Translations under genes and position numbers: made by a program
Part shown: one piece after another, positions 1 through 64,000 of the stretch
Layout of the letters: every line of letters begins with the position of its first letter
How positions within the stretch are numbered: the stretch's first letter is position 1
From: Stenomitos frigidus ULC18
Lineage (GTDB): Bacteria; Cyanobacteriota; Cyanobacteriia; Leptolyngbyales; Leptolyngbyaceae
NCBI RefSeq assembly: GCF_003003795.1
Contig: NZ_PVWK01000126.1
Location: forward strand, 1-64,000
Direction of reading: 5' to 3'
DNA length: 64,000 bases
The notes under the pieces: model-generated
Told to the model about the DNA's origin: nothing
The model's database searches: none
Seen by the model: the letters and a program-made list of their open reading frames with translations, nothing else

Positions 1-255
<255 letters not shown>

Positions 256-297
256 TCTCTAACCGCTTGATAGTCTGAGTTAACGATTGATTGAAAA

Positions 298-327
298 GGG
301 TTCCCTCATATGAGGGAACCCTTTTTT
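298..327 (+). terminator. Rho-independent terminator of psbA
   Basis: A perfect inverted repeat (GGGTTCCCTCAT/ATGAGGGAACCC, 298-321) is followed by a run of six T residues at 322-327. It lies 42 bases after the psbA stop codon. The upstream A-run also pairs with the T-run, so it may work on both strands, including for the convergent gene that ends at 370. Confidence 0.93.
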
Positions 328-369
328 GCATTTGGCTCCAAGCTTGTTGAAACGAAAAGCGATGGCCGA

Positions 370-3300
370 TTATTCCCAGGCTTCAAGTTCAGTGACCCAA
401 TATTGCATCAGAGCAGAGATTTGCGATCGCCTTGCCTCAAACGTTGCCGCTACCCAGATGAACGCCAGCCCCAGAACGATACCTAGTGCCCATAGCAGCA
501 ATGAGTAATCGTCGATGAAGCGCCAGAGCTGTCGCAAGACCTGAATCATAAAGACAGCCGTGCCGACAAATAGAAACGCCCGGATGCGCAACAACAAGCC
601 AGCCAAAACAAACCCAAGCTGAAGACCAATGCTCAGGAAGCCTGGCAGCAGTGCTGGCGCACCCTCAATGCCAATCTCTGCTTGATAAAACGCAGTCAGG
701 CATACCAGCCCCGTTGCCAGACTCCGCAATAGATGCCGCTTGTCACGATCGCTCGACAATCGCAACCCTGGATCAACTTGCGCGACGTAGAGCAGTGATA
801 CACTCAACAACGCTGCAACCCACAACGGTTCCTCTGCCTTCAGGTTGTGGAGCCACCGCAGCACGGCCCAATCTGCCAGCAGCACACTAATGTAGCTGAG
901 ACGGATCTGTCGTTCTGCTTTTGCTAACCAGGCGTAGAACGCTGCCACAATCAGCAACCCTTGAACTGCGATCGAGCCAATCGTCAGCATAGTCGCCACG
1001 ATGGGTAATATAGCTGCCGATCGCTCCCACGGTTCGCGCTGCCAGCCCCATCGTCGCCACGGTAACTGGTAGAGGACGAAGGCAAGTCCTGCCGCGATCG
1101 TAGCTCCCCACGTGAGCAGTACCGCATCCGGCAAGCACTGGTGGAAGAGTTGAGTGAGTGCGGCGATCGCTTCAAAAATACCTGTATAAGTCCAGATGGG
1201 GGATGGGGTGTGGGGTGTGGGGTGTGGGGTGTGGGGTGTGAGACTTGCTCCCCTCTCCCCTCCGCTCTGCCCTCTGCCCTCTCTCCCCATCGCTAACGCA
1301 TACGCTGCCAGAGTGGCTGCAATACCAGTCCATAGCCATTCACCAGAGCCACTTAGTGAACTGACAAGAGTGAGTGGCATCAGCGCACTGCCCAGCACCC
1401 AATGGAGATGCGCGATCGCCGCCACCTCTTGAACTGCAAGCCGTAAGTATGGAATCAGCCAGCGTTGCAGAAGCCGAGCGACGATCGCGATCGCGGCTGC
1501 CAGCCCTGCCATGAGTACAAACCCATCCCCCACCTCACCTCCTTTTGCCTGCGAGAGTTGGTAGATCAGCAGTTCATAAGCCGCGATCGTCCCACCCAAT
1601 AACGAGAGATAAACCAGTGGTTTGAACGGTTGTCGCCGCCCGACACCAATGCCGACGAGTACTGCCGCCAATGTGTAGAGTCCGGTGGTAGCAGTAAAGG
1701 AACGGTGCTGGAGGCACAGTCCGATAAGGGCGTAGAGGAGGGGGATGAGGTGCCAACTGGAGAGCGGTGAGGGGGGAAGGGAGGGGGAGGACAAAACTGA
1801 CGGCTGACGGCTGACAGTTGACGGCTGACTCCTCATCCCCCAATCACCGAGCAGTTGCGTTCCCAACCCCAGTGCCAGATTGGCCATCGCCACCGCATCC
1901 AGCGATCGTCCCGTAAGAGAAACAATGCCTGTGACAATCAGTTCCAGACTCCAGGCGATCGCGTAGAAGCCAGCATTCTGAGGACGTTGCCAGGTGCGAT
2001 AGCTGGTTGCGGCGAACAGTATGCCAGCAGCAGACAAATACTGCCAGTGGGGCGAATCAAGCTGAATGTAGACGGCTAAGTGACAGAGCGTCAGGACGGT
2101 CAAGGTCACGACTGAAAGGGCGATCGCCCAGCCATCGGTTGCCTGTCGATAAAAGCTTGCCAGAGTTGTGTTGCGGCGTTTTAGCCAACCCCATAGCAGC
2201 CAGAGGAAGAGCAGGGCGATCGCGAATGCATTGACGATCAGCCCAACGGTGAGATGATTCTTGGCTAATTCCCATCCTGCGATAGCTGCAAACGCTAACC
2301 CAAAGCCAACTGTCACGGCTGCCGCAATCAGTTTTCGTAACTGATGCGTATTAATGAACATCAGGACGGACGCGCTTCCTAAACTGGTCAGTTGTGCTGC
2401 GGTGGAGTTAGCCATCAAGACTTGTACTAAAAACAGAGCACATACGCTCAGCCAGCTAGCCTGTCGGCGTTGCGGAAAGAATCTGCGGCTACCTAACACC
2501 GTTAATGCAACTGGCGTCACCAACCATAGGCCACCATCTGTCGCTGCTTTAGCCCCAAACGCACGGATTAAAAACCCCCACGGCGTCAACTCAGGTAAAA
2601 CCGTAGAGCATAAGAACCAATAGCTCACGGCAGCGAGAACCAAACCAATGTGCCATGCACTGTGCTGCCAACTTTGAACGGATGAAAGATGCACTGAAGA
2701 AGTTGTTGGAGGACGATCGGCGGTTGAAAGCTGCCGTTCGGTCGATGTCTGTGAGGCAGGTAGAATCGTGCTCAAGCCCCATTCCGCGATTGTGCCTACC
2801 AGAAGAATGCTAGCCCAACTATTCAGGCTGAGCTTTGGGAACCCGAAGTGGATCAGTGCCGCGATCGCAGCCAGTCCTGTACCGTGCGTTAAGTAAATGA
2901 GTGGAACTTCGGGACGCGTACGCCCCAACAAGACGATGACCAGAGCAAGGGTCGATAACACCAGATTGAGCGATCGCGTCAGCCCATTGTCGATACTCAC
3001 GATCGCCAGAACAACGCCCAACCCTAAGGCCAACCATTCTGCGTGCTTTGCCAGATCGACTCTTTGCCAGCGGCGCAGCCGAAACGCCAGCCATATCGTC
3101 AGCAGCACGTAGGGGAAGAACCATAGCCCTAGTAGTGCCACTGGCATTGCGGTTTCTCCCGCCAATCGAATGCCCGTCGTAATGAGACGCTGTTGCCAAT
3201 CGGGAGGCACCGCTCGCCACAGCAGCCAAACGGTTTGCAGTCCTACCAACCATCCTGCCGTCAAAGACGTCACTTGTCCCGATCGCCGCAAATAATCCGC

Positions 3301-4551
3301 CAGCAACCACAAGCCAAGCCCACTGATCGCGATCGCCTGCCAGGGTGGAGTCACCGTCACCGCAATCAGCCATCCTACCAGTAGCAAACCGATCCCGCCT
3401 CGCTGCCACCCCAGGCGACTAGCATCCCGTCGTCCCAGCCAATACAGCAGCCAGCCGCAAATGCCCACTGCCAAGCCAAGCCGATCGAGCGGCACTCCCG
3501 CTGTTAAAACGGCACGGGCGAGGAGGAGGAGAGTGGCGATCGCGATCGTAATGGTGGATAGGGGAGGTGAGGGGTGAGGGATGAGGGGTGAGGGATGAGG
3601 GGTGAGGGGTGAAGTTCTGGGTTCTGAGTTTTGAACTGCCTCCCCTGCCTCCCCTGCTGCCTCTCCCTCCTGACTTCTGACTCCCGACTCCCGACTCCCA
3701 ACTCCCGACTCCCCACTCCCGACTCCCCACTCCCGCTCCTCATAAACCAGCGAGATCGTCGCCGCGATCGTCCCTACATAGCTTGCTACCAGCGGAAAGC
3801 CAGCCCAACCCCAGCCCCAGTGCAGCCAACTGAGCGCGATTGCCGCCCCCAACGGCAGCATTTCCCCACTCCCCACTCCCCACTCCCGACTCCCCACCTC
3901 CGGCTTCAACAACTGCACCGTAATGCCTGTGAGAACGATCACCGCGATCGCTGCTATTACCCAGCCCAGACCGCTCTGCCACAGTTGAAAGCCATCCATC
4001 ATCCAAAAGTTAACGGGGATGATCAGCAGCGTGGCGATCTGGAGCATTCTTGCCGTCAAACGTAGGCTTGGTAGTTTTCCTGTCCAGACACTTGCTGCCC
4101 AGAATGCCAGAGTGTAGGCAAACAAAATCCCGTATTGCCCCACTGGGGAAAAGTTGCGCCACTGGGTTGCTGCCAGCACTCCAGACGACACCACCACCAT
4201 GAACACGCCCAGGAACAGCAGCCAGATGACGCTGACTTCTGCCATAAAGGACTGAATGCCACGCGCGATCTGGCTGGGCGGACGCTCAACCGCTGCACCT
4301 GCCCCAACTGGCACACGCGCTTCCTCAGCCACGAAATCATTGGGCGCAAAATCATTGCCGACGACAGCAATATTCGAGCGCGCGGATGCCTCAGACAGCA
4401 GACAACTAAGATGCTCCTGACAAAGTTGCTGCACGGCTTCATCCGATAGCAATCCCAGCCGCAGCCAAGCGTCTAATCCTTCTAGAAGTGCGGGATGCCC
4501 CGATCTGACAATCAGTTCGAGGACGATGGGGCGATCGGATGGAGAAACCAT
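370..4551 (-). CDS. Giant polytopic membrane protein (about 1390 aa)
   Basis: The protein has a short cytosolic N-terminus (residues 1-95) with an amphipathic helix pattern (LEGLDAWLRLGLLSDEAVQQL) and then some 30 hydrophobic segments to the end. The N-terminal pattern and repeated Trp-rich helices resemble cyanobacterial DUF2157-type proteins of unknown function; this is recognition from memory only. At least four hydrophilic inserts between membrane segments are translated heptanucleotide repeats: about residues 218-227, 269-335, 903-929 and 1092-1118, with peptides such as GVGSRES and PHPSPLT. They stay in frame and do not interrupt the hydrophobic segments. The gene is convergent with psbA and has no operon partner. 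Confidence 0.85.
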   Translation of the reverse strand: MVSPSDRPIVLELIVRSGHPALLEGLDAWLRLGLLSDEAVQQLCQEHLSCLLSEASARSNIAVVGNDFAPNDFVAEEARVPVGAGAAVERPPSQIARGIQSFMAEVSVIWLLFLGVFMVVVSSGVLAATQWRNFSPVGQYGILFAYTLAFWAASVWTGKLPSLRLTARMLQIATLLIIPVNFWMMDGFQLWQSGLGWVIAAIAVIVLTGITVQLLKPEVGSREWGVGSGEMLPLGAAIALSWLHWGWGWAGFPLVASYVGTIAATISLVYEEREWGVGSGESGVGSRESGVRSQEGEAAGEAGEAVQNSEPRTSPLTPHPSPLIPHPSPPLSTITIAIATLLLLARAVLTAGVPLDRLGLAVGICGWLLYWLGRRDASRLGWQRGGIGLLLVGWLIAVTVTPPWQAIAISGLGLWLLADYLRRSGQVTSLTAGWLVGLQTVWLLWRAVPPDWQQRLITTGIRLAGETAMPVALLGLWFFPYVLLTIWLAFRLRRWQRVDLAKHAEWLALGLGVVLAIVSIDNGLTRSLNLVLSTLALVIVLLGRTRPEVPLIYLTHGTGLAAIAALIHFGFPKLSLNSWASILLVGTIAEWGLSTILPASQTSTERQLSTADRPPTTSSVHLSSVQSWQHSAWHIGLVLAAVSYWFLCSTVLPELTPWGFLIRAFGAKAATDGGLWLVTPVALTVLGSRRFFPQRRQASWLSVCALFLVQVLMANSTAAQLTSLGSASVLMFINTHQLRKLIAAAVTVGFGLAFAAIAGWELAKNHLTVGLIVNAFAIALLFLWLLWGWLKRRNTTLASFYRQATDGWAIALSVVTLTVLTLCHLAVYIQLDSPHWQYLSAAGILFAATSYRTWQRPQNAGFYAIAWSLELIVTGIVSLTGRSLDAVAMANLALGLGTQLLGDWGMRSQPSTVSRQPSVLSSPSLPPSPLSSWHLIPLLYALIGLCLQHRSFTATTGLYTLAAVLVGIGVGRRQPFKPLVYLSLLGGTIAAYELLIYQLSQAKGGEVGDGFVLMAGLAAAIAIVARLLQRWLIPYLRLAVQEVAAIAHLHWVLGSALMPLTLVSSLSGSGEWLWTGIAATLAAYALAMGREGRGQSGGERGASLTPHTPHPTPHTPSPIWTYTGIFEAIAALTQLFHQCLPDAVLLTWGATIAAGLAFVLYQLPWRRWGWQREPWERSAAILPIVATMLTIGSIAVQGLLIVAAFYAWLAKAERQIRLSYISVLLADWAVLRWLHNLKAEEPLWVAALLSVSLLYVAQVDPGLRLSSDRDKRHLLRSLATGLVCLTAFYQAEIGIEGAPALLPGFLSIGLQLGFVLAGLLLRIRAFLFVGTAVFMIQVLRQLWRFIDDYSLLLWALGIVLGLAFIWVAATFEARRSQISALMQYWVTELEAWE
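1205..1239. repeat. Heptanucleotide tandem repeat GGGGTGT, five copies
   Basis: Five exact copies of GGGGTGT lie inside the giant membrane-protein gene (minus strand) and are translated as a Pro/His/Thr-rich loop (TPHTPHPTPHTP). Confidence 0.95.
3571..3736. repeat. Two heptanucleotide arrays inside the giant membrane-protein gene
   Basis: 3571-3612 has six units of GGGGTGA/GGGATGA and 3681-3736 has eight units of CTCCCGA and its one-base variants. A further array of CCCCACT units lies at 3864-3898. All are in frame on the minus strand and code for low-complexity loops of the membrane protein. Confidence 0.95.
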
Positions 4552-4776
4552 TAATTATTCGGAGTTTAGAAAATGATTAGCTTTAATTTTTTAGTTACTA
4601 GATAGTTGCTCTGCTCTAGATTGAAACCTAATGGTCAACAACCAAAAAACTTTAAACCTGTTATCAGACATGATTTTAGGGCTTCCCGTACCGGTTCTCG
4701 ATCGTCAAAGTTTTCAGAAAGCAAATAGGAATACTATATGGGGTTGGCTTCTGGTAGAAATTCAATATGCGATGCT

Positions 4777-5301
4777 CTATGTTTTGCGGCGATAGAGCCT
4801 GTAGTTTATGCCCTCCCAGAGTACTGCTGATACTAACGCGCAGACCAGCAATTTAAAGCCCCAAAGTAGAAAAGAATTATTCCAAGCAAGCCACCCGAAA
4901 ACCGTAGCCCAGAGGCAAGACAGTCCTAGCAGCCAGAACCGTAATTGAAATCGCCACTGCCATCGTTTGAAACATAAAATGCTTTTCAACACTGTGTAGA
5001 CTAACAGGCTAATGGAACCAGTGTTGATAAATAGCACAGAGGAATAAGAGAGTAATGCTTGCAATAGCCCCTCTTCAGGAAACATCAAGGGAATTCCAGG
5101 TATACTCGCTAGCGTAAACAATCCATAAGAGGCTATAAAAGTCAACAAATTGTTAGAACCTTCAAGCAAGCCGTCCGCTTCTGGTGCCTCGTAAACCATC
5201 GGCACTATGAAGGAACTCCCAAGTAGGAAAATGTTGACTAAGTGCCATCTCTGAAGGACTTTTTTGGAAAAAACAGCCTCTAATTGAGTAGATTGTTGCA
5301 T
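4777..5301 (-). CDS. Small polytopic membrane protein, unknown
   Basis: A 174-residue protein with about four hydrophobic segments (roughly residues 20-38, 50-70, 80-105 and 125-160) and a basic C-terminus (INYRLYRRKT). I do not recognise a family. The stretch is AT-richer than its neighbours. It starts at ATG 5301; the reverse-strand leader carries GGAGAAG about 6 bases upstream, a plausible ribosome binding site. The neighbouring gap 4552-4776 shows nothing recognisable. Confidence 0.7.
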   Translation of the reverse strand: MQQSTQLEAVFSKKVLQRWHLVNIFLLGSSFIVPMVYEAPEADGLLEGSNNLLTFIASYGLFTLASIPGIPLMFPEEGLLQALLSYSSVLFINTGSISLLVYTVLKSILCFKRWQWRFQLRFWLLGLSCLWATVFGWLAWNNSFLLWGFKLLVCALVSAVLWEGINYRLYRRKT

Positions 5302-5435
5302 CTTGAATCTTCTCCAGGTATTTGGCTAACTAATCAGCTTTATGCCTTGACAGTAACTGAGATTCCTTTAGCAGTTGGTTTCTTGATGAAGTCTTCAAAT
5401 CTTTGAACGGTTCTAATTCTCAGCATCCAGCACTT

Positions 5436-6068
5436 TTACTGTTGCTGCTTCATCCACTGACGAAAATTCACTTCAGCGGACACTTCATCCAATAACGCCG
5501 CTTCTAGAAATTGGTACAAATCTGTTTTTGCAACCAGGGGAAAGGTGGGAGACCGATCGCGCTCCACATAGACCCCATCCACCAGGCACAAAATCTTCCA
5601 CTCTTGCCCATTAAACCGCCAAAACTCTGATACCCCCATACTGGCATAGAGTCGGTTTTTATTAATGTCGGTGTGGGTAATGTCTACTTCAACCACTAAA
5701 TCTGGAGCAGGGTCACGCTCCAAATTGATTTCATGATCCGCAACCAGCGCGTAATTTTGGATGTAGTAGCCGTTATCGGGCTCGGCACTTTTGAGTAAGT
5801 CTTCGCGATCGAGCGTCGTTGACCCCATCGTCTTAAGTTTCATACCCAGCTCTACAACCAAAATTAAGATAAACCGTTCAATCAGCCGTGCATAGCGCTC
5901 GTGACGTTCAAGCGACGTGGTAATTTCTAACACTCCGTCGTCGTAGATGAAGCGAGCACGGGTGCGCTCAGTCAGTAACTGCTGAATTTGCTTAAATGAC
6001 TGCCAATCGAGATCGCGAAAGGCAATCCGCTTTTCACCGATCGGTTTGGGGGGAGGCTCTAGCAGCAT
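5436..6068 (-). CDS. Uma2-family (DUF820) putative endonuclease
   Basis: A 210-residue protein with the features of the Uma2/DUF820 family, which is greatly expanded in cyanobacteria and has a PD-(D/E)XK nuclease fold. The nuclease core is visible as an acidic residue in the PDLVVEVDITHTD strand (residues about 120-135) followed by a region ending in the conserved SMGVSEFWRFNGQEWKI motif; the N-terminal part has the family's ARFIYDDGVLEI strand. The VVEV strand normally carries the metal-binding Glu. Biological role of these genes is not established. It stands alone between divergent or unrelated genes. Confidence 0.9.
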   Translation of the reverse strand: MLLEPPPKPIGEKRIAFRDLDWQSFKQIQQLLTERTRARFIYDDGVLEITTSLERHERYARLIERFILILVVELGMKLKTMGSTTLDREDLLKSAEPDNGYYIQNYALVADHEINLERDPAPDLVVEVDITHTDINKNRLYASMGVSEFWRFNGQEWKILCLVDGVYVERDRSPTFPLVAKTDLYQFLEAALLDEVSAEVNFRQWMKQQQ

Positions 6069-6280
6069 GGCAATAACCTCGCTTCAATGACTCGATGAGT
6101 GGCACTTGAGGTGAGTGGCGTTTGAGAAAAACTTCAGACTCACCTCAAAACTACCGTGCCAAATCACCCGTCGCAAGTAGTCCTAAACTCTCAAGCAGCG
6201 TTGGGCAACGTTGGGCGATCGGAAAATTGGGCTTGTTAGGTATCAAACCAGATGGCTAGCGATCAAGTGCCGCCCATTAA

Positions 6281-6313
6281 GTTGACAATAAATCTCGCAA
6301 GGTTGACAATAAA
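6281..6313 (+). promoter_or_regulatory. Direct repeat GTTGACAATAAA with promoter-like spacing
   Basis: The 12-mer GTTGACAATAAA occurs exactly at 6281-6292 and 6302-6313, start to start 21 bp, i.e. two helical turns. The first copy contains TTGACA (6282-6287), and 17 bp later GACAAT (6305-6310) inside the second copy can serve as a -10. The pair lies 30 bp before the GTG start of an HTH-containing protein, so it could be both promoter and operator for autoregulation; that role is inference. Confidence 0.55.
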
Positions 6314-6342
6314 GAGCTAAATAGTTGCTAACGGAGAGGGCC

Positions 6343-7377
6343 GTGTCAAACGTGCGTAGGCGTGGTGAGCAAATTCGCCAGTTTATTTTGACGAATGTAG
6401 AAGAGCATTCAAGAGATGTTGTTGCTTTGACATCTCAAGAATTTGGTATTACTAGGCAAGCTGTCAACAAGCATATGCAACGTCTTGTTGAACAAAAGGC
6501 AATTGTTGTTAGAGGCTCTACAAAGAATAGAAGCTATCACCTAAAGCCATTAGTTGAATGGATGCAAACCTATCAGCTAGCTAACAACCTTGAGGAAGAC
6601 ATGGTTTGGGGTGCCGATATCAAGCCTCTAATGGTTGACCTCCCCAATAATGTTAAAGATATTTGGATCTATGGCTTTACTGAAATGTTGAATAATGCCA
6701 TCGATCACTCATCTGGAAAAACGGTTAGTGTTCAACTAGACAAAACAGCGGTTGACACTCAAATCATCATTCAGGATGACGGAGAAGGCATTTTCAAGAA
6801 GATACAAAAAGCGCTACAGCTTCACGACGATCGCCATGCAGTCCTTGAATTAGCCAAGGGTAAATTGACAACAGACCCAACTCGTCATAGTGGTCAGGGT
6901 ATATTTTTTACGTCACGCATGTTTGATAAATTTGCAATACTGTCCGGCAGTGTTTATTTCTCGCATGAGTTCAATACAGCGGAAGATTGGATTTTCGAGA
7001 GCGGTGGCTTTCAACCTGGAACCACTGTTTTTATGAAACTGCATAATCATGCATCAAGAACGTCTAAACAGGTGTTTGATAGTTTCTCATCAGGTGATGA
7101 CTACGCGTTTACAAAAACAGTCGTACCGGTTCGTTTAGCTCAATATGGTGAGGAACGATTAGTCTCACGATCGCAAGCAAAAAGGCTATTAGCGGGTGTC
7201 GATAAATTTAGAGTAGTGGTGTTTGATTTTTCTGGAGTAGAAGCGATCGGACAAGCCTTTGCCGATGAAGTTTTTCGTGTTTTCAAGCACCAACATCCAG
7301 ACATGCAAATCATGAGCTTAAACGCTAGCCAAGAGGTAGCACAGATGATCAGCAGGGCAGAAAGTGACGCTACCTAG
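6343..7377 (+). CDS. HTH / HATPase / STAS-like (DUF4325) regulatory protein
   Basis: About 344 residues in three parts. Residues 1-70 form a winged-helix DNA-binding domain (ITRQAVNKHMQRLVEQ is the recognition helix region). Residues about 90-215 are a GHKL/histidine-kinase-type ATPase domain, with the N box EMLNNAIDHSSG, the G1 box DDGEGIF and a G2-like HSGQGIFFTSRMFD. The C-terminus (about 255-340) matches the STAS-like DUF4325 domain (VVVFDFSGVEAIGQAFADE). No phospho-acceptor His domain is visible, so it is more an ATP-binding switch than a classic kinase. GTG at 6343 is preferred over TTG 6325 because GGAGAGGG sits just before it. The gene is AT-rich compared with its surroundings and points toward the nuclease gene at 7486-8481. 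Confidence 0.85.
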   Translation: MSNVRRRGEQIRQFILTNVEEHSRDVVALTSQEFGITRQAVNKHMQRLVEQKAIVVRGSTKNRSYHLKPLVEWMQTYQLANNLEEDMVWGADIKPLMVDLPNNVKDIWIYGFTEMLNNAIDHSSGKTVSVQLDKTAVDTQIIIQDDGEGIFKKIQKALQLHDDRHAVLELAKGKLTTDPTRHSGQGIFFTSRMFDKFAILSGSVYFSHEFNTAEDWIFESGGFQPGTTVFMKLHNHASRTSKQVFDSFSSGDDYAFTKTVVPVRLAQYGEERLVSRSQAKRLLAGVDKFRVVVFDFSGVEAIGQAFADEVFRVFKHQHPDMQIMSLNASQEVAQMISRAESDAT

Positions 7378-7450
7378 CAAGTTAGGGTGATAGACGCTGC
7401 TGGGTTCCACTCGAATTCCATAAAGAAACTCTAGCTGTCGATAACTTCAA

Positions 7451-7471
7451 AGGGTGGGCACTGCCCACCCT
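7451..7471. repeat. Palindromic intergenic repeat
   Basis: AGGGTGGGCA and TGCCCACCCT pair with a one-base centre. This palindrome type is common between genes in cyanobacteria. Here it lies between two convergent genes and may form a bidirectional transcript end, but there is no T-run. Confidence 0.7.
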
Positions 7472-7485
7472 ACCAACTACCAGCT

Positions 7486-8481
7486 CTAAAAAGGTGGTTC
7501 ATCCTCCTCGTTAGCGAGAGTTTCGGGCATCGCCCCTTGTGGGAGCGGTAGGTTTGTGACGACGTAAAGATTTAGAATATCTTCCCTGTCCATGAAGAGA
7601 ATCTGACTACGCCTTGAGGCATCAAGCTTGTTACCAAGCCAATTACGGGCTGCTTTGGTGATTTCTCCACCAGCAACAATGAAGGCGTGATCCACAAGGA
7701 TGCGCTTTCCAATCTCAGGGTCGAAGATCTCGTGCCCTAGCATCATCAGGACTTGGTTGTGGATCTCAGACACATTGGCATTGCCCGACTTAGTAACGCC
7801 TGAAGAATCAATCTTGCCCTTCTTCACTTGGATGCCAAAATAAAGAACATGCTGTGTCGGGAGGATAAATTTCATCCACACATCCTTGCCGTACTCCAGT
7901 GCTTTGTCTTTGTGACCAGCAGCCGTGATGCGGTGGAATCCCAATTGACGGAATAGGGGCAGTAGAACCTCCTCGATGAGTTCGTCTTCCGATGCTATGT
8001 CCAAGTAGATGAGGAGCTGCGCTCTTCTTTTCAGCTCAGATGCTGAGAACGGGCGGTGCGGGTCAGTGGTAACCGATACTATTTTTTGGGTTGCAATATG
8101 CTGCAAATAGCACTGCTTATCCTCAGCATAGAAGGCCTCAAAACCCTCGCGCCCCAAAACATTGTTGAGTAAAGCCAGCGCACCCAACCTATCACTTCCT
8201 TCGTTCAGTGCATCTGCTGAATCCATCAATGCCTGTATGACGCGCAAGAATGCCACTGGTGGCGTTTGCGCGTTTGGATGTGGCTCAACCAAAATCTGCC
8301 GAAGAGTATTAGCGACCCAATAGTTGCGTGTGGAACCGTCATGCGCAAACTCAGTACCGCAATCCTGAAAAAATTGCGTCAGATAGCTACTGCTGCGATA
8401 AACGAAAAAGCTTTCCTCTACCTTGAAATTTCCGCAGATCATGTCCGCAATTGCCATTAGAGTGCGTTGTTTGAATTCCAC
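7486..8481 (-). CDS. AbiJ-like N-terminal domain plus Mrr-like nuclease, putative defence protein
   Basis: 331 residues. The N-terminal about 140 residues (FVYRSSSYLTQFFQDCG, then HDGSTRNYWV) look like the AbiJ N-terminal domain type 3, a module found fused to varied effectors in abortive-infection-like proteins; this is from memory of the family. The C-terminal part (about 165-310) reads as a restriction-endonuclease-like fold: EEVLLPLFRQLGF helix, then YGKDVWMKF with the metal-binding Asp, then YFGIQVKKGKID with a Q-x-K motif as in Mrr enzymes. It ends in an acidic tail (NEEDEPPF). It is convergent with the HTH/HATPase/STAS-like gene. An anti-phage or anti-plasmid effector role is inference from domain make-up. 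Confidence 0.7.
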   Translation of the reverse strand: MEFKQRTLMAIADMICGNFKVEESFFVYRSSSYLTQFFQDCGTEFAHDGSTRNYWVANTLRQILVEPHPNAQTPPVAFLRVIQALMDSADALNEGSDRLGALALLNNVLGREGFEAFYAEDKQCYLQHIATQKIVSVTTDPHRPFSASELKRRAQLLIYLDIASEDELIEEVLLPLFRQLGFHRITAAGHKDKALEYGKDVWMKFILPTQHVLYFGIQVKKGKIDSSGVTKSGNANVSEIHNQVLMMLGHEIFDPEIGKRILVDHAFIVAGGEITKAARNWLGNKLDASRRSQILFMDREDILNLYVVTNLPLPQGAMPETLANEEDEPPF

Positions 8482-8588
8482 AATCTCGCTCTAAAGATAT
8501 GCTCTCAATCTTAAATGGATTAGATGGGCGGATGTGACAATGTCCAGTGTGCGGTTGGGAATATGTTCTTGTGCCGCATAACAACTTC

Positions 8589-10115
8589 TTAAAGTCCTAG
8601 TCGCTGTTTTAAAGCCTCCTGCGCCTGTTCCCGATCGTCAAAATGGATTTTCTCAGTCCCTAAAATCTGATAATCTTCGTGACCTTTCCCAGCAATCAGC
8701 ACCCCATCGCCTGGTTGAGCTTCCAGGATTGCGAGGCGAATCGCCTCAGCCCGATCGCCCATCACAACTGGTTTGACTGCATCAGGAATCCCAGCGACCA
8801 CATCCTGCAAAATGCACTGCGGGTTTTCAGTACGCGGGTTGTCCGACGTCACAATGACTTGATCGGCAAGATCGGCTGCAATGCGACCCATCTGAGGACG
8901 TTTACCCCGATCGCGATCGCCACCACAGCCAAACACACAGATCATCTTGCCTTGAATAAAGGGTCGTGCGGCTCGGAGCAAATTTTCCAGACTATCGGGC
9001 GTGTGAGCATAGTCCACAATCACGCTGATGTCCTGATCGGGTGCAATCTGTACCTGTTCCATGCGTCCTGGTACGCCACCAAACTGAGGCAACACTCCTA
9101 CAACGTCGTTCAAATCCAGACCTAGATGTAGCACAGCTCCTACTGCTGCTAGGAGATTAGCCAAATTGAATTGACCAACGAGGGGCGATCGAAACGCTGC
9201 TTCACCGTGAGGCGTATGCAAAACACCACTTACCCCATCCGCCTCGTACTTCAGATCGCTTGTATATAGGTCTGCCGTTACGTCATGAGTGCTATAGCTC
9301 CAGGTGCGTGCTTGATCAAGGTTCTGAATCAATTGCTGCCCATACGGATCATCTAAGTTGACGATCGCCTTACCCTTCAGATAGTCAGGACTGAACAGCA
9401 ACGCCTTCGCCGCAAAATAATCATCCATGTCGCGGTGAAAATCCAGATGGTCTTGCGTCAGGTTGGTAAAGACTGCCGCCTCAAACGCACAGCCCAGCAC
9501 TCGGCCCTGCGCTAACGCATGGGAACTTACTTCCATGACACCAAACTCACTTCCTGCTGCCAATGCCTCTGCCAACTGCCGCTGTAGATCTACTGCAAAC
9601 GGAGTTGTGTGCAAAGCAGTCTGTTGAAACCCCTGCCAGCGCGTATAAAGAGTCCCCAGCAGTGCTGTAGACTTTTGCGCCTGCTGCAACAGAAACTCAA
9701 TGAGATGCGTGGTTGTCGTTTTGCCATTCGTGCCTGTAATGCCAATCAACTTTAGTTGCTGCGCCGGGTTGCCATAAAACGCCGCTGCCAGTTGAGCAGA
9801 AACCTGAACCATATCGTTGGCGGGAATGATGCAGGGAGTGGGGAGTGGGGAGTGGGGAGTGGGGAGTGGGGATTTCTCATTAGTTGCCTTTCGTGCCGCT
9901 TGAGGAGAGACGATCGCCGCGATCGCACCTGCCGCGATCGCGCCTGCCCAAAAATCGCCCCCATCGACTCGCGTTCCGGGCATTCCCAGAAACAAATCTC
10001 CTGGCTGACACGCATGAGAATTCGTTGCCAAGCCCTTCACCTCAGCATCCAATGCCGGATGGTCAGACAACGGGGTAAGACTTGGAACGATCGTCAGCAA
10101 CTCTCGCAACTTCAT
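8589..10115 (-). CDS. murE: UDP-MurNAc-L-Ala-D-Glu:meso-DAP ligase
   Basis: MurE adds the third residue of the peptidoglycan stem peptide in the cytoplasm. All landmarks are present: the ATP loop GITGTNGKTTTTHL, the conserved HTTPF segment, EVSSHAL, the carbamylated-Lys region and the DNPRTENP motif that marks enzymes using meso-diaminopimelate. Length 508 is slightly above the usual size because residues about 77-95 ([14 protein letters not shown]) are a translated GGGAGTG heptanucleotide array inserted between the N-terminal domain strands. ATG at 10115 gives the expected MKLRELL start. Confidence 0.97.
   Translation of the reverse strand: MKLRELLTIVPSLTPLSDHPALDAEVKGLATNSHACQPGDLFLGMPGTRVDGGDFWAGAIAAGAIAAIVSPQAARKATNEKSPLPTPHSPLPTPCIIPANDMVQVSAQLAAAFYGNPAQQLKLIGITGTNGKTTTTHLIEFLLQQAQKSTALLGTLYTRWQGFQQTALHTTPFAVDLQRQLAEALAAGSEFGVMEVSSHALAQGRVLGCAFEAAVFTNLTQDHLDFHRDMDDYFAAKALLFSPDYLKGKAIVNLDDPYGQQLIQNLDQARTWSYSTHDVTADLYTSDLKYEADGVSGVLHTPHGEAAFRSPLVGQFNLANLLAAVGAVLHLGLDLNDVVGVLPQFGGVPGRMEQVQIAPDQDISVIVDYAHTPDSLENLLRAARPFIQGKMICVFGCGGDRDRGKRPQMGRIAADLADQVIVTSDNPRTENPQCILQDVVAGIPDAVKPVVMGDRAEAIRLAILEAQPGDGVLIAGKGHEDYQILGTEKIHFDDREQAQEALKQRLGL
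9834..9868. repeat. Heptanucleotide repeat GGGAGTG in murE, five copies
   Basis: Five exact copies of GGGAGTG, read from the opposite strand as [13 protein letters not shown] within MurE. Confidence 0.96.
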
Positions 10116-10307
10116 ATCAGTGCTTCCTCTCTACGCTGTAAACGATGCACGGCTATAAAGTTTAGATTTTAGAGTGTGGGCAGAGCTTTGCAACGGAGAG
10201 GGAGTTTTGAGTTTTGAGTTGACTGAGCAATCAGCCGTCAGCTTTCTTCTAAAAACTCTTTTAGCCGTTTGCCTTCCCTACTCCCCACTCCCTACTCCCA
10301 AATGTTT

Positions 10308-10679
10308 CTACAAATACTTCCGCAACATCTGCTCCAACTGCTGCACCGACGCACGCGGAGATGGACGAGGAAGAGGGATGAGAGATAAAGTTTCGAGTTT
10401 TGAGTTTTGTAGCTTGCTTCCGCTTTGCGGTGTGTCGAGTTTTGAGTTCTGAATTGCCTCCCCTACTTCCCTCGACTCCCCTGCTGCCTCTGCCTTCTGC
10501 CTTCTCTCCAGCACCAACACCGGAATCTCATACTGATACGCCTGAAACCAATCGTCACGGGTTGTAATGTCGCGCACATCCAGATCAAGGTCGAGACTTT
10601 GGATCTGCGCGAGCTTTTCGTGTAGCCCTTCGCACAAATGGCAGCCCGGTTTGCTATAGAGGATGAGGTGGATGCTCAA
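10308..10679 (-). CDS. Glutaredoxin/thioredoxin-fold protein with repeat-derived insert
   Basis: The N-terminus (HLILYSKPGCHLCEGLH) has the CxxC redox motif of the small glutaredoxin-like family DUF836 and continues as a normal thioredoxin fold up to the cis-Pro strand EIPVLVLE at residue 58. Residues about 61-104 are low-complexity sequence made from intergenic repeat words (QNSKL twice, IPLPRPSPR), after which the terminal helix SVQQLEQMLRKYL resumes the family fold. The usual length is about 80 residues; this one is 123. Substrate unknown. It lies alone, upstream of nothing on the same strand. Confidence 0.85.
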   Translation of the reverse strand: MSIHLILYSKPGCHLCEGLHEKLAQIQSLDLDLDVRDITTRDDWFQAYQYEIPVLVLERRQKAEAAGESREVGEAIQNSKLDTPQSGSKLQNSKLETLSLIPLPRPSPRASVQQLEQMLRKYL

Positions 10680-10833
10680 AGCGTGACTTCCTAAGGATGC
10701 TAACTGCGATGACGATACCGTTTCGGCAGGCGGTTGATGCTAGAACACGATCGATCCGCTATTTATCGCTTCCACAACGTTACCCTAGTTCGCTATCGTA
10801 GATAATGCAGAAGACTCGAGGTAACTCGTCGCG

Positions 10834-11565
10834 ATGACCCAATCTACGAAACCGCTTATTCAACCTACCAGCCTCGACCTGAAAAAACTCAACCAGCGTT
10901 TTGAGAACGCTCATCCTAGAGATATTCTTGCCTGGAGCGTCGAGAACATCCCTACAGGGTTGGTGCAAACCAGCGCGTTTAACGTTGATGACATCTTGAT
11001 TACCGATCTGTTTTACCGCGAACTCAAGCCAGCCACGCCAGTACCCGTGCTGTTTTTAGATACGCTCTTCCATTTCCCTCAAACGCTGGAACTGGTTGCA
11101 AAGGCGAAGGCACTCTACAACCTTGATTTGAAGATCTACAAAACGACCGAAGCGGATAGCCGCGAAGCGTTCGCTGCCAAATACGGCGACGCGTTGTGGG
11201 ATGCTGACATCGCCAAGTTTCATCAAGTGACCAAAATTGAGCCACTTCAGCGTGGGTTAGCAGAACTGGGCGCGATCGCCTGGATTACGGGACGCCGTCG
11301 CGATCAGGCACAAACGCGTTCCGATATGCCGATTTTTGAACTCGACAACCAACAGCGTCTGAAGCTTAATCCGATCGCCAACTGGACGCGCAAAGAAACC
11401 TGGGCGTATGTCTTTGAGCACGATGTCATCTACAATCCACTGCACGACCAGGGCTATCCCAGCATTGGCGATGAACCTATCACCACAGCGATCGCCGAAG
11501 GCGAAGACGAACGCGCTGGACGCTGGCGGGGCATGGGCAAAACGGAGTGTGGGATTCATATTTAG
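10834..11565 (+). CDS. cysH: Phosphoadenosine phosphosulfate reductase
   Basis: CysH reduces PAPS to sulfite with thioredoxin in assimilatory sulfate reduction. Visible motifs are the PP-loop-related LAWSVE start, TGRRRDQAQTRSDM, and the C-terminal MGKTECGIHI holding the single catalytic Cys. The protein has only this one Cys, so the paired cysteines for a 4Fe-4S cluster found in APS reductases are missing; this supports PAPS as substrate. A GAGGTAA sequence lies about 11 bases upstream of ATG 10834. Confidence 0.96.
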   Translation: MTQSTKPLIQPTSLDLKKLNQRFENAHPRDILAWSVENIPTGLVQTSAFNVDDILITDLFYRELKPATPVPVLFLDTLFHFPQTLELVAKAKALYNLDLKIYKTTEADSREAFAAKYGDALWDADIAKFHQVTKIEPLQRGLAELGAIAWITGRRRDQAQTRSDMPIFELDNQQRLKLNPIANWTRKETWAYVFEHDVIYNPLHDQGYPSIGDEPITTAIAEGEDERAGRWRGMGKTECGIHI

Positions 11566-11734
11566 GGCAGAAGGCAGAAGAAGTTTTTAGTTGTTGGTTG
11601 TTGGTTGTTGGAACGAATGATGGGGAAGCAAGAAAACACAAGAGTGCAGCAAAGCCTCTGTTAATGACTAACAACTAACAACTAAAAACCAACAACTGCC
11701 TCAGCTCAAAACTCAAAACTCTCCTCTTCCCCTC

Positions 11735-12550
11735 ATGACTAAAACAATTCTGATCACAGGTGCTTCGACGGGCATCGGCTATGCCACAGCGCGGTTGTTT
11801 CAGCAACGGGGCTGGAATGTGGTCGCAACGATGCGATCGCCTGAGAAGGCGGGTGCGCTTGCTGCTTTGGAGAACGTGTGTTGTTTACGACTGGATGTGA
11901 CTGATTCAGAGTCGATTCAGCAGGCGATCGCGCAGGCGTTACAACAGTTTGGTTCGATCGATGTGCTGGTTAACAACGCAGGCTACGGCTTAATTGGTGC
12001 GTTTGAAGCCTGTAGCATTGAGCAAATTGAGCGTCAGTTTGGGACGAATGTGTTTGGCTTGATGGCAGTGACACGGGCACTTTTGCCGCATTTTCGGGAG
12101 CAGCGATCGGGCATCATCATGAATGTATCGTCCATTGGTGGACACATGGCGTTCCCGCTGTACAGCCTCTACCACTCCACAAAATGGGCTGTTGAAGGCT
12201 TTTCGGACTCGCTGCAATATGAACTAGAGCCGTTCAATATACGAGTCAAAATTATTGAACCAGGTCCGATTAAGACCGATTTTTACGAGCGATCGGCGGA
12301 TCTTGCCACTAAACCAGGGCTGACTGCCTACGATGCCTTTACTGCAAAGGTCATGGCAGCGATGAAAAATGCAGGTGATACAGGATCGCCACCAGAAACA
12401 ACAGCACAGGTGATTTATCGAGCCGCAAAGGATGGCTCTCGGCGGTTGCGCTACCCGGCAGGTGGTAATGCGGGAGCCTTGCTGTTCTTACGTAAACTGT
12501 TGCCCGATCGCTTGTTCGGTGGCATTATCCGGGGTGCCATGCTGCGCTAA
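11735..12550 (+). CDS. Short-chain dehydrogenase/reductase (SDR)
   Basis: 271 residues, classical SDR. The Rossmann motif is TGASTGIG (residues 7-14), the NNAG motif is at about 83, and the active site is Ser in NVSSIGG plus YxxxK in YHSTK. The C-terminal part with KIIEPGPIKTDF is typical. Substrate is unknown; the family is often annotated as retinol- or ketosteroid-type dehydrogenases. The 170 bases before it hold only heptanucleotide repeat words (GTTGTTG, CAAAACT families). Confidence 0.93.
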   Translation: MTKTILITGASTGIGYATARLFQQRGWNVVATMRSPEKAGALAALENVCCLRLDVTDSESIQQAIAQALQQFGSIDVLVNNAGYGLIGAFEACSIEQIERQFGTNVFGLMAVTRALLPHFREQRSGIIMNVSSIGGHMAFPLYSLYHSTKWAVEGFSDSLQYELEPFNIRVKIIEPGPIKTDFYERSADLATKPGLTAYDAFTAKVMAAMKNAGDTGSPPETTAQVIYRAAKDGSRRLRYPAGGNAGALLFLRKLLPDRLFGGIIRGAMLR

Positions 12551-12552
12551 TA

Positions 12553-12650
12553 GGACTTACGCAAACCTCGGAGGTTTTGCCAAGAATCAAGCATCGTAAT
12601 AAGCTGGTCGCTTAAACCTCCGAGGTTTTGGTCAAAAGTTGTAAGTTCTG
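12553..12650. repeat. MITE-like dispersed element
   Basis: About 100 bp bounded by imperfect inverted ends (GGACTTAC at 12553, GTAAGTTC at 12641) and containing two nested palindromes, AAACCTCGGAGGTTTT (12563-12578) and AAACCTCCGAGGTTTT (12614-12629). The second is the complement of the first apart from the centre. It sits directly after the SDR gene and could also end its transcript. Confidence 0.65.
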
Positions 12651-12727
12651 GCTAGTTGATAATTTTGTACTATCTGAAAGAGTGGCTCTACACTGGATAG
12701 CAACAACCAGTCATCCCAATCAACTGC

Positions 12728-14035
12728 GTGATTAAAATTCTCCATCTGTCAGATATCCACATGGGCAGCGGGTTTTCGCACGGGCGAGTGAACCCCGAAA
12801 CCGGACTCAATTCTCGTCTGGAGGATTTTGTTGCCACGTTGGGACGCTGCATCGATCGCGCCCTAGCTGAACCCGTCGATCTCGTCCTGTTTGGTGGGGA
12901 TGCCTTTCCCGATGCGACGCCACCGCCGTTTGTCCAAGAAGCCTTTGCCAAGCAGTTTCAACGCCTGGTTGCCGCCCAAATTCCGGCTGTGCTGCTGGTG
13001 GGGAACCATGACCAGCACGCGCAAGGACAAGGCGGCGCGAGTCTGTCCATCTACCGAACGCTGGCAGTCCCAGGTTTTGTAGTGGGCGATCGGCTGGAAA
13101 CTCATTGCATCCAGACGCGCAGTGGTGCCGTGCAGGTGATTACGCTTCCCTGGCTGACGCGATCGGCTTTATTGACAAGACCCGATGCCGAAGGATTATC
13201 GCTCGGTGAAGTCGGTCAATTGTTGATCGATCGCCTCCGCGTTGCCCTGGAAGGCGAAATCCGTCGTCTCGACCCGGAAATTCCCACTGTTTTATTAGCT
13301 CACCTGATGGCGGACAATGCCCGTTTTGGAGTTGAGCGCTTTTTGGCAGTCGGCAAAGGTTTCACTGTGCCGTTGGGACTGCTCTCGCGGGACTGTTTCG
13401 ACTACGTGGCGCTCGGTCACGTCCATCGCCATCAGGTACTTTGCGAAAGTCCGCCGATCGTCTATCCCGGCAGCATCGAGCGCGTTGATTTCAGCGAAGA
13501 AAAGGAAGACAAAGGCTTTGTGCTGATCGCCTTGGCAAAAGGACAGACGACCTTTGAGTTTTGCCCTGTACCTGTACGAGCGTTTCGCACGATCGAGGTA
13601 AACCTGTCTGAAGCCGACGACCCTCAAGCGAAGCTCCTGAAAGCGCTCAAGCCCGATCGCCTTCAGGAGGCAGTGGTGCGGTTGGTCTATCATCTACGAT
13701 CGGAACAGCTTGATCAGATCGATACCAACACCATCCATCAAGCACTCAGCCCTGCCCACAGCTATACCATTCATCCCGAAATCGTCAGCCAATTTTCGCG
13801 TGCGCGTCTACCCGAAATCGGCAGCGGCACCAACATTGCACCCCTCGATGCCCTCAAAGCCTATCTCGCCAATCGGGAAGATTTGCAAGAGCTTGAAGAT
13901 GAGATGCTGGCGGTCGCCCAGAGCTTGTTGGCAGAAGAAGAACACGCCTGGTTGAGGTCTGCGATCGCGGCTGAAGAGGAAGCGGCAACAGAGGCTCAAG
14001 CGGAACCGCAAGAAACGCAATTACGATTGCTCTAA
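12728..14035 (+). CDS. sbcD: SbcD-type exonuclease subunit (metallophosphoesterase)
   Basis: The order of calcineurin-like phosphoesterase motifs is intact: LSDIHMG, FGGDAFPD, VGNHDQ, LLAHLMAD and ALGHVHRHQ. These bind two metals in the Mre11/SbcD nuclease family, which with the SMC-like SbcC opens and trims DNA hairpins and ends. The GTG start at 12728 is required to include the first motif. The C-terminal 60 residues are acidic and helical. No SbcC gene lies in the window; in cyanobacteria the two are often apart. Confidence 0.9.
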   Translation: MIKILHLSDIHMGSGFSHGRVNPETGLNSRLEDFVATLGRCIDRALAEPVDLVLFGGDAFPDATPPPFVQEAFAKQFQRLVAAQIPAVLLVGNHDQHAQGQGGASLSIYRTLAVPGFVVGDRLETHCIQTRSGAVQVITLPWLTRSALLTRPDAEGLSLGEVGQLLIDRLRVALEGEIRRLDPEIPTVLLAHLMADNARFGVERFLAVGKGFTVPLGLLSRDCFDYVALGHVHRHQVLCESPPIVYPGSIERVDFSEEKEDKGFVLIALAKGQTTFEFCPVPVRAFRTIEVNLSEADDPQAKLLKALKPDRLQEAVVRLVYHLRSEQLDQIDTNTIHQALSPAHSYTIHPEIVSQFSRARLPEIGSGTNIAPLDALKAYLANREDLQELEDEMLAVAQSLLAEEEHAWLRSAIAAEEEAATEAQAEPQETQLRLL

Positions 14036-14146
14036 CATTGAATGAGCGCGATCGTTTCCTGCTTCCGACAAAGTTTTATGACTCATTGAGCCTCTCTCTC
14101 CTGCTAGATTAAACCTAAGATCCGCTCATTTGTTAGGAGAACGGTT

Positions 14147-14374
14147 GTGATTACAATCGAGGCGATCGCGACGGTAACGCCAGAGGGCAAGGTGACGATT
14201 CAACTGCCAGCGACGATCCCACCGGGAAATCACAAGCTGGTGCTGGTGATTGATGAACAACCCGTCACCACTGAGAAACGCCCACCGTTTGATTTCCCGA
14301 CGCATAGCGTTGGAGCGTGGCCGGATAATCTTTCTTTAAGGCGTGAGGATATGTACGATGACTGGGGACGTTAA
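14147..14374 (+). CDS. Antitoxin-like protein upstream of PIN toxin
   Basis: 75 residues: a beta-rich N-terminus (VTPEGKVTIQLPATIPPG) resembling AbrB-like or DUF104-like antitoxins and a tail (REDMYDDWGR) of the kind that folds over a VapC toxin. GTG 14147 is preceded by AGGAGA. Its last 17 bases overlap the toxin start, as in typical type II toxin-antitoxin operons. Confidence 0.8.
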   Translation: MITIEAIATVTPEGKVTIQLPATIPPGNHKLVLVIDEQPVTTEKRPPFDFPTHSVGAWPDNLSLRREDMYDDWGR

Positions 14375-14807
14375 GCCAGTCTTTGTCGATACCAACATTC
14401 TGGTCTATGCCAGTACGGTACGATCGCCCCTACACCAAGTTGCCAGACAAGCTCTTCAGCAACGGTATGATTCTGGAGCAGAGTTGTGGATCAGCCGCCA
14501 AATTTTGCGTGAGTATTTAGCCACGCTGACTCGAAGCCAGTCCTTTACCGATCCATTGCCAATGGAAACATTGCTTGAGGAAATTCAGGTATACCAGTCT
14601 CGCTTTCGGGTAGCGGAGGATAATGCCCAGGTAACAGCAAGCTTATTGGCGCTGATGCAGCAAGTTTCTGTGGGTGGTAAGCAGGTACATGATGCCAATA
14701 TTGTGGCAACGATGCAGGCGTATGGCATTGAGCAGTTGTTGACTCACAACACGATCGACTTTGAACGGTTTGCTACCTTGATCACTGTGCTGCCATTAGG
14801 GGAGTGA
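14358..14807 (+). CDS. PIN-domain ribonuclease toxin, VapC-like
   Basis: 149 residues from ATG 14358. The PIN catalytic acids are in place: Asp in VFVDTNILVY (residues 7-16), Glu in LREYLATLTR, Asp in VHDANIVATM and Asn/Asp in THNTIDFERF. VapC toxins cut tRNA or rRNA when the antitoxin is lost. The overlap with the preceding gene supports a toxin-antitoxin pair. Confidence 0.9.
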   Translation: MTGDVKPVFVDTNILVYASTVRSPLHQVARQALQQRYDSGAELWISRQILREYLATLTRSQSFTDPLPMETLLEEIQVYQSRFRVAEDNAQVTASLLALMQQVSVGGKQVHDANIVATMQAYGIEQLLTHNTIDFERFATLITVLPLGE

Positions 14808-14852
14808 TAAGTTAGCGTTTCGCGATCGCGTCCAGCTATGTGCAGAACGTTT

Positions 14853-15284
14853 TTACTTGAAAGGATTCACGATCGTCAACCGCTGCTCAACAATCAAACC
14901 ATCTTGCATATCTTCCGAGTAAAGAATCTCTGCATTAGCAGATAAGGCGCTGACAACAATCAAGCCATCCCAGAATGAAAAACCGTAGCGACGGCGTAAA
15001 TTAGACGCATTGAGCAAGATCTCTGCATTCAGTTCAACTACAGAGCAACTGTCGTAAAAATCTTGAATTGTTTGCTTAAGCTGAATTTCAGTGAATGCAG
15101 CCTTTCTTACTAAGACCGAGCAAACCTCATTGATTACTTGAGTACTGACAATCAAATCGACTGAGCCAATCAGTTAAGTCGCTAGAGAATATTTTCTAAC
15201 GGCCTCTAGCCCAGCGGCTTTTATGTCAGTCAGGAGACTGTAGAGCCAAACATTCGAGTCAATAAAACAAGGTGATTCGGTCAT
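14853..15284 (-). pseudogene. PIN-domain toxin with a premature stop codon
   Basis: Reading from ATG 15284 gives a normal VapC start (FIDSNVWLYSLLTD) for 36 codons, then TAA at 15176-15174, then the same frame continues without break (LIGSVDLIVSTQVINEVCS to LTIVNPFK) through the second Asp motif FWDGLIVVSA. The full frame would be 143 residues, a normal VapC length. The start overlaps the antitoxin stop as ATGA. A re-start at TTG 15155 would lack the first catalytic Asp, so the toxin is probably dead. Confidence 0.87.
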
Positions 15285-15508
15285 AGATGCCGATCGTGCA
15301 TTTCCTCGCGGGTGATCGAGCGTACACCCGGTACTGAAATGGGATTACGCATGAGTTCTGCAAGAATCTCGGTTTCTGAAATTCGTTTCTTAGGCTGCTT
15401 AACCACAGTCACTTTGACGCTGCTGCCCTCGCTCAAGTCTTGCTTGTACTCGTCAGGAACAACAATCACCCCATTCTCGATCGTTGCCTGAAATTCTACG
15501 GGAACCAT
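15281..15508 (-). CDS. Antitoxin, orphaned partner of broken PIN toxin
   Basis: 75 residues. The N-terminal half (EFQATIENGVIVVPDEYKQD) is an AbrB/DUF2281-like swapped-hairpin DNA-binding type; the C-terminal tail (VRSITREEMHDRHL) is of the toxin-neutralising type. It starts at ATG 15508 and its stop overlaps the ATG of the toxin pseudogene by the ATGA arrangement. Confidence 0.8.
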   Translation of the reverse strand: MVPVEFQATIENGVIVVPDEYKQDLSEGSSVKVTVVKQPKKRISETEILAELMRNPISVPGVRSITREEMHDRHL

Positions 15509-15558
15509 ACCGATGCTCCAACGGATGTAAACCCATTTTACTCCCTACTCCCGACTCC

Positions 15559-15805
15559 CTACTTCAACTTCCTCAACTCCTCCTCAGCCCGTTGCTTGAG
15601 CTTCGGATCATCCAATCCCTTGAGCGCTGCTTTCAGGTCATCTACTGCCTTCTGCTTCTCGCCCCGTTGACTGTAAATCACGCCTCGCCACAGGTGAGAC
15701 TCTGCATAGTCTGGTTTGAGCTTGAGCGCTTGAGTGTGGTCAGTAGTGGCTTTGTCGTAGTCCTGTTTGTCGCTGTAAGCAATGCCTCGATCGCGGTAGT
15801 CCAGG
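15559..15805 (-). pseudogene. TPR protein, C-terminal remnant
   Basis: Translating the minus strand from about 15805 gives a tetratricopeptide pattern (RGIAYSDKQDYDKATTDHTQ, then PDYAESHLWRGVIYSQRGE) and a final charged helix ending in TAG at 15561-15559. There is no start; the 5' part is lost at the junction with another remnant near 15802. Confidence 0.75.
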
Positions 15806-15899
15806 GTAGGTTGAGTTCAGTAATGATGCTTGCTGGCAAACTCAGAAAGCCCGTGAACCCCGTATCGATCAACGCTGTGTCGATACGGGGTTTTTCCAT
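15802..15899 (-). pseudogene. Clan AA aspartic protease, N-terminal remnant
   Basis: From ATG 15899 the minus strand reads ALIDTGFTGFLSLPASI, the flap-free DTG active-site segment of retroviral-type aspartic proteases that are common as small cyanobacterial genes. The match ends near 15802, where the TPR remnant follows in another frame, so this is a deletion joint of two dead genes. Confidence 0.65.
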
Positions 15900-16373
15900 T
15901 GCGAACTACCAGGGAAATCACGGCTTCATCGTTCACCTTTGATGAGTTTGTCAAATCGGGAGCTGGAAAAGTTGCCAAGCCATTACTAGGTGACGAGATC
16001 GAGCAATTGCGATCGGCGGTTCGGGCTCGATATTAATCCGGATTTCTCACAAGACTCAGCGAAAATAGCATTGAACCCAGTATTGAAGAAGCTTCTGGCT
16101 GATCAAGCAAAGTGACAGACTGTTTTTCAGGGTAAGGGCCAAAAGCTCTGGAGGGCAGGCCTTATGACCCTATTGTGAAAAACGTGGTGAAAAATCCGGG
16201 ATTAAGGGCAAAAATTAGAAGGTGGCGGCGATCGTCAAAGTTGAAAAGAAAGCTTAAAGTTTTCCTAAATTTTTCTAGATTTTTCTAGATTGAGAATTAG
16301 GCTACGCCTAATGGGCTATTAAAAAATTATCTGCCAACGCAAAAAACTAATCTGTGAATTTGCTAGTAAATCC
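15900..16373. other. Intergenic decay zone with coding scrap
   Basis: On the plus strand the frame ending at TAA 16034-16036 reads TFDEFVKSGAGKVAKP and on to LRSAVRARY, which looks like the end of a lost gene that I cannot name. It is cut by the inverted-repeat element at 16034-16204. From 16205 to 16373 the DNA is AT-rich leader with a short tandem TTTTTCTAGA and no gene. Confidence 0.45.
16034..16204. mobile_element. IS remnant or MITE with 17-bp inverted ends
   Basis: TAATCCGGATTTCTCAC at 16034-16050 is inverted, with two differences and one added base, at 16187-16204 (GTGAAAAATCCGGGATTA). The 171-bp element carries no reading frame. The ends resemble those of IS1380-type cyanobacterial elements from memory; the family is not certain. 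Confidence 0.6.
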
Positions 16374-17315
16374 ATGAGCCAACCTGTTAAACCTCAAGAA
16401 AATCCCAAAAAAAAGCCTGACTATACTAAAAAGGGCTTGGTTATAAGCACACTGATTGCGATTGCTGGAATAGGATCTAGTTTCACAGTCCCAGAGGTCA
16501 GATGTTTTGTTGGGTTGAAATCAGATTCATGTACAGTACAGCAACAAGAAATTCAGTTTATTACCCAAGCGGAAACAGGCGAGACTTTGCCAGGGGTAGA
16601 AATCAAATACATTTCTCAAGGAGCACCGGAGGTTCAATATACCGATAACAATGGTTTTGCTAGAGTTAAAGTTCCTAGCAAAGGTGATGTAAAGCTAATT
16701 TTGAGTAAGAAAGGGTATCCCACTCAAGAGTTCACCGTTGACTTGCAAAACGACCAAAGCATAACCCGAACGGTTCGGTTGAAACAATCTGGCCAGCCAG
16801 AAATAACGCCTTTGTCACCAGGAAACTTGCCAACAACTACTGCAACTCCAACTCTACCGAACTCTTCTACACCTATTACAACTCTAAATCAACCTGATTC
16901 CACCTCTACTTCTTCCAACCAACCGATTGGCTCATCTGACCCAGACAATACAACGAAGAATTTTGAAACTTTAAAGAAAACTAAACGATGCCCCAAATGT
17001 TATCTGGTGGGGATAGATATGCGTGGCATAATCTTGTCAGATGTTGACTTGCGCGGTGCAAACCTTAGAGGAGTCAGTGCTAATAGTGCCATGAACGGTG
17101 CGAATCTTAGTGGTGCAGATCTGCGTGGTTTTAATGGATCCTATGTAAACTTGCAGGGTGCTAACTTGCAGGGCGCTAATCTAGAAGGTGCTAACTTGAA
17201 GAGCGCCAATTTGCGTGGTGCTGATTTGAGCAATGTCGATTTATCTAAGACCGATCTAACAAATGCAGATTTATCAGGGGCGATTCTGCCAAAAGGATTT
17301 CAACCGCCCCAGTAA
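16374..17315 (+). CDS. Membrane-anchored pentapeptide-repeat protein
   Basis: 313 residues. Residues 1-20 are basic, 21-40 are a membrane helix (GLVISTLIAIAGIGSSF), about 60-140 form a carboxypeptidase-regulatory-like beta-sandwich (TGETLPGVEIKY, DNNGFARVKVPSKGD), about 145-205 are a Thr/Ser/Pro linker, and about 220-300 are A(N/D)LxG pentapeptide repeats forming a right-handed beta-helix. A KRCPKCYLVGIDMRG segment before the repeats may make a short disulfide or metal site. Function is unknown. The gene is AT-richer than the flanks. Confidence 0.88.
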   Translation: MSQPVKPQENPKKKPDYTKKGLVISTLIAIAGIGSSFTVPEVRCFVGLKSDSCTVQQQEIQFITQAETGETLPGVEIKYISQGAPEVQYTDNNGFARVKVPSKGDVKLILSKKGYPTQEFTVDLQNDQSITRTVRLKQSGQPEITPLSPGNLPTTTATPTLPNSSTPITTLNQPDSTSTSSNQPIGSSDPDNTTKNFETLKKTKRCPKCYLVGIDMRGIILSDVDLRGANLRGVSANSAMNGANLSGADLRGFNGSYVNLQGANLQGANLEGANLKSANLRGADLSNVDLSKTDLTNADLSGAILPKGFQPPQ

Positions 17316-17390
17316 CTAAAAACTTCACTGGTTGATCGTACCGTAGGGTGCTTTTAGCGCCAGCGTAAGGCACCACCATGAGATTATTTT

Positions 17391-17543
17391 TTAACAAGCC
17401 CTAAGTAGTCCGACATCTTTGTCGGCAAAGAGCTTGAGGAACCCGTTGAGGCTGGTGATGAAGGCAATAATGCCTGCAATGGGAGCGCTGAACTTGGTCA
17501 GATAGGCTCCCAAGTTAACGTTGGTTTTGTTGTCGTCACTCAT
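17391..17543 (-). CDS. Small membrane protein, 50 aa
   Basis: ATG 17543 opens a 50-residue frame (MSDDNKTNVNLGAYLTKFSA) with one hydrophobic helix (PIAGIIAFITSLNGFLKLF) and an end of ACG-type unclear origin (DKDVGLLRAC). AAAGGAAAG (GGAAAG) lies close upstream. It may be a real small protein or the front of a longer gene cut off by the dispersed repeat at about 17331-17385 (GTAGGGTGC ... GCACC type). No family recognised. Confidence 0.5.
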   Translation of the reverse strand: MSDDNKTNVNLGAYLTKFSAPIAGIIAFITSLNGFLKLFADKDVGLLRAC

Positions 17544-17621
17544 TGCCGCTTTCCTTCAACCGCAGAAATTGGGCTTCTTGCCGCAGTATACGATTCAATC
17601 TTGTACGGTAGTCCAATCGTG

Positions 17622-17873
17622 GCAATTGGGGCATGGGGGCATACAATCCTTTTGTATCGCCTCACATTGCTATTGCGATCGATCACAATCCTTTTGTATC
17701 GCCTCACATTGGCATTGTGTCGAGTCACAATCCGTTTGTCATGCCCCACAATGCTGTTGTGATAGGTCACATTGGCAATGTATCGCCTCGCAATCGAATG
17801 GCGCTGGGTCACATTGCGTTTGTATGGCATCACAATTCCTCCGCATGGACTGACATTGCTTTTGTTAGCTCGA
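17622..17873. repeat. 21-bp degenerate tandem repeat, about 12 units
   Basis: Units start with ACAAT or ACATT and repeat with an exact 21-base period from about 17622 to 17873; for example 17643-17663 and 17685-17705 are identical. Odd and even units tend to differ, suggesting a 42-bp higher-order unit. Several frames on both strands stay open over the array and give heptapeptide repeats (HNPFVSP on plus, YKRIVID on minus). It ends 73 bases before valS. Confidence 0.88.
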
Positions 17874-17946
17874 CACCCCATTCCATTCGCATCCCAACCG
17901 CGCATCGTGGCAGAATGTATCAAAGTTAAGTACACACGCTTCTCCC

Positions 17947-20700
<2,754 letters not shown>

Positions 20701-20854
20701 TTATCCAGCTTCGTTCCCTGCTCAAGACAGTATTTGAAGATTTCCTGTTAGAGCGCAATATTCAGACTTCAACGATAGTCACACTGTGTTTAGGTCAACC
20801 CCCAAGTAAATTGATTAAAATCGTCTATATGTAGAGCTAAGGGACCCTCTAGCT

Positions 20855-22513
20855 ATGTCTGATACTGATAGAGAAGAACTTCATCGGCGAATTATGATTC
20901 TTCGAGACAAGGCTCAGTCAGGCAAAATTCACCTTGCAGAACACCTTGCCGATAATGTTCTGGAACGTTTAGAAAGGGTACGCCTTGCACCAGATGGGCT
21001 AGTAGATCCGAATACCGTAGATGGGACGGTGCGGGCTATGGCTCTTATGATGGCTCACTTTCAAGATCGGGAAGAGTGGAAAGAGGCTATTTCGCTACAA
21101 CAAGTACAAGAAGCCTTTTTCAGGGCAATAGATCATCAATTTGGTGAACTATTTCAGGTTATGCAAGAGCGTAATGCTGAACCTCATCAAATTGCTGGAG
21201 CCTATGTACAAGATGCTAATCGGGTACAGGAAGTTGCTCAAAATCTTCCTGAGTTTCTTGAAAAAATTCAGGAGTTTTGGAAAAACATAGCCGATCCTGC
21301 TTGGATGCACAGCGAGGATCAAAATGGAATTAAAGCAATTTATGGAGGCTCTCTCTTTCCTGCTGGAGGGCATAGTATTGCCTCTAGCTGCGGTCTATAC
21401 GTTGATACAATTATTCTTCCTGATCCTCTACTGCGAATATCACGGTTAGCGCCTCACTGGGAACCTAAAAGGTTAGTATATGAAGTGCTTCGCTTTGGTT
21501 TACAAATATTACGTTATCGCTCTTTAGCACTTGCAGAAGTTGATACACCAATCATTGCAATCGTTCCTGACAAGCTTGATTTAGAGGAAGGTTATTCAGA
21601 GTTTATTCACTCTATGGCAGAGGGTGATTGTTTAAAGCACGTTTCTGCAATGTTTGGAAGAAACTTTGAGTCAATTGACGAGCTACAAGATTATGCAAAA
21701 CAGTTTGAGCAACCTAGTGATCTTGTTGCTGCACTTGCCAATCCTGATCTTCTTCTTTTTGATACCGAAGCCTCACAAAGTCTAGATGAGCAGATTCACG
21801 AGTATATGCAAGGAGAGGGCAGAGTCTTTAATCCACAACGTGCGGGTGATATTATTCTTCCGAATTTCATTGGTCGGATGTCGCAAGCCAACGATTTATT
21901 GAGGCGGAGCCTAGAACTTAGAGGAACCCCACTCATAGATGCTGAAACGTCTTGGAGATATCTCAATTGGAAACTTGAATACGATGCAGATCGTTTATCA
22001 AGCACTGACTTAACTCCCCTACACGTTGTGCGAGGGCTTCAATCTGCTGCTAGAGGTGAGATGCAATGGCTTGGCAATATCCCACCAGAAGCTTTAGTTG
22101 AAATGAGACAACAGGGTGCCACTGAAGAACTCCGAGAAATTTTAAGCAGAGGAGTATCTGATATTTCAGCATCTGATCCAGCAAATTTCTTTCAGACAAC
22201 TGATCAGGTAGTTGATAACATTCGTGGCGCTTTTGAGCAGCACCAGCAAAACATGACAAAGCTTCGTAATAAAACTTGGAAGTTTGCAGGTGTTGATGTG
22301 GGGAGTTGGATCGCAATTGGAACTATTGAGGTTGCAGCGGCTCTTAGCGGTGCGCCAACCTTTGGTGTACTAGCATTTGCTGCTGATCAATTGCTGGATG
22401 TACCTAAATTGAAGGAATTGCCTAACAAATTTCAGGAGATTCAAAAAGAAGCAAAAACGATAAAAACATCCCCGGTTGGCTTACTCTTTCAACAATCTAA
22501 AAAAAAGAGGTAA
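20855..22513 (+). CDS. Uncharacterised 552-aa protein
   Basis: No family recognised. The protein is soluble and mostly helical; a helical N-terminal part (MSDTDREELHRRIMILRDKA) is followed by a mixed centre (SCGLYVDTIILPDPLLRI, PIIAIVPDKLDLEEGYSEF) and near residue 475-510 by a Gly/Ala-rich hydrophobic stretch (AIGTIEVAAALSGAPTFGVLA) that could insert in a membrane. It ends in a basic tail (QQSKKKR). Codon use is AT-richer than valS upstream. It has no operon partner. A weak start context (GGGACC before ATG 20855). Confidence 0.8.
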   Translation: MSDTDREELHRRIMILRDKAQSGKIHLAEHLADNVLERLERVRLAPDGLVDPNTVDGTVRAMALMMAHFQDREEWKEAISLQQVQEAFFRAIDHQFGELFQVMQERNAEPHQIAGAYVQDANRVQEVAQNLPEFLEKIQEFWKNIADPAWMHSEDQNGIKAIYGGSLFPAGGHSIASSCGLYVDTIILPDPLLRISRLAPHWEPKRLVYEVLRFGLQILRYRSLALAEVDTPIIAIVPDKLDLEEGYSEFIHSMAEGDCLKHVSAMFGRNFESIDELQDYAKQFEQPSDLVAALANPDLLLFDTEASQSLDEQIHEYMQGEGRVFNPQRAGDIILPNFIGRMSQANDLLRRSLELRGTPLIDAETSWRYLNWKLEYDADRLSSTDLTPLHVVRGLQSAARGEMQWLGNIPPEALVEMRQQGATEELREILSRGVSDISASDPANFFQTTDQVVDNIRGAFEQHQQNMTKLRNKTWKFAGVDVGSWIAIGTIEVAAALSGAPTFGVLAFAADQLLDVPKLKELPNKFQEIQKEAKTIKTSPVGLLFQQSKKKR

Positions 22514-22720
22514 CATAACGAACCAAGTAGATACACTGTATAAAAATCCCAATGCAGCGGATCCTCGAACACCGTCAGTCTGAGTGCAAGTTTAACTGCC
22601 ACCGCTGATCGAGGTCGTTATGCCGACAATCTTCGGTAGTGCATGTAACGTCCTACGGGAGTAAACTACGAATTGCCATTGTGATATTAACAGTCGGTAT
22701 TGTTACGAGTTTAAGTAAAG

Positions 22721-22972
22721 ATGGGGCTGAAAATCTCAATCTCTGACTCCATTGTGCAAGCGCTTCGCCTACCGGAACAGCGCATCGAGCAGGAATTGCG
22801 TCGAGAATTAGCGATCGCGCTTTACATGCAAGATATCCTCTCCTTTGGCAAAACCCGCGAGCTAGCCGAGATGGACAAATACGAATTTGGGCAGTTGCTT
22901 TCACTTCGTGGAGTCATGCAACATTACGGTCTTGCAGAATTAGATGATGACTTTAGCTATGCCCGTAGTTAG
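22721..22972 (+). CDS. UPF0175-family antitoxin-like protein
   Basis: 83 residues with the UPF0175 pattern (ELRRELAIALYMQDILSFGK, then RELAEMDKYEFGQLLSLRG), a short helix-turn-helix that pairs with DUF3368 PIN-like toxins in cyanobacteria. The usual downstream toxin is missing: only an ATGCCCGTAGTTAG start-like scrap follows at 22959, after which the frame is lost. Confidence 0.85.
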   Translation: MGLKISISDSIVQALRLPEQRIEQELRRELAIALYMQDILSFGKTRELAEMDKYEFGQLLSLRGVMQHYGLAELDDDFSYARS

Positions 22973-23041
22973 ACCTCCCCCAATTTCATCGTACAGGTCG
23001 TTACAATGCCAGAGGCGCGTTTCTAGGGCAATGATGCAGGT

Positions 23042-24595
23042 ATGGGGCAAGCAGCACAACATTGGGGTAATCATCATTTCGATGTCATCGTCATTGGCAG
23101 CGGCATTGGTGGCTTGGTTGCAGGCGCGTTGCTGGCTCGTTATGGCAAACAAGTTCTGATTTGTGAGAGCCACACCATTCCAGGTGGAGCGGCTCACAGC
23201 TTTTCGCGGCAGGGATTTGAGTTTGATTCGGGCCCCTCATTTTACTGTGGGCTGAGCGATCGCCATTCGCTAAATCCATTGCGACAGGTGTTGGATGTGT
23301 TGGGTGAAACAGTCCTCGCGATCGCCTATGACCCGATGGGGCACTACCACTTTCCCGAAGGCACCTTCCCGGTTTATGGCAATGCCGATCGCTATCGAGC
23401 GGCGATCGCGCAAATCACGCCTCAAGGTGCAGAAGAACTGGCTCGGTTAGAGAAACGACTGCTGGATTTGTACGACGCACTGCGAGGCATTCCCACTCTG
23501 GCGCTACGGGCAGACCTTAAGCTGGTGCCTGTGCTGTTGAGTCGCTATCTGCCTGCCTTGTTCAAACTTCTACCCCAACTGGGTGCCGTCCAAAGTTCAG
23601 TTGCTGACTTGATGCGCGACCTGCACGACCCCTGGTTACGGCGCTTGATTGATCTAGAATGCTTTTTGCTCTCTGGCCTAAAAGCTGAAGGGACGATCGC
23701 ACCCGAAGTTGCCTTCATGTTTGGCGAACGGACGCGATCGGTCATCGACTATCCCATCGGCGGCAGTGGCGCGATCGTGCAGGCGTTGGTACGAGGCTTG
23801 CAGAAATGGGGCGGCACGCTGCGGTTAGGTGCTCACGTGGAGCAAATTCTCGTGGAATCTGGCAAAGCGGTGGGTGTGCGCTTGCGGAATGACGAGATTT
23901 TGAAGGCAGCGATCGTCCTCTCCAACGCGACCATCTGGGACACCTATAGTCACCTGCTAAAACCAGAAGACTTACCAGCCAGCTATCGTCAAAATGCATT
24001 GGAAACACCCGCTGTAGATAGCTTCATGCATCTGCATCTGGGCATTCGATCGGATGACATGGAGCACCTCACCGGGCATCATGTCGTTCTCCACGATGCC
24101 AAACAGGACATCACCGTTCCGGGCAATACCTGCATGATTTCTATTCCTTCTGTGTGGGATGCCAGTCTCGCACCACCGGGACACCATGTAATCCATGCCT
24201 ATACGCTGGAATCCCATGCTGGGTGGCAACGAGACAGTAACTATGCGGAACGGAAGCAAGAACGCGCAGAACCATTGTTTCGGGCGTTAGAAAAAGTCAT
24301 TCCCGATCTACGATCGCGCATCGTTTTAGAACTCATCGGCACACCACTCACTCATGCCCGCTACCTGCGTCGTCATTTGGGGACATATGGACCCGCGATC
24401 GCCGCTGGGCAAGGCATGTTTCCTAGCACCCAAACCCCTATTGCAAATTTGTATCGTGTTGGAGACAGCACCACGCCTGGGATTGGTGTCCCTGCGGTTG
24501 CTGCATCTGGCATTCTATGCGCGAACAGTTTAGTAAAGCCACAGCAGACGGAGGCGTTGCTGAAACAATTGGAGTTGGTGAGGCGTGAAGCGTGA
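23042..24595 (+). CDS. FAD-dependent oxidoreductase of the CrtISO/phytoene-desaturase family
   Basis: 517 residues. The N-terminal dinucleotide fold VIVIGSGIGGLVAGALLARYG and the ESHTIPGGAAHSF segment bind FAD; the C-terminal FAD contact is NLYRVGDSTTPGIGVPAVAASG. The whole-length pattern matches prolycopene isomerase (CrtH/CrtISO) and related carotenoid oxidoreductases, which act on membrane-bound carotenes. Which reaction this one performs cannot be fixed from sequence alone. ATG 23042 fits the expected N-terminus. Confidence 0.88.
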   Translation: MGQAAQHWGNHHFDVIVIGSGIGGLVAGALLARYGKQVLICESHTIPGGAAHSFSRQGFEFDSGPSFYCGLSDRHSLNPLRQVLDVLGETVLAIAYDPMGHYHFPEGTFPVYGNADRYRAAIAQITPQGAEELARLEKRLLDLYDALRGIPTLALRADLKLVPVLLSRYLPALFKLLPQLGAVQSSVADLMRDLHDPWLRRLIDLECFLLSGLKAEGTIAPEVAFMFGERTRSVIDYPIGGSGAIVQALVRGLQKWGGTLRLGAHVEQILVESGKAVGVRLRNDEILKAAIVLSNATIWDTYSHLLKPEDLPASYRQNALETPAVDSFMHLHLGIRSDDMEHLTGHHVVLHDAKQDITVPGNTCMISIPSVWDASLAPPGHHVIHAYTLESHAGWQRDSNYAERKQERAEPLFRALEKVIPDLRSRIVLELIGTPLTHARYLRRHLGTYGPAIAAGQGMFPSTQTPIANLYRVGDSTTPGIGVPAVAASGILCANSLVKPQQTEALLKQLELVRREA

Positions 24596-24635
24596 GCAAC
24601 GTGAGTATGAACAGTGCCACCCTACCTGATTAGCC

Positions 24636-25091
24636 ATGACAGTACCTCTAATGATTCGTAGAGCAAAACCCGAAGACCTGGCAACGATCGTCCGTTTTAA
24701 TGTGTCCTTAGTCCAAGAGGCGAGAGGTAAAGAGCTTGATCCCACAACGCTTCAGAAGGGCGTTCAAGCGGTGTTGAAGGATAGCTATCGTGGCTTTTAT
24801 ACCGTTGCTGAGATGGACGATCAAGTGGTTGCAGCCGTCCTGGTGACCTTTGAATGGAGCGATTTCAGCAATGCCTGGTTTTGGTGGCTGCAAGACGTTT
24901 ATGTAGAACCAAACCACCGTCAGCAAGGCATCTTCCGTGCGCTCTATCAATATTTGAAAGACCAGGCGACTCGGTCGAACGCGTGTGGGCTACGTCTCTA
25001 TGTGTATCAAGGCAACGTAAAAGCACAAGCGGTTTACGAGAAGCTAGGGATGCTGCCTTCAGACTCTCTTATGTATGAGGATCGTTTGTAA
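24636..25091 (+). CDS. GNAT-family N-acetyltransferase
   Basis: 151 residues with the GNAT fold: MIRRAKPEDLATIVRFN at the start, motif A (LQDVYVEPNHRQQGIFRALY) that binds acetyl-CoA, and motif B (GLRLYVYQGNVKAQAVYEKLG). Substrate unknown. It begins 40 bases after the oxidoreductase, same strand. Confidence 0.94.
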   Translation: MTVPLMIRRAKPEDLATIVRFNVSLVQEARGKELDPTTLQKGVQAVLKDSYRGFYTVAEMDDQVVAAVLVTFEWSDFSNAWFWWLQDVYVEPNHRQQGIFRALYQYLKDQATRSNACGLRLYVYQGNVKAQAVYEKLGMLPSDSLMYEDRL

Positions 25092-25142
25092 TCCATTGGT
25101 GGCTGAGGAGCATTTGTAATCAGTGGACTCAAACAGAACATA

Positions 25143-26045
25143 GTGGCTTTATCATTTCTCATCGATTTTCGTGGTGAAGTGGCAGCACTGAGTGCAGCGT
25201 TGATTTGGGCGATCGCCTCTGTCATCTATATCGGGATTGGTCGACAGCTATCGCCGCTGGTGCTGAATTTCGTCAAGGGGCTGATTGCGATCGTGCTCCT
25301 GATCCTCACACTGTTGCTCAAAGGCGGGCTACTGCCTCAGATCAGCCTCACCGCCGTTGGGCTTCTCTTCCTGAGCGGAGTGGTTGGCATTGGGTTTGGC
25401 GACACCGCTTATTTCGAGGCGCTTAACTGCCTGGGCGCAAGACGAGCGTTGGTGCTGGAATCGGTTGCGCCACCGTTGGCGGCTGTCATGGCATTGGTGT
25501 TCTTGCAGGAACGCCTTGCCGTGGGAGCCTGGGCTGGCATTGCGCTGACGATCGTCGGTGTCACCTGGGTCATCATTGAACGAACGCAGGGCACATTGCA
25601 GCCCCAAAGCCATCGGTGGAGGGGGACAGCTTTTGGGTTGCTGGCAGCATTGGGACAGGCAAGTGGTGCTGTACTTTCCAGAGCAGCGCTGGCTGGCACT
25701 ACCATAGACCCGCTGTGGAGTTCCTTGATTCGTTTAGTGGCGGGAGGTTTGGTGCTGGTGATTTGGCTACTGCTACAGCGACGCACCGTCCAAGACCTGA
25801 AGCCGTTGCGATCGCCGCGCTTCCTACTCCTGCTGACTGTGACTGCCTTCGCCAGTACCTATCTTGCCATCTGGCTTCAGCAGATTTCGCTGAAATATAC
25901 GGCAGCAGGCATTGCTCAAGCGCTCAGTGCGACCAGTCCGCTCTTCGTCATCCCGCTGGCGATCGCACTGGGTGAGAAGGTCAGCCTGCGAGCCATTGTA
26001 GGGGTGCTTGTTGCGATCATCGGCATCTGGCTCTTGTTCAGTTAA
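25143..26045 (+). CDS. EamA/DMT-family exporter
   Basis: 300 residues, ten predicted membrane helices in two EamA repeats (about 10-140 and 160-300), with the usual repeat ends VGAWAGIALTIVGVTWVII and RAIVGVLVAIIGIWLLF. Such transporters export amino acids or other metabolites. GTG 25143 is the start. It follows the GNAT gene closely and may be co-transcribed. Confidence 0.93.
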   Translation: MALSFLIDFRGEVAALSAALIWAIASVIYIGIGRQLSPLVLNFVKGLIAIVLLILTLLLKGGLLPQISLTAVGLLFLSGVVGIGFGDTAYFEALNCLGARRALVLESVAPPLAAVMALVFLQERLAVGAWAGIALTIVGVTWVIIERTQGTLQPQSHRWRGTAFGLLAALGQASGAVLSRAALAGTTIDPLWSSLIRLVAGGLVLVIWLLLQRRTVQDLKPLRSPRFLLLLTVTAFASTYLAIWLQQISLKYTAAGIAQALSATSPLFVIPLAIALGEKVSLRAIVGVLVAIIGIWLLFS

Positions 26046-26205
26046 CGTTTCTCTGTGACGACCAGCAGAAAAGGAATGAATAATCGTAGGATGAACGCAC
26101 TACAAAAAGCTCCAGCATCGTTCACTCACAGTCAACTGCAACAGGCTACACCGCCTGGGATCTTTCTTCGCAACGATTCAGTCACCTGATTACGCCGATG
26201 CCATC

Positions 26206-26841
26206 ATGGACAACCCCAACCAGATCTTGATTTTGTTTGCCCATCCTGCCCTGGAAAAGTCACGGATCAATCGACAGTTAATCCAGGCAGTGCAGGGGTT
26301 AGATGCTGTTCTGATCCACGACCTGTATGAAGAGTATCCTGATTTTCACATCAACGTGAAGGCAGAACAGGACTTGCTCCTGGCACATGACATTATTGTT
26401 TTCCACCATCCGTTTTACTGGTACAGCAGTCCAGCGATGCTGAAGGAGTGGCAAGATTTGGTGCTGGAGCATGGCTTTGCTTATGGACAGGGCGGTACAG
26501 CGTTGCAAGGCAAAAAGTTTCTCACCGCTATTACCACTGGGGGCGATCAGCAGGCGTATTGCCAGGAAGGCTATAACCGCTTCACCATCCGCGAATTGTT
26601 GGTACCGTTTGAGCAAACGGCGCGTCTCTGCGGCATGGAGTATCTACCGCCCTTTGTGGTGCAGGGCACGCATCAACTGCAAGAACGCCACCAGATTGAG
26701 AAACATGCAGCAGACTACCGCGCTGTCATTACGGCTTTGCGCGACAATCGGCTTGATTCGGAACAGTTACGACAAATGAAACACCTGAACCAAGCGCTCG
26801 GATATCTGCTTAAAACGCCAGAGGTGCCGCACCATGCATAA
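26206..26841 (+). CDS. KefF-like NAD(P)H oxidoreductase (flavodoxin fold)
   Basis: 211 residues with the KefF/MdaB pattern: ILILFAHPALEKSRINRQL (FMN-binding strand), HDLYEEYPDFHI, HHPFYWYSSPAMLKEWQDLV and the GYNRFTIRELLVPFEQTA helix. In known systems KefF sits on KefC and is needed for full potassium efflux when electrophiles appear. The stop overlaps the start of the antiporter gene by 8 bases. Confidence 0.92.
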   Translation: MDNPNQILILFAHPALEKSRINRQLIQAVQGLDAVLIHDLYEEYPDFHINVKAEQDLLLAHDIIVFHHPFYWYSSPAMLKEWQDLVLEHGFAYGQGGTALQGKKFLTAITTGGDQQAYCQEGYNRFTIRELLVPFEQTARLCGMEYLPPFVVQGTHQLQERHQIEKHAADYRAVITALRDNRLDSEQLRQMKHLNQALGYLLKTPEVPHHA

Positions 26842-28723
26842 CGAAGACTTATTTTTGCAGGCGTTTGTGTATCTGCTAGCGGCAGTCGCCTCGGTGCCGA
26901 TCGCCAAACGCTTAGGACTCGGTTCCGTACTGGGCTATCTCATTGCAGGCGTTATTATTGGTCCCTTCGCTTTAAAGTTAGTCGGCGGTGGTGAGGGTAG
27001 CGATGTCATGCACTTCGCTGAGTTTGGCGTGGTCATGATGCTGTTTCTGGTTGGCCTGGAGCTGCAACCCTCGTTGCTGTGGCGATTGCGCGTCCCCATT
27101 CTGGGCTTAGGTGGTTTGCAGGTATTAGTCACGGCATTGGTGATTGCGGCGATCGGGACGATCGCGGGATTACCCTGGCAAACAGCGCTGGCAGTCGGCT
27201 TGATCCTGGCGCAGTCGTCAACCGCGATCGTCCTGCAAACCCTTAACGAAAAAGGGCTAACCAAAACGCAAGCCGGACAGTCTGCCTTCTCTGTGCTGCT
27301 GTTTCAAGATATTGCGGTAATCCCCATTTTGGCGTTCTTGCCGCTGCTGGCGCTGCCGATCGCCTCAGCCATGGCAAGCAGTGACCTCATTTTTGTAGTG
27401 GCAGAATCAGAAGCCCATAGCGCCGCGTTACCAGCGTGGCAACAAGCATTGCTGGTCATCGGCACTGTCGGCGGCATTATTTTAGGGGGACAGTTTCTGA
27501 CTCGCCCCATCTTTCGCATCATCGCCAAAACGCAACAGCGGGAGATTTTTACAGCCATGGCGCTGCTCCTCGTCGTTGGCATTGCGCTGGCGATGCAGAA
27601 AGTGGGGTTGTCTCCGGCACTGGGTACCTTTGTGGCAGGAGTCGTGTTGGCAGAAAACGAGTATCGTCACGAACTGGAAAGCGATATCGAACCGTTCAAA
27701 GGGCTGCTGCTGGGGCTGTTCTTCATCTCGGTGGGAGCTAGCATTAACTTTAGTCTGCTGCTGCAACAGCCGTTGTTGATTTTGGGTTTAGTGCTGGCGT
27801 TGGCGATCGTCAAATTTGCCGTGTTAGTCGGTCTGGGACGCTTCTTTCGGCTAGAGTTAAGCCAAAGTTTGCTGTTTGGCTGTGCGCTGGCGCAAGGCGG
27901 CGAGTTTGGCTTTGTGCTGTTTTCCTTCGCAACGCAAAACAAGGTGCTCACAGCCGATGTAGCCGGTCCGTTGGTAGTTGCTGTAGCGCTCTCAATGGCA
28001 CTCACGCCGCTCATTATGATCATCAATGACAGGCTGATTCAGCCCCGTTTTGTTGCTGCCGAAATCGAAGAAGAAGCCGACGACATCGACGATAACGAGA
28101 ACCCCGTCATCATCGCGGGCTTTGGTCGCTTTGGGCAAATTGTCGGTCGGCTGCTGATTGCGAATGGCTTTAGTGCCACGGTTCTGGATCACAGTCCCAC
28201 TCAAATTGAGCTGCTCCGACGCTTTGGCTTCAAAGTGTTCTATGGTGATGCCTCCCGCATTGATTTACTCCATGCCGCTGGCGCACGACAGGCACGACTC
28301 TTTGTCGTTGCGATCGACGATCGTGAGCGATCGCTTTACATCGTTGAACTCGTACAGAAGCATTTCCCCCACCTCAAAATTTTGGCGCGTGCCATCGATC
28401 GTCGTCATGCTTACGAATTCATTCAACGCGGCGTAGATGCCGTACAGCGCGAAACCTTCGATTCCGCTTTGGTCATGGGGGAAGAAGCCCTCAAACTCCT
28501 GGGTACTCGTTCCTACAAGGCTCATCGTTCTGCCCGCATCTTTAGAGAGCATGATGAGCAGGCTCTTTGGGAAATGGCAAACTTAGAGGACGATACCGTG
28601 AGGTTTGCGCGATCGCAGCAACTTAGACAAGACCTTGAACGCGTGTTGCAGTCCGACGATCGGGAAATAGTCCATGATGTCGATCGTGCATGGGATACAT
28701 CGGCACTGAGAAAAGAAACGTGA
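26834..28723 (+). CDS. KefB/KefC-type glutathione-regulated potassium:proton antiporter
   Basis: 629 residues. Residues 1-390 are a CPA2 Na+/H+-exchanger domain with about 12 helices; residues about 410-530 are a TrkA-N (RCK) domain (PVIIAGFGRFGQIVGRLL, then YGDASRIDLLHAAGA). The acidic C-tail is longer than needed for NAD binding. KefC responds to glutathione adducts. Overlap with the KefF-like gene shows an operon; a protective acidification role against electrophiles is known for the family. Confidence 0.94.
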   Translation: MHNEDLFLQAFVYLLAAVASVPIAKRLGLGSVLGYLIAGVIIGPFALKLVGGGEGSDVMHFAEFGVVMMLFLVGLELQPSLLWRLRVPILGLGGLQVLVTALVIAAIGTIAGLPWQTALAVGLILAQSSTAIVLQTLNEKGLTKTQAGQSAFSVLLFQDIAVIPILAFLPLLALPIASAMASSDLIFVVAESEAHSAALPAWQQALLVIGTVGGIILGGQFLTRPIFRIIAKTQQREIFTAMALLLVVGIALAMQKVGLSPALGTFVAGVVLAENEYRHELESDIEPFKGLLLGLFFISVGASINFSLLLQQPLLILGLVLALAIVKFAVLVGLGRFFRLELSQSLLFGCALAQGGEFGFVLFSFATQNKVLTADVAGPLVVAVALSMALTPLIMIINDRLIQPRFVAAEIEEEADDIDDNENPVIIAGFGRFGQIVGRLLIANGFSATVLDHSPTQIELLRRFGFKVFYGDASRIDLLHAAGARQARLFVVAIDDRERSLYIVELVQKHFPHLKILARAIDRRHAYEFIQRGVDAVQRETFDSALVMGEEALKLLGTRSYKAHRSARIFREHDEQALWEMANLEDDTVRFARSQQLRQDLERVLQSDDREIVHDVDRAWDTSALRKET

Positions 28724-28739
28724 GGGTTGAGTTGAACAG

Positions 28740-28802
28740 TTGTTGGTTGGTTGTTAGTTGGTTGTTAGTTGTTAGTTGTTGGTTGTTAGTTGTTGGTTGT
28801 TA
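28740..28802. repeat. Heptanucleotide repeat GTTGTTA/GTTGGTT
   Basis: About nine units of the 7-base words GTTGTTA and GTTGTTG between the kef operon and recJ. The same words occur at 11585-11610 and, on the other strand, 11664-11700. Confidence 0.92.
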
Positions 28803-28868
28803 GAAAGAGTCAGAAGTCAGAAGGCCGGAGAAAACTAACTCAAAACTCTCTTTCCCCCTTAACCCCTC

Positions 28869-31514
<2,646 letters not shown>

Positions 31515-31536
31515 TGGGCTAAAGAGCGGGACTGGA

Positions 31537-32619
31537 TTATTGCTGAGATTCCGCAATGAGGTCACCGATCGCGGCAATGAGCAGGAAAATACCCGCGATC
31601 GCCAGCGCCGTTAGCCGACTGTGAGTACTAGAAAGCACCACCAAGCCAATCACAACCAGCGTTGGTAGTTTCGTTTTGACCAGGGAATCAACCACATTTT
31701 GCAAATCTCGCTTCACGCTGCCCCGTTCTGTCATGTTGCTCCTCATGACATAGCGAAGCAGTTGCCCCGTTTGCAGGAGGGTGAAAAGCTTACTGCGCGT
31801 TGCAGGGTAGAAGTCCGGCTGAATGTTCAGAGCCTCATCGAAGTTTTTGATCGCTGCCTCAACGCGATGCAACTTTCGCAAGGCAAGCCCCCTTTGGTGC
31901 CAGAGCTTGTAGCGGTTTGGCTCTGCCTGCAAAAGCTTGTCGTAGCTAGAAATGGCTTCTTCGTAGCGTCCTAGCTTTTGTAGTGCAGTGCCTCGACTGC
32001 CCCAGGTGAAGGGTTCATCGGGTTTCAGAGCCAGCGCCTTGTCATAGCTGATTACCGCTTCGTCATAACGTCCTTGACGATTGAGGGCATCGCTAAGGGT
32101 GCTCCATGCCTGATGATCGTCAGGATCTAGTTCCAGGGCCCGATCGCAACTGTTAGCTGCTGCTTCATACCGTCCCAGGCGATACAGCACTGCACCTTTG
32201 ATGCGCCAGGCCTCAGCCGCTTTTGGCTCCAGTTCCAGGGCCCGATCGCAGCTGGCGATCGCGGTTTCTTTTTCACCAGCCTTCAGCAACGCCGCCGCAT
32301 GCCCTGTCCACACCTCATGCCAACCGGGTCGCAAGAGTAGGGCCTCTTCAAAGCTGGCGATCGCGGTATTCATGTCATCACTGTCTAACGTTTGTCGCCC
32401 TTGCTGATACAGTAGCAATGCCTTCAACGCGTCAGACGTTTGCTCAGCTGCCAATCTCTGCCCACGCGCTTCAGGTGAAAGCTGCCAATAGGCTTGATAG
32501 TCTGCTTCGGAAAAATCTTCATGCCAACTCATAGGAAGATTGCCTATCGATAGTAAACTGGCTTGGAGGTGAGGGGAGAGGTGTGAGCCGCTCTGTCTTC
32601 GATCGAAGCCTTTCAGCAT
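31537..32619 (-). CDS. TPR-repeat protein with C-terminal membrane helices
   Basis: About 330-360 residues. Six to seven tetratricopeptide repeats (for example ALELEPKAAEAWRIKGAVLY and ALELDPDDHQAWSTLSDAL) run from residue 60 to 275, followed by two hydrophobic helices (PTLVVIGLVVLSS and RLTALAIAGIFLLIAAIGDLI). It is probably an interaction scaffold tethered to a membrane by its C-terminus. Start is uncertain: ATG 32619 (weak GGAG ten bases before) or ATG 32532 (MSWHEDFSEADYQ), which better fits the conserved part. It is convergent with recJ. Confidence 0.85.
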   Translation of the reverse strand: MLKGFDRRQSGSHLSPHLQASLLSIGNLPMSWHEDFSEADYQAYWQLSPEARGQRLAAEQTSDALKALLLYQQGRQTLDSDDMNTAIASFEEALLLRPGWHEVWTGHAAALLKAGEKETAIASCDRALELEPKAAEAWRIKGAVLYRLGRYEAAANSCDRALELDPDDHQAWSTLSDALNRQGRYDEAVISYDKALALKPDEPFTWGSRGTALQKLGRYEEAISSYDKLLQAEPNRYKLWHQRGLALRKLHRVEAAIKNFDEALNIQPDFYPATRSKLFTLLQTGQLLRYVMRSNMTERGSVKRDLQNVVDSLVKTKLPTLVVIGLVVLSSTHSRLTALAIAGIFLLIAAIGDLIAESQQ

Positions 32620-32724
32620 TAGATTTTTGCTCCGACACCCACTGAGTTTTGTGACGCTTCTGCTTCTTTAACCGTTCACTCCTCACTCCTCACTCCTTAC
32701 TCCTCACCCCAAAATAACGCCGCT

Positions 32725-33438
32725 ATGAGTACTGAACTTGACCCCACAACATTAATGAAAAAGCAGGTTGGAGAAGCTGCTGCTGCACGGGTGCAGTCAG
32801 GTTCTATTGTAGGCCTGGGCACTGGGTCAACGACAGCCTTCGCGATTCAGGCACTGGGTGAGCGCCTCAAAAGTGGCGACCTGAAGGACATTAAAGGGGT
32901 CAGCACATCGTTTCAAGCGATCGTGTTGGCGAAAGAATACGGCATTCCTCTGACGACGCTGGATGAAGTCGATCGCATTGATATCGCGATCGATGGCGCG
33001 GATGAAGTCGATCCGCAGAAGAACCTGATCAAAGGGGGCGGCGCGGCTCACACCCAAGAAAAAATTGTCGATGCCTTTGCCGATCAGTTCATCGTCGTAG
33101 TCGATAGTGGCAAGTTAGTGGATAAGCTCGGCACGACCTTTTTGTTACCTGTAGAAGTCATTCCCATGGCGATGAGTCCTGTAATGAAGGCGATCGTGGC
33201 GCTAGGCGGCAAACCTCAACTCCGCATGGGCGTCAAAAAAGCGGGCCCCGTCATCACTGATCAAGGGAATTTTGTCATTGACGTCAAATTTGACGCTGGC
33301 ATCGACAACCCTGCCGAACTGGAGAAAACCCTTAACAATATCCCTGGTGTCCTCGAAAACGGCTTGTTTGTTGGCGTTGCGACCCTGATCATGGTGGGCG
33401 AAGTCAAGGACGGCAAGCCATCGGTGAGAGAGTTTTGA
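32725..33438 (+). CDS. rpiA: Ribose-5-phosphate isomerase A
   Basis: 237 residues. Interconverts ribose 5-phosphate and ribulose 5-phosphate in the Calvin and pentose phosphate cycles. Motifs: [22 protein letters not shown] and the [12 protein letters not shown] catalytic loop. The leader 32680-32710 is made of CTCCTCA heptanucleotide words. Following region 33439-33640 holds only GTTTTGA-type repeats and no gene. Confidence 0.98.
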
Positions 33439-33640
33439 GTAGGAAAGGCTGAAGGCTGAAGGCTAAAAGTTTTGAGTAGCGCTTTGCGCCGACAAGCTAG
33501 AGAGTTTTGAGTTTTGAGTTGAAGATAGGTGTAAGGAGAGTTAATTAATTGAGTTTTGAGTTTTGAAGGGCTTCCTCTGCCTCCCTTGCTTCCCCTGCTC
33601 CTTCCACCCAAAATCCCTTCTGCCTTCTGCCCTCTGCCTT

Positions 33641-34030
33641 CTACCCCAGCAACGGGCTTCCATGATGGTGAATGAGATACCATTTTTCTCCCATGCGCTC
33701 AAACACGTTCGTTGCGACTGACTGCGCTTTGCTTTGCCGTCTGCCCGTTACTTGCAGCACTGTTTCAGTTAACACGACATAAGCCAGATCACCGCTCACA
33801 TCAACCCGAACAATTTCTGTCTCGATTTCCAGATAGCTGGTATGCCGAAAAATGGCTTCCCACGACGATCGCACTGCATCCCAGCCACGCAGCGCGTTTC
33901 GCCCCGGATGGATGCAAAGGCTACCTGTACCCTGTGACCACACAGCCGTCATCGCCTCAAGGTCTTTTTTCTCAAAGGCTCGGTAAAACGCTTCGTTGGC
34001 GGCAAGGACGGCAGGTTCAGAACTCATCAT
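33641..34030 (-). CDS. SnoaL-like/NTF2-family protein (DUF4440 type)
   Basis: About 129 residues from ATG 34030. The NTF2-like cone pattern is clear: EAFYRAFEKKDLEAMTAVWS, CIHPGRNALRGWDAVRSSW, then four beta strands (EIVRVDVSGDLAYVVLTE). The GEKWYLIHHHGSP ending matches the calcium/calmodulin-kinase-association or SnoaL-like group. Substrate unknown. An upstream GTG at 34045 is an alternative start. Confidence 0.9.
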   Translation of the reverse strand: MMSSEPAVLAANEAFYRAFEKKDLEAMTAVWSQGTGSLCIHPGRNALRGWDAVRSSWEAIFRHTSYLEIETEIVRVDVSGDLAYVVLTETVLQVTGRRQSKAQSVATNVFERMGEKWYLIHHHGSPLLG

Positions 34031-34157
34031 GATTGGGGACGACACTATTAGCGCTCAAACTAAGTACTTCAGATGAAGAACACGGCGATGCAGTGTTGAT
34101 CGCATCCGTAGTACTTTGAGAGCGTACCCGAAAACCAATCAGTTGAGCAAAATTGAC

Positions 34158-34775
34158 ATGGGTTTTTATGCGCAGAAAGTTTTTCCCTATCTGCTGGATT
34201 GGAGTATGTCCAGCGAGACTTTTACCCACTACAGGCAGCAGGTTCTAGCAAACGTGCAGGGCGAGGTTTTGGAAATTGGCTTTGGCACCGGACTCAATCT
34301 GCCCTACTATCCCAATCGCGTAGAAAAAATTACGACCGTTGATCCCAACGCTGGAGCGAATGCACTGGCACAAAAGCGCATTCGTGCCTCGACGATCGCG
34401 ATCGATAACCGCGTACTCAATGGCGAAAATCTACCGATGGCAGACAACACCTTCGACAGTGTGGTTAGCACGTGGACACTGTGCAGCATTGCCAACGTGG
34501 AACAAGCCCTGCGGGAAATTCATCGGGTACTGAAACCAGGTGGGCGCTTCTTTTTCATTGAACATGGGCTGAGCGACGACCCAACGGTGCAACGTTGGCA
34601 AAATCGCCTGACACCATTGCAAAGGGTGATTGCCGATGGCTGTCATCTCAACCGCAACATACAGCAGCTCGTGCGGCAACAATTTGCTTCAGTGACGCTA
34701 GAGACATTCTACGCAGAGCACACGCCCAAAGTGTTGGGCTACCTCTATCAAGGCATCGCAACCAAAGCGCTGTGA
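34158..34775 (+). CDS. Class I SAM-dependent methyltransferase
   Basis: 205 residues from ATG 34158, which fits the conserved start MGFYAQKVFPYLLDW better than the upstream in-frame TTG. SAM-binding motif I is VLEIGFGTGLNLPYYP, motif II MADNTFDSVVSTWTLCSI, and post-motif ALREIHRVLKPGGRFFFIEHG is as in methyltransferase-like 7/ubiE-related proteins. Substrate unknown. Confidence 0.92.
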   Translation: MGFYAQKVFPYLLDWSMSSETFTHYRQQVLANVQGEVLEIGFGTGLNLPYYPNRVEKITTVDPNAGANALAQKRIRASTIAIDNRVLNGENLPMADNTFDSVVSTWTLCSIANVEQALREIHRVLKPGGRFFFIEHGLSDDPTVQRWQNRLTPLQRVIADGCHLNRNIQQLVRQQFASVTLETFYAEHTPKVLGYLYQGIATKAL

Positions 34776-34905
34776 ACGGTTTTGCGTCTGTTTTCAGAGG
34801 TGAAGGGAGCGATCGTTGCAACAGAACGTTACGAAAGCAGTGAGTCGACCGTGAGCAGAACGTTTTAGACTTTTAAGACGGCCAGCATTCAACATCGCAA
34901 CTCCT

Positions 34906-35889
34906 ATGTTTCCAAACCAGCGCCCTCGTCGCCTTCGCAGCCATCCTCAGCTTCGTCGGATGGTACGCGAAACAATTCTCATGACTAGCGACCTCATCTA
35001 CCCGCTGTTTGCAGTGCCTGGAGAGGGCTTTGCGAAAGAAGTGCGCTCCATGCCTGGGGTCTTTCAACTCTCAGTAGACAAAATTGTCGAAGAAGCGAAG
35101 GAAGTCTACGATCTGGGTATTCCCGGCATTATTTTGTTTGGCATTCCTGAAGACAAGGACACCGATGCAACGGGTGCATGGCATGACTGCGGCATTGTGC
35201 AAAAAGCGGCGACTGCGGTTAAGCAAGCGGTTCCCGATCTCATCGTCATTGCCGACACCTGCCTTTGCGAATACACGTCCCACGGCCACTGTGGCTACCT
35301 TGAAGTTGGCGACCTGAGCGGACGGGTGCTGAACGACCCCACTCTGGAACTGTTAAAGAAAACAGCGGTTTCCCAGGCACAAGCAGGAGCGGATATTATT
35401 GCGCCTTCTGGCATGATGGATGGCTTTGTGCAGGCAATTCGCGCCGGGTTAGATGCAGCGGGTTTTGAAGACACACCGATCATGTCCTACGCTGCCAAGT
35501 ATGCGTCGGCTTACTATGGGCCCTTCCGCGATGCTGCCGATTCTGCCCCTCAGTTTGGCGATCGACGCACCTACCAGATGGACCCTGGCAACGCCCGCGA
35601 AGCGATCAAGGAAATCGAACTCGATATCGCGGAAGGGGCAGACATGCTCATGGTGAAGCCTGCGCTGGCCTACATGGATATCATCTGGCGTGTGAAAGAG
35701 GCAACCAATCTACCTGTTGCCGCCTACAACGTCTCTGGCGAATACTCAATGGTCAAAGCGGCGGCTCTCAACGACTGGATTGACGAACAGCGTGTGGTGA
35801 TGGAAACCTTGACGGGCTTCAAGCGTGCGGGTGCCGATATGATTTTGACCTATCACGCAAAGGATGCCGCTCGTTGGTTGGGAGCCTGA
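34906..35889 (+). CDS. hemB: Delta-aminolevulinic acid dehydratase (porphobilinogen synthase)
   Basis: 327 residues. Condenses two aminolevulinates to porphobilinogen for chlorophyll, haem and bilins. The zinc site cysteines are present in [15 protein letters not shown], so it is the zinc type at this site. The two catalytic lysines are in [13 protein letters not shown] and [13 protein letters not shown]. Length and both ends match the family. An inverted repeat follows the stop. Confidence 0.98.
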
Positions 35890-35920
35890 GCGACTTCCAG
35901 TAAAATTTGCTGATTATTTC

Positions 35921-35954
35921 GGTCGCTCCTATTCATCACTGCGTAGGAGCGACC
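35921..35954. terminator. Hairpin between convergent hemB and GHL10 genes
   Basis: GGTCGCTCCTA (35921-35931) pairs exactly with TAGGAGCGACC (35944-35954) across a 12-base loop. It lies between two convergent stops (35889 and 35970). There is no clear T-run, so a bidirectional processing or termination site is inferred. Confidence 0.65.
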
Positions 35955-35969
35955 GTCTGTTTCGCTCCA

Positions 35970-37454
35970 CTAAAGCCGACAGAACTGCCGATCGCGCTCT
36001 AACTGGCGTTCTTGCCAACCAAACGAGAAATGGCTGATGGAACGAATGGGTGGCGAGAGCGATCGTAATGCCCACATTTGCGCTTCTAATGACGGACGTT
36101 CGGTTGCCTGCTGCCACTGTCCAGTTAAAACAGGCGCGACGATCGTGCCAGATGGAGCCTGGCCGAGTACTTTTTGCACCTGTGCGTTGATGCAGCTTGG
36201 ATCGCCACACAGTCCGTATGCCATCGGATGCCACTCGATCGCGGCGGGAAAACGATCCCATGCCTGCAAGCGAGAATCAAAGCCTCGACCGATTGCCTGA
36301 TTTGCTTCGGGGAAAAACGCGGCACCGACGGCAATACCTTGCTGTTGGGCAGCAGCGGCTGCGGCAGTCAGAAAATCGATTGGGCCTTGCATCGCATGGG
36401 CAACGACCAGATTCCACAGATCAGCCTGGATTGCGGTTAGCCCTTTTGACGCTCCTCCTGTTGCTCGCCCTTGCCAGCGCGGTTCTTTTTCGGTGGGATA
36501 CAGCTTATTCACAGCCGCTATATCGTTCGCTGTCACATTTCCCTGTGCCACATAGCGACGAATGAGTTCCAGTCCCTTTTGATTCTGAGCCCGTTGGTAT
36601 AACGCTTGCTGTGATGCCTCGCTGTAAATCCACAAGTCTTTCACCTTGCTGGCAATAGAGGCAGATCCAATCCCTTTGGGATAACGGATGTAGTCGAACA
36701 GGATGCCATCGGGCTGACGTCGCAGCACTGTCTGCACAAGCTGAAGGTAGTCGCTTTGCGCCTGTGTGTTGTAGGGATCGGCGAAAATTTCATCCTGTAC
36801 CGTCAGATCAACGCTGGTGTCCTGACTGACTTTTGTGCCCACCGTCAGGCTAGTGTCGCCCTGACCATTGCGAGCTAACACCTGCTGTCGATCGGGTCGT
36901 AGCGCGTAGGTATAGCCAAAATTCAAGGCAAACATCCAGGCGTAGACTTTGAGCCCACGATCGTGCCCTTTCTGAATGATTTGCGCCAGCAGATCGGTCT
37001 GCTCATAGCCGGGTGCCTGTACGACCGAAGACCACGGCGTTGGGTTTGCGCCCGATGGCAGCAACACCTGACCGTTAGAAAAGGTATCCACATAGATCTG
37101 GTTGTAGCCGCGATCGACAATGCGATCGAGCACTGCCTCCAGCACTCCAGGTTTGCTATCGCAAGGATACAGGCGTAACCAAACGGCCTGCGTCTGAAAC
37201 TGGCTCTGGCTACGGCACTGCATCAGGCTCTGTCCGTGCTGAGCCAGCAAGGCTTGATAGGATTTTTGCGACGTTGCATCACCAGCCAAGGCCGCCTGTC
37301 GCAACATCGCTTTCTGGTTGATGGCGGCGGTTGCCACCTGGCAATCATCTAATGCCTGTGCCTGAGCAGAATGACCGAACAGCCAGTGGCTGCAAAGGCT
37401 CATGGTGAAGGCGATTGCCACCAAACTCGCTAAAATGCTTTTCCGACGCGTCAT
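35970..37454 (-). CDS. Secreted GHL10-like (family 10 glycosyl-hydrolase-like) protein
   Basis: 494 residues with a signal peptide (KSILASLVAIAFTMSLCSHW, probable cut after AQAQA). The body is a TIM-barrel of the GHL10/DUF187 group: VWLRLYPCDSKP, RGYNQIYVDTFSNGQVLLP, DRGLKVYAWMFALNFGY and the catalytic-type strand DGILFDYIRYPKG. Related proteins act on cell-envelope polysaccharide, but this one's substrate is not known. Confidence 0.88.
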   Translation of the reverse strand: MTRRKSILASLVAIAFTMSLCSHWLFGHSAQAQALDDCQVATAAINQKAMLRQAALAGDATSQKSYQALLAQHGQSLMQCRSQSQFQTQAVWLRLYPCDSKPGVLEAVLDRIVDRGYNQIYVDTFSNGQVLLPSGANPTPWSSVVQAPGYEQTDLLAQIIQKGHDRGLKVYAWMFALNFGYTYALRPDRQQVLARNGQGDTSLTVGTKVSQDTSVDLTVQDEIFADPYNTQAQSDYLQLVQTVLRRQPDGILFDYIRYPKGIGSASIASKVKDLWIYSEASQQALYQRAQNQKGLELIRRYVAQGNVTANDIAAVNKLYPTEKEPRWQGRATGGASKGLTAIQADLWNLVVAHAMQGPIDFLTAAAAAAQQQGIAVGAAFFPEANQAIGRGFDSRLQAWDRFPAAIEWHPMAYGLCGDPSCINAQVQKVLGQAPSGTIVAPVLTGQWQQATERPSLEAQMWALRSLSPPIRSISHFSFGWQERQLERDRQFCRL

Positions 37455-37683
37455 AGAGAACGTTAGATTGAGTCTGTCTTAACAGTAGAAATACAATCTA
37501 CACTCTGATGCTAAAACAGCCCGGAAGTTGCGGCTCTTAAAGTGATTTCCGAGAAAAAAGGTGCCGGGCAGGAGGCAGGTTTTGCCAGCGTCTTTGCCTC
37601 CAACTGATCCTTTTGGGGTCAAACCGGCTCCTACGGGTATTTTGTTTGCTAGAAGTCTCTTAAAGTGATGATCAAGCCCGTGA

Positions 37684-38322
37684 TCAATCGGCTGCTGGCT
37701 CCGATCGTGCTTGCGGTTGCAGATCGGCTAATTCCTCTGCCAGGGTTTCTTCTAAGGCTGCCATCACGACTTGCGGGTCAGCGGCTTGCTGCATCACATC
37801 CGCTTCTGGATCAGGGCGGTTTTGCACGTTTGGCAGGTCGCGACGCAACTCTTCAAGCAGGGCGACGAGCTTGGCGATTTTTTGTTCGGAAATCAAATTT
37901 AGCTGCAAGATTAGCTGCGTGCGCTGCTCTGCTAACTTTTCCTGGCGCTCTTGCTTAATCAGCACCCCGGTTGCAATTAAAAGGGAACCGCAGCTCAACA
38001 CAAGCTCCAGGAGATTAAAGGGTGGTGCATCAAAGGTCGGCAGGTGAGCGCGTTGAAGCAGTAGATTGGCGAGAATCCAAGCAGCAACGACAAAAAGAAT
38101 GCCAAACAGAAAGAGCGGACGGCTGAAAAAGCTAGCGACGGCTTCCACTCTTCGCTGTAACCGAGGCACATCCTGTTCAGCCTTGGCATGAAGCGCAACG
38201 ATCGTCTCAATATTCTGCCCAATGTGGTCTGGCAAAGGAGCCGTTGGGACGATCGTCTTGTTCGCTCGATAGCTTGTACGAGAGTCTTCAGGTTGGTGCT
38301 TGGAAATACGGGTATCCCTCAC
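37684..38322 (-). CDS. DUF1003 membrane protein
   Basis: 212 residues. Residues about 30-65 (IGQNIETIVALHAKAEQDV) precede two membrane helices (RPLFLFGILFVVAAWILAN and LELVLSCGSLLIATGVLI) joined by FDAPPFN, the signature of DUF1003; a long helical cytosolic tail (KQERQEKLAEQRTQLILQL) follows. Function unknown. The 220 bases before it (37455-37683) hold the duplicated word TCTTAAAGTGAT at about 37536 and 37659 and a GGAGGCA/TGCCTCC hairpin but no gene. Confidence 0.9.
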   Translation of the reverse strand: MRDTRISKHQPEDSRTSYRANKTIVPTAPLPDHIGQNIETIVALHAKAEQDVPRLQRRVEAVASFFSRPLFLFGILFVVAAWILANLLLQRAHLPTFDAPPFNLLELVLSCGSLLIATGVLIKQERQEKLAEQRTQLILQLNLISEQKIAKLVALLEELRRDLPNVQNRPDPEADVMQQAADPQVVMAALEETLAEELADLQPQARSEPAAD

Positions 38323-38417
38323 CGATCGGCATTCCGTTGTTTGTACTTAACCGACTGTTTACAGCTAACAGCTTGACGTGAAGCCAAGCTGCTACACCCA
38401 GAACGATCGCTAACCAA

Positions 38418-38828
38418 CTACGCGTTCTCGCTTGCAACCATAGCTTCTGGTGTCTCTTCAGTAGCGGCTTCTTCCGCAATGACTGCTTCAGTCACGTCTA
38501 ACAGTACTTCCTCAACTTCCTCAACTTCAGGGACTTCAGGCTCTGGTTTTGGCTTCGTGGGTTTTGGTCCGCGCAATAGTGCCGGGTTCATCACTTGCCT
38601 GGGCTCTTCATCACGCCCTTTGCCTTTGCCTCTGCCCTTGCCGCGATCGCCCTCTCTGCGATCGCCCTCTCTGCTGGGGGCTGCTACCTCTGTCTTTTTC
38701 TCTTTGTCTTTACTGAGCGTAGGACGCTCGACATTCCGTGTTGGCAATGCTTTTGCAACAGTTTCGCTGCTTTCGCCTTCGGGCTTAGCCTGACGCTCAG
38801 ACTTTTTAATTGGACGCTCTACCATCAC
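38418..38828 (-). CDS. Disordered, charged cyanobacterial protein
   Basis: 136 residues without hydrophobic core: a Lys/Arg/Gly block (RGKGRGKGKGRDEEPRQVMN), a Pro/Lys hinge (RGPKPTKPKPEPE) and an acidic C-terminus. I recall a conserved cyanobacterial group with the PRQVMNPALLRGPKPTKP core, function unknown. Basic-acidic halves suggest nucleic-acid or self-association; that is inference. Confidence 0.75.
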   Translation of the reverse strand: MMVERPIKKSERQAKPEGESSETVAKALPTRNVERPTLSKDKEKKTEVAAPSREGDRREGDRGKGRGKGKGRDEEPRQVMNPALLRGPKPTKPKPEPEVPEVEEVEEVLLDVTEAVIAEEAATEETPEAMVASENA

Positions 38829-38921
38829 CAGAATCCCTTTTTACTTACCGTTATCCTAGCTTGCATGGGTCACAGCAGACGTTTTTTTCAACAATTGAGC
38901 GGAAATTAGGCGACGCAGACG

Positions 38922-39731
38922 TTAGGCAACGCTTAGCGACATCAGCTCATCGGTCATCTCAAAATTGGCGGTCACGCTCTGCACGTCATCCAGGTCTTCC
39001 AGTGCATCCATCAGCTTCAAGAGCGATCGTGCCTGGTCAGGATCGCTCACCTCCAGCGTGTTGTTGGGAATCCAGCGCAGTTCAACGCGGCTCACGTTGT
39101 AATGCTGATCTTTCAGTGTTTGGCTCAACGTTTCCAAATTGGTTGCTTCAGTCATCGCTTCGGCAATGGTGCCATCTTCCGTATCAATCAGTTCGTAGGC
39201 ATCGGCTCCACCCTCTAAAAACGCTTCCAGTAGCTCCTCTTCCTGAATGGGAGCGTTGTCTGTACGACGCTTGCGTCCCGTTTCCACGGGCATTAGAGAA
39301 ACCTCAACCATCCCTTTCTGCTCAAACATCCAGCCCACACAGCCCGTTTCACCCAGGTTGCCGCCGTTTTTGCTGAAAGCAACCCGCAGGTCTGCTGCTG
39401 TCCGGTTGCGATTATCGGTCAATGCTTCAATGAGAATCGCCACGCCACCGGGACCATAGCCTTCGTAGCGGATCGCTTCCAGCGCGGCATTGTCGGCTCC
39501 TAATTTGCCCGCCCCTTTGGCGATCGCCCGATCAATATTGTCGTTAGGAATACCTGCTGCCTTTGCCTTATCGATCGCCGTTCGCAGTTGAAAGTTACCC
39601 TCTGGATCAGGCACGCCACTCCGCGCTGCTACGATAATTTCTCGCGAAATCTTCGTGAACACCTTGCCTTTTACCGCATCAACCCTGGCTTTCTGCCGCT
39701 TGATGTTCGCCCACTTACTGTGTCCTGCCAT
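38922..39731 (-). CDS. YebC/PmpR-family protein (TACO1-type)
   Basis: 269 residues. The start MAGHSKWANIKRQKARVDAV and the central motif YEGYGPGGVAILIEALTDN define the family, and all three domains are present. YebC proteins were annotated as transcription regulators and more recently tied to ribosomes stalled on proline stretches. The latter would be of interest here because several proteins carry repeat-derived Pro-rich inserts. Confidence 0.97.
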   Translation of the reverse strand: MAGHSKWANIKRQKARVDAVKGKVFTKISREIIVAARSGVPDPEGNFQLRTAIDKAKAAGIPNDNIDRAIAKGAGKLGADNAALEAIRYEGYGPGGVAILIEALTDNRNRTAADLRVAFSKNGGNLGETGCVGWMFEQKGMVEVSLMPVETGRKRRTDNAPIQEEELLEAFLEGGADAYELIDTEDGTIAEAMTEATNLETLSQTLKDQHYNVSRVELRWIPNNTLEVSDPDQARSLLKLMDALEDLDDVQSVTANFEMTDELMSLSVA

Positions 39732-39863
39732 GTCGCACCGATCGTACTAACTCCATTCAATAGGATAGACAAAAGGTTGGGGAATCGGGAAAGCAAGGGA
39801 GACAAGGGAGGCAGGAGACGCAATTCAAAACTCAAAATTCAAAATTCAAAGCTCAAAACTTAC

Positions 39864-40691
39864 TTACCCTTTCCCACCTGTAAACGCCACGCCTTGAATA
39901 AAGTAGCGGTTGAAGAATGCGTATACGGCTAAAGCTGGCAAGGTGAAGATCATGGAGGCTGCCATGATGTAATTCCAATAGCTAATATATTGTCCCTTAA
40001 AGGCATTCAAACCCAGCGGCAGAGTAAACATTTCGGGGTCAGACAGGATGACTAGCGGCATCAGAAACTCATTCCAGGAACCCATAAAAACAAAAATAGT
40101 TTGTGCGGCTAACGCAGGTTTTGCGAGTGGTAGAACAATTTGAAAAAAGGTGCCAAAGCGTCCCAAACCATCCAGTGCAGCCGCTTCTTCTAGCTCTTTG
40201 GGAAAGTTAATAAAAAACTGTCGCATCATAAAGATAAACGTGGCATTGACCGCAGACGGCACGATTAACCCTTGATAGGTATTCAGCCAACCGAGAGACT
40301 TTAGAATCAAAAACTTGGGTAAGAGGGTAATTTGTCCGGGAACCATCAGCACTGCCAGAATCAGAAAGAACCAGAATTGATTGCCTGGAAATTGGATTCT
40401 TGCCAGTGCGTAACCTGCCATTGAGTTAAAGAGAAGATTTAGTAAGGTAACTGAAATAGCTGCGATCGCGCTATTCATCAACCAGCGACCAAACAACGGC
40501 TCCTGTGTGAAAATGGTCTGATAGTTCTTCAGCGTAAAGTGCTCAGGCAGTAGATTGAGTCCACCTGCTGCAATTTCAGCTAACGATTTGAATGAGGCGG
40601 AAAATGCCCAGGTAAACGGCAATAGGGTAATGATTGTGTAGGCAATTAAAACAACATACAAAAGGCCGGTTGACCAACGGATACTTTTCAT
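39864..40691 (-). CDS. Sugar ABC transporter permease, MalG type
   Basis: 275 residues, six membrane helices. The cytoplasmic EAA loop (LEEAAALDGLGRFGTFFQIV, with LPLAKPALA after it) docks on the ATPase. It is the last gene of a three-gene minus-strand operon, 23 bases after permease 1. Substrate class is carbohydrate by family. Confidence 0.96.
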   Translation of the reverse strand: MKSIRWSTGLLYVVLIAYTIITLLPFTWAFSASFKSLAEIAAGGLNLLPEHFTLKNYQTIFTQEPLFGRWLMNSAIAAISVTLLNLLFNSMAGYALARIQFPGNQFWFFLILAVLMVPGQITLLPKFLILKSLGWLNTYQGLIVPSAVNATFIFMMRQFFINFPKELEEAAALDGLGRFGTFFQIVLPLAKPALAAQTIFVFMGSWNEFLMPLVILSDPEMFTLPLGLNAFKGQYISYWNYIMAASMIFTLPALAVYAFFNRYFIQGVAFTGGKG

Positions 40692-40714
40692 TTTTTTAGT
40701 CCAACTGTTCTGCT

Positions 40715-41620
40715 TTAAAACTGCTCTTCTTTAAATAAAGCGCGCTGCATTAGTGTTGAAAGCATTAAGATTACAGCTAAGACCAGGGTCAACGCTAACG
40801 CATAGCCCATATCTAAATTCTTAAAGGCATATTGATAGATTAAAAGCACGATCGTCAGCGTTGAATCGTTTGGGCCACCAGACCCTGCTGAGAAAATATA
40901 GGATTGATCAAACAGTTGAAACGTGCCAATAATTCCCATGACAATTACGAAGAATGTAACGGGTTGTAAGAAGGGCAATGTGATGTATAGTAGTTTCTCC
41001 CAACGACTGGCACCATCCAGCGTTGCTGCTTCATACAAGGTTTCTGGAACATCCTGTAACGCCGCTAGATAAATCACCATAAACAAGGGTGCCGTTGACC
41101 AAATGTTCATGATCATGATGCCCTTCAACGCAACGCCTGGATCGCCCAACCAGTTATAAGTTGGCAGATGTAAAAGGCTCAATACACTGTTCAGTAACCC
41201 GTTGGAATTATAAATCCACATGAAAATCAGGGTGAGTACCGCTGATGATGTGACGGTGGGTAGAAAAAACGCGACTCGAAACCAGGAACGTCCTTTAATC
41301 TGGCTATTGAGAATGAGAGCCAATCCCAATGCAAGAATGGTCTGGATGGGAACCACGATCGCCACATATTCAGCCGTATTTTTCAGCGCAATCCAAACGC
41401 GATCGTCTTGCGCAATACGAGCAAAGTTTTTCAGTCCCGTAAAGTGATAGCTGACCTCGCCCAAGAGCTGCACTTTCTGGAATGCCAAAGCGACTGCATA
41501 GACGATCGGCAGTATTAAGAACACTCCAGCAATCAGAATGGTTGGAGTCATAAACAGATAGCCTGTTATGCTCTCTTCTGTCTTCCGTTGTTTCCAACTA
41601 TCTTTAATCAATATATTCAT
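40715..41620 (-). CDS. Sugar ABC transporter permease, MalF/UgpA type
   Basis: 301 residues with six membrane helices. The EAA loop is LYEAATLDGASRWEKLLYIT followed by LPFLQP. The reverse-strand leader shows AGAGAGGAACCG close to ATG 41620. It follows the binding-protein gene after a 61-base gap filled by a strong hairpin. Confidence 0.96.
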   Translation of the reverse strand: MNILIKDSWKQRKTEESITGYLFMTPTILIAGVFLILPIVYAVALAFQKVQLLGEVSYHFTGLKNFARIAQDDRVWIALKNTAEYVAIVVPIQTILALGLALILNSQIKGRSWFRVAFFLPTVTSSAVLTLIFMWIYNSNGLLNSVLSLLHLPTYNWLGDPGVALKGIMIMNIWSTAPLFMVIYLAALQDVPETLYEAATLDGASRWEKLLYITLPFLQPVTFFVIVMGIIGTFQLFDQSYIFSAGSGGPNDSTLTIVLLIYQYAFKNLDMGYALALTLVLAVILMLSTLMQRALFKEEQF

Positions 41621-41640
41621 CGTGATCGGTTCCTCTCTTT

Positions 41641-41673
41641 AGACCTCCGATTTCTTCAAGAAATCGGAGGTCT
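41641..41673 (-). promoter_or_regulatory. Perfect 15-bp hairpin between binding protein and permease genes
   Basis: AGACCTCCGATTTCT and AGAAATCGGAGGTCT pair over a three-base loop (TCA). The position between the first and second gene of the operon matches that of mRNA-stabilising or attenuating hairpins in other sugar ABC operons, which make the binding protein in excess over the permeases. No T-run follows on the minus strand, so it is more likely a processing/stability element than a full terminator. Confidence 0.75.
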
Positions 41674-41681
41674 GGCTTCCT

Positions 41682-42974
41682 CTAATTTGCCAAATAAATT
41701 TCTCGATTAGCGGTTTCCTGAGCTTTTTTCATTGCTTGCGGTAGTGGTTGCTCCCCCAATAGAGCACTAATAAATTGATTGTTAAAATTCATGCGCATCG
41801 TGGGTAAATTCTCGCCTGCTTGCCAAATCGTGGCATACTCTGTACCCCTCACAAAGGGCGCATAAAGCGGATTATTGTCATACCCTAACCCTGCTAAAAC
41901 CGATCGACGCGTAGGGAGTGCCAAACCCTGTTTTGCCCAGGCTTTCATGCCTTCGGCTCCAGTGAGATAGGCAATCAGCTTCCAGGCCGCTTCTTTATGC
42001 TTTGCTTTGCGATTCATCACATACGCAACTGTGAATGCCATCGTGCCTTTTTTATCATTCATTGTAGGCACTTCTGCTGTGGCCATATCAATAGTTGGAA
42101 ACGTTTCTTTGAGATATGGAATGGCCCATGTACCTTCAAGCGTCATTGCCACTTTTCCTTGTCCAATCATATCGCTCCCTGATGTCGCGCCAACATCAGT
42201 GGGTTGTACTGCCGTGCGATCGCGTCGATACTGATCAATCACAAACTGCAAGCCCTTTAAACTATTAGCTTCTGCAAACGATGCGTAACCATTTTGTCCT
42301 ACTAAGTTGCCATTGAACGCTTTAATCACAAAAACCTGACGCGCCAATTCAGGGGCAATCCCAAAGCCATATTGATCGATTTTGCCATCATGATTGCGAT
42401 CGACCGTGAGTTTTTTAGAATCAGACACTAGGTCGTCCCAAGTTTTCGGTGGTTGCGCTATACCAGCAGCAGCAAAGGCTTTTTTATTGTAAATAAGTGC
42501 CAATGTCGAAACGTCTTTTGGCAGCCCGTACAGCTTGCCTTTGTGCTTAAAAGCATTCAGCATTAGCGGTTCAAAATCAGCGAGCTTAAATTCGGGTGTG
42601 ATGTATGCATCTAATGGTTCTAAGACGCTATATTTCATGAGTAACGGAGCCTCAAGTGCATCCAGATAGAAAACATCAGGAGCAACATCACCAATGAGGC
42701 GAGTCTTGATCACATCCATGTACTCACTGTTAATCACTTCGTATTTGATTTTGATGTTAGGATACTTGGCCTCAAAGCCCCGAAGCACTCGATTCAAAAG
42801 CTGGTTTTCATCGGGACTGCTCTGCCACCCGCTTAGCGTGACTGTAATGGGTGATTTAGCTTGTTTGAGTGTGTTCTGGCTCAACGAAGCTGTCTTTTGA
42901 TGACGACAGCTCGCTAACGCAATCGCAATAAGAAATAAACAACCTAAGCCAGTTTGTCTTAGACCAAGCATCAT
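41682..42974 (-). CDS. Sugar ABC transporter substrate-binding lipoprotein
   Basis: 430 residues of the family 1 extracellular solute-binding type. The signal peptide ends in the lipobox LASC (Cys at about residue 23), so the mature protein is lipid-anchored at the outer face of the plasma membrane. Conserved segments are PDVFYLDALEAPLLMKY, LYGLPKDVSTLALIYNKKAF and GKVAMTLEGTWAIPYL. First gene of the importer operon. No ATPase gene is nearby; a shared MsmK-like ATPase elsewhere is expected. Confidence 0.95.
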   Translation of the reverse strand: MMLGLRQTGLGCLFLIAIALASCRHQKTASLSQNTLKQAKSPITVTLSGWQSSPDENQLLNRVLRGFEAKYPNIKIKYEVINSEYMDVIKTRLIGDVAPDVFYLDALEAPLLMKYSVLEPLDAYITPEFKLADFEPLMLNAFKHKGKLYGLPKDVSTLALIYNKKAFAAAGIAQPPKTWDDLVSDSKKLTVDRNHDGKIDQYGFGIAPELARQVFVIKAFNGNLVGQNGYASFAEANSLKGLQFVIDQYRRDRTAVQPTDVGATSGSDMIGQGKVAMTLEGTWAIPYLKETFPTIDMATAEVPTMNDKKGTMAFTVAYVMNRKAKHKEAAWKLIAYLTGAEGMKAWAKQGLALPTRRSVLAGLGYDNNPLYAPFVRGTEYATIWQAGENLPTMRMNFNNQFISALLGEQPLPQAMKKAQETANREIYLAN

Positions 42975-43067
42975 GATTCCTAATCAGCGATCGCGTGTTT
43001 AGAGTAGCTTCTTCCTAATCTATAGCGCGATCGTCTTGCTACGTGAGCAAAAAATAATTGATTCTGT

Positions 43068-43099
43068 CTGTAGGGACGTTCCATGGAACGTCCCTACAG
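43068..43099. repeat. Perfect 32-bp palindrome
   Basis: CTGTAGGGACGTTCCA is followed directly by its reverse complement. This type of palindrome recurs between cyanobacterial genes and is likely a mobile small repeat. It lies in the divergent gap between the binding-protein gene and the fusion gene at 43240. Confidence 0.85.
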
Positions 43100-43239
43100 A
43101 ACATGTAACGTTTCTACAGAGGGCACATGCGTCGAAATATTGAGGGTTGCTGTCTATTTCAGCAATTCAGGTACGATCGCGCTTAGTTAGCGCCAAGTGG
43201 TGCCGAACGGGTGCTGATCAGCTACCAGAGGTAGATAGA

Positions 43240-45774
43240 ATGGAACAGACAGAAACGGTTGCCTGGTTACGCGAGAATACCAGCCTGAATGCCCTTTCAG
43301 AGAGTGCTTTGGAGGCGATCGCAGCAGCTATTCACGAAGAGACGGTACAAGAAAATCGACGGTTGGTTTTGGAGGACACACCGCCTGAATCGCTCTACAT
43401 TCTCAAGTCAGGACGGTTGGAAAGCTACCACACCAGTAAAACAGGGCTTGCCAATGCGGTTAGCCTTCTGCCAGGAACCATTCTGCACCTCAAAGAATTG
43501 GCGTTAGACCAACCTGTCGAAGCGACGGTCATCACACTCAGCGACTGTGTTTTGTGGACGATTCCTAGAGCGGAATTTTTGGCGATCGTCCAGCAGCACC
43601 CCGAAATTACTCAAACGTTGTCGCGGCAGTTAGCCAGCGAATTGGATGAGGTATCAGCACAACTGGCGTATGAACGCGAGCGACAGACGGCATTGCGCCC
43701 CTATCTGGTGCCCAAAGTGAAGCGGGGGATTGTCGGTTCTAGTCGCTATGCCACACGGTTGCGCCAGGAGATCAAAAAGGCGGCAGGCGATCGCCGATCG
43801 GTGCTGGTCTTCGGCGAACCAGGATTGGGCAAAGACAACGCGACTGCGCTGATTCATTTTGGCTCTCGCTACCGCCACGATCCCATCATTAAGATCGACT
43901 GCGATACCCTGCAAGCCAATGGCTCAGAGCTGTTTGGGCGAGTGGGTGGCAAAGCGGGACTGATTGATTGGTTGGGTGAAGGAACCCTGCTGCTCAACAA
44001 TGTGCAGGAGTTAACGCCGGACTTGCAGACGAAACTGGTGCGCCTCTTGGAAACCGGAGAATATGACTTGGTTGGGCGCGATGGCGAACCGCCTGCACCG
44101 TCCCGCCAATGTCAGGCACGGATCGTCATGACATCCGAGAAGGTGTTACCAACGCTGGAGCGCAAAGGTCTGGTGGGCCATATCATTCGCGTCCCACCGT
44201 TACGAGTGCGAAAAGCCGATATTTTATCTCAGGTAGAATATTATCTAAGCTTATTCTGTCGTTCTAGAGGGATTGCGAAACCAAACGTGACGCCAGAGGC
44301 ACTGCGCCGGCTTCAAGGCTACGACTTCCCTGGCAACTTAACGGAGTTGGAGAACCTGGTAGAACGGGCGGTGCTGCAATCAGACGGCGCTTCAGAACTC
44401 ACCGAAGAAGTGTTCTGGTCGGTCAGTGTGAAAACCAGGCGCTTTCGCGTCAATTTGCTCAATACGTCACCAAAGCTACGTCAGTTTTTACGGAGTCCCT
44501 GGTATCCCGATCGCATCAACTATGGCTTCACCCTCGGCTTTTTTGCGGTCGTTGTCGCCGTGCTGATGCTGGGGCCGCAGAGCCGTCATGACAACGTCGC
44601 TCTGAATATGTTTTGGGCGTGGTGGTGGCCTGTCATGCTGCTGGCGTTTCCCTTTGTCGGACGGCTCTGGTGTTCAGTTTGTCCGTTTATGATCTACGGC
44701 GAATTAGCCCAGAAGCTTTCGCTCTGGCTCTATCCCCGGCAGCTGTTGCCCTGGCCCCGACAGCAAGCCGAAAAATGGGGCGGCTGGTTTTTGTTTGGCC
44801 TGTTCACCTTGATTTTGCTGTGGGAAGAACTGTGGAATTTAGAGGACACCGCTTATTTGTCCGGTTGCCTGCTCTTACTGATCACGGCTGGTGCAGTCAT
44901 CTTCTCGCTGTTGTTTGAACGCCGCTTTTGGTGCCGCTACCTCTGCCCGATCGGCGGCATGAATGGACTGTTTGCCAAACTCTCGATGGTCGAACTCCGG
45001 GCACAGCAGGGCATCTGTTCCGCAACCTGCACGACCTATCAGTGCTATAAAGGCGGCCCACAGAAAGGTGAAGGTCAGGAAACGGGCGGCTGTCCGCTCT
45101 ATTCCCATCCGGCGCAGCTTGAAGACAACCGGGATTGCGTACTCTGCATGACCTGTTTGAAGGCCTGTCCCCATCGATCGGTGGAGTTAAACCTGCGACC
45201 ACCTGGCATTGAGCTATGGACAACCCATAAGCCAACCTACGCTGAGATTTGCCTGCTGTTCTTGCTCTTTGGCGCGGTGTTTCTGCATCGTCTGCCTGAG
45301 ATTGAGGCGCAGTTTGGCTGGCAGTTACACCTGGACAATTTTGGCATTCATGCGGGTGTTTCATTGCTGGCCTTGCTGGTGCCGGGTGCGATCGCCCTGG
45401 TGGCCCATGCCTTCATCCAACTACTTCAACGCAGCTACAAACCCCGACCTTTTTTGGAGTTAGCGTATGGCTATCTGCCCCTTGTCTTAGGCGCAAGTCT
45501 GGCACACTACTTGCGCTTAGGACTGGCTGAAGCAGGACAGGTGATTCCCGTTAGTTTCGCTACTTTTGGGTTTGGCACAGCAAATTTACCGATCGCTGTT
45601 GCCGATCCTGCCGTCATTGCCTTCTTGCAAAGCGTGACATTGATTTTTTCTTTCTGGCTCAGCGTGATTTTGACCCAAAAAATTGCCCGTCAGGCGCTGG
45701 TGAATCTCCTGCCACAGTATCTGGCAATGCTGGCGATCAGCTCTCTCTTGTGGAAGGTGATGGTCGGTTGGTGA
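43240..45774 (+). CDS. Fusion: cyclic-nucleotide-binding / AAA+ (NtrC-like, degenerate) / NapH-like Fe-S membrane protein
   Basis: 844 residues from ATG 43240 (AGAGGTAG upstream; the longer in-frame start at 43147 lacks this). Residues about 15-140 are a CAP_ED cyclic-nucleotide-binding fold. Residues about 160-390 are like the sigma-54-activator AAA+ domain: Walker A FGEPGLGKDN is kept, but the Walker B acids are gone (LLLNNVQEL) and the GAFTGA sigma-54 contact is replaced by FGRVGGKAG. There is no HTH. From about 420 on it is a membrane protein with Fe-S motifs CSVCPFMIYGE, CRYLCPIGGMN and a ferredoxin motif CVLCMTCLKACPH, as in NapH/NosR/CcoG proteins. Function unknown; a redox or ligand-gated electron-transfer protein is inferred. 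Confidence 0.9.
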   Translation: MEQTETVAWLRENTSLNALSESALEAIAAAIHEETVQENRRLVLEDTPPESLYILKSGRLESYHTSKTGLANAVSLLPGTILHLKELALDQPVEATVITLSDCVLWTIPRAEFLAIVQQHPEITQTLSRQLASELDEVSAQLAYERERQTALRPYLVPKVKRGIVGSSRYATRLRQEIKKAAGDRRSVLVFGEPGLGKDNATALIHFGSRYRHDPIIKIDCDTLQANGSELFGRVGGKAGLIDWLGEGTLLLNNVQELTPDLQTKLVRLLETGEYDLVGRDGEPPAPSRQCQARIVMTSEKVLPTLERKGLVGHIIRVPPLRVRKADILSQVEYYLSLFCRSRGIAKPNVTPEALRRLQGYDFPGNLTELENLVERAVLQSDGASELTEEVFWSVSVKTRRFRVNLLNTSPKLRQFLRSPWYPDRINYGFTLGFFAVVVAVLMLGPQSRHDNVALNMFWAWWWPVMLLAFPFVGRLWCSVCPFMIYGELAQKLSLWLYPRQLLPWPRQQAEKWGGWFLFGLFTLILLWEELWNLEDTAYLSGCLLLLITAGAVIFSLLFERRFWCRYLCPIGGMNGLFAKLSMVELRAQQGICSATCTTYQCYKGGPQKGEGQETGGCPLYSHPAQLEDNRDCVLCMTCLKACPHRSVELNLRPPGIELWTTHKPTYAEICLLFLLFGAVFLHRLPEIEAQFGWQLHLDNFGIHAGVSLLALLVPGAIALVAHAFIQLLQRSYKPRPFLELAYGYLPLVLGASLAHYLRLGLAEAGQVIPVSFATFGFGTANLPIAVADPAVIAFLQSVTLIFSFWLSVILTQKIARQALVNLLPQYLAMLAISSLLWKVMVGW

Positions 45775-45867
45775 GTTCAAGGCACCCCTTCATCATGCAA
45801 TGCTGGTGTGATGCAAGGCTGGTGGTCTTCCAGTTCAGACTTGATGTCCAGTTTTATGAGAGGTGTC

Positions 45868-46239
45868 ATGGCTCGCAAGCGCTTTGTGATTGAAATGGGT
45901 ATGGGTGTTGATCAACACGGGCAGGAACCGACAGTAGCGGCGGCTCGCGCTGTCCGTAACGCGATCGCTCATAATGCCCTTCCTGGCATTTGGGAAGTCG
46001 CTGGTTTAAGCGATCCTGATCAGATGCTGGTCGAAGTGCAGGTTGCTGTCCCATACCCTGACCAGGTAAGACAAGCAGATGTGCTGGCAGTGCTGCCTTT
46101 TGGACGCAAAACGCTAAAAGTAGAGGCGGGCGGCATGATTGTTCAAGGCCGCGCGATCGCGTCGCTGCATGACAAGAACGATGAAATGCTGGTCGCCGTC
46201 GCCTCTGTGACGGTATTGGTTGAAATGCCGGATGCGTAG
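45868..46239 (+). CDS. Lin0512-family protein
   Basis: 123 residues from ATG 45868, with GAGAGG just before it; an upstream in-frame ATG at 45808 is not preferred. The pattern RFVIEMGMGVDQHGQ, AAARAVRNAIAHNALP and LPFGRKTLKVEAGGMIV fits the Lin0512 family, short proteins of unknown function that form rings in structural studies as I recall. It follows the fusion gene by 93 bases on the same strand. Confidence 0.88.
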   Translation: MARKRFVIEMGMGVDQHGQEPTVAAARAVRNAIAHNALPGIWEVAGLSDPDQMLVEVQVAVPYPDQVRQADVLAVLPFGRKTLKVEAGGMIVQGRAIASLHDKNDEMLVAVASVTVLVEMPDA

Positions 46240-46257
46240 CCTTCCGGTTCCTCCCCT

Positions 46258-46736
46258 TCATCCCTTGTGTGGAAGCGGTTTGCCGGTACAGTGGCGATCG
46301 ATGAGTTCTAGCAATGCTTGGTAATGAGTGATTGGCTTGACACAGAGCGCATCGGCTTGAGAACGGTCTAACAAGGCCTAGCGCTCATTGAGCATGGCGT
46401 AGGCAGTGACGAGAATAATGGGAAGATGCGCCGTTTCGGGGGTGTTTTTCAGAAAGTGTGCCAGATCTGCACCACTATAGCAATAGACAGATGGGTTAGG
46501 ACGGGGTGCAGGGGTTCCACCCCTGGCTGGGGGCAACGCCCCCACACCCCCTTTGATCCACATGTCCTAAACGTTGTGACGATCGCTATAACGGCTTGTC
46601 CTTCCCATTCAGCTCCAGGTAGATTGACATCCATCAGCACAATATCAGTGGGTTGAGATCGACAGTGCCAAACGATCACAGCTGGCTCAGCGTTAGCTGT
46701 GGGAATACTTGCGGAGCGCTTGTAGTCGGTCAACAA
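46258..46736 (-). pseudogene. Response regulator (receiver domain), broken by MITE and nonsense codon
   Basis: The minus strand reads TDIVLMDVNLPG (phospho-acceptor Asp), is interrupted by a 115-bp element, then resumes with ADLAHFLKNTPETAHLPIIL and VTAYAMLNER, a TAG stop at 46381-46379, and the same frame continues with ALLDRSQADALCVKPITHY to TGA 46260-46258. The Lys of the VKPI motif is present. Removing the element and one TA copy restores the frame. The N-terminal end is also short of the usual DDxxxNL start, so a 5' loss is likely. Confidence 0.85.
46476..46590. mobile_element. MITE, 115 bp, with 27-bp inverted ends
   Basis: The ends TATAGC...TTAGGAC (46476-46502) and GTCCTAA...GCTATA (46564-46590) match at 20 of 27 positions as an inverted repeat. 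The centre is a GC-rich double hairpin. The flanks carry TA on both sides, typical for IS630/Tc1-like MITEs. It sits inside the response regulator pseudogene. Confidence 0.85.
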
Positions 46737-47081
46737 CGCTCATGTTGGATGGCTTCAGATCGACTCATAACCCCCGACACGGTAAGGTTCGTAGACGCAT
46801 CCTTTCCCGACCCAGTGAATGGTACAGCGCCTATGCGCCATTGGCTACGAGATCAATCTGGTGAAGCAGCTTGTAGCCAATCAGTAGCGATTGAATCAGT
46901 TCCAAAGCCAGGAGCATCGTCCACTAGCGGGATGTGAGTTTGCGCTACGCAAGACCGTCATTGACTGGAGTCATTTTCCAGAGCGATCGGAGTGAGTTTA
47001 AAGCGATCGCTCTCACTTGACGTGGACACTGAGTAGCGTTTTTAACTTGCTGCCGATTAAACTATCTGCACTATAGCCAAA
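46737..47081. other. Gap without a gene
   Basis: Between the response regulator remnant and the histidine kinase I see no supportable gene. There is a short inverted match around 46994-47020 (GAGCGATCGGAGTGAG / CTCACTT type) and two HIP1-like sites, no promoter that I can defend. Confidence 0.5.
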
Positions 47082-49307
47082 CTAACTGGGAGCGGCGGGA
47101 CGATCGCCCAGTTTGAAATAAAACGTAGCGCCCTGACCGGGGTGGCTTTCTGCCCAAATGTGACCGCCGTGGCGCTGGATAATACGATGAACGATCGCCA
47201 ACCCGATACCGCTACCCTCAAACTCTGCCTGCGAGTGTAAGCGCTGAAACGCACCAAAAAGCTGGTCAGCATACGCCATCTGAAACCCGATGCCGCGATC
47301 GCGCACATAGATAATGTCGTCAGGCAAGGTGCCGATCTCAATGTGGGCAGGCGGTTGCTGACGAGTAAACTTAATGGCGTTATCCAGTAGATTGACAAAG
47401 ACTTGTCGAAGCAGGGTTTTGTCACCGCTTACGGTAGGCAGTGCGCCAAGGCTGCACTGTATCTGCTGGGGATCACTTACTACTTCTGTAGTACTGGTAA
47501 CTATGATCGCCTCTGGTCGTTGAGCGAGAACTGCTAGCACTAGCTGATTCAAGTCAATGAGCGTCTCTGCCATCGGCCGTCGCCCAACCCGCGAGAGCGT
47601 CAGCAGACCGTCGATCAGCTCTTTCATTTTGTGACTGCTGTCTTGAATAATTTCAAGGTAGTGCATTACTTTTGGATCAGTCAGCAACTCATTTTGCTGT
47701 AGGCGATCAGTTAACGCTGCAACAAACCCGCTGATGTGCCGTAGGGGCGCGCGCAAATCATGGGAAACCGAGTAGGAGAAGGCTTCTAGCTCCTGATTGA
47801 CAATTTCAAGCTGTGCCGTGCGATCGACCAGCGTCTGACGTGCTTCAACTAGTTCTGTAATGTTGCGGGAGGAACCAATGAGCGCGTAGACCTCCCCATT
47901 TGGCTTCTTTAACGGAATCTTGTAGGTGTCAAAATGCAACAGACCTGACGGCGTCGTGTAGCATTCCTGGAAATGTAGGGTTTCGCCAGACGTAAAGACT
48001 TGGTGGTTTTGTTCGGCAAACGTGGCGGCCAAGTCTGGGGCAAAGCATTCAAAGATCGTTTTACCAGCAAGCTGGTGGCGACTCTCCCAACCGATTAAGT
48101 GAGCGAGCGCATCATTACCGAAGAGCATCCGCATCGTGTCGCGCTCGACCACAAAAATGCCGTCAGGGAGCATGTTGATAAAGGTCATGAGTTCAGCAGT
48201 GCGCTGCTCAACGAGTGCCTCCAGCTCTAAATTTTGTTGCTCTAGGGTTTGGTTGAGCTGTCGAATTTGGGCTTCTGCCTGTTTGCGATCGGTAAAATCA
48301 AGCACCGCTCCCATCATGCGGATCACTTGACCCGATGCATCATCAAGACCACGCCCTCTACCGATCAGCCAGTGCAGGCTCCCATCGGGATGAATGACAC
48401 GGTACTCCGCTTCAAAGTTAGTCTTCGTTTCCAAGGCCTGTGTGATTGCCTGCTCAACCCGATCAATATCCTCAGGGTGAACCCGATCGCGCCATGCCTG
48501 GTAGCTCGGTTGCACCTCACCAGGCACCAACCCTAACAAGCGTGCGTGGTTCTCGTTCCAGATGACCTCGTTTGTGGGTAGGTGCCAGTCCCAAATGCCA
48601 ATGTGGGTAAAGTCGAGAGCAAGCTTAAAGAACGCCTCATTTTCGCGCAGAGCCATTTCAGAGCGTTTGCGATCGGTCACATCCACACCAATACCCCACG
48701 CCCTCCAGCCAGGAATGGGAAAGCGATCGGAGATATTAGACCAGGCAACGGTTTTCACGCTGCCATCACGACACGTCACGTCCCATTCCCAATCACGGTA
48801 ATCGTTACCACGCCCTGCCCAAGTGTCGACCATGTGCTGACGATAGCCTGCATCAGGGTAGAGCAACGCCATGGCCTGTGGATTGCCAATCATTACCGCC
48901 GCACTGTAGCCAGTGACCCGCTCAGCCTCATGGTTCCAGACAACCATTGTGTTCTGATTGTCAAAGGCACCGAGCATCACAGGCATGTTTTGCAGAATTA
49001 AGCGTACCCGTTCTTCGCTCTCTCGCAGCAGCGTTTCTGTTTGCTGTTGGGTGCGAAGCGATCGGCGTGAAAGCCAGTAAAGCATCCAGGCAGTGGTGCC
49101 AGCAAAGATCAAATCTTTGACATCTTGCCAGTAGGGTAGCACTGTCAAGCTAGGGACAACCGTGTCTAGCCAAAAATGCGATAGAGCAATCCACAAAACA
49201 GCGACGATAAAATAGGCTCCAGCAAGCTTTTGGGGCAGCAACCTGAGCGATCGACGCTGCAATTCAGAAGCAACGGGACGTTTGAAATGGGCGCTTTCAT
49301 CGTGCAT
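47082..49307 (-). CDS. Multi-PAS sensor histidine kinase
   Basis: 741 residues. Two N-terminal membrane helices (about 25-45 and 58-78), PAS/PAC domains at about 90-215, 220-340 and 370-490, a coiled coil between the second and third, HisKA with the phospho-acceptor SVSHDLRAPLRHISG at about 520, and HATPase with FVNLLDNAIKFT, VRDRGIGF and GSGIGLAIVHRI. It resembles the cyanobacterial phytochrome-type HisKA (FSYSVSHDLRAPL). No intact response regulator lies next to it; the broken receiver gene downstream could have been its partner. Confidence 0.96.
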   Translation of the reverse strand: MHDESAHFKRPVASELQRRSLRLLPQKLAGAYFIVAVLWIALSHFWLDTVVPSLTVLPYWQDVKDLIFAGTTAWMLYWLSRRSLRTQQQTETLLRESEERVRLILQNMPVMLGAFDNQNTMVVWNHEAERVTGYSAAVMIGNPQAMALLYPDAGYRQHMVDTWAGRGNDYRDWEWDVTCRDGSVKTVAWSNISDRFPIPGWRAWGIGVDVTDRKRSEMALRENEAFFKLALDFTHIGIWDWHLPTNEVIWNENHARLLGLVPGEVQPSYQAWRDRVHPEDIDRVEQAITQALETKTNFEAEYRVIHPDGSLHWLIGRGRGLDDASGQVIRMMGAVLDFTDRKQAEAQIRQLNQTLEQQNLELEALVEQRTAELMTFINMLPDGIFVVERDTMRMLFGNDALAHLIGWESRHQLAGKTIFECFAPDLAATFAEQNHQVFTSGETLHFQECYTTPSGLLHFDTYKIPLKKPNGEVYALIGSSRNITELVEARQTLVDRTAQLEIVNQELEAFSYSVSHDLRAPLRHISGFVAALTDRLQQNELLTDPKVMHYLEIIQDSSHKMKELIDGLLTLSRVGRRPMAETLIDLNQLVLAVLAQRPEAIIVTSTTEVVSDPQQIQCSLGALPTVSGDKTLLRQVFVNLLDNAIKFTRQQPPAHIEIGTLPDDIIYVRDRGIGFQMAYADQLFGAFQRLHSQAEFEGSGIGLAIVHRIIQRHGGHIWAESHPGQGATFYFKLGDRPAAPS

Positions 49308-49431
49308 GGAGGTATGCCGAAGGCGATAGCCAACATTCGTATTATGAGCACTGGGCTACCGAGTCTGCTGATTTCTATTCAATCGTAAAATAAAAATTTG
49401 AGGTTGGGATGCTGAAGCTTCACCTGACTCC

Positions 49432-50715
49432 CTAATTCTGATTTCGCGTCTGTCGTGCCAATTCCAGAAGCTGCCCCCAACGCTTTTGAAGTTGTTTGGG
49501 CGTACACTTGAGCGCTTTGAGAATCTCTTGATCCGTTGACTGCGCTTGCTTCAACGTCAACAGCTGCCGCTGGTCGGGTGACAGCTGGCTGATAAAGAGC
49601 TGCCAGTGCTGGGTCGATAGCCCCAAGTTTTGGTCAATGTCAGCACCCAGCCACTGGTGTACGAGCTTCCAATTTTGCGAAAGGGTAAATTTCTCGACGT
49701 GGTATTTGAAACGCTGCTGTAAGTAATCACGTTCACGAGCCGAAAGACCCAGCACATCATCGATTTCAGGAGCCGAAAGGTCTTGCAATTTGAGGGTGAG
49801 GTAGTTGACGCAATCGGTCTGTCCCTGAGCTTCCAGGTATTGAATGAGTTCGACGATGACCCGATCGCGTAGTACTGCTTCAGAAGGGGCATCGACGGCA
49901 TCAGCCACCATCCGTTCGCGTAACTGGTGCGCTAGAGGCGAACGATTGTACGACTCAGACTCCTCGCCTTTTGGTGACTCCAACGCTTGCTCAATATCGA
50001 TCGACACTTCCAGCGGTTGACGTTGCCCAAAGCGTTGAGCACGTAAGACAACTAACTGCTGGCTATGGCCGTTCGGCAGTGAAATGCGTCGCTTCGCATA
50101 CTGCTCTGTAAACGCCATATACTCCGCCAACTCCAGCCGTGTGCGGGGTTGGTAGTCTTCTGGCAGTTCGTTTTCGCGCCGGAAGGCTTTGAGAGACTCA
50201 GTATAAAATCCTTGTAAAAAGTCTTCAACCAGGCTGTAGCGTGCCTGAAAACCAAGCTGCATCCGGCTAGGCGCAATGTGACGATAAATCATTGAGCCAA
50301 GTGTACTATGCAGCTCCACCCGCCCCCGGCGAGAGCCAAGCTGATAGTAATTCAAGCACTTTTGCAAGCGGTGGCGGGCTAGCGAGAGCTGCCACGATCG
50401 CACCCTACCAGAGTTCTGAATCCGTCCACTTTTGTGGCAGATGCGGTCAACTTCCGTTGCAATCCGGCTGGCGAGCCGCTCAATATTGCCACCAGGCGTA
50501 GTCACTTCAGCACGAAGTTCCCGCGACAGAATTTGCGTCAGTGCGGGGATGTCTAAAAAATCGGCTGCACTTCTAGGTTTTGACAGTGCAGCATCGTGAT
50601 CAGGCTCATCCCGAAGGTCAGGATGTTGTTCAGCGGTCGCGGCGACGGCATCAGTGGGGACTACATTTGCCGAAGCGGCCGCTTGGGGGCGGGAAGAGGT
50701 TGAGTCGAAGTTCAT
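49432..50715 (-). CDS. HetZ-family protein
   Basis: 427 residues from ATG 50715. The whole central part is of the HetZ/HetZ-related type: RIATEVDRICHKSGRIQNSG, QKCLNYYQLGSRRGRVELHS, IYRHIAPSRMQLGFQARYSL and RRENELPEDYQPRTRLELAEY. HetZ is a DNA-binding regulator of heterocyst differentiation in Anabaena; relatives exist in filamentous strains that make no heterocysts. The extended frame up to 50856 is made of heptanucleotide repeat words (QNSKLKT) and is not counted. The C-terminus (STDQEILKALKCTPKQLQKR) is an HTH-like segment. Confidence 0.85.
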   Translation of the reverse strand: MNFDSTSSRPQAAASANVVPTDAVAATAEQHPDLRDEPDHDAALSKPRSAADFLDIPALTQILSRELRAEVTTPGGNIERLASRIATEVDRICHKSGRIQNSGRVRSWQLSLARHRLQKCLNYYQLGSRRGRVELHSTLGSMIYRHIAPSRMQLGFQARYSLVEDFLQGFYTESLKAFRRENELPEDYQPRTRLELAEYMAFTEQYAKRRISLPNGHSQQLVVLRAQRFGQRQPLEVSIDIEQALESPKGEESESYNRSPLAHQLRERMVADAVDAPSEAVLRDRVIVELIQYLEAQGQTDCVNYLTLKLQDLSAPEIDDVLGLSARERDYLQQRFKYHVEKFTLSQNWKLVHQWLGADIDQNLGLSTQHWQLFISQLSPDQRQLLTLKQAQSTDQEILKALKCTPKQLQKRWGQLLELARQTRNQN

Positions 50716-50770
50716 GGCGCTGGTAGTGCACAGGGGCGAGGACAGTAGATCAGGCAGGGGGTAGTTCAAA

Positions 50771-50795
50771 GTTTTGAGTTTTGAGTTTTGAGTTG
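50771..50795. repeat. Heptanucleotide repeat GTTTTGA
   Basis: Three exact GTTTTGA units and a partial one in the leader of the HetZ-like gene. The same word recurs at 10203-10221, 33505-33525, 51869-51889 and, inverted, at 52993-53020. Confidence 0.93.
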
Positions 50796-51079
50796 AAATG
50801 ATTAGCTCAATGCTTACACACTTAAAATTCATCACTCTCTCACCCAGCACTTCCATCTACACATAGAAAATGAGCCGCTACAGTTCAAGGCGGGTCGAGG
50901 TATGTCACTTTCTCAGGTGGTTAGCCAGAGGCTCGGATTCTGTACCGCGGGTAACATGCAATCGACAGTGCTTGATTTAGCCTACACCCATCAGCGGCTA
51001 ATGGTTCGATACGTGCGATCGTCTACTTAGAAACGTCATAATTGTTCGGTTACTTTAGTGGACAGTTAAACTAATTGGT

Positions 51080-51763
51080 TTAACCCGTTTCTACTGCCCA
51101 AGCGGCTACTGCCTCCCACCCCAGACCACGCCGGACGACGATCGGTTCCTCGCCAGTGAGATCCAAAATAGTTGAAACATGGTAGCCGGGTTCGGTGCCG
51201 CTATCGACAATGACATCAACCAATTTTTCCAGGCAGTCAAACAACTCGAAGCGCAAAACCTCCTGCTCTGTTTTGTTGCCGCCGCTTTTTTTGCCCTTGT
51301 TCGGCGTGGCATCATCAGCAATCATGTGAGCAGAGGTCGAAATAATCGGATTGCCCAAGGCATTCATCAAGGCTAGACAAAGCGGGTGGTCAGGCACTCG
51401 AATACCTGTTGCCTTCCGTTTTGGGCTCATGACCAGCTTGGGGACAAGCTTGGTCGTCGGCAGCAAAAAGGTGTACGGCCCTGGAATGAGCCGTCGCATA
51501 ATCCGATATGCCGGATCGCTTACCACTGCGTATTGGGCTATGTCAGAGAGCGATGGGCAGAGAAACGTGAGGGGTTTGTCATTGGAGAGCTGCTTGATTT
51601 GCCGCACTCGCTGAATGGCGCTTTTAGAATTAAGATCACAACCGATCGCGTAAACAGTGTCAGTGGGGTACAGCATGACAGCACCACCCCGCAGAGCATC
51701 GACAATTTGGTCAATGACCCGCGTCTGTGGATTGTCAGGATGAAGCGAAAACAGAGTAGACAT
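51080..51763 (-). CDS. Threonylcarbamoyl-AMP synthase family protein (Sua5/YciO/YrdC)
   Basis: 227 residues. The KxR..SxN-type pocket of the family is visible: LYPTDTVYAIGCDLNS, IKQLSNDKPLTFLC, LIPGPYTFLLPTTK, GIRVPDHPLCLALM and PIISTSAHM. It makes the activated threonylcarbamate used in tRNA t6A; the shorter YciO branch is less certain in function and this protein's length fits either. The gap upstream (50857-51079) shows no gene. Confidence 0.93.
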   Translation of the reverse strand: MSTLFSLHPDNPQTRVIDQIVDALRGGAVMLYPTDTVYAIGCDLNSKSAIQRVRQIKQLSNDKPLTFLCPSLSDIAQYAVVSDPAYRIMRRLIPGPYTFLLPTTKLVPKLVMSPKRKATGIRVPDHPLCLALMNALGNPIISTSAHMIADDATPNKGKKSGGNKTEQEVLRFELFDCLEKLVDVIVDSGTEPGYHVSTILDLTGEEPIVVRRGLGWEAVAAWAVETG

Positions 51764-51780
51764 GGAGGGGGAAAGTGGAA

Positions 51781-51892
51781 AGGATAAAGGATGAAGGAGA
51801 AAGGATAAAGGATAAAGGATAAGTTTCGAGTTTTAAGTTTTAAAGGAGGAGTGAGGGGGAAGGAATAAGTTTTGAGTTTTGAGTTTTGAGTT
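51781..51892. repeat. Mixed heptanucleotide repeats (AAGGATA, GTTTTGA)
   Basis: Between Sua5 and larC: about five AAGGATA units at 51781-51821 and three GTTTTGA units at 51869-51889, followed to 51970 by CCTTTAG/CTTCTGC words. No gene is supported here. Confidence 0.9.
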
Positions 51893-51994
51893 GATCGCGA
51901 TTACTGACTGCTGATCATACTTTGAGCCTTTAGCCTTTAGCCTTCTGCCTCTTGCCTTCTGCCTCCTCCCCACTAACCACTGACCTTCTAAACG

Positions 51995-53490
<1,496 letters not shown>

Positions 53491-53494
<4 letters not shown>

Positions 53495-54216
53495 AACTGA
53501 TCGGCAGCACCCGGCTGGTTGAGGAAGTCGTCGGCATTGCCCTTGGCGGGGGGGGCTGCTTTGGTCGTTGCGCTGGTCGGTTGAGTCACCTTCGCGGCGG
53601 CTTGAGCGGCTTTGGTTGCAGGTGACTTGCCAGTCGTCGGATTCACTACTCCTGGGATGATGCGCTGCCAGTTGATATTGTTTTCAGGATCGATTGTGAC
53701 CCGAATCGTATCAGGCTTGTTGGGTCTGACAGCGACGGTCTTGAGCTTCGCTGCCTGCGATTTTGGATCAATTACTTTTGGCTTTAGCGTTGGCTGTTTG
53801 ACCTCGATCGCGCATTCAAACGTCTGCCCTGCCTTGACTGCTTTATAGATGCCGCCACAACGAATCAAGGGGCGAGAACCAATCTCACCTTGCACTGATT
53901 CCTGCACGATCGTTTCAAACTTTGCCAAATTTAGCAAACCCTTCGCATTCGGCACATCCCATAGGACGTTGCCCTGAGCATCTTGCTGCTTCACTGGAAT
54001 GGTAAACGTGTAGCCTGTATCGGTTTCACCAATGCACTCAAAGGATTGCCCAGCTTCTGGCTTAATGTTCTTGGGGCAGGTAACCGTCTTTAGCGAAACG
54101 CCACCCTGTTTAATCACATCTTGCTGGATTGATTGAGCCACACGATCGTCATCAAGCGTTTTGCCACACGCCGATAGCAGCAACACACCCAACGTCAGCA
54201 GTACAAAACGGTTCAC
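53491..54216 (-). CDS. DUF4333-like lipoprotein
   Basis: 241 residues with the lipobox LLLSAC (Cys at about 17). Two repeats of a small fold follow, each with paired cysteines: [20 protein letters not shown] and [21 protein letters not shown], the signature of DUF4333. The C-terminal third is Pro/Thr/Lys-rich linker. Function unknown. It overlaps larC by four bases tail to tail. Confidence 0.88.
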
Positions 54217-54372
54217 GCTTTACCATCCTTACAGTCACCCAAACTACACTAGCGGTCTTGGGTAAAGGATGCGTTAAGTAAGGGAAGACGGTAGAAGAAG
54301 TCGCTTCACTTCTCTCTTCCAACTCAAAACGCTTCCCCCACTTCCCCCGTCTCCCTTGCTCCCTCCTCTCCC

Positions 54373-54993
54373 TTATCCTTTCAACGCCGCCGATCGCTGC
54401 TGAATTTCTGAAATCTTGAAAACTGCTTGAAAGGGTAAGCCAATTTGCTCGTAAAGTTCAGCGCCACCCTGCAGGCGATCGACCAATGAAATGATGCCAT
54501 TAACCTGATATCCTGCCTGCTGTAAGCGTTCAACGGCTTTAAGTGCAGACTGCCCGGTCGTGACCACATCTTCCAGGACGGTGACGGCGCTACCTTCGGG
54601 TAAATGAGGCCCTTCAATGTAGGCGCGGGTGCCGTGCCCTTTAGCTTCTTTACGAATGATTAAGGCAGGCAGCGATCGCCCTTCGTAGGCAGCTACAACA
54701 CTTACCGCGGTCACAATGGGATCAGCGCCTAACGTCAAGCCAGCGACTGCTTGCGTGCCTGCGGGTAACAGCGGCAGCACAAGACGACCGACCGCTAAGC
54801 CACCCTGGGGATGGAGGGTTACCTGTTTGCCATTAATGTAATAAGAAGCCCGCTGACCCGATGTGAGTAGAAAGTCTCCTTCTTGGTAAGCAACCTGACA
54901 AAATAGATCCAAAAGTTGCTGACGCAAGGTAATTAAATCGACGGTAGCAATTGATTGCGACAAGTCCGTTAGTGATCGACTATTTTTGGTCAT
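54373..54993 (-). CDS. pyrE: Orotate phosphoribosyltransferase
   Basis: 206 residues. Makes OMP from orotate and PRPP in pyrimidine synthesis. The PRPP motif is VTVLEDVVTTGQSALKAVE; the catalytic-loop lysines are in IIRKEAKGHGTRAYIEG. ATG at 54993. Upstream DNA to 55203 has no gene on the minus strand that I can defend. Confidence 0.97.
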   Translation of the reverse strand: MTKNSRSLTDLSQSIATVDLITLRQQLLDLFCQVAYQEGDFLLTSGQRASYYINGKQVTLHPQGGLAVGRLVLPLLPAGTQAVAGLTLGADPIVTAVSVVAAYEGRSLPALIIRKEAKGHGTRAYIEGPHLPEGSAVTVLEDVVTTGQSALKAVERLQQAGYQVNGIISLVDRLQGGAELYEQIGLPFQAVFKISEIQQRSAALKG

Positions 54994-55203
54994 AAATTTA
55001 CGTAAACTCAGTAGAATTGATGCAGACTAGAGAACGAACTTGGGTAGACTGCAAGCAATCGCTTAGCAAGTGGGCTAATAATAATTGGTTGTGAAGTAGC
55101 TGAGCTTAAACGTTTTGAGCCGCAAACTGTAAACCAGGTATTCAAGCTTGATCTTAGTTCTAAACGTAAACATCCACAGATCAAAACATTGAGGAGTGAT
55201 TCT

Positions 55204-55695
55204 ATGGGCATCGGCTATAAGGGCACTATTGTTGGGCTCGCAGTCATTGCATTGTCTACCGTTGCAGCTTCAGCAGCGATCGCTCAAGAAACCTTTGACA
55301 CTCCCACTACGGGGGTGCCTAGCAATATTCCCGATCAGCTTGATCAGGTACAGTTCTCCAACGATCGTGATTATTTCCGCAATCGCTCGATTCCGAGACA
55401 GGTTAGCTACATGTTTGGTCCCGGCATCCTCATTCGCAACTCCTTCCCCGAAAACGAGATTGCACGTGATGGCAAAGCGATTTATCTGTTCTATCAAGAT
55501 TTGCTAGCGCGTCAGATGTCAAGTCGTCCGGTGATTCGCACGCCTGACTTACCGACTCCGTTCAACCAATCGATTCGTGAGATTACTGTCGAAGCAGCCC
55601 GTCCGCTGACCACTAACTTTCCACCAACTGAATCCACATCACCGATTCCCGCAACACCATTACAGACCAAGCCACGCGTACCGGCTCTCTGGTAG
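55204..55695 (+). CDS. Secreted hypothetical protein
   Basis: 163 residues from ATG 55204, chosen because GAGGAG (55191-55196) lies 7 bases before it. Signal peptide KGTIVGLAVIALSTVAASAAIAQ with a cut near AIAQ. The mature part is soluble, rich in Pro, Asn and Thr (RDYFRNRSIPRQVSYMFGPG), with no family recognised. Confidence 0.8.
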   Translation: MGIGYKGTIVGLAVIALSTVAASAAIAQETFDTPTTGVPSNIPDQLDQVQFSNDRDYFRNRSIPRQVSYMFGPGILIRNSFPENEIARDGKAIYLFYQDLLARQMSSRPVIRTPDLPTPFNQSIREITVEAARPLTTNFPPTESTSPIPATPLQTKPRVPALW

Positions 55696-55735
55696 AACAG
55701 TGGCGCAAACTTGGCACTTTGACGGTGAAACCAGA

Positions 55736-55808
55736 TCCAGGGTGCAGGGGTCGAACCTGCCTGAGGCGAATTATGAGTTCGCTGCCTAAACCGCTCGGCC
55801 AACCCTGG
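55736..55808 (-). tRNA. tRNA with CAU anticodon, probably tRNA-Ile2
   Basis: The minus strand folds as a complete 73-nt cloverleaf: acceptor CCAGGGT/ACCCTGG with discriminator A, D-arm GCC...GGC, anticodon stem GCGAA/TTCGC with loop CTCATAA, a 5-base variable loop, and T-arm GCAGG-TTCGACC-CCTGC. The anticodon is CAU. The D-loop start GGCCGAGCGGTT and anticodon arm AACTCATAATT resemble plastid trnI-CAU, in which C34 becomes lysidine and reads AUA; an elongator tRNA-Met is the alternative. No CCA is encoded. Confidence 0.9.
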
Positions 55809-56035
55809 GTATCAGTCTGAGTGCCAATATTGTATCTCGATTTTTTAACTTATTCCTCTAGGCTGATTCAGGTTTGTGGGATGTTTGGGCACGCGGAGGG
55901 AGAACCCATGCGCCTTGACGTTTGGCTGTTGAGAATGTTTACGCCGCATTGTGAGCGTGTATGTCTACAATTGGAGCGATTACTCCGATCGTCATTGCCA
56001 GTGATCGTGCCCCTCGCCTCCCACTGCCCACGCCC

Positions 56036-56695
56036 ATGAAGCTAAATTCGACCGTAGCACTGACCCTGATTCTCCTCGTATCAATGGTTGCCGCTGGCTT
56101 AGTCAGTGCCTCTTGGGGCTCTTCATTAGGGCGGGAAGCGCTGAAAGGCATTACGCAGCCTGACACGCGCCCAAGCAACAATAAGGCCGGTAATCGGGCA
56201 GGTACGACTCGACGTGAAGAACTTGCTGTTTTGCCCGAAAGCGACATTATTGCCAATGTCAAAGTTCGGATGAATGGCGGCACAGGCAAAGACCTAAAAG
56301 CAAGCCCTGTTGCAACGACCAAAGCGGCGACGACCAGCGCAGCAAAGACTGAGTTGCCCCTGTCCGTTACCAGTCAAGATGTGATGCTGGAGGTGAAGTC
56401 GGCGCGCCAGCAAGGAGAACTCATGGTTTTAGCAGTGAGTCTCCAGAATGGGGGCAAGCAATCCATCCGCTTTGTCTACGATGCGTTGAATGTGACTGAT
56501 GAGCAGGGGCGGACGCTCAAAGCCAGTATGGAAGGGCTGCCTGCAGAACTACCAGCCGCCAGCCGCGCGTTTCCTGGCACCGTTAGCATTTCTGCCAACC
56601 TTCTGGATGGCGTTCAAAAAGTGTCCCTCTCACTCACTGACTATCCAGACAAGCGGCTCCAGCTACAGTTGTCGAACATTCCCCTTGTCCGGTAG
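56036..56695 (+). CDS. Membrane-anchored hypothetical protein
   Basis: 219 residues from ATG 56036. The N-terminus (MKLNSTVALTLILLVSMVAA) is a signal anchor. Then follow a Thr/Ala-rich linker (about 75-115) and an immunoglobulin-like beta sandwich (VMLEVKSARQQGELMVLAVS to VSLSLTDYPDKRLQLQL), similar to DUF4352-type proteins, a guess. Function unknown. It begins on the opposite strand of the tRNA. Confidence 0.75.
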   Translation: MKLNSTVALTLILLVSMVAAGLVSASWGSSLGREALKGITQPDTRPSNNKAGNRAGTTRREELAVLPESDIIANVKVRMNGGTGKDLKASPVATTKAATTSAAKTELPLSVTSQDVMLEVKSARQQGELMVLAVSLQNGGKQSIRFVYDALNVTDEQGRTLKASMEGLPAELPAASRAFPGTVSISANLLDGVQKVSLSLTDYPDKRLQLQLSNIPLVR

Positions 56696-56737
56696 AGGAT
56701 TTTCGCTTCATGCTTCTACAGGAGAGACCCTTCGGCC

Positions 56738-58264
56738 GTGCTACACATAATAGGCTGTCTGCGCATTGGCGTTGTGGTTAGTATCGGTCTGCTTGACCCA
56801 TCCACGACTCAACTCACGTGGTCGTCCATGTTAGTGCGCATACTATCAGTGCTGTTGCTCATTGCCATCAATGCGTTTTTCGTCGCGGCTGAGTTTTCGA
56901 TGGTCTCCGTGCGGCGATCGCGGATCAACCAGCTAGTGGATGCAGGGGATGTGCAGGCGCGAACGGTGCAAGCGTTGCAGCAAAGTATTGAGCGGTTGTT
57001 GTCGACCACGCAGCTAGGCATCACACTCTCCAGTTTGGCATTGGGCTGGATTGGAGAGAGCGCACTGGCGGTTCTGGTCGCCCAATGGTTGAACCAACTC
57101 CCCCTAGCAGAGGGCAATAGGCACGTACTTGTCCATTCGATTGCCATTCCAGCGACGTTTTTACTGCTCGCTTACCTGCAAATTGTGCTGGGTGAGCTGT
57201 GCCCCAAATCTATAGCGTTACTGTATCCAGAACAACTGGCACGGTTTCTTGCAGCTCCGAGTTTGGCGATCGCCCGTTTCTTCCATCCGTTTATCTGGAT
57301 TCTGAACCAATCGACCCGTCTGCTGCTGCGGTTAGGCGGCATTCAATACACTGGTCAAGGGTGGTCAAACCAGGTGACGCCCGAAGAGTTGCAGCTCATC
57401 ATTGCGATGTCAAGCGAGTCGACTGGGCTAGAAGCAGAAGAGCGGCAGTTGCTCAGCAATGTGTTTGAGTTTGGTGACGCCTCCGCAGGTGAAGTGATGG
57501 TGACGCGCACGAGCATTGATGCGATCCCCTACGATGCCACCTTCAAGCAACTGCTAGAGGAAGTCGCGCAATCGGGACACTCACGCTACCCCATCATCGG
57601 TGAGTCGCTCGATGACGTACGTGGTCTCATTCATTTTCAAGAATTAGCAGAGCCACTGGCGCAAGAACCGTTTAACTTGAATCGTCCGATTCACGACTGG
57701 CTCCGCCCTGCCCGTTTTGTGCCGGAATATATGCTGTTGAGCGAACTGCTGCCCCTCATGCAGCGATCGCGCCAGTCGATGGTGATGGTGGTTGATGAGT
57801 ATGGCGGTACAGCAGGACTGGTGACGATCGAAGATCTCATTGCTGAGATTCTGGGCGATACGGCTGAACCTGCCAGTGATGATGACATGAGTATCCAGAT
57901 CCTGAGCGAGCAGACGTTTTTAGTGCAAGCGCAGATGGATCTGGAGGAAGTCAACGAGATGCTTAACCTGGATCTGCCTCTGACTGATGATTATCAAACG
58001 CTGGGTGGGTTTCTCCTGTTCCAACTCCAAAAAATTCCTCAGCCCGGCGAAGTCCTCCGCTATGGTGACTTTGAATTTACGGTTATTTCTGCCGAAGGCC
58101 CCCGTCTGCATCAAATTCAAATCCATCGTTTGGAAGTGGTTGAAACGAATCTGGACGACTTTAGCATGACTGACGCAACGACGACTGCTGCAGAACAGGT
58201 CTCAAGCGTTGACGAAACCTCAACAACCGAGCGTCCATCGGAAGACACCTCCTCCTTTCTCTGA
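56738..58264 (+). CDS. CNNM/CorC-type divalent-cation transporter (HlyC/CorC family)
   Basis: About 480-508 residues. DUF21/CNNM membrane domain ([35 protein letters not shown]), two CBS domains at about 235-360 ([36 protein letters not shown]) and a C-terminal CorC_HlyC domain ([14 protein letters not shown]). The family moves Mg2+ or Co2+. The start may be GTG 56738 (with AGGAGAG upstream) or ATG 56828, which is the normal family N-terminus [16 protein letters not shown]. Confidence 0.93.
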
Positions 58265-58272
58265 GGCTGCCA

Positions 58273-59508
58273 CTAATCGCCCTGTGGCAAGGCATACTGA
58301 TCGCTACCATCACCGAGAGCAAATTCGAGTGAGTGGGGCAGCGTCTTGTTGCATTGAGTGATAAAAACAAGCACTGATAGAAACGCCAAACCGCTGGCTA
58401 GACCAAAGATGCCCCGGTAGCCAATGTATTCAGCAAAAAAACCTAACGCTGGCCCCGCGATCGCAATACCCAGATCAAAACCGCCAACGCACAGCGAAAA
58501 GACGCGCCCCCGTTCATGGGCTTCAGAGCGATCGGCAACCAGCGCCACTATTAACGGCAGAAAGATCCCAGTGCCAGCACCTTCGAGCAGCCCTGCTAGC
58601 AGAAAGGCCGTAACACTATGAGCCGACCATAGAAGAAGCATCGTCAGCGCATAGAGCAGCAGCCCCAGGGTGATAAACCGCCCGCGTCCGTAGCGGTCAG
58701 ACGCACGGCCCGTCAGGAGTCGTACGCTAAAACCTGCTACTGCTGCTGCTGTGTAAAAGAGGCCAGCGTTTAAGTTCACCCCTGCTTCTTGGATAAACAA
58801 CGGCACAAACGTACTTAAAACACCAAACGCTAGCCCTACTAAAAGCATTGCTAGTGTTGGGGTGCGCAGCCGTGGACTGAACAACAACCGCCAAAAGGCT
58901 CCTTTAGTGGTGTCTGCCATCATCGGCCCTATCAGCATGGGCGCTTGAATCCACAGGCCACTGACGAGACCCGCAAAGCCTAGCCCGGCTGATAGCAGAA
59001 AGAGCGGTGTATACCCTAACCAGGCCTGCACAAAGCCCCCCATTGCGGGGCCAACAGCCACACCGATCGGATTCACCAAACTCATGTAACCAATCACCTC
59101 ACCCCGGTTAGACGGTGGTGACAAATCAACCACAAGCGTGCTGTAGGCCGTTGTAAACGCAGCTATGCTCAGCCCATGAAAGGCGCGAATAGCGATCAGC
59201 AATGGAATCGACTGGGTCATCAGGTAGCCGAGAGGCGCGATCGCCACCGCTGCCAACCCCAGTAACAGCACAATCCGGCGCCCCCGGCGATCAGCTAACC
59301 GACCCAACCACGGACGAAACAGCAGCAAACCAACCGCAAACGCACCGATGACGACACCAACCTGGTATTTTGTCCCACCGACATCTCGAATGTAGAGTGG
59401 CAGTGTTGGTAGCAGAGCGGCCAGACTCGACCAAAAAAGCAATCCAGTTGCAAACAAGACCAACAAATTGCGCCGAGTCGCTGGTTCTAGAGTGCTAAAG
59501 ATTTTCAC
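58273..59508 (-). CDS. MFS transporter (multidrug-type)
   Basis: 411 residues from GTG 59508, chosen because GGAGG lies 7 bases upstream on the minus strand. Twelve membrane helices, with the loop 2-3 motif GRLADRRGRRIVLL and its second-half copy GRASDRYGRGRFI, as in the DHA1 drug:proton exporters. Substrate unknown. The stop is 9 bases from the convergent CorC-type gene. Confidence 0.93.
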   Translation of the reverse strand: MKIFSTLEPATRRNLLVLFATGLLFWSSLAALLPTLPLYIRDVGGTKYQVGVVIGAFAVGLLLFRPWLGRLADRRGRRIVLLLGLAAVAIAPLGYLMTQSIPLLIAIRAFHGLSIAAFTTAYSTLVVDLSPPSNRGEVIGYMSLVNPIGVAVGPAMGGFVQAWLGYTPLFLLSAGLGFAGLVSGLWIQAPMLIGPMMADTTKGAFWRLLFSPRLRTPTLAMLLVGLAFGVLSTFVPLFIQEAGVNLNAGLFYTAAAVAGFSVRLLTGRASDRYGRGRFITLGLLLYALTMLLLWSAHSVTAFLLAGLLEGAGTGIFLPLIVALVADRSEAHERGRVFSLCVGGFDLGIAIAGPALGFFAEYIGYRGIFGLASGLAFLSVLVFITQCNKTLPHSLEFALGDGSDQYALPQGD

Positions 59509-59803
59509 GCATTTTCCTCCACCAAACGAACTCACGCTGGTCTTATGGGATGCTAGCTAGCAGGCGAAGCAGAGATCAGCATTCCGCTTTACGCGCAATG
59601 GCAAAACCAAGCCCCCTTACATATCATGAAGAGTTCTTAACAATATGGCTACAAACTGGAGTTGAGGCTAGTTTTCAAAAGCACCATTAGCAGCGTCTCG
59701 CCCCGAAAATTTTGCGTAAAAAAGCGCTATCTATGACATTAGCCGAAACAAAAATACCCAACGCAACTGCTTTTCGATCGCCTCATGTCACCTGCAAAAC
59801 CCA

Positions 59804-59840
59804 CAAAAAACAGAGCCATGACTCAAGATCAATGGCTCTG
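59804..59840 (-). terminator. Rho-independent terminator (minus strand)
   Basis: On the minus strand CAGAGCCAT pairs with ATGGCTCTG across a 12-base loop (59811-59840) and is followed by six T residues (the A-run 59805-59810). It lies downstream of the small gene at 59986-60186. The rest of the gap 59509-59985 shows no gene. Confidence 0.8.
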
Positions 59841-59985
59841 CTCAACAACGGGCTACAAATCGCAGCTTGCACGAACTGCTAAAGACAGGTATTCAATGGC
59901 GAAACAGGCAGAATAGGAAGAGTTTAGCCGCTTATGCACTAGACCAAAGCTCAGCCGGGACGCGTAGCATCCTTCTGCAAACTAC

Positions 59986-60186
59986 CTAAAGTGCCTGACG
60001 AGAGACGATTTTTTCAAAAGTTGCCTGAGTCTGGTGAAGCATCTGCTCACGGCTATCGACAGTTTTGGTTAAGGTCGGCACCAAATTACGGGCTTGGAGT
60101 GCCATATGAAGCTGAAGGTGAGCGACGTACTCGCTGAAATCTTCCCGGTAGGACGTACTTGAGGACTGATGTAAAGGCGAATTCAA
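59986..60186 (-). CDS. Small protein with TTG start, 66 aa
   Basis: The longer frame from 60330 has no start support. TTG 60186 is preceded by AGAAGGAGAACGC (AAGGAG at 6-7 bases), a strong ribosome binding site, giving NSPLHQSSSTSYREDFSEYV and a helix-rich body (HLQLHMALQARNLVPTLTK, EQMLHQTQATFEKIVSRQAL). No family recognised. It has its own terminator at 59804-59840, which supports it as a single-gene unit. Confidence 0.65.
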   Translation of the reverse strand: MNSPLHQSSSTSYREDFSEYVAHLQLHMALQARNLVPTLTKTVDSREQMLHQTQATFEKIVSRQAL

Positions 60187-60474
60187 AGCGTTCTCCTTCT
60201 CAACTCTGTGTCGTAAACCAACGTTATGAAAGTAACATGCAGGCTTTTTCGCTCCTGACTCTGCAACGAAGATTAACGGTTTGCTTGCCGAACTATTGAG
60301 AAACGTAAAGTTTCTTGTCCGTCTCTTCAAGCCGCGATCGCCGATGCTCAGCAGATCCGTCGTTCCAGTGCCGACGCCCCTTGTTACAGGCCTCTGAAAA
60401 TGAATTGGTCAAAGGCTTTATTCCTCTTAAGACATATGCTATGTTTATTTACCGTGCCTGGTTGTACCACACTT

Positions 60475-60548
60475 GGACGCATAGCTCAGTTGGTTAGAGC
60501 ACCACGTTGACATCGTGGGGGTCTCCCGTTCGAGTCGGGATGTGTCCA
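60475..60548 (+). tRNA. tRNA-Val (GAC)
   Basis: Complete 74-nt cloverleaf: acceptor GGACGCA/TGTGTCC with discriminator A, D-arm GCTC...GAGC, anticodon stem CCACG/CGTGG with loop TTGACAT (anticodon GAC), T-arm with TTCGAGT loop. No encoded CCA. Its 3' end is the likely attachment site of the element that begins with the integrase. Confidence 0.95.
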
Positions 60549-60564
60549 TTGAGTTTTATCAGGT

Positions 60565-60590
60565 AGGGTAAGGGTTTCGCCTCTTACCCT
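60565..60590 (+). terminator. Possible terminator after tRNA-Val
   Basis: AGGGTAAG (60565-60572) and CTTACCCT (60583-60590) pair across a 10-base loop; GTTTCTCC follows, a poor T-run. Confidence 0.5.
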
Positions 60591-60687
60591 GTTTCTCCGT
60601 TGTGTCATCTTGGGTACACTTAGAGATGTTTGGAAGCATTTTGAGATCAATTTTGAGATCAATTGCCTTAGAGAGCATGGTCACAAC

Positions 60688-61860
60688 ATGGCGAAAAGTC
60701 GTAAGCGGGCTGAGAAAGGCGAGATTACTCTCTGGCAAAGAGGGGGGAAGTTGTGGCTTCGCTGGCGGTTTGAGGGGCAGCAGTTTCAACTGTCTCTAGG
60801 ATTGGATGACACGCCTTACAACTGTCTCAAGGCGCAGGAAGCAGCGACGCGAATCAAAACTGACATTGCCTACGGACAGTTCAACCCAGAGAATCTGATA
60901 GGGTACAAGCCAAGCCTGAGATTAGTCGAAGATGAAATTGATCTCAAGCTGCCCGATCCCTCCACAGTGAAGCAGTTTGAGGCATATATCGAGCATCGCC
61001 GATCAGAAGGTACGAGTGGGCAGGCGATCAGCAGTCGCTACTCACCCATGCTGTCTAACCTCAAGCGGTTCAAGGTAAATGTAGAGGATGAACCAACCGC
61101 ACGGGCATTTGTGGCTGTTCTGCGATCGCGGCAATCGCCGCGTATTGCCAACCAAAGCTTAACGATGCTCAAAAGCTTTGCAGATTGGGCAATGGAATCT
61201 GGGCAAATGAAGCATAACCCCTTTACAAAGATTAAGCCTCTGAAGGTTGATAAGTCCCAGTCACGGAAAAAGCCCTTCAGCAAGCAGGAAATTAACCTCT
61301 TTTTGGCAACCATCAAGACAGATCAACACTACTTCCACTACCACGATCTCTGTATGACCCTGTTTTACCTGGGATTGCGACCTTCAGAGGCAATTGGACT
61401 CAGGTGGAAAAACATTGACTTTGACCGTAGACAGGTGACAATTTGTGAGAGCTTATCGCGTAGCCCGGAGGGAAGGACGGCTGGCTATGCCCGTCAGCGC
61501 AAGGGGCTAAAAACCACTGATGGCGATCGCGTCCTAGACCTCACTGACAAGCTCTTCACTATGCTCCAGGGTCGGAAGCCCTTGGATGCTAACCCCGAAA
61601 GTTTGGTGTTCTTATCCCCTACGGGTAAGGCGATCGACGATCATAATTTCTCTCAGCGGTGTTGGCGTTCTATCTGTGAGAAAGCAAAAATTCCATATCG
61701 CTCTCCCTATAATGCCCGTCATAGCTTACTTAGCCATTTAATCGAGTCCGGTGCGACATTGCCTCAGACTGCTTATGTGGCAGGGCACGCAAATACTCGA
61801 ATGGTTTCTGAAACTTACGGGCATATGATCAACCGCGCTAAGATGATCGACTTTAGCTAA
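60688..61860 (+). CDS. int: Tyrosine recombinase/integrase of the tRNA-Val element
   Basis: 390 residues from ATG 60688 (an in-frame ATG at 60610 gives a non-conserved leader made by a 12-bp tandem repeat, ATTTTGAGATCA twice at 60639-60662). N-terminal arm-binding domain (GEITLWQRGGKLWLRWRFEG), core-binding domain about 100-190, catalytic domain 200-385. Catalytic Arg is in YLGLRPSEAIGLRW, Lys near RKGLKTTDGDR, the box II Arg-His in YNARHSLLSHLI (His of HxxR is Tyr, as often in this group), and the nucleophile Tyr in VSETYGHMI. It starts 140 bases after the tRNA. Confidence 0.93.
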   Translation: MAKSRKRAEKGEITLWQRGGKLWLRWRFEGQQFQLSLGLDDTPYNCLKAQEAATRIKTDIAYGQFNPENLIGYKPSLRLVEDEIDLKLPDPSTVKQFEAYIEHRRSEGTSGQAISSRYSPMLSNLKRFKVNVEDEPTARAFVAVLRSRQSPRIANQSLTMLKSFADWAMESGQMKHNPFTKIKPLKVDKSQSRKKPFSKQEINLFLATIKTDQHYFHYHDLCMTLFYLGLRPSEAIGLRWKNIDFDRRQVTICESLSRSPEGRTAGYARQRKGLKTTDGDRVLDLTDKLFTMLQGRKPLDANPESLVFLSPTGKAIDDHNFSQRCWRSICEKAKIPYRSPYNARHSLLSHLIESGATLPQTAYVAGHANTRMVSETYGHMINRAKMIDFS

Positions 61861-62154
61861 GGGCTGAATTTGTCATGTGACTTGGCAGTTATGAAGAGGC
61901 TATCCGCTAACAATCTCTAGTCTCTCTTCTCCCGTCTTTCAGTAGCGCTCTATTTTGTTAATGGTAGTTATTCTTTTAGAGAATAAGAAGGCTAGGCACC
62001 AAAATATAGCTCGGTTAACAGAAAAATATTCACAAGAGATTAAGTAACATTATCCAGGAAACAAACGTAAACTATTTGTACCTGAAGTTTAAGTGGTTCG
62101 TTTTAGGTAATATTAGGTATTTTAGAAGAGTAGATGTAGAACCTATTCTAGAGA
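61861..62154. other. AT-rich gap in the element
   Basis: Nearly 300 bases of AT-rich DNA with no frame. Several repeats of TTAGGTA/TTTTAGA words. A -10-like TATTTT stretch occurs but no defensible promoter. Confidence 0.4.
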
Positions 62155-63084
62155 ATGAAGATTGAAGACTTCTCTCAAGGTAAGTATCAGTTTGCTCATC
62201 TTTTTAGTCATGGAGATCCAGACGGGATCTTAAAGGGTAGGTACTGCGAGGTTAGGTACTACTGGATAGCATCAGGTCAGGCACAAGGTGACGTTAACTT
62301 TACACCCTTTTGGAAAAGTGTAGGAAGTGACTGTGAGACAGCAACAGATGAGGAGCGGATAGCAAGTGCTATCGCGAATATGCCTCACTCTGACTTTTTC
62401 ATTAACTTCACTTCTTTTGACCAAGTACGGGAATGGATAGGGATCAAAGACTACTGCGTGCAGATTGCTCAATGCTTTTTAGCAGAGCGTGGACAACAAG
62501 ATGATGCGCTCCTTACGGAGCTTGAGGCAGTGCAAATTGACCAATTTTCTTATGATTATGCGTGGGCAGCAACTAATATCTATAAATCGCTGTGGCGTAT
62601 TTTGGAAAAAAGAGGGAGAGCGATCAAACATCTTTTAGAAAAAGGTACGGGTAATTATCCATTTACCTCAAGTCGGGATTTGCTGATAGAGATTATCAGG
62701 GAAGATCTTGAAGGAGAATTTATAGGATGTCTCAAAAGGCGCTATACCTATAAAGCTTCGCAGATTGCTGAAATTGCTAAACTCAAGCGAAAAGAGCATC
62801 GAACAGAACTAACTAATTTAGAACGGAAGAAATTATATCGCTTAATAGATCAGTACATTCCTTATGCTAAATGGTTCAATTACAGTGTATTAGCTGCCGA
62901 TAAATTGGCAGAAACTGATCACTTTACGAATGTGCATCTAGAAGCCTACAGGGCCAGTCTAGCTGAACTTGCTAAGCTCCAAATTCAAAGAGATTGCAAG
63001 CCTGATCTGAAAAAACACCGACGTTCATCTCATACATGGGAGCAAGGCAAGTGTATAGAGGGTGCTTTAAACTGGAATGCTTAA
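62155..63084 (+). CDS. Element-encoded hypothetical protein
   Basis: 309 residues, soluble, charged and mainly helical; starts at ATG 62155. The first 90 residues are mixed (GKYQFAHLFSHGDPDGILKG, PHSDFFINFTSFDQVREW), the rest is helical with a basic Lys-Arg core (SQIAEIAKLKRKEHRTELTN). AT-richer than the host. No family recognised. Its position between integrase and excisionase-like gene suggests a cargo or regulator of the element. Confidence 0.75.
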   Translation: MKIEDFSQGKYQFAHLFSHGDPDGILKGRYCEVRYYWIASGQAQGDVNFTPFWKSVGSDCETATDEERIASAIANMPHSDFFINFTSFDQVREWIGIKDYCVQIAQCFLAERGQQDDALLTELEAVQIDQFSYDYAWAATNIYKSLWRILEKRGRAIKHLLEKGTGNYPFTSSRDLLIEIIREDLEGEFIGCLKRRYTYKASQIAEIAKLKRKEHRTELTNLERKKLYRLIDQYIPYAKWFNYSVLAADKLAETDHFTNVHLEAYRASLAELAKLQIQRDCKPDLKKHRRSSHTWEQGKCIEGALNWNA

Positions 63085-63160
63085 CAAAACTTTGCGTTAG
63101 CACATTCTTGTTGGATTCTAAGCCTTAAGTTGTGATTGGGCTAGTTACACAAACTGCCCT

Positions 63161-63430
63161 ATGAATCCCCAATTCTGCAACAAACATCGCTTGTCGGACG
63201 CAACCGGACTATCGCCTGAGACGTTCAAAAAGTATCGTCTCTCTGGCAAATGGATTGAAGGAGTCCATTGGCAAAGGCTTAATTCTCGTTGCGTTCTCTA
63301 CAACCTTTCGCTGATCTTGGATTGGGTTGCTAATCGCAGTAGCCCATGCGTTCATCAACGAGCGATCGAGTCTTATTTGGCTGCACTGCCTTCCAACCAA
63401 CCGAAGAAACGGGGACGGAGGGCAGGTTAA
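63161..63430 (+). CDS. Excisionase-like small protein
   Basis: 89 residues with a helix-turn-helix-type core (LSDATGLSPETFKKYRLSG, then WIEGVHWQRLNSRCVLYNL), the pattern of Xis/recombination-directionality factors of cyanobacterial and phage elements. The tail is basic (QPKKRGRRAG). TAA overlaps the ATG of the next gene (TAATG), so the two are co-translated. Confidence 0.78.
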   Translation: MNPQFCNKHRLSDATGLSPETFKKYRLSGKWIEGVHWQRLNSRCVLYNLSLILDWVANRSSPCVHQRAIESYLAALPSNQPKKRGRRAG

Positions 63431-64000
63431 TGGCACTAGAAAGCGAAAGCGATCGCGAGAATCCACCCCGCGATCGCGTCTCTTCAAATGAATGTATCTC
63501 GACCCATTCTAACACTGAGACGCTTGATTCTCAAGTTGATCAAACACAAGCGATTGCTCAGTTAACAGCCCTTGGCTATAGGCAAGGCGATCATATCTAC
63601 CTCCGCTTTTTTCACCCTAAAGGCAAAGGTACAGGTACAGGTCGCAAGCTAAGAGGGACATTTCCTGATCTGCCGTGGGCACAGATCGCAAAGTTGCAAG
63701 CTCAAGGGATGGGGTGTTATTTCGTCGTGAATGGTGGTGGGCACCGTGACATTGATGTGACTCAGTGCCTCATCATCTTCTATGAGCATGACGATTTAGA
63801 TAAAGAGCCACAGCGATCGCTGTGGCAGGCTCTCGGTCTACCAGAACCCACCATCCAGATTGATACGGGTGGCAAGTCGATTCACTCCTTCTGGGTACTG
63901 CAAGAGTATATAAAGCCTGAGCAGTGGAAGGTTCTGCAAACAGACCTACTTGCCTTCGCAGACGGCGATCGCAGTTTGAAGAATCCCTCCAGGGTCATGC
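63430..64000 (+). CDS. Plasmid/phage-type primase-like replication protein, N-terminal part
   Basis: The frame opens at ATG 63430 and is still open at base 64000 (190 codons). It has a Ser/Asp-rich leader (first 45 residues), then a fold with GDHIYLRFFHPKGKGTGTG, MGCYFVVNGGGHRDIDVTQC and PTIQIDTGGKSIHSFWVLQE. The last segment is the signature of RepB-type/DUF3854-like primases of integrated plasmids and phages (DTGGKSIHSFWVL, then DRSLKNPSRVM). A helicase domain probably follows beyond the window. Confidence 0.8.
   Translation, partial: MALESESDRENPPRDRVSSNECISTHSNTETLDSQVDQTQAIAQLTALGYRQGDHIYLRFFHPKGKGTGTGRKLRGTFPDLPWAQIAKLQAQGMGCYFVVNGGGHRDIDVTQCLIIFYEHDDLDKEPQRSLWQALGLPEPTIQIDTGGKSIHSFWVLQEYIKPEQWKVLQTDLLAFADGDRSLKNPSRVM

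Follow-up and report, generated by a model that had tools for sequence, protein, structure and literature searches.

A widespread cyanobacterial iron-sulfur membrane protein fused to a cyclic nucleotide-binding-like domain and a degenerate sigma-54-activator ATPase

Cyanobacteria encode a protein in which a fold resembling a cyclic nucleotide-binding domain (CNBD), an AAA+ domain of the sigma-54-activator type and a NapH-like Fe-S membrane module are joined in one polypeptide. The member described here lies in a 64,000-nucleotide stretch of DNA (the window) from Stenomitos frigidus ULC18, on contig NZ_PVWK01000126.1. This three-part architecture is a real observation. The parts are of known kinds; the fusion is old and is undescribed in the open-access literature covered, where no account of it was found, preprints aside. 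The portions of PMC8002359 and PMC12694226 covered contain no mention of such a protein in the terms looked for. With moderate confidence, we read it as a protein that transfers electrons at the cyanobacterial membrane and carries its own regulatory module, one that does not hydrolyse nucleotide.

The reading frame is intact and open, and encodes 844 amino acids from the ATG at 43240 (Table 1). In the window protein, Pfam finds in order cNMP_binding at residues 35-120 (E-value 1.9e-14), Sigma54_activat at 164-304 (6.7e-18), AAA_lid_14 at 322-384 (1.1e-12) and Fer4_5 as two stretches, the best at 545-581 (6.2e-9). NCBIfam models for NorR, NifA, PspF and others fall over the AAA+ part and NapH over residues 472-650 (E-value 5e-14), all far under their cut-offs. 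Two structure models were made from 58 sequences each, one of the whole protein (mean pLDDT 73.1, pTM 0.47) and one of the membrane part (73.6, pTM 0.75). They show the CNBD, the AAA+ domain, nine membrane helices and a long helix at residues 122-162, which we liken to the connecting helix of CRP-type dimers. The S. frigidus genome holds one full-length copy of the gene and one weak, CNBD-only match (6e-4).

Table 1. Positions of the gene and its parts in the window; residue numbers refer to the encoded protein
Feature	Coordinates	Strand	Basis
Whole gene: CNBD-like fold, pseudo-AAA+ (sigma-54-activator type) and NapH-like Fe-S membrane module	43240..45774	+	ORF, Pfam/NCBIfam
CNBD-like domain, residues 1-118, cassette Glu/Arg absent	43240..43593	+	PF00027; fold resembles PKG and CNBDs of plant channels (Z 16-18)
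Long connecting helix, residues 122-162	43603..43725	+	Model secondary structure; low confidence at 151-162
Sigma-54-activator-type AAA+ and lid, residues 164-384	43729..44391	+	PF00158, PF25601; VIA-align to NtrC1 1ny6
Walker A GEPGLGKD, residues 192-199; Lys198 invariant, Gly197 often Glu	43813..43836	+	Alignment
Site of deleted GAFTGA loop, residues 230-245	43927..43974	+	8-residue gap against NifA, CapR, PspF, LuxO
Degenerate Walker B LLLNN, residues 250-254; N254 in place of catalytic Glu	43987..44001	+	Alignment
Transmembrane helices 1-4, residues 421-558, with CxxCP at 478-482	44500..44913	+	Models, charge count, invariant Cys
Cytoplasmic cysteine region: CxxxCP 565-570; C593/C597/C602/C618; CxxCxxCxxxCP 633-644	44932..45171	+	Conservation; low model confidence
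Five more transmembrane helices, residues 667-843; conserved His683, His704, His756, Glu764	45238..45768	+	Models, charge count

The fusion is not the product of a mis-join, since it is full-length in 79 of 80 named loci and has homologues in 202 of 291 genomes of the taxonomic class. The named loci are the best 80 of 511 relatives and, going by record titles, all are cyanobacterial; in the 79, a single open frame of at least 839 amino acids spans the protein. Homologues at E <= 1e-20, counted to include class-2 and CNBD-less members (see below), occur in 100 of 130 genera. The membrane redox protein is strongly conserved, with about 55-92% identity. Mis-joined genes or a frameshift had been named beforehand as grounds for doubting the fusion, and the remaining locus (L121) is indeed frameshifted near its end. 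That lesion breaks one and the same protein and does not merge two, and given the single frames and the spread across genera, an origin by frameshift, mis-assembly or chance joining of adjacent genes has a negligible probability. Nine rows (L071, L074-L081) were set aside from the residue counts as fragments or repeat views; the 177 rows gathered gave 174 non-identical sequences and 156 that are distinct over residues 170-840. These 156 comprise 119 of class 1, to which the window protein belongs, 32 of class 2 and five of a family termed f2.

The most conserved region is the Fe-S stretch. Across 58 sequences, the majority residue has a mean share of 0.94 at residues 558-666; the corresponding values are 0.62 (CNBD), 0.75 (AAA+ domain and lid) and 0.70 (last five helices). 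Twelve cysteines (478, 481, 565, 569, 593, 597, 602, 618, 633, 636, 639 and 643) are present in all 156 distinct relatives, and 57 or all of 58 sequences have His at each of the six histidine positions counted. The several cysteine motifs of the original prediction, CxxCxxCxxxCP among them, are thus real; a second, widened set (C593-x3-C597-x4-C602-x15-C618) is spaced unlike the standard ferredoxin motif. In an alignment of seven sequences, with proteins from Deinococcus, a haloarchaeon and Sulfurovum among them, both transmembrane cysteine pairs and C207, C243, C246 and C249 (membrane-part numbering) are invariant. Of the 12 cysteines, four are missing from at least one of these distant relatives. 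Mean K+R counts are 6.9, 5.4, 11.6, 3.2 and 1.0 in the loops of one side versus 1.5, 0.0, 1.1 and 0.8 in those of the other. By the positive-inside rule, both cysteine pairs and both cluster motifs would be cytoplasmic. At residues 579-662 the pLDDT is about 30 and the models do not predict cluster geometry. The membrane model had no match to a solved structure at E <= 0.001 and none with a Z of 8 or more; weak helical-bundle matches with Z below 6 were dismissed.

This membrane part had been called NapH/NosR-like, and the first half of the name holds. NapH transfers electrons from quinol to Fe-S centres. In common with NapH/MauN proteins (TIGR02163, Fer4_5), the window protein has two membrane-edge pairs of the CxxCP kind (CxxCP and CxxxCP), two ferredoxin-type cysteine sets of which the first is oddly spaced, an inferred cytoplasmic placement of these cysteines and a helical membrane core. 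It differs in that it scores 52.4-54.4 bits against a cut-off of 213, and so does not reach the curated score, and in that it adds five C-terminal helices and the N-terminal CNBD and AAA+ domains and widens the first cysteine set. No nap-type family was found among the three neighbours scanned. The likeness to NosR is not borne out, with 14.9 bits against a cut-off of 1000 and no FMN-binding domain listed. Further counterparts are two stand-alone proteins named '4Fe-4S binding protein' that have the same transmembrane cysteine pairs: WP_027463891.1 from Deinococcus ficus (31% identity over the membrane part) and WP_138655629.1 from Natrinema pallidum (23%). Unlike the window protein, they match only Fer4_5 up to E 0.01 and have neither CNBD nor AAA+ domain. 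We regard the membrane part as the effector of the protein: no region is more conserved than its Fe-S stretch, and the part itself occurs alone elsewhere and is retained by members that lack the CNBD.

The origin of the AAA+ part in NtrC/sigma-54-activator stock, as originally predicted, is supported. It belongs to PF00158 (65.4 bits, cut-off 20.2), its sequence matches NifA with an E-value of 7.7e-26, and residues 167-395 superpose on NtrC1 (1ny6) with a VIA-align Z of 20.0 (rmsd 5.0, 221 aligned). It shares the fold and sequence of the AAA+ domain and lid with the bEBPs NifA, PspF, NtrC1, FleQ and VpsR; c-di-GMP, bound by FleQ and VpsR, was considered as a candidate ligand. In contrast to them, it lacks GAFTGA and the catalytic Walker B glutamate, no HTH is listed, its genome yields no sigma-54 match and its membrane helices come after the lid. 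The missing HTH was correctly foreseen: each of the 16 Pfam families listed up to E 10 is of the CNBD, AAA+, lid or Fer4_5 kind. The GAFTGA loop was correctly thought to be lost, with no such motif in any of the 156 distinct relatives, but it is deleted rather than replaced, as eight residues are missing across the site when aligned to NifA, CapR, PspF and LuxO.

Catalytic residues have gone in the same way. The Walker A motif is kept in the window protein yet odd. Its lysine is present in 156/156 distinct relatives and the catalytic Walker B glutamate in 0/156; the window protein reads NN (residues 253-254) where DE is expected, in keeping with the predicted loss of the Walker B acids. Judged from these residues, the AAA+ part is a pseudo-ATPase. 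A lysine kept while hydrolysis is lost would suit a domain that binds nucleotide statically or one whose part is purely structural, in line with the earlier proposal of an ATPase reused without catalysis. An ATP-dependent remodeller that acts on the sigma-70 holoenzyme or an Fe-S partner, with the help of residues supplied in trans, would also account for the invariant Walker A lysine, the sensor II arginine of 26 of the 156 and the Walker B aspartate kept in 12 of 32 class-2 and four of five f2 sequences. It is hard to reconcile with the universal absence of the Walker B glutamate, with the change of Walker B Asp to Asn in 118 of 119 class-1 sequences and with the glutamate that replaces the glycine before the Walker A lysine in 71 of the 156 (66/119 class-1 and 5/5 f2 sequences, the classical glycine being kept in 32/32 of class 2), and we consider it very improbable. 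Since the catalytic glutamate is gone family-wide, the AAA+ domains would at most bind nucleotide statically. In one genus (g39), a protein (L036) carries a second AAA+ copy between the CNBD and the usual one, to which it is 52% identical; this copy reads GEAGVGKV and LVLDH and has neither the catalytic glutamate nor GAFTGA. Duplication of a pseudo-AAA+ domain is easier to understand if the domain acts as a scaffold or switch than if it is a remnant in decay.

The domain persists in a lineage that does not have its usual partner. Sigma-54 is effectively absent from the class, as the original prediction had assumed: Sigma54_DBD gives partial matches of 33-41 residues in four of 194 genomes, one of them above the cut-off, and none in the S. 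frigidus genome. The portions covered of a 2011 survey (PMC3162934) report that sigma-54 and its activators are absent from all 29 cyanobacteria then examined and that activators were filtered by GAFTGA, a filter that would drop the present family. None of the 156 has Walker B and GAFTGA intact, the combination that would speak against a degenerate activator. Two members of the phylum outside the class have near-intact sigma-54-activator genes (G354 with GAYTGA, G380 with GAFTSA), and a sigma-54 DBD was found in neither. These genes encode separate proteins without a membrane part and so do not refute the degenerate-activator reading. On its contig, the G380 gene has neighbours that seem foreign, and contamination of that genome is possible.

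The N-terminal domain is a good CNBD by fold, scoring 53.8 bits for PF00027 (cut-off 27.5), with residues 1-120 superposing on PKG (VIA-align Z 17.0, rmsd 2.3, 120 aligned). It resembles CRP/PKA-type CNBDs in fold and overall sequence; it differs from them in that the aligned cassette Glu and Arg are absent and no CRP-type HTH is listed. Alignment to the PKA regulatory domain places L84 at the cassette glutamate and V93 at the arginine. Among sequences that have the domain, residue 84 is Glu in 0/114 of class 1 and 0/31 of class 2, and residue 93 is Arg in 0/114 and 1/31, respectively. The original description of a cyclic-nucleotide sensor is therefore not supported, and the domain is probably not a canonical cyclic-nucleotide receptor, as far as its residues indicate. 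Electron transfer controlled by a cyclic nucleotide in the canonical manner would fit the fold and the strong Pfam match, and a shifted cassette is conceivable given that, of the 114 class-1 sequences, 104 keep Glu86, two residues off the cassette position, and 28 have Arg at residue 95. Set against the missing aligned residues, and against plant-channel CNBDs of the same fold that are not known to bind cyclic nucleotides, such control seems improbable.

That half of the regulatory module is also dispensable, as there are members without it. The domain was absent by BLAST in 11 relatives examined, and Pfam agreed in all eight that were scanned (no CNBD up to E 0.1). A tblastn search (E up to 1) of their 11 loci, which have flanks of about 1.5 kb, gave no sign of a separate CNBD gene beside them. 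In a quick tree of 89 rows, made without bootstrap and with long outgroup branches and several weakly supported inner branches, CNBD-less members fall in five places: f2, three sequences of family f23, L060, L057 and L073, the last inside class 2. All 12 cysteines are kept in these members.

On the basis of these parts, we propose how the protein may work. Given its homology to NapH, the membrane part is expected to move electrons between quinone and cytoplasmic clusters: its nine helices would exchange electrons, in one direction or the other, with the quinone pool, and the path would lead, as in NapH, by way of two sites at the membrane edge (CxxCP/CxxxCP) to a pair of [4Fe-4S] clusters facing the cytoplasm. 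The CNBD-like domain may sense a ligand other than a canonical cyclic nucleotide, or a protein, and the long helix would carry this signal and set the arrangement of the AAA+ domains. With nucleotide bound statically at most, that arrangement could expose or hide the cytoplasmic clusters and so gate access to a redox partner. The quinone reaction, the cluster content and the gating by the N-terminal module are those we would expect from homology and architecture.

Signals might instead run in the opposite direction. In a membrane-tethered redox sensor, the Fe-S and membrane part would read the quinone or oxygen state and signal through the AAA+ domain and CNBD to a cytoplasmic partner. CNBD and AAA+ domains are those of signalling proteins, no redox partner gene is conserved in 100 class-1 loci, and NosR-type proteins combine regulation with electron transfer, albeit with a NosR match here of just 14.9 bits. 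We think a sensor unlikely, though worth weighing: it has no known output, with no HTH listed and both GAFTGA and the catalytic Walker B residue gone, and the membrane part stands alone in Deinococcus and a haloarchaeon and keeps all 12 cysteines in CNBD-less members.

Gene neighbourhoods differ between the two classes. Class 1 has no conserved neighbour in 100 loci; the widest non-self cluster occurs in 21, with mixed side and orientation, and the next in 17. Nothing therefore links class 1 to a substrate, and cysK lies near the gene in three of 145 loci. A pairing with the adjoining Lin0512 gene (PF09585) had been suggested for the window. It is not upheld, and Lin0512 was rejected as a partner and taken as a local arrangement: outside the window it is near the class-1 gene in 0/145 other loci, a set that is partly non-independent (some genes come from two collections) and in which 47 loci span less than 6 kb in all, i.e. 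a flank of about 1.5 kb. In the sister genome (G258), Lin0512 and the fusion gene are on one contig about 10.7 kb apart. PF09585 is found in 104 of 291 genomes; a homologue of the fusion, counting genomes with class 2 only, is present in 93 of these 104 and in 109 of the 187 others, a co-occurrence confounded by clade and genome size. A link to defence was likewise rejected, as the PADLOC matches reflect shared AAA+ and CNBD families.

Class 2, a paralogous sister class, is in contrast firmly linked to cysK, the gene for cysteine synthase. Its proteins have 38-42% identity to the window protein, and they form one branch in the quick tree, made without bootstrap (SH-aLRT 100). In the 30 best class-2 loci, cysK is downstream on the same strand in 19, with gaps of less than 45 bp in 15 and of 229-1128 bp in four; Aulosira NIES50_69290 and Pseudanabaena galeata OA858_RS24855, both with the same three-part architecture as the window protein, 39-41% identity to it and cysK directly downstream, are examples. 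The other 11 show no cysK in the available flank, which in three of them extends at most 165 bp downstream. Of 26 wider loci, hand-chosen with and without adjoining cysK, 18 contain this gene, in one case upstream and several genes away. Two class-2 records are annotated 'nitrogen assimilation regulatory protein' and 'cyclic nucleotide-binding domain-containing protein', annotations that would mislead.

Other neighbours in the 26 loci were labelled by Pfam on one representative of each of ten clusters and otherwise by reading. They include a Nudix protein (8), RND efflux (6) and, in five loci each, nitronate monooxygenase, photosystem II D1, rhodanese, a YgaP-like membrane protein and a methyltransferase. 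Rieske/PetC and a DsbA-like protein each occur in four, cytochrome bd, ArsR and a pyridine-nucleotide-disulfide oxidoreductase read as SQR-like in three, and a rubrerythrin-family protein read as AcsF-like in two. The low-oxygen and sulfur neighbours are each in just 2-5 of the 26 loci and are at most suggestive of a low-oxygen or sulfide setting for class 2. The class-2 partner is probably tied to the assimilation of sulfur, perhaps when oxygen is low or sulfide is present. A fuller and distinctly speculative reading is that the family is an ancient cyanobacterial redox gate. In this scheme, a sigma-54-type AAA+ domain stranded without sigma-54 would serve as a static, nucleotide- or ligand-reading pseudo-ATPase, and together with a re-purposed CNBD would open or close electron flow between the quinone pool and the [4Fe-4S] clusters; class 2 might feed reductant into CysK sulfur chemistry in sulfidic or low-oxygen settings.

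A conserved redox protein found in 202 of 291 genomes of the class has thus been without a description that we could find in the open-access literature. If our reading is true, cyanobacterial electron transport has one more point, a regulated one, at which electrons enter or leave. The protein would also show a transcription-activator ATPase surviving, as a pseudo-enzyme, where its sigma factor is absent, and the class-2 cysK operon would provide a directly testable link to sulfur physiology.

The homologue in genus g39 carries an extra tandem pseudo-AAA+ domain between the CNBD and the usual pseudo-AAA+. This second copy is 52% identical to the usual one, and its sequence contains neither the Walker B Glu nor GAFTGA. 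Judged from match range only, proteins in two further genomes (G025, G040) resemble this long version. The homologues of family f2 are shorter and CNBD-free; Walker B Asp is retained in four of the five, Walker B Glu in none. Outside the window's class, a member of the phylum (genome G354) encodes a protein in which the first of two sigma-54-activator domains has both GAYTGA and Walker B intact, despite which the sigma-54 DNA-binding domain had no match in that genome.

Coordinates of the gene's neighbours within the window and of related loci
Feature	Location	Strand	Details
Permease-like ORF and extracellular solute-binding protein gene	40715-42974	minus	PF01547 (solute-binding gene)
Lin0512-family gene	45808-46239		PF09585, 139.5 bits
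Histidine kinase, several PAS domains	47082-49307	minus	downstream of Lin0512 gene
Tandem sigma-54-activator AAA+ protein	L183 4252-6210		653 aa; G354
Long homologue, genus g39	L036 4846-8208		1,120 residues
Short CNBD-less homologues, family f2	L067-L070, L072		
Class-2 paralogues	L179 5755-9446; L180 5905-9542; L193-L222		

In the window, the solute-binding gene and its companion ORF, which we read as transporter-permease-like, are divergent from the ORF at 43240-45774. The Lin0512 family is present in 104 of the 291 class genomes. Cysteine synthase lies downstream of the class-2 paralogue, the sister of the window protein's class, in 19 of 30 loci; two additional class-2 cases upstream of cysteine synthase are plasmid-borne (Aulosira, Pseudanabaena).
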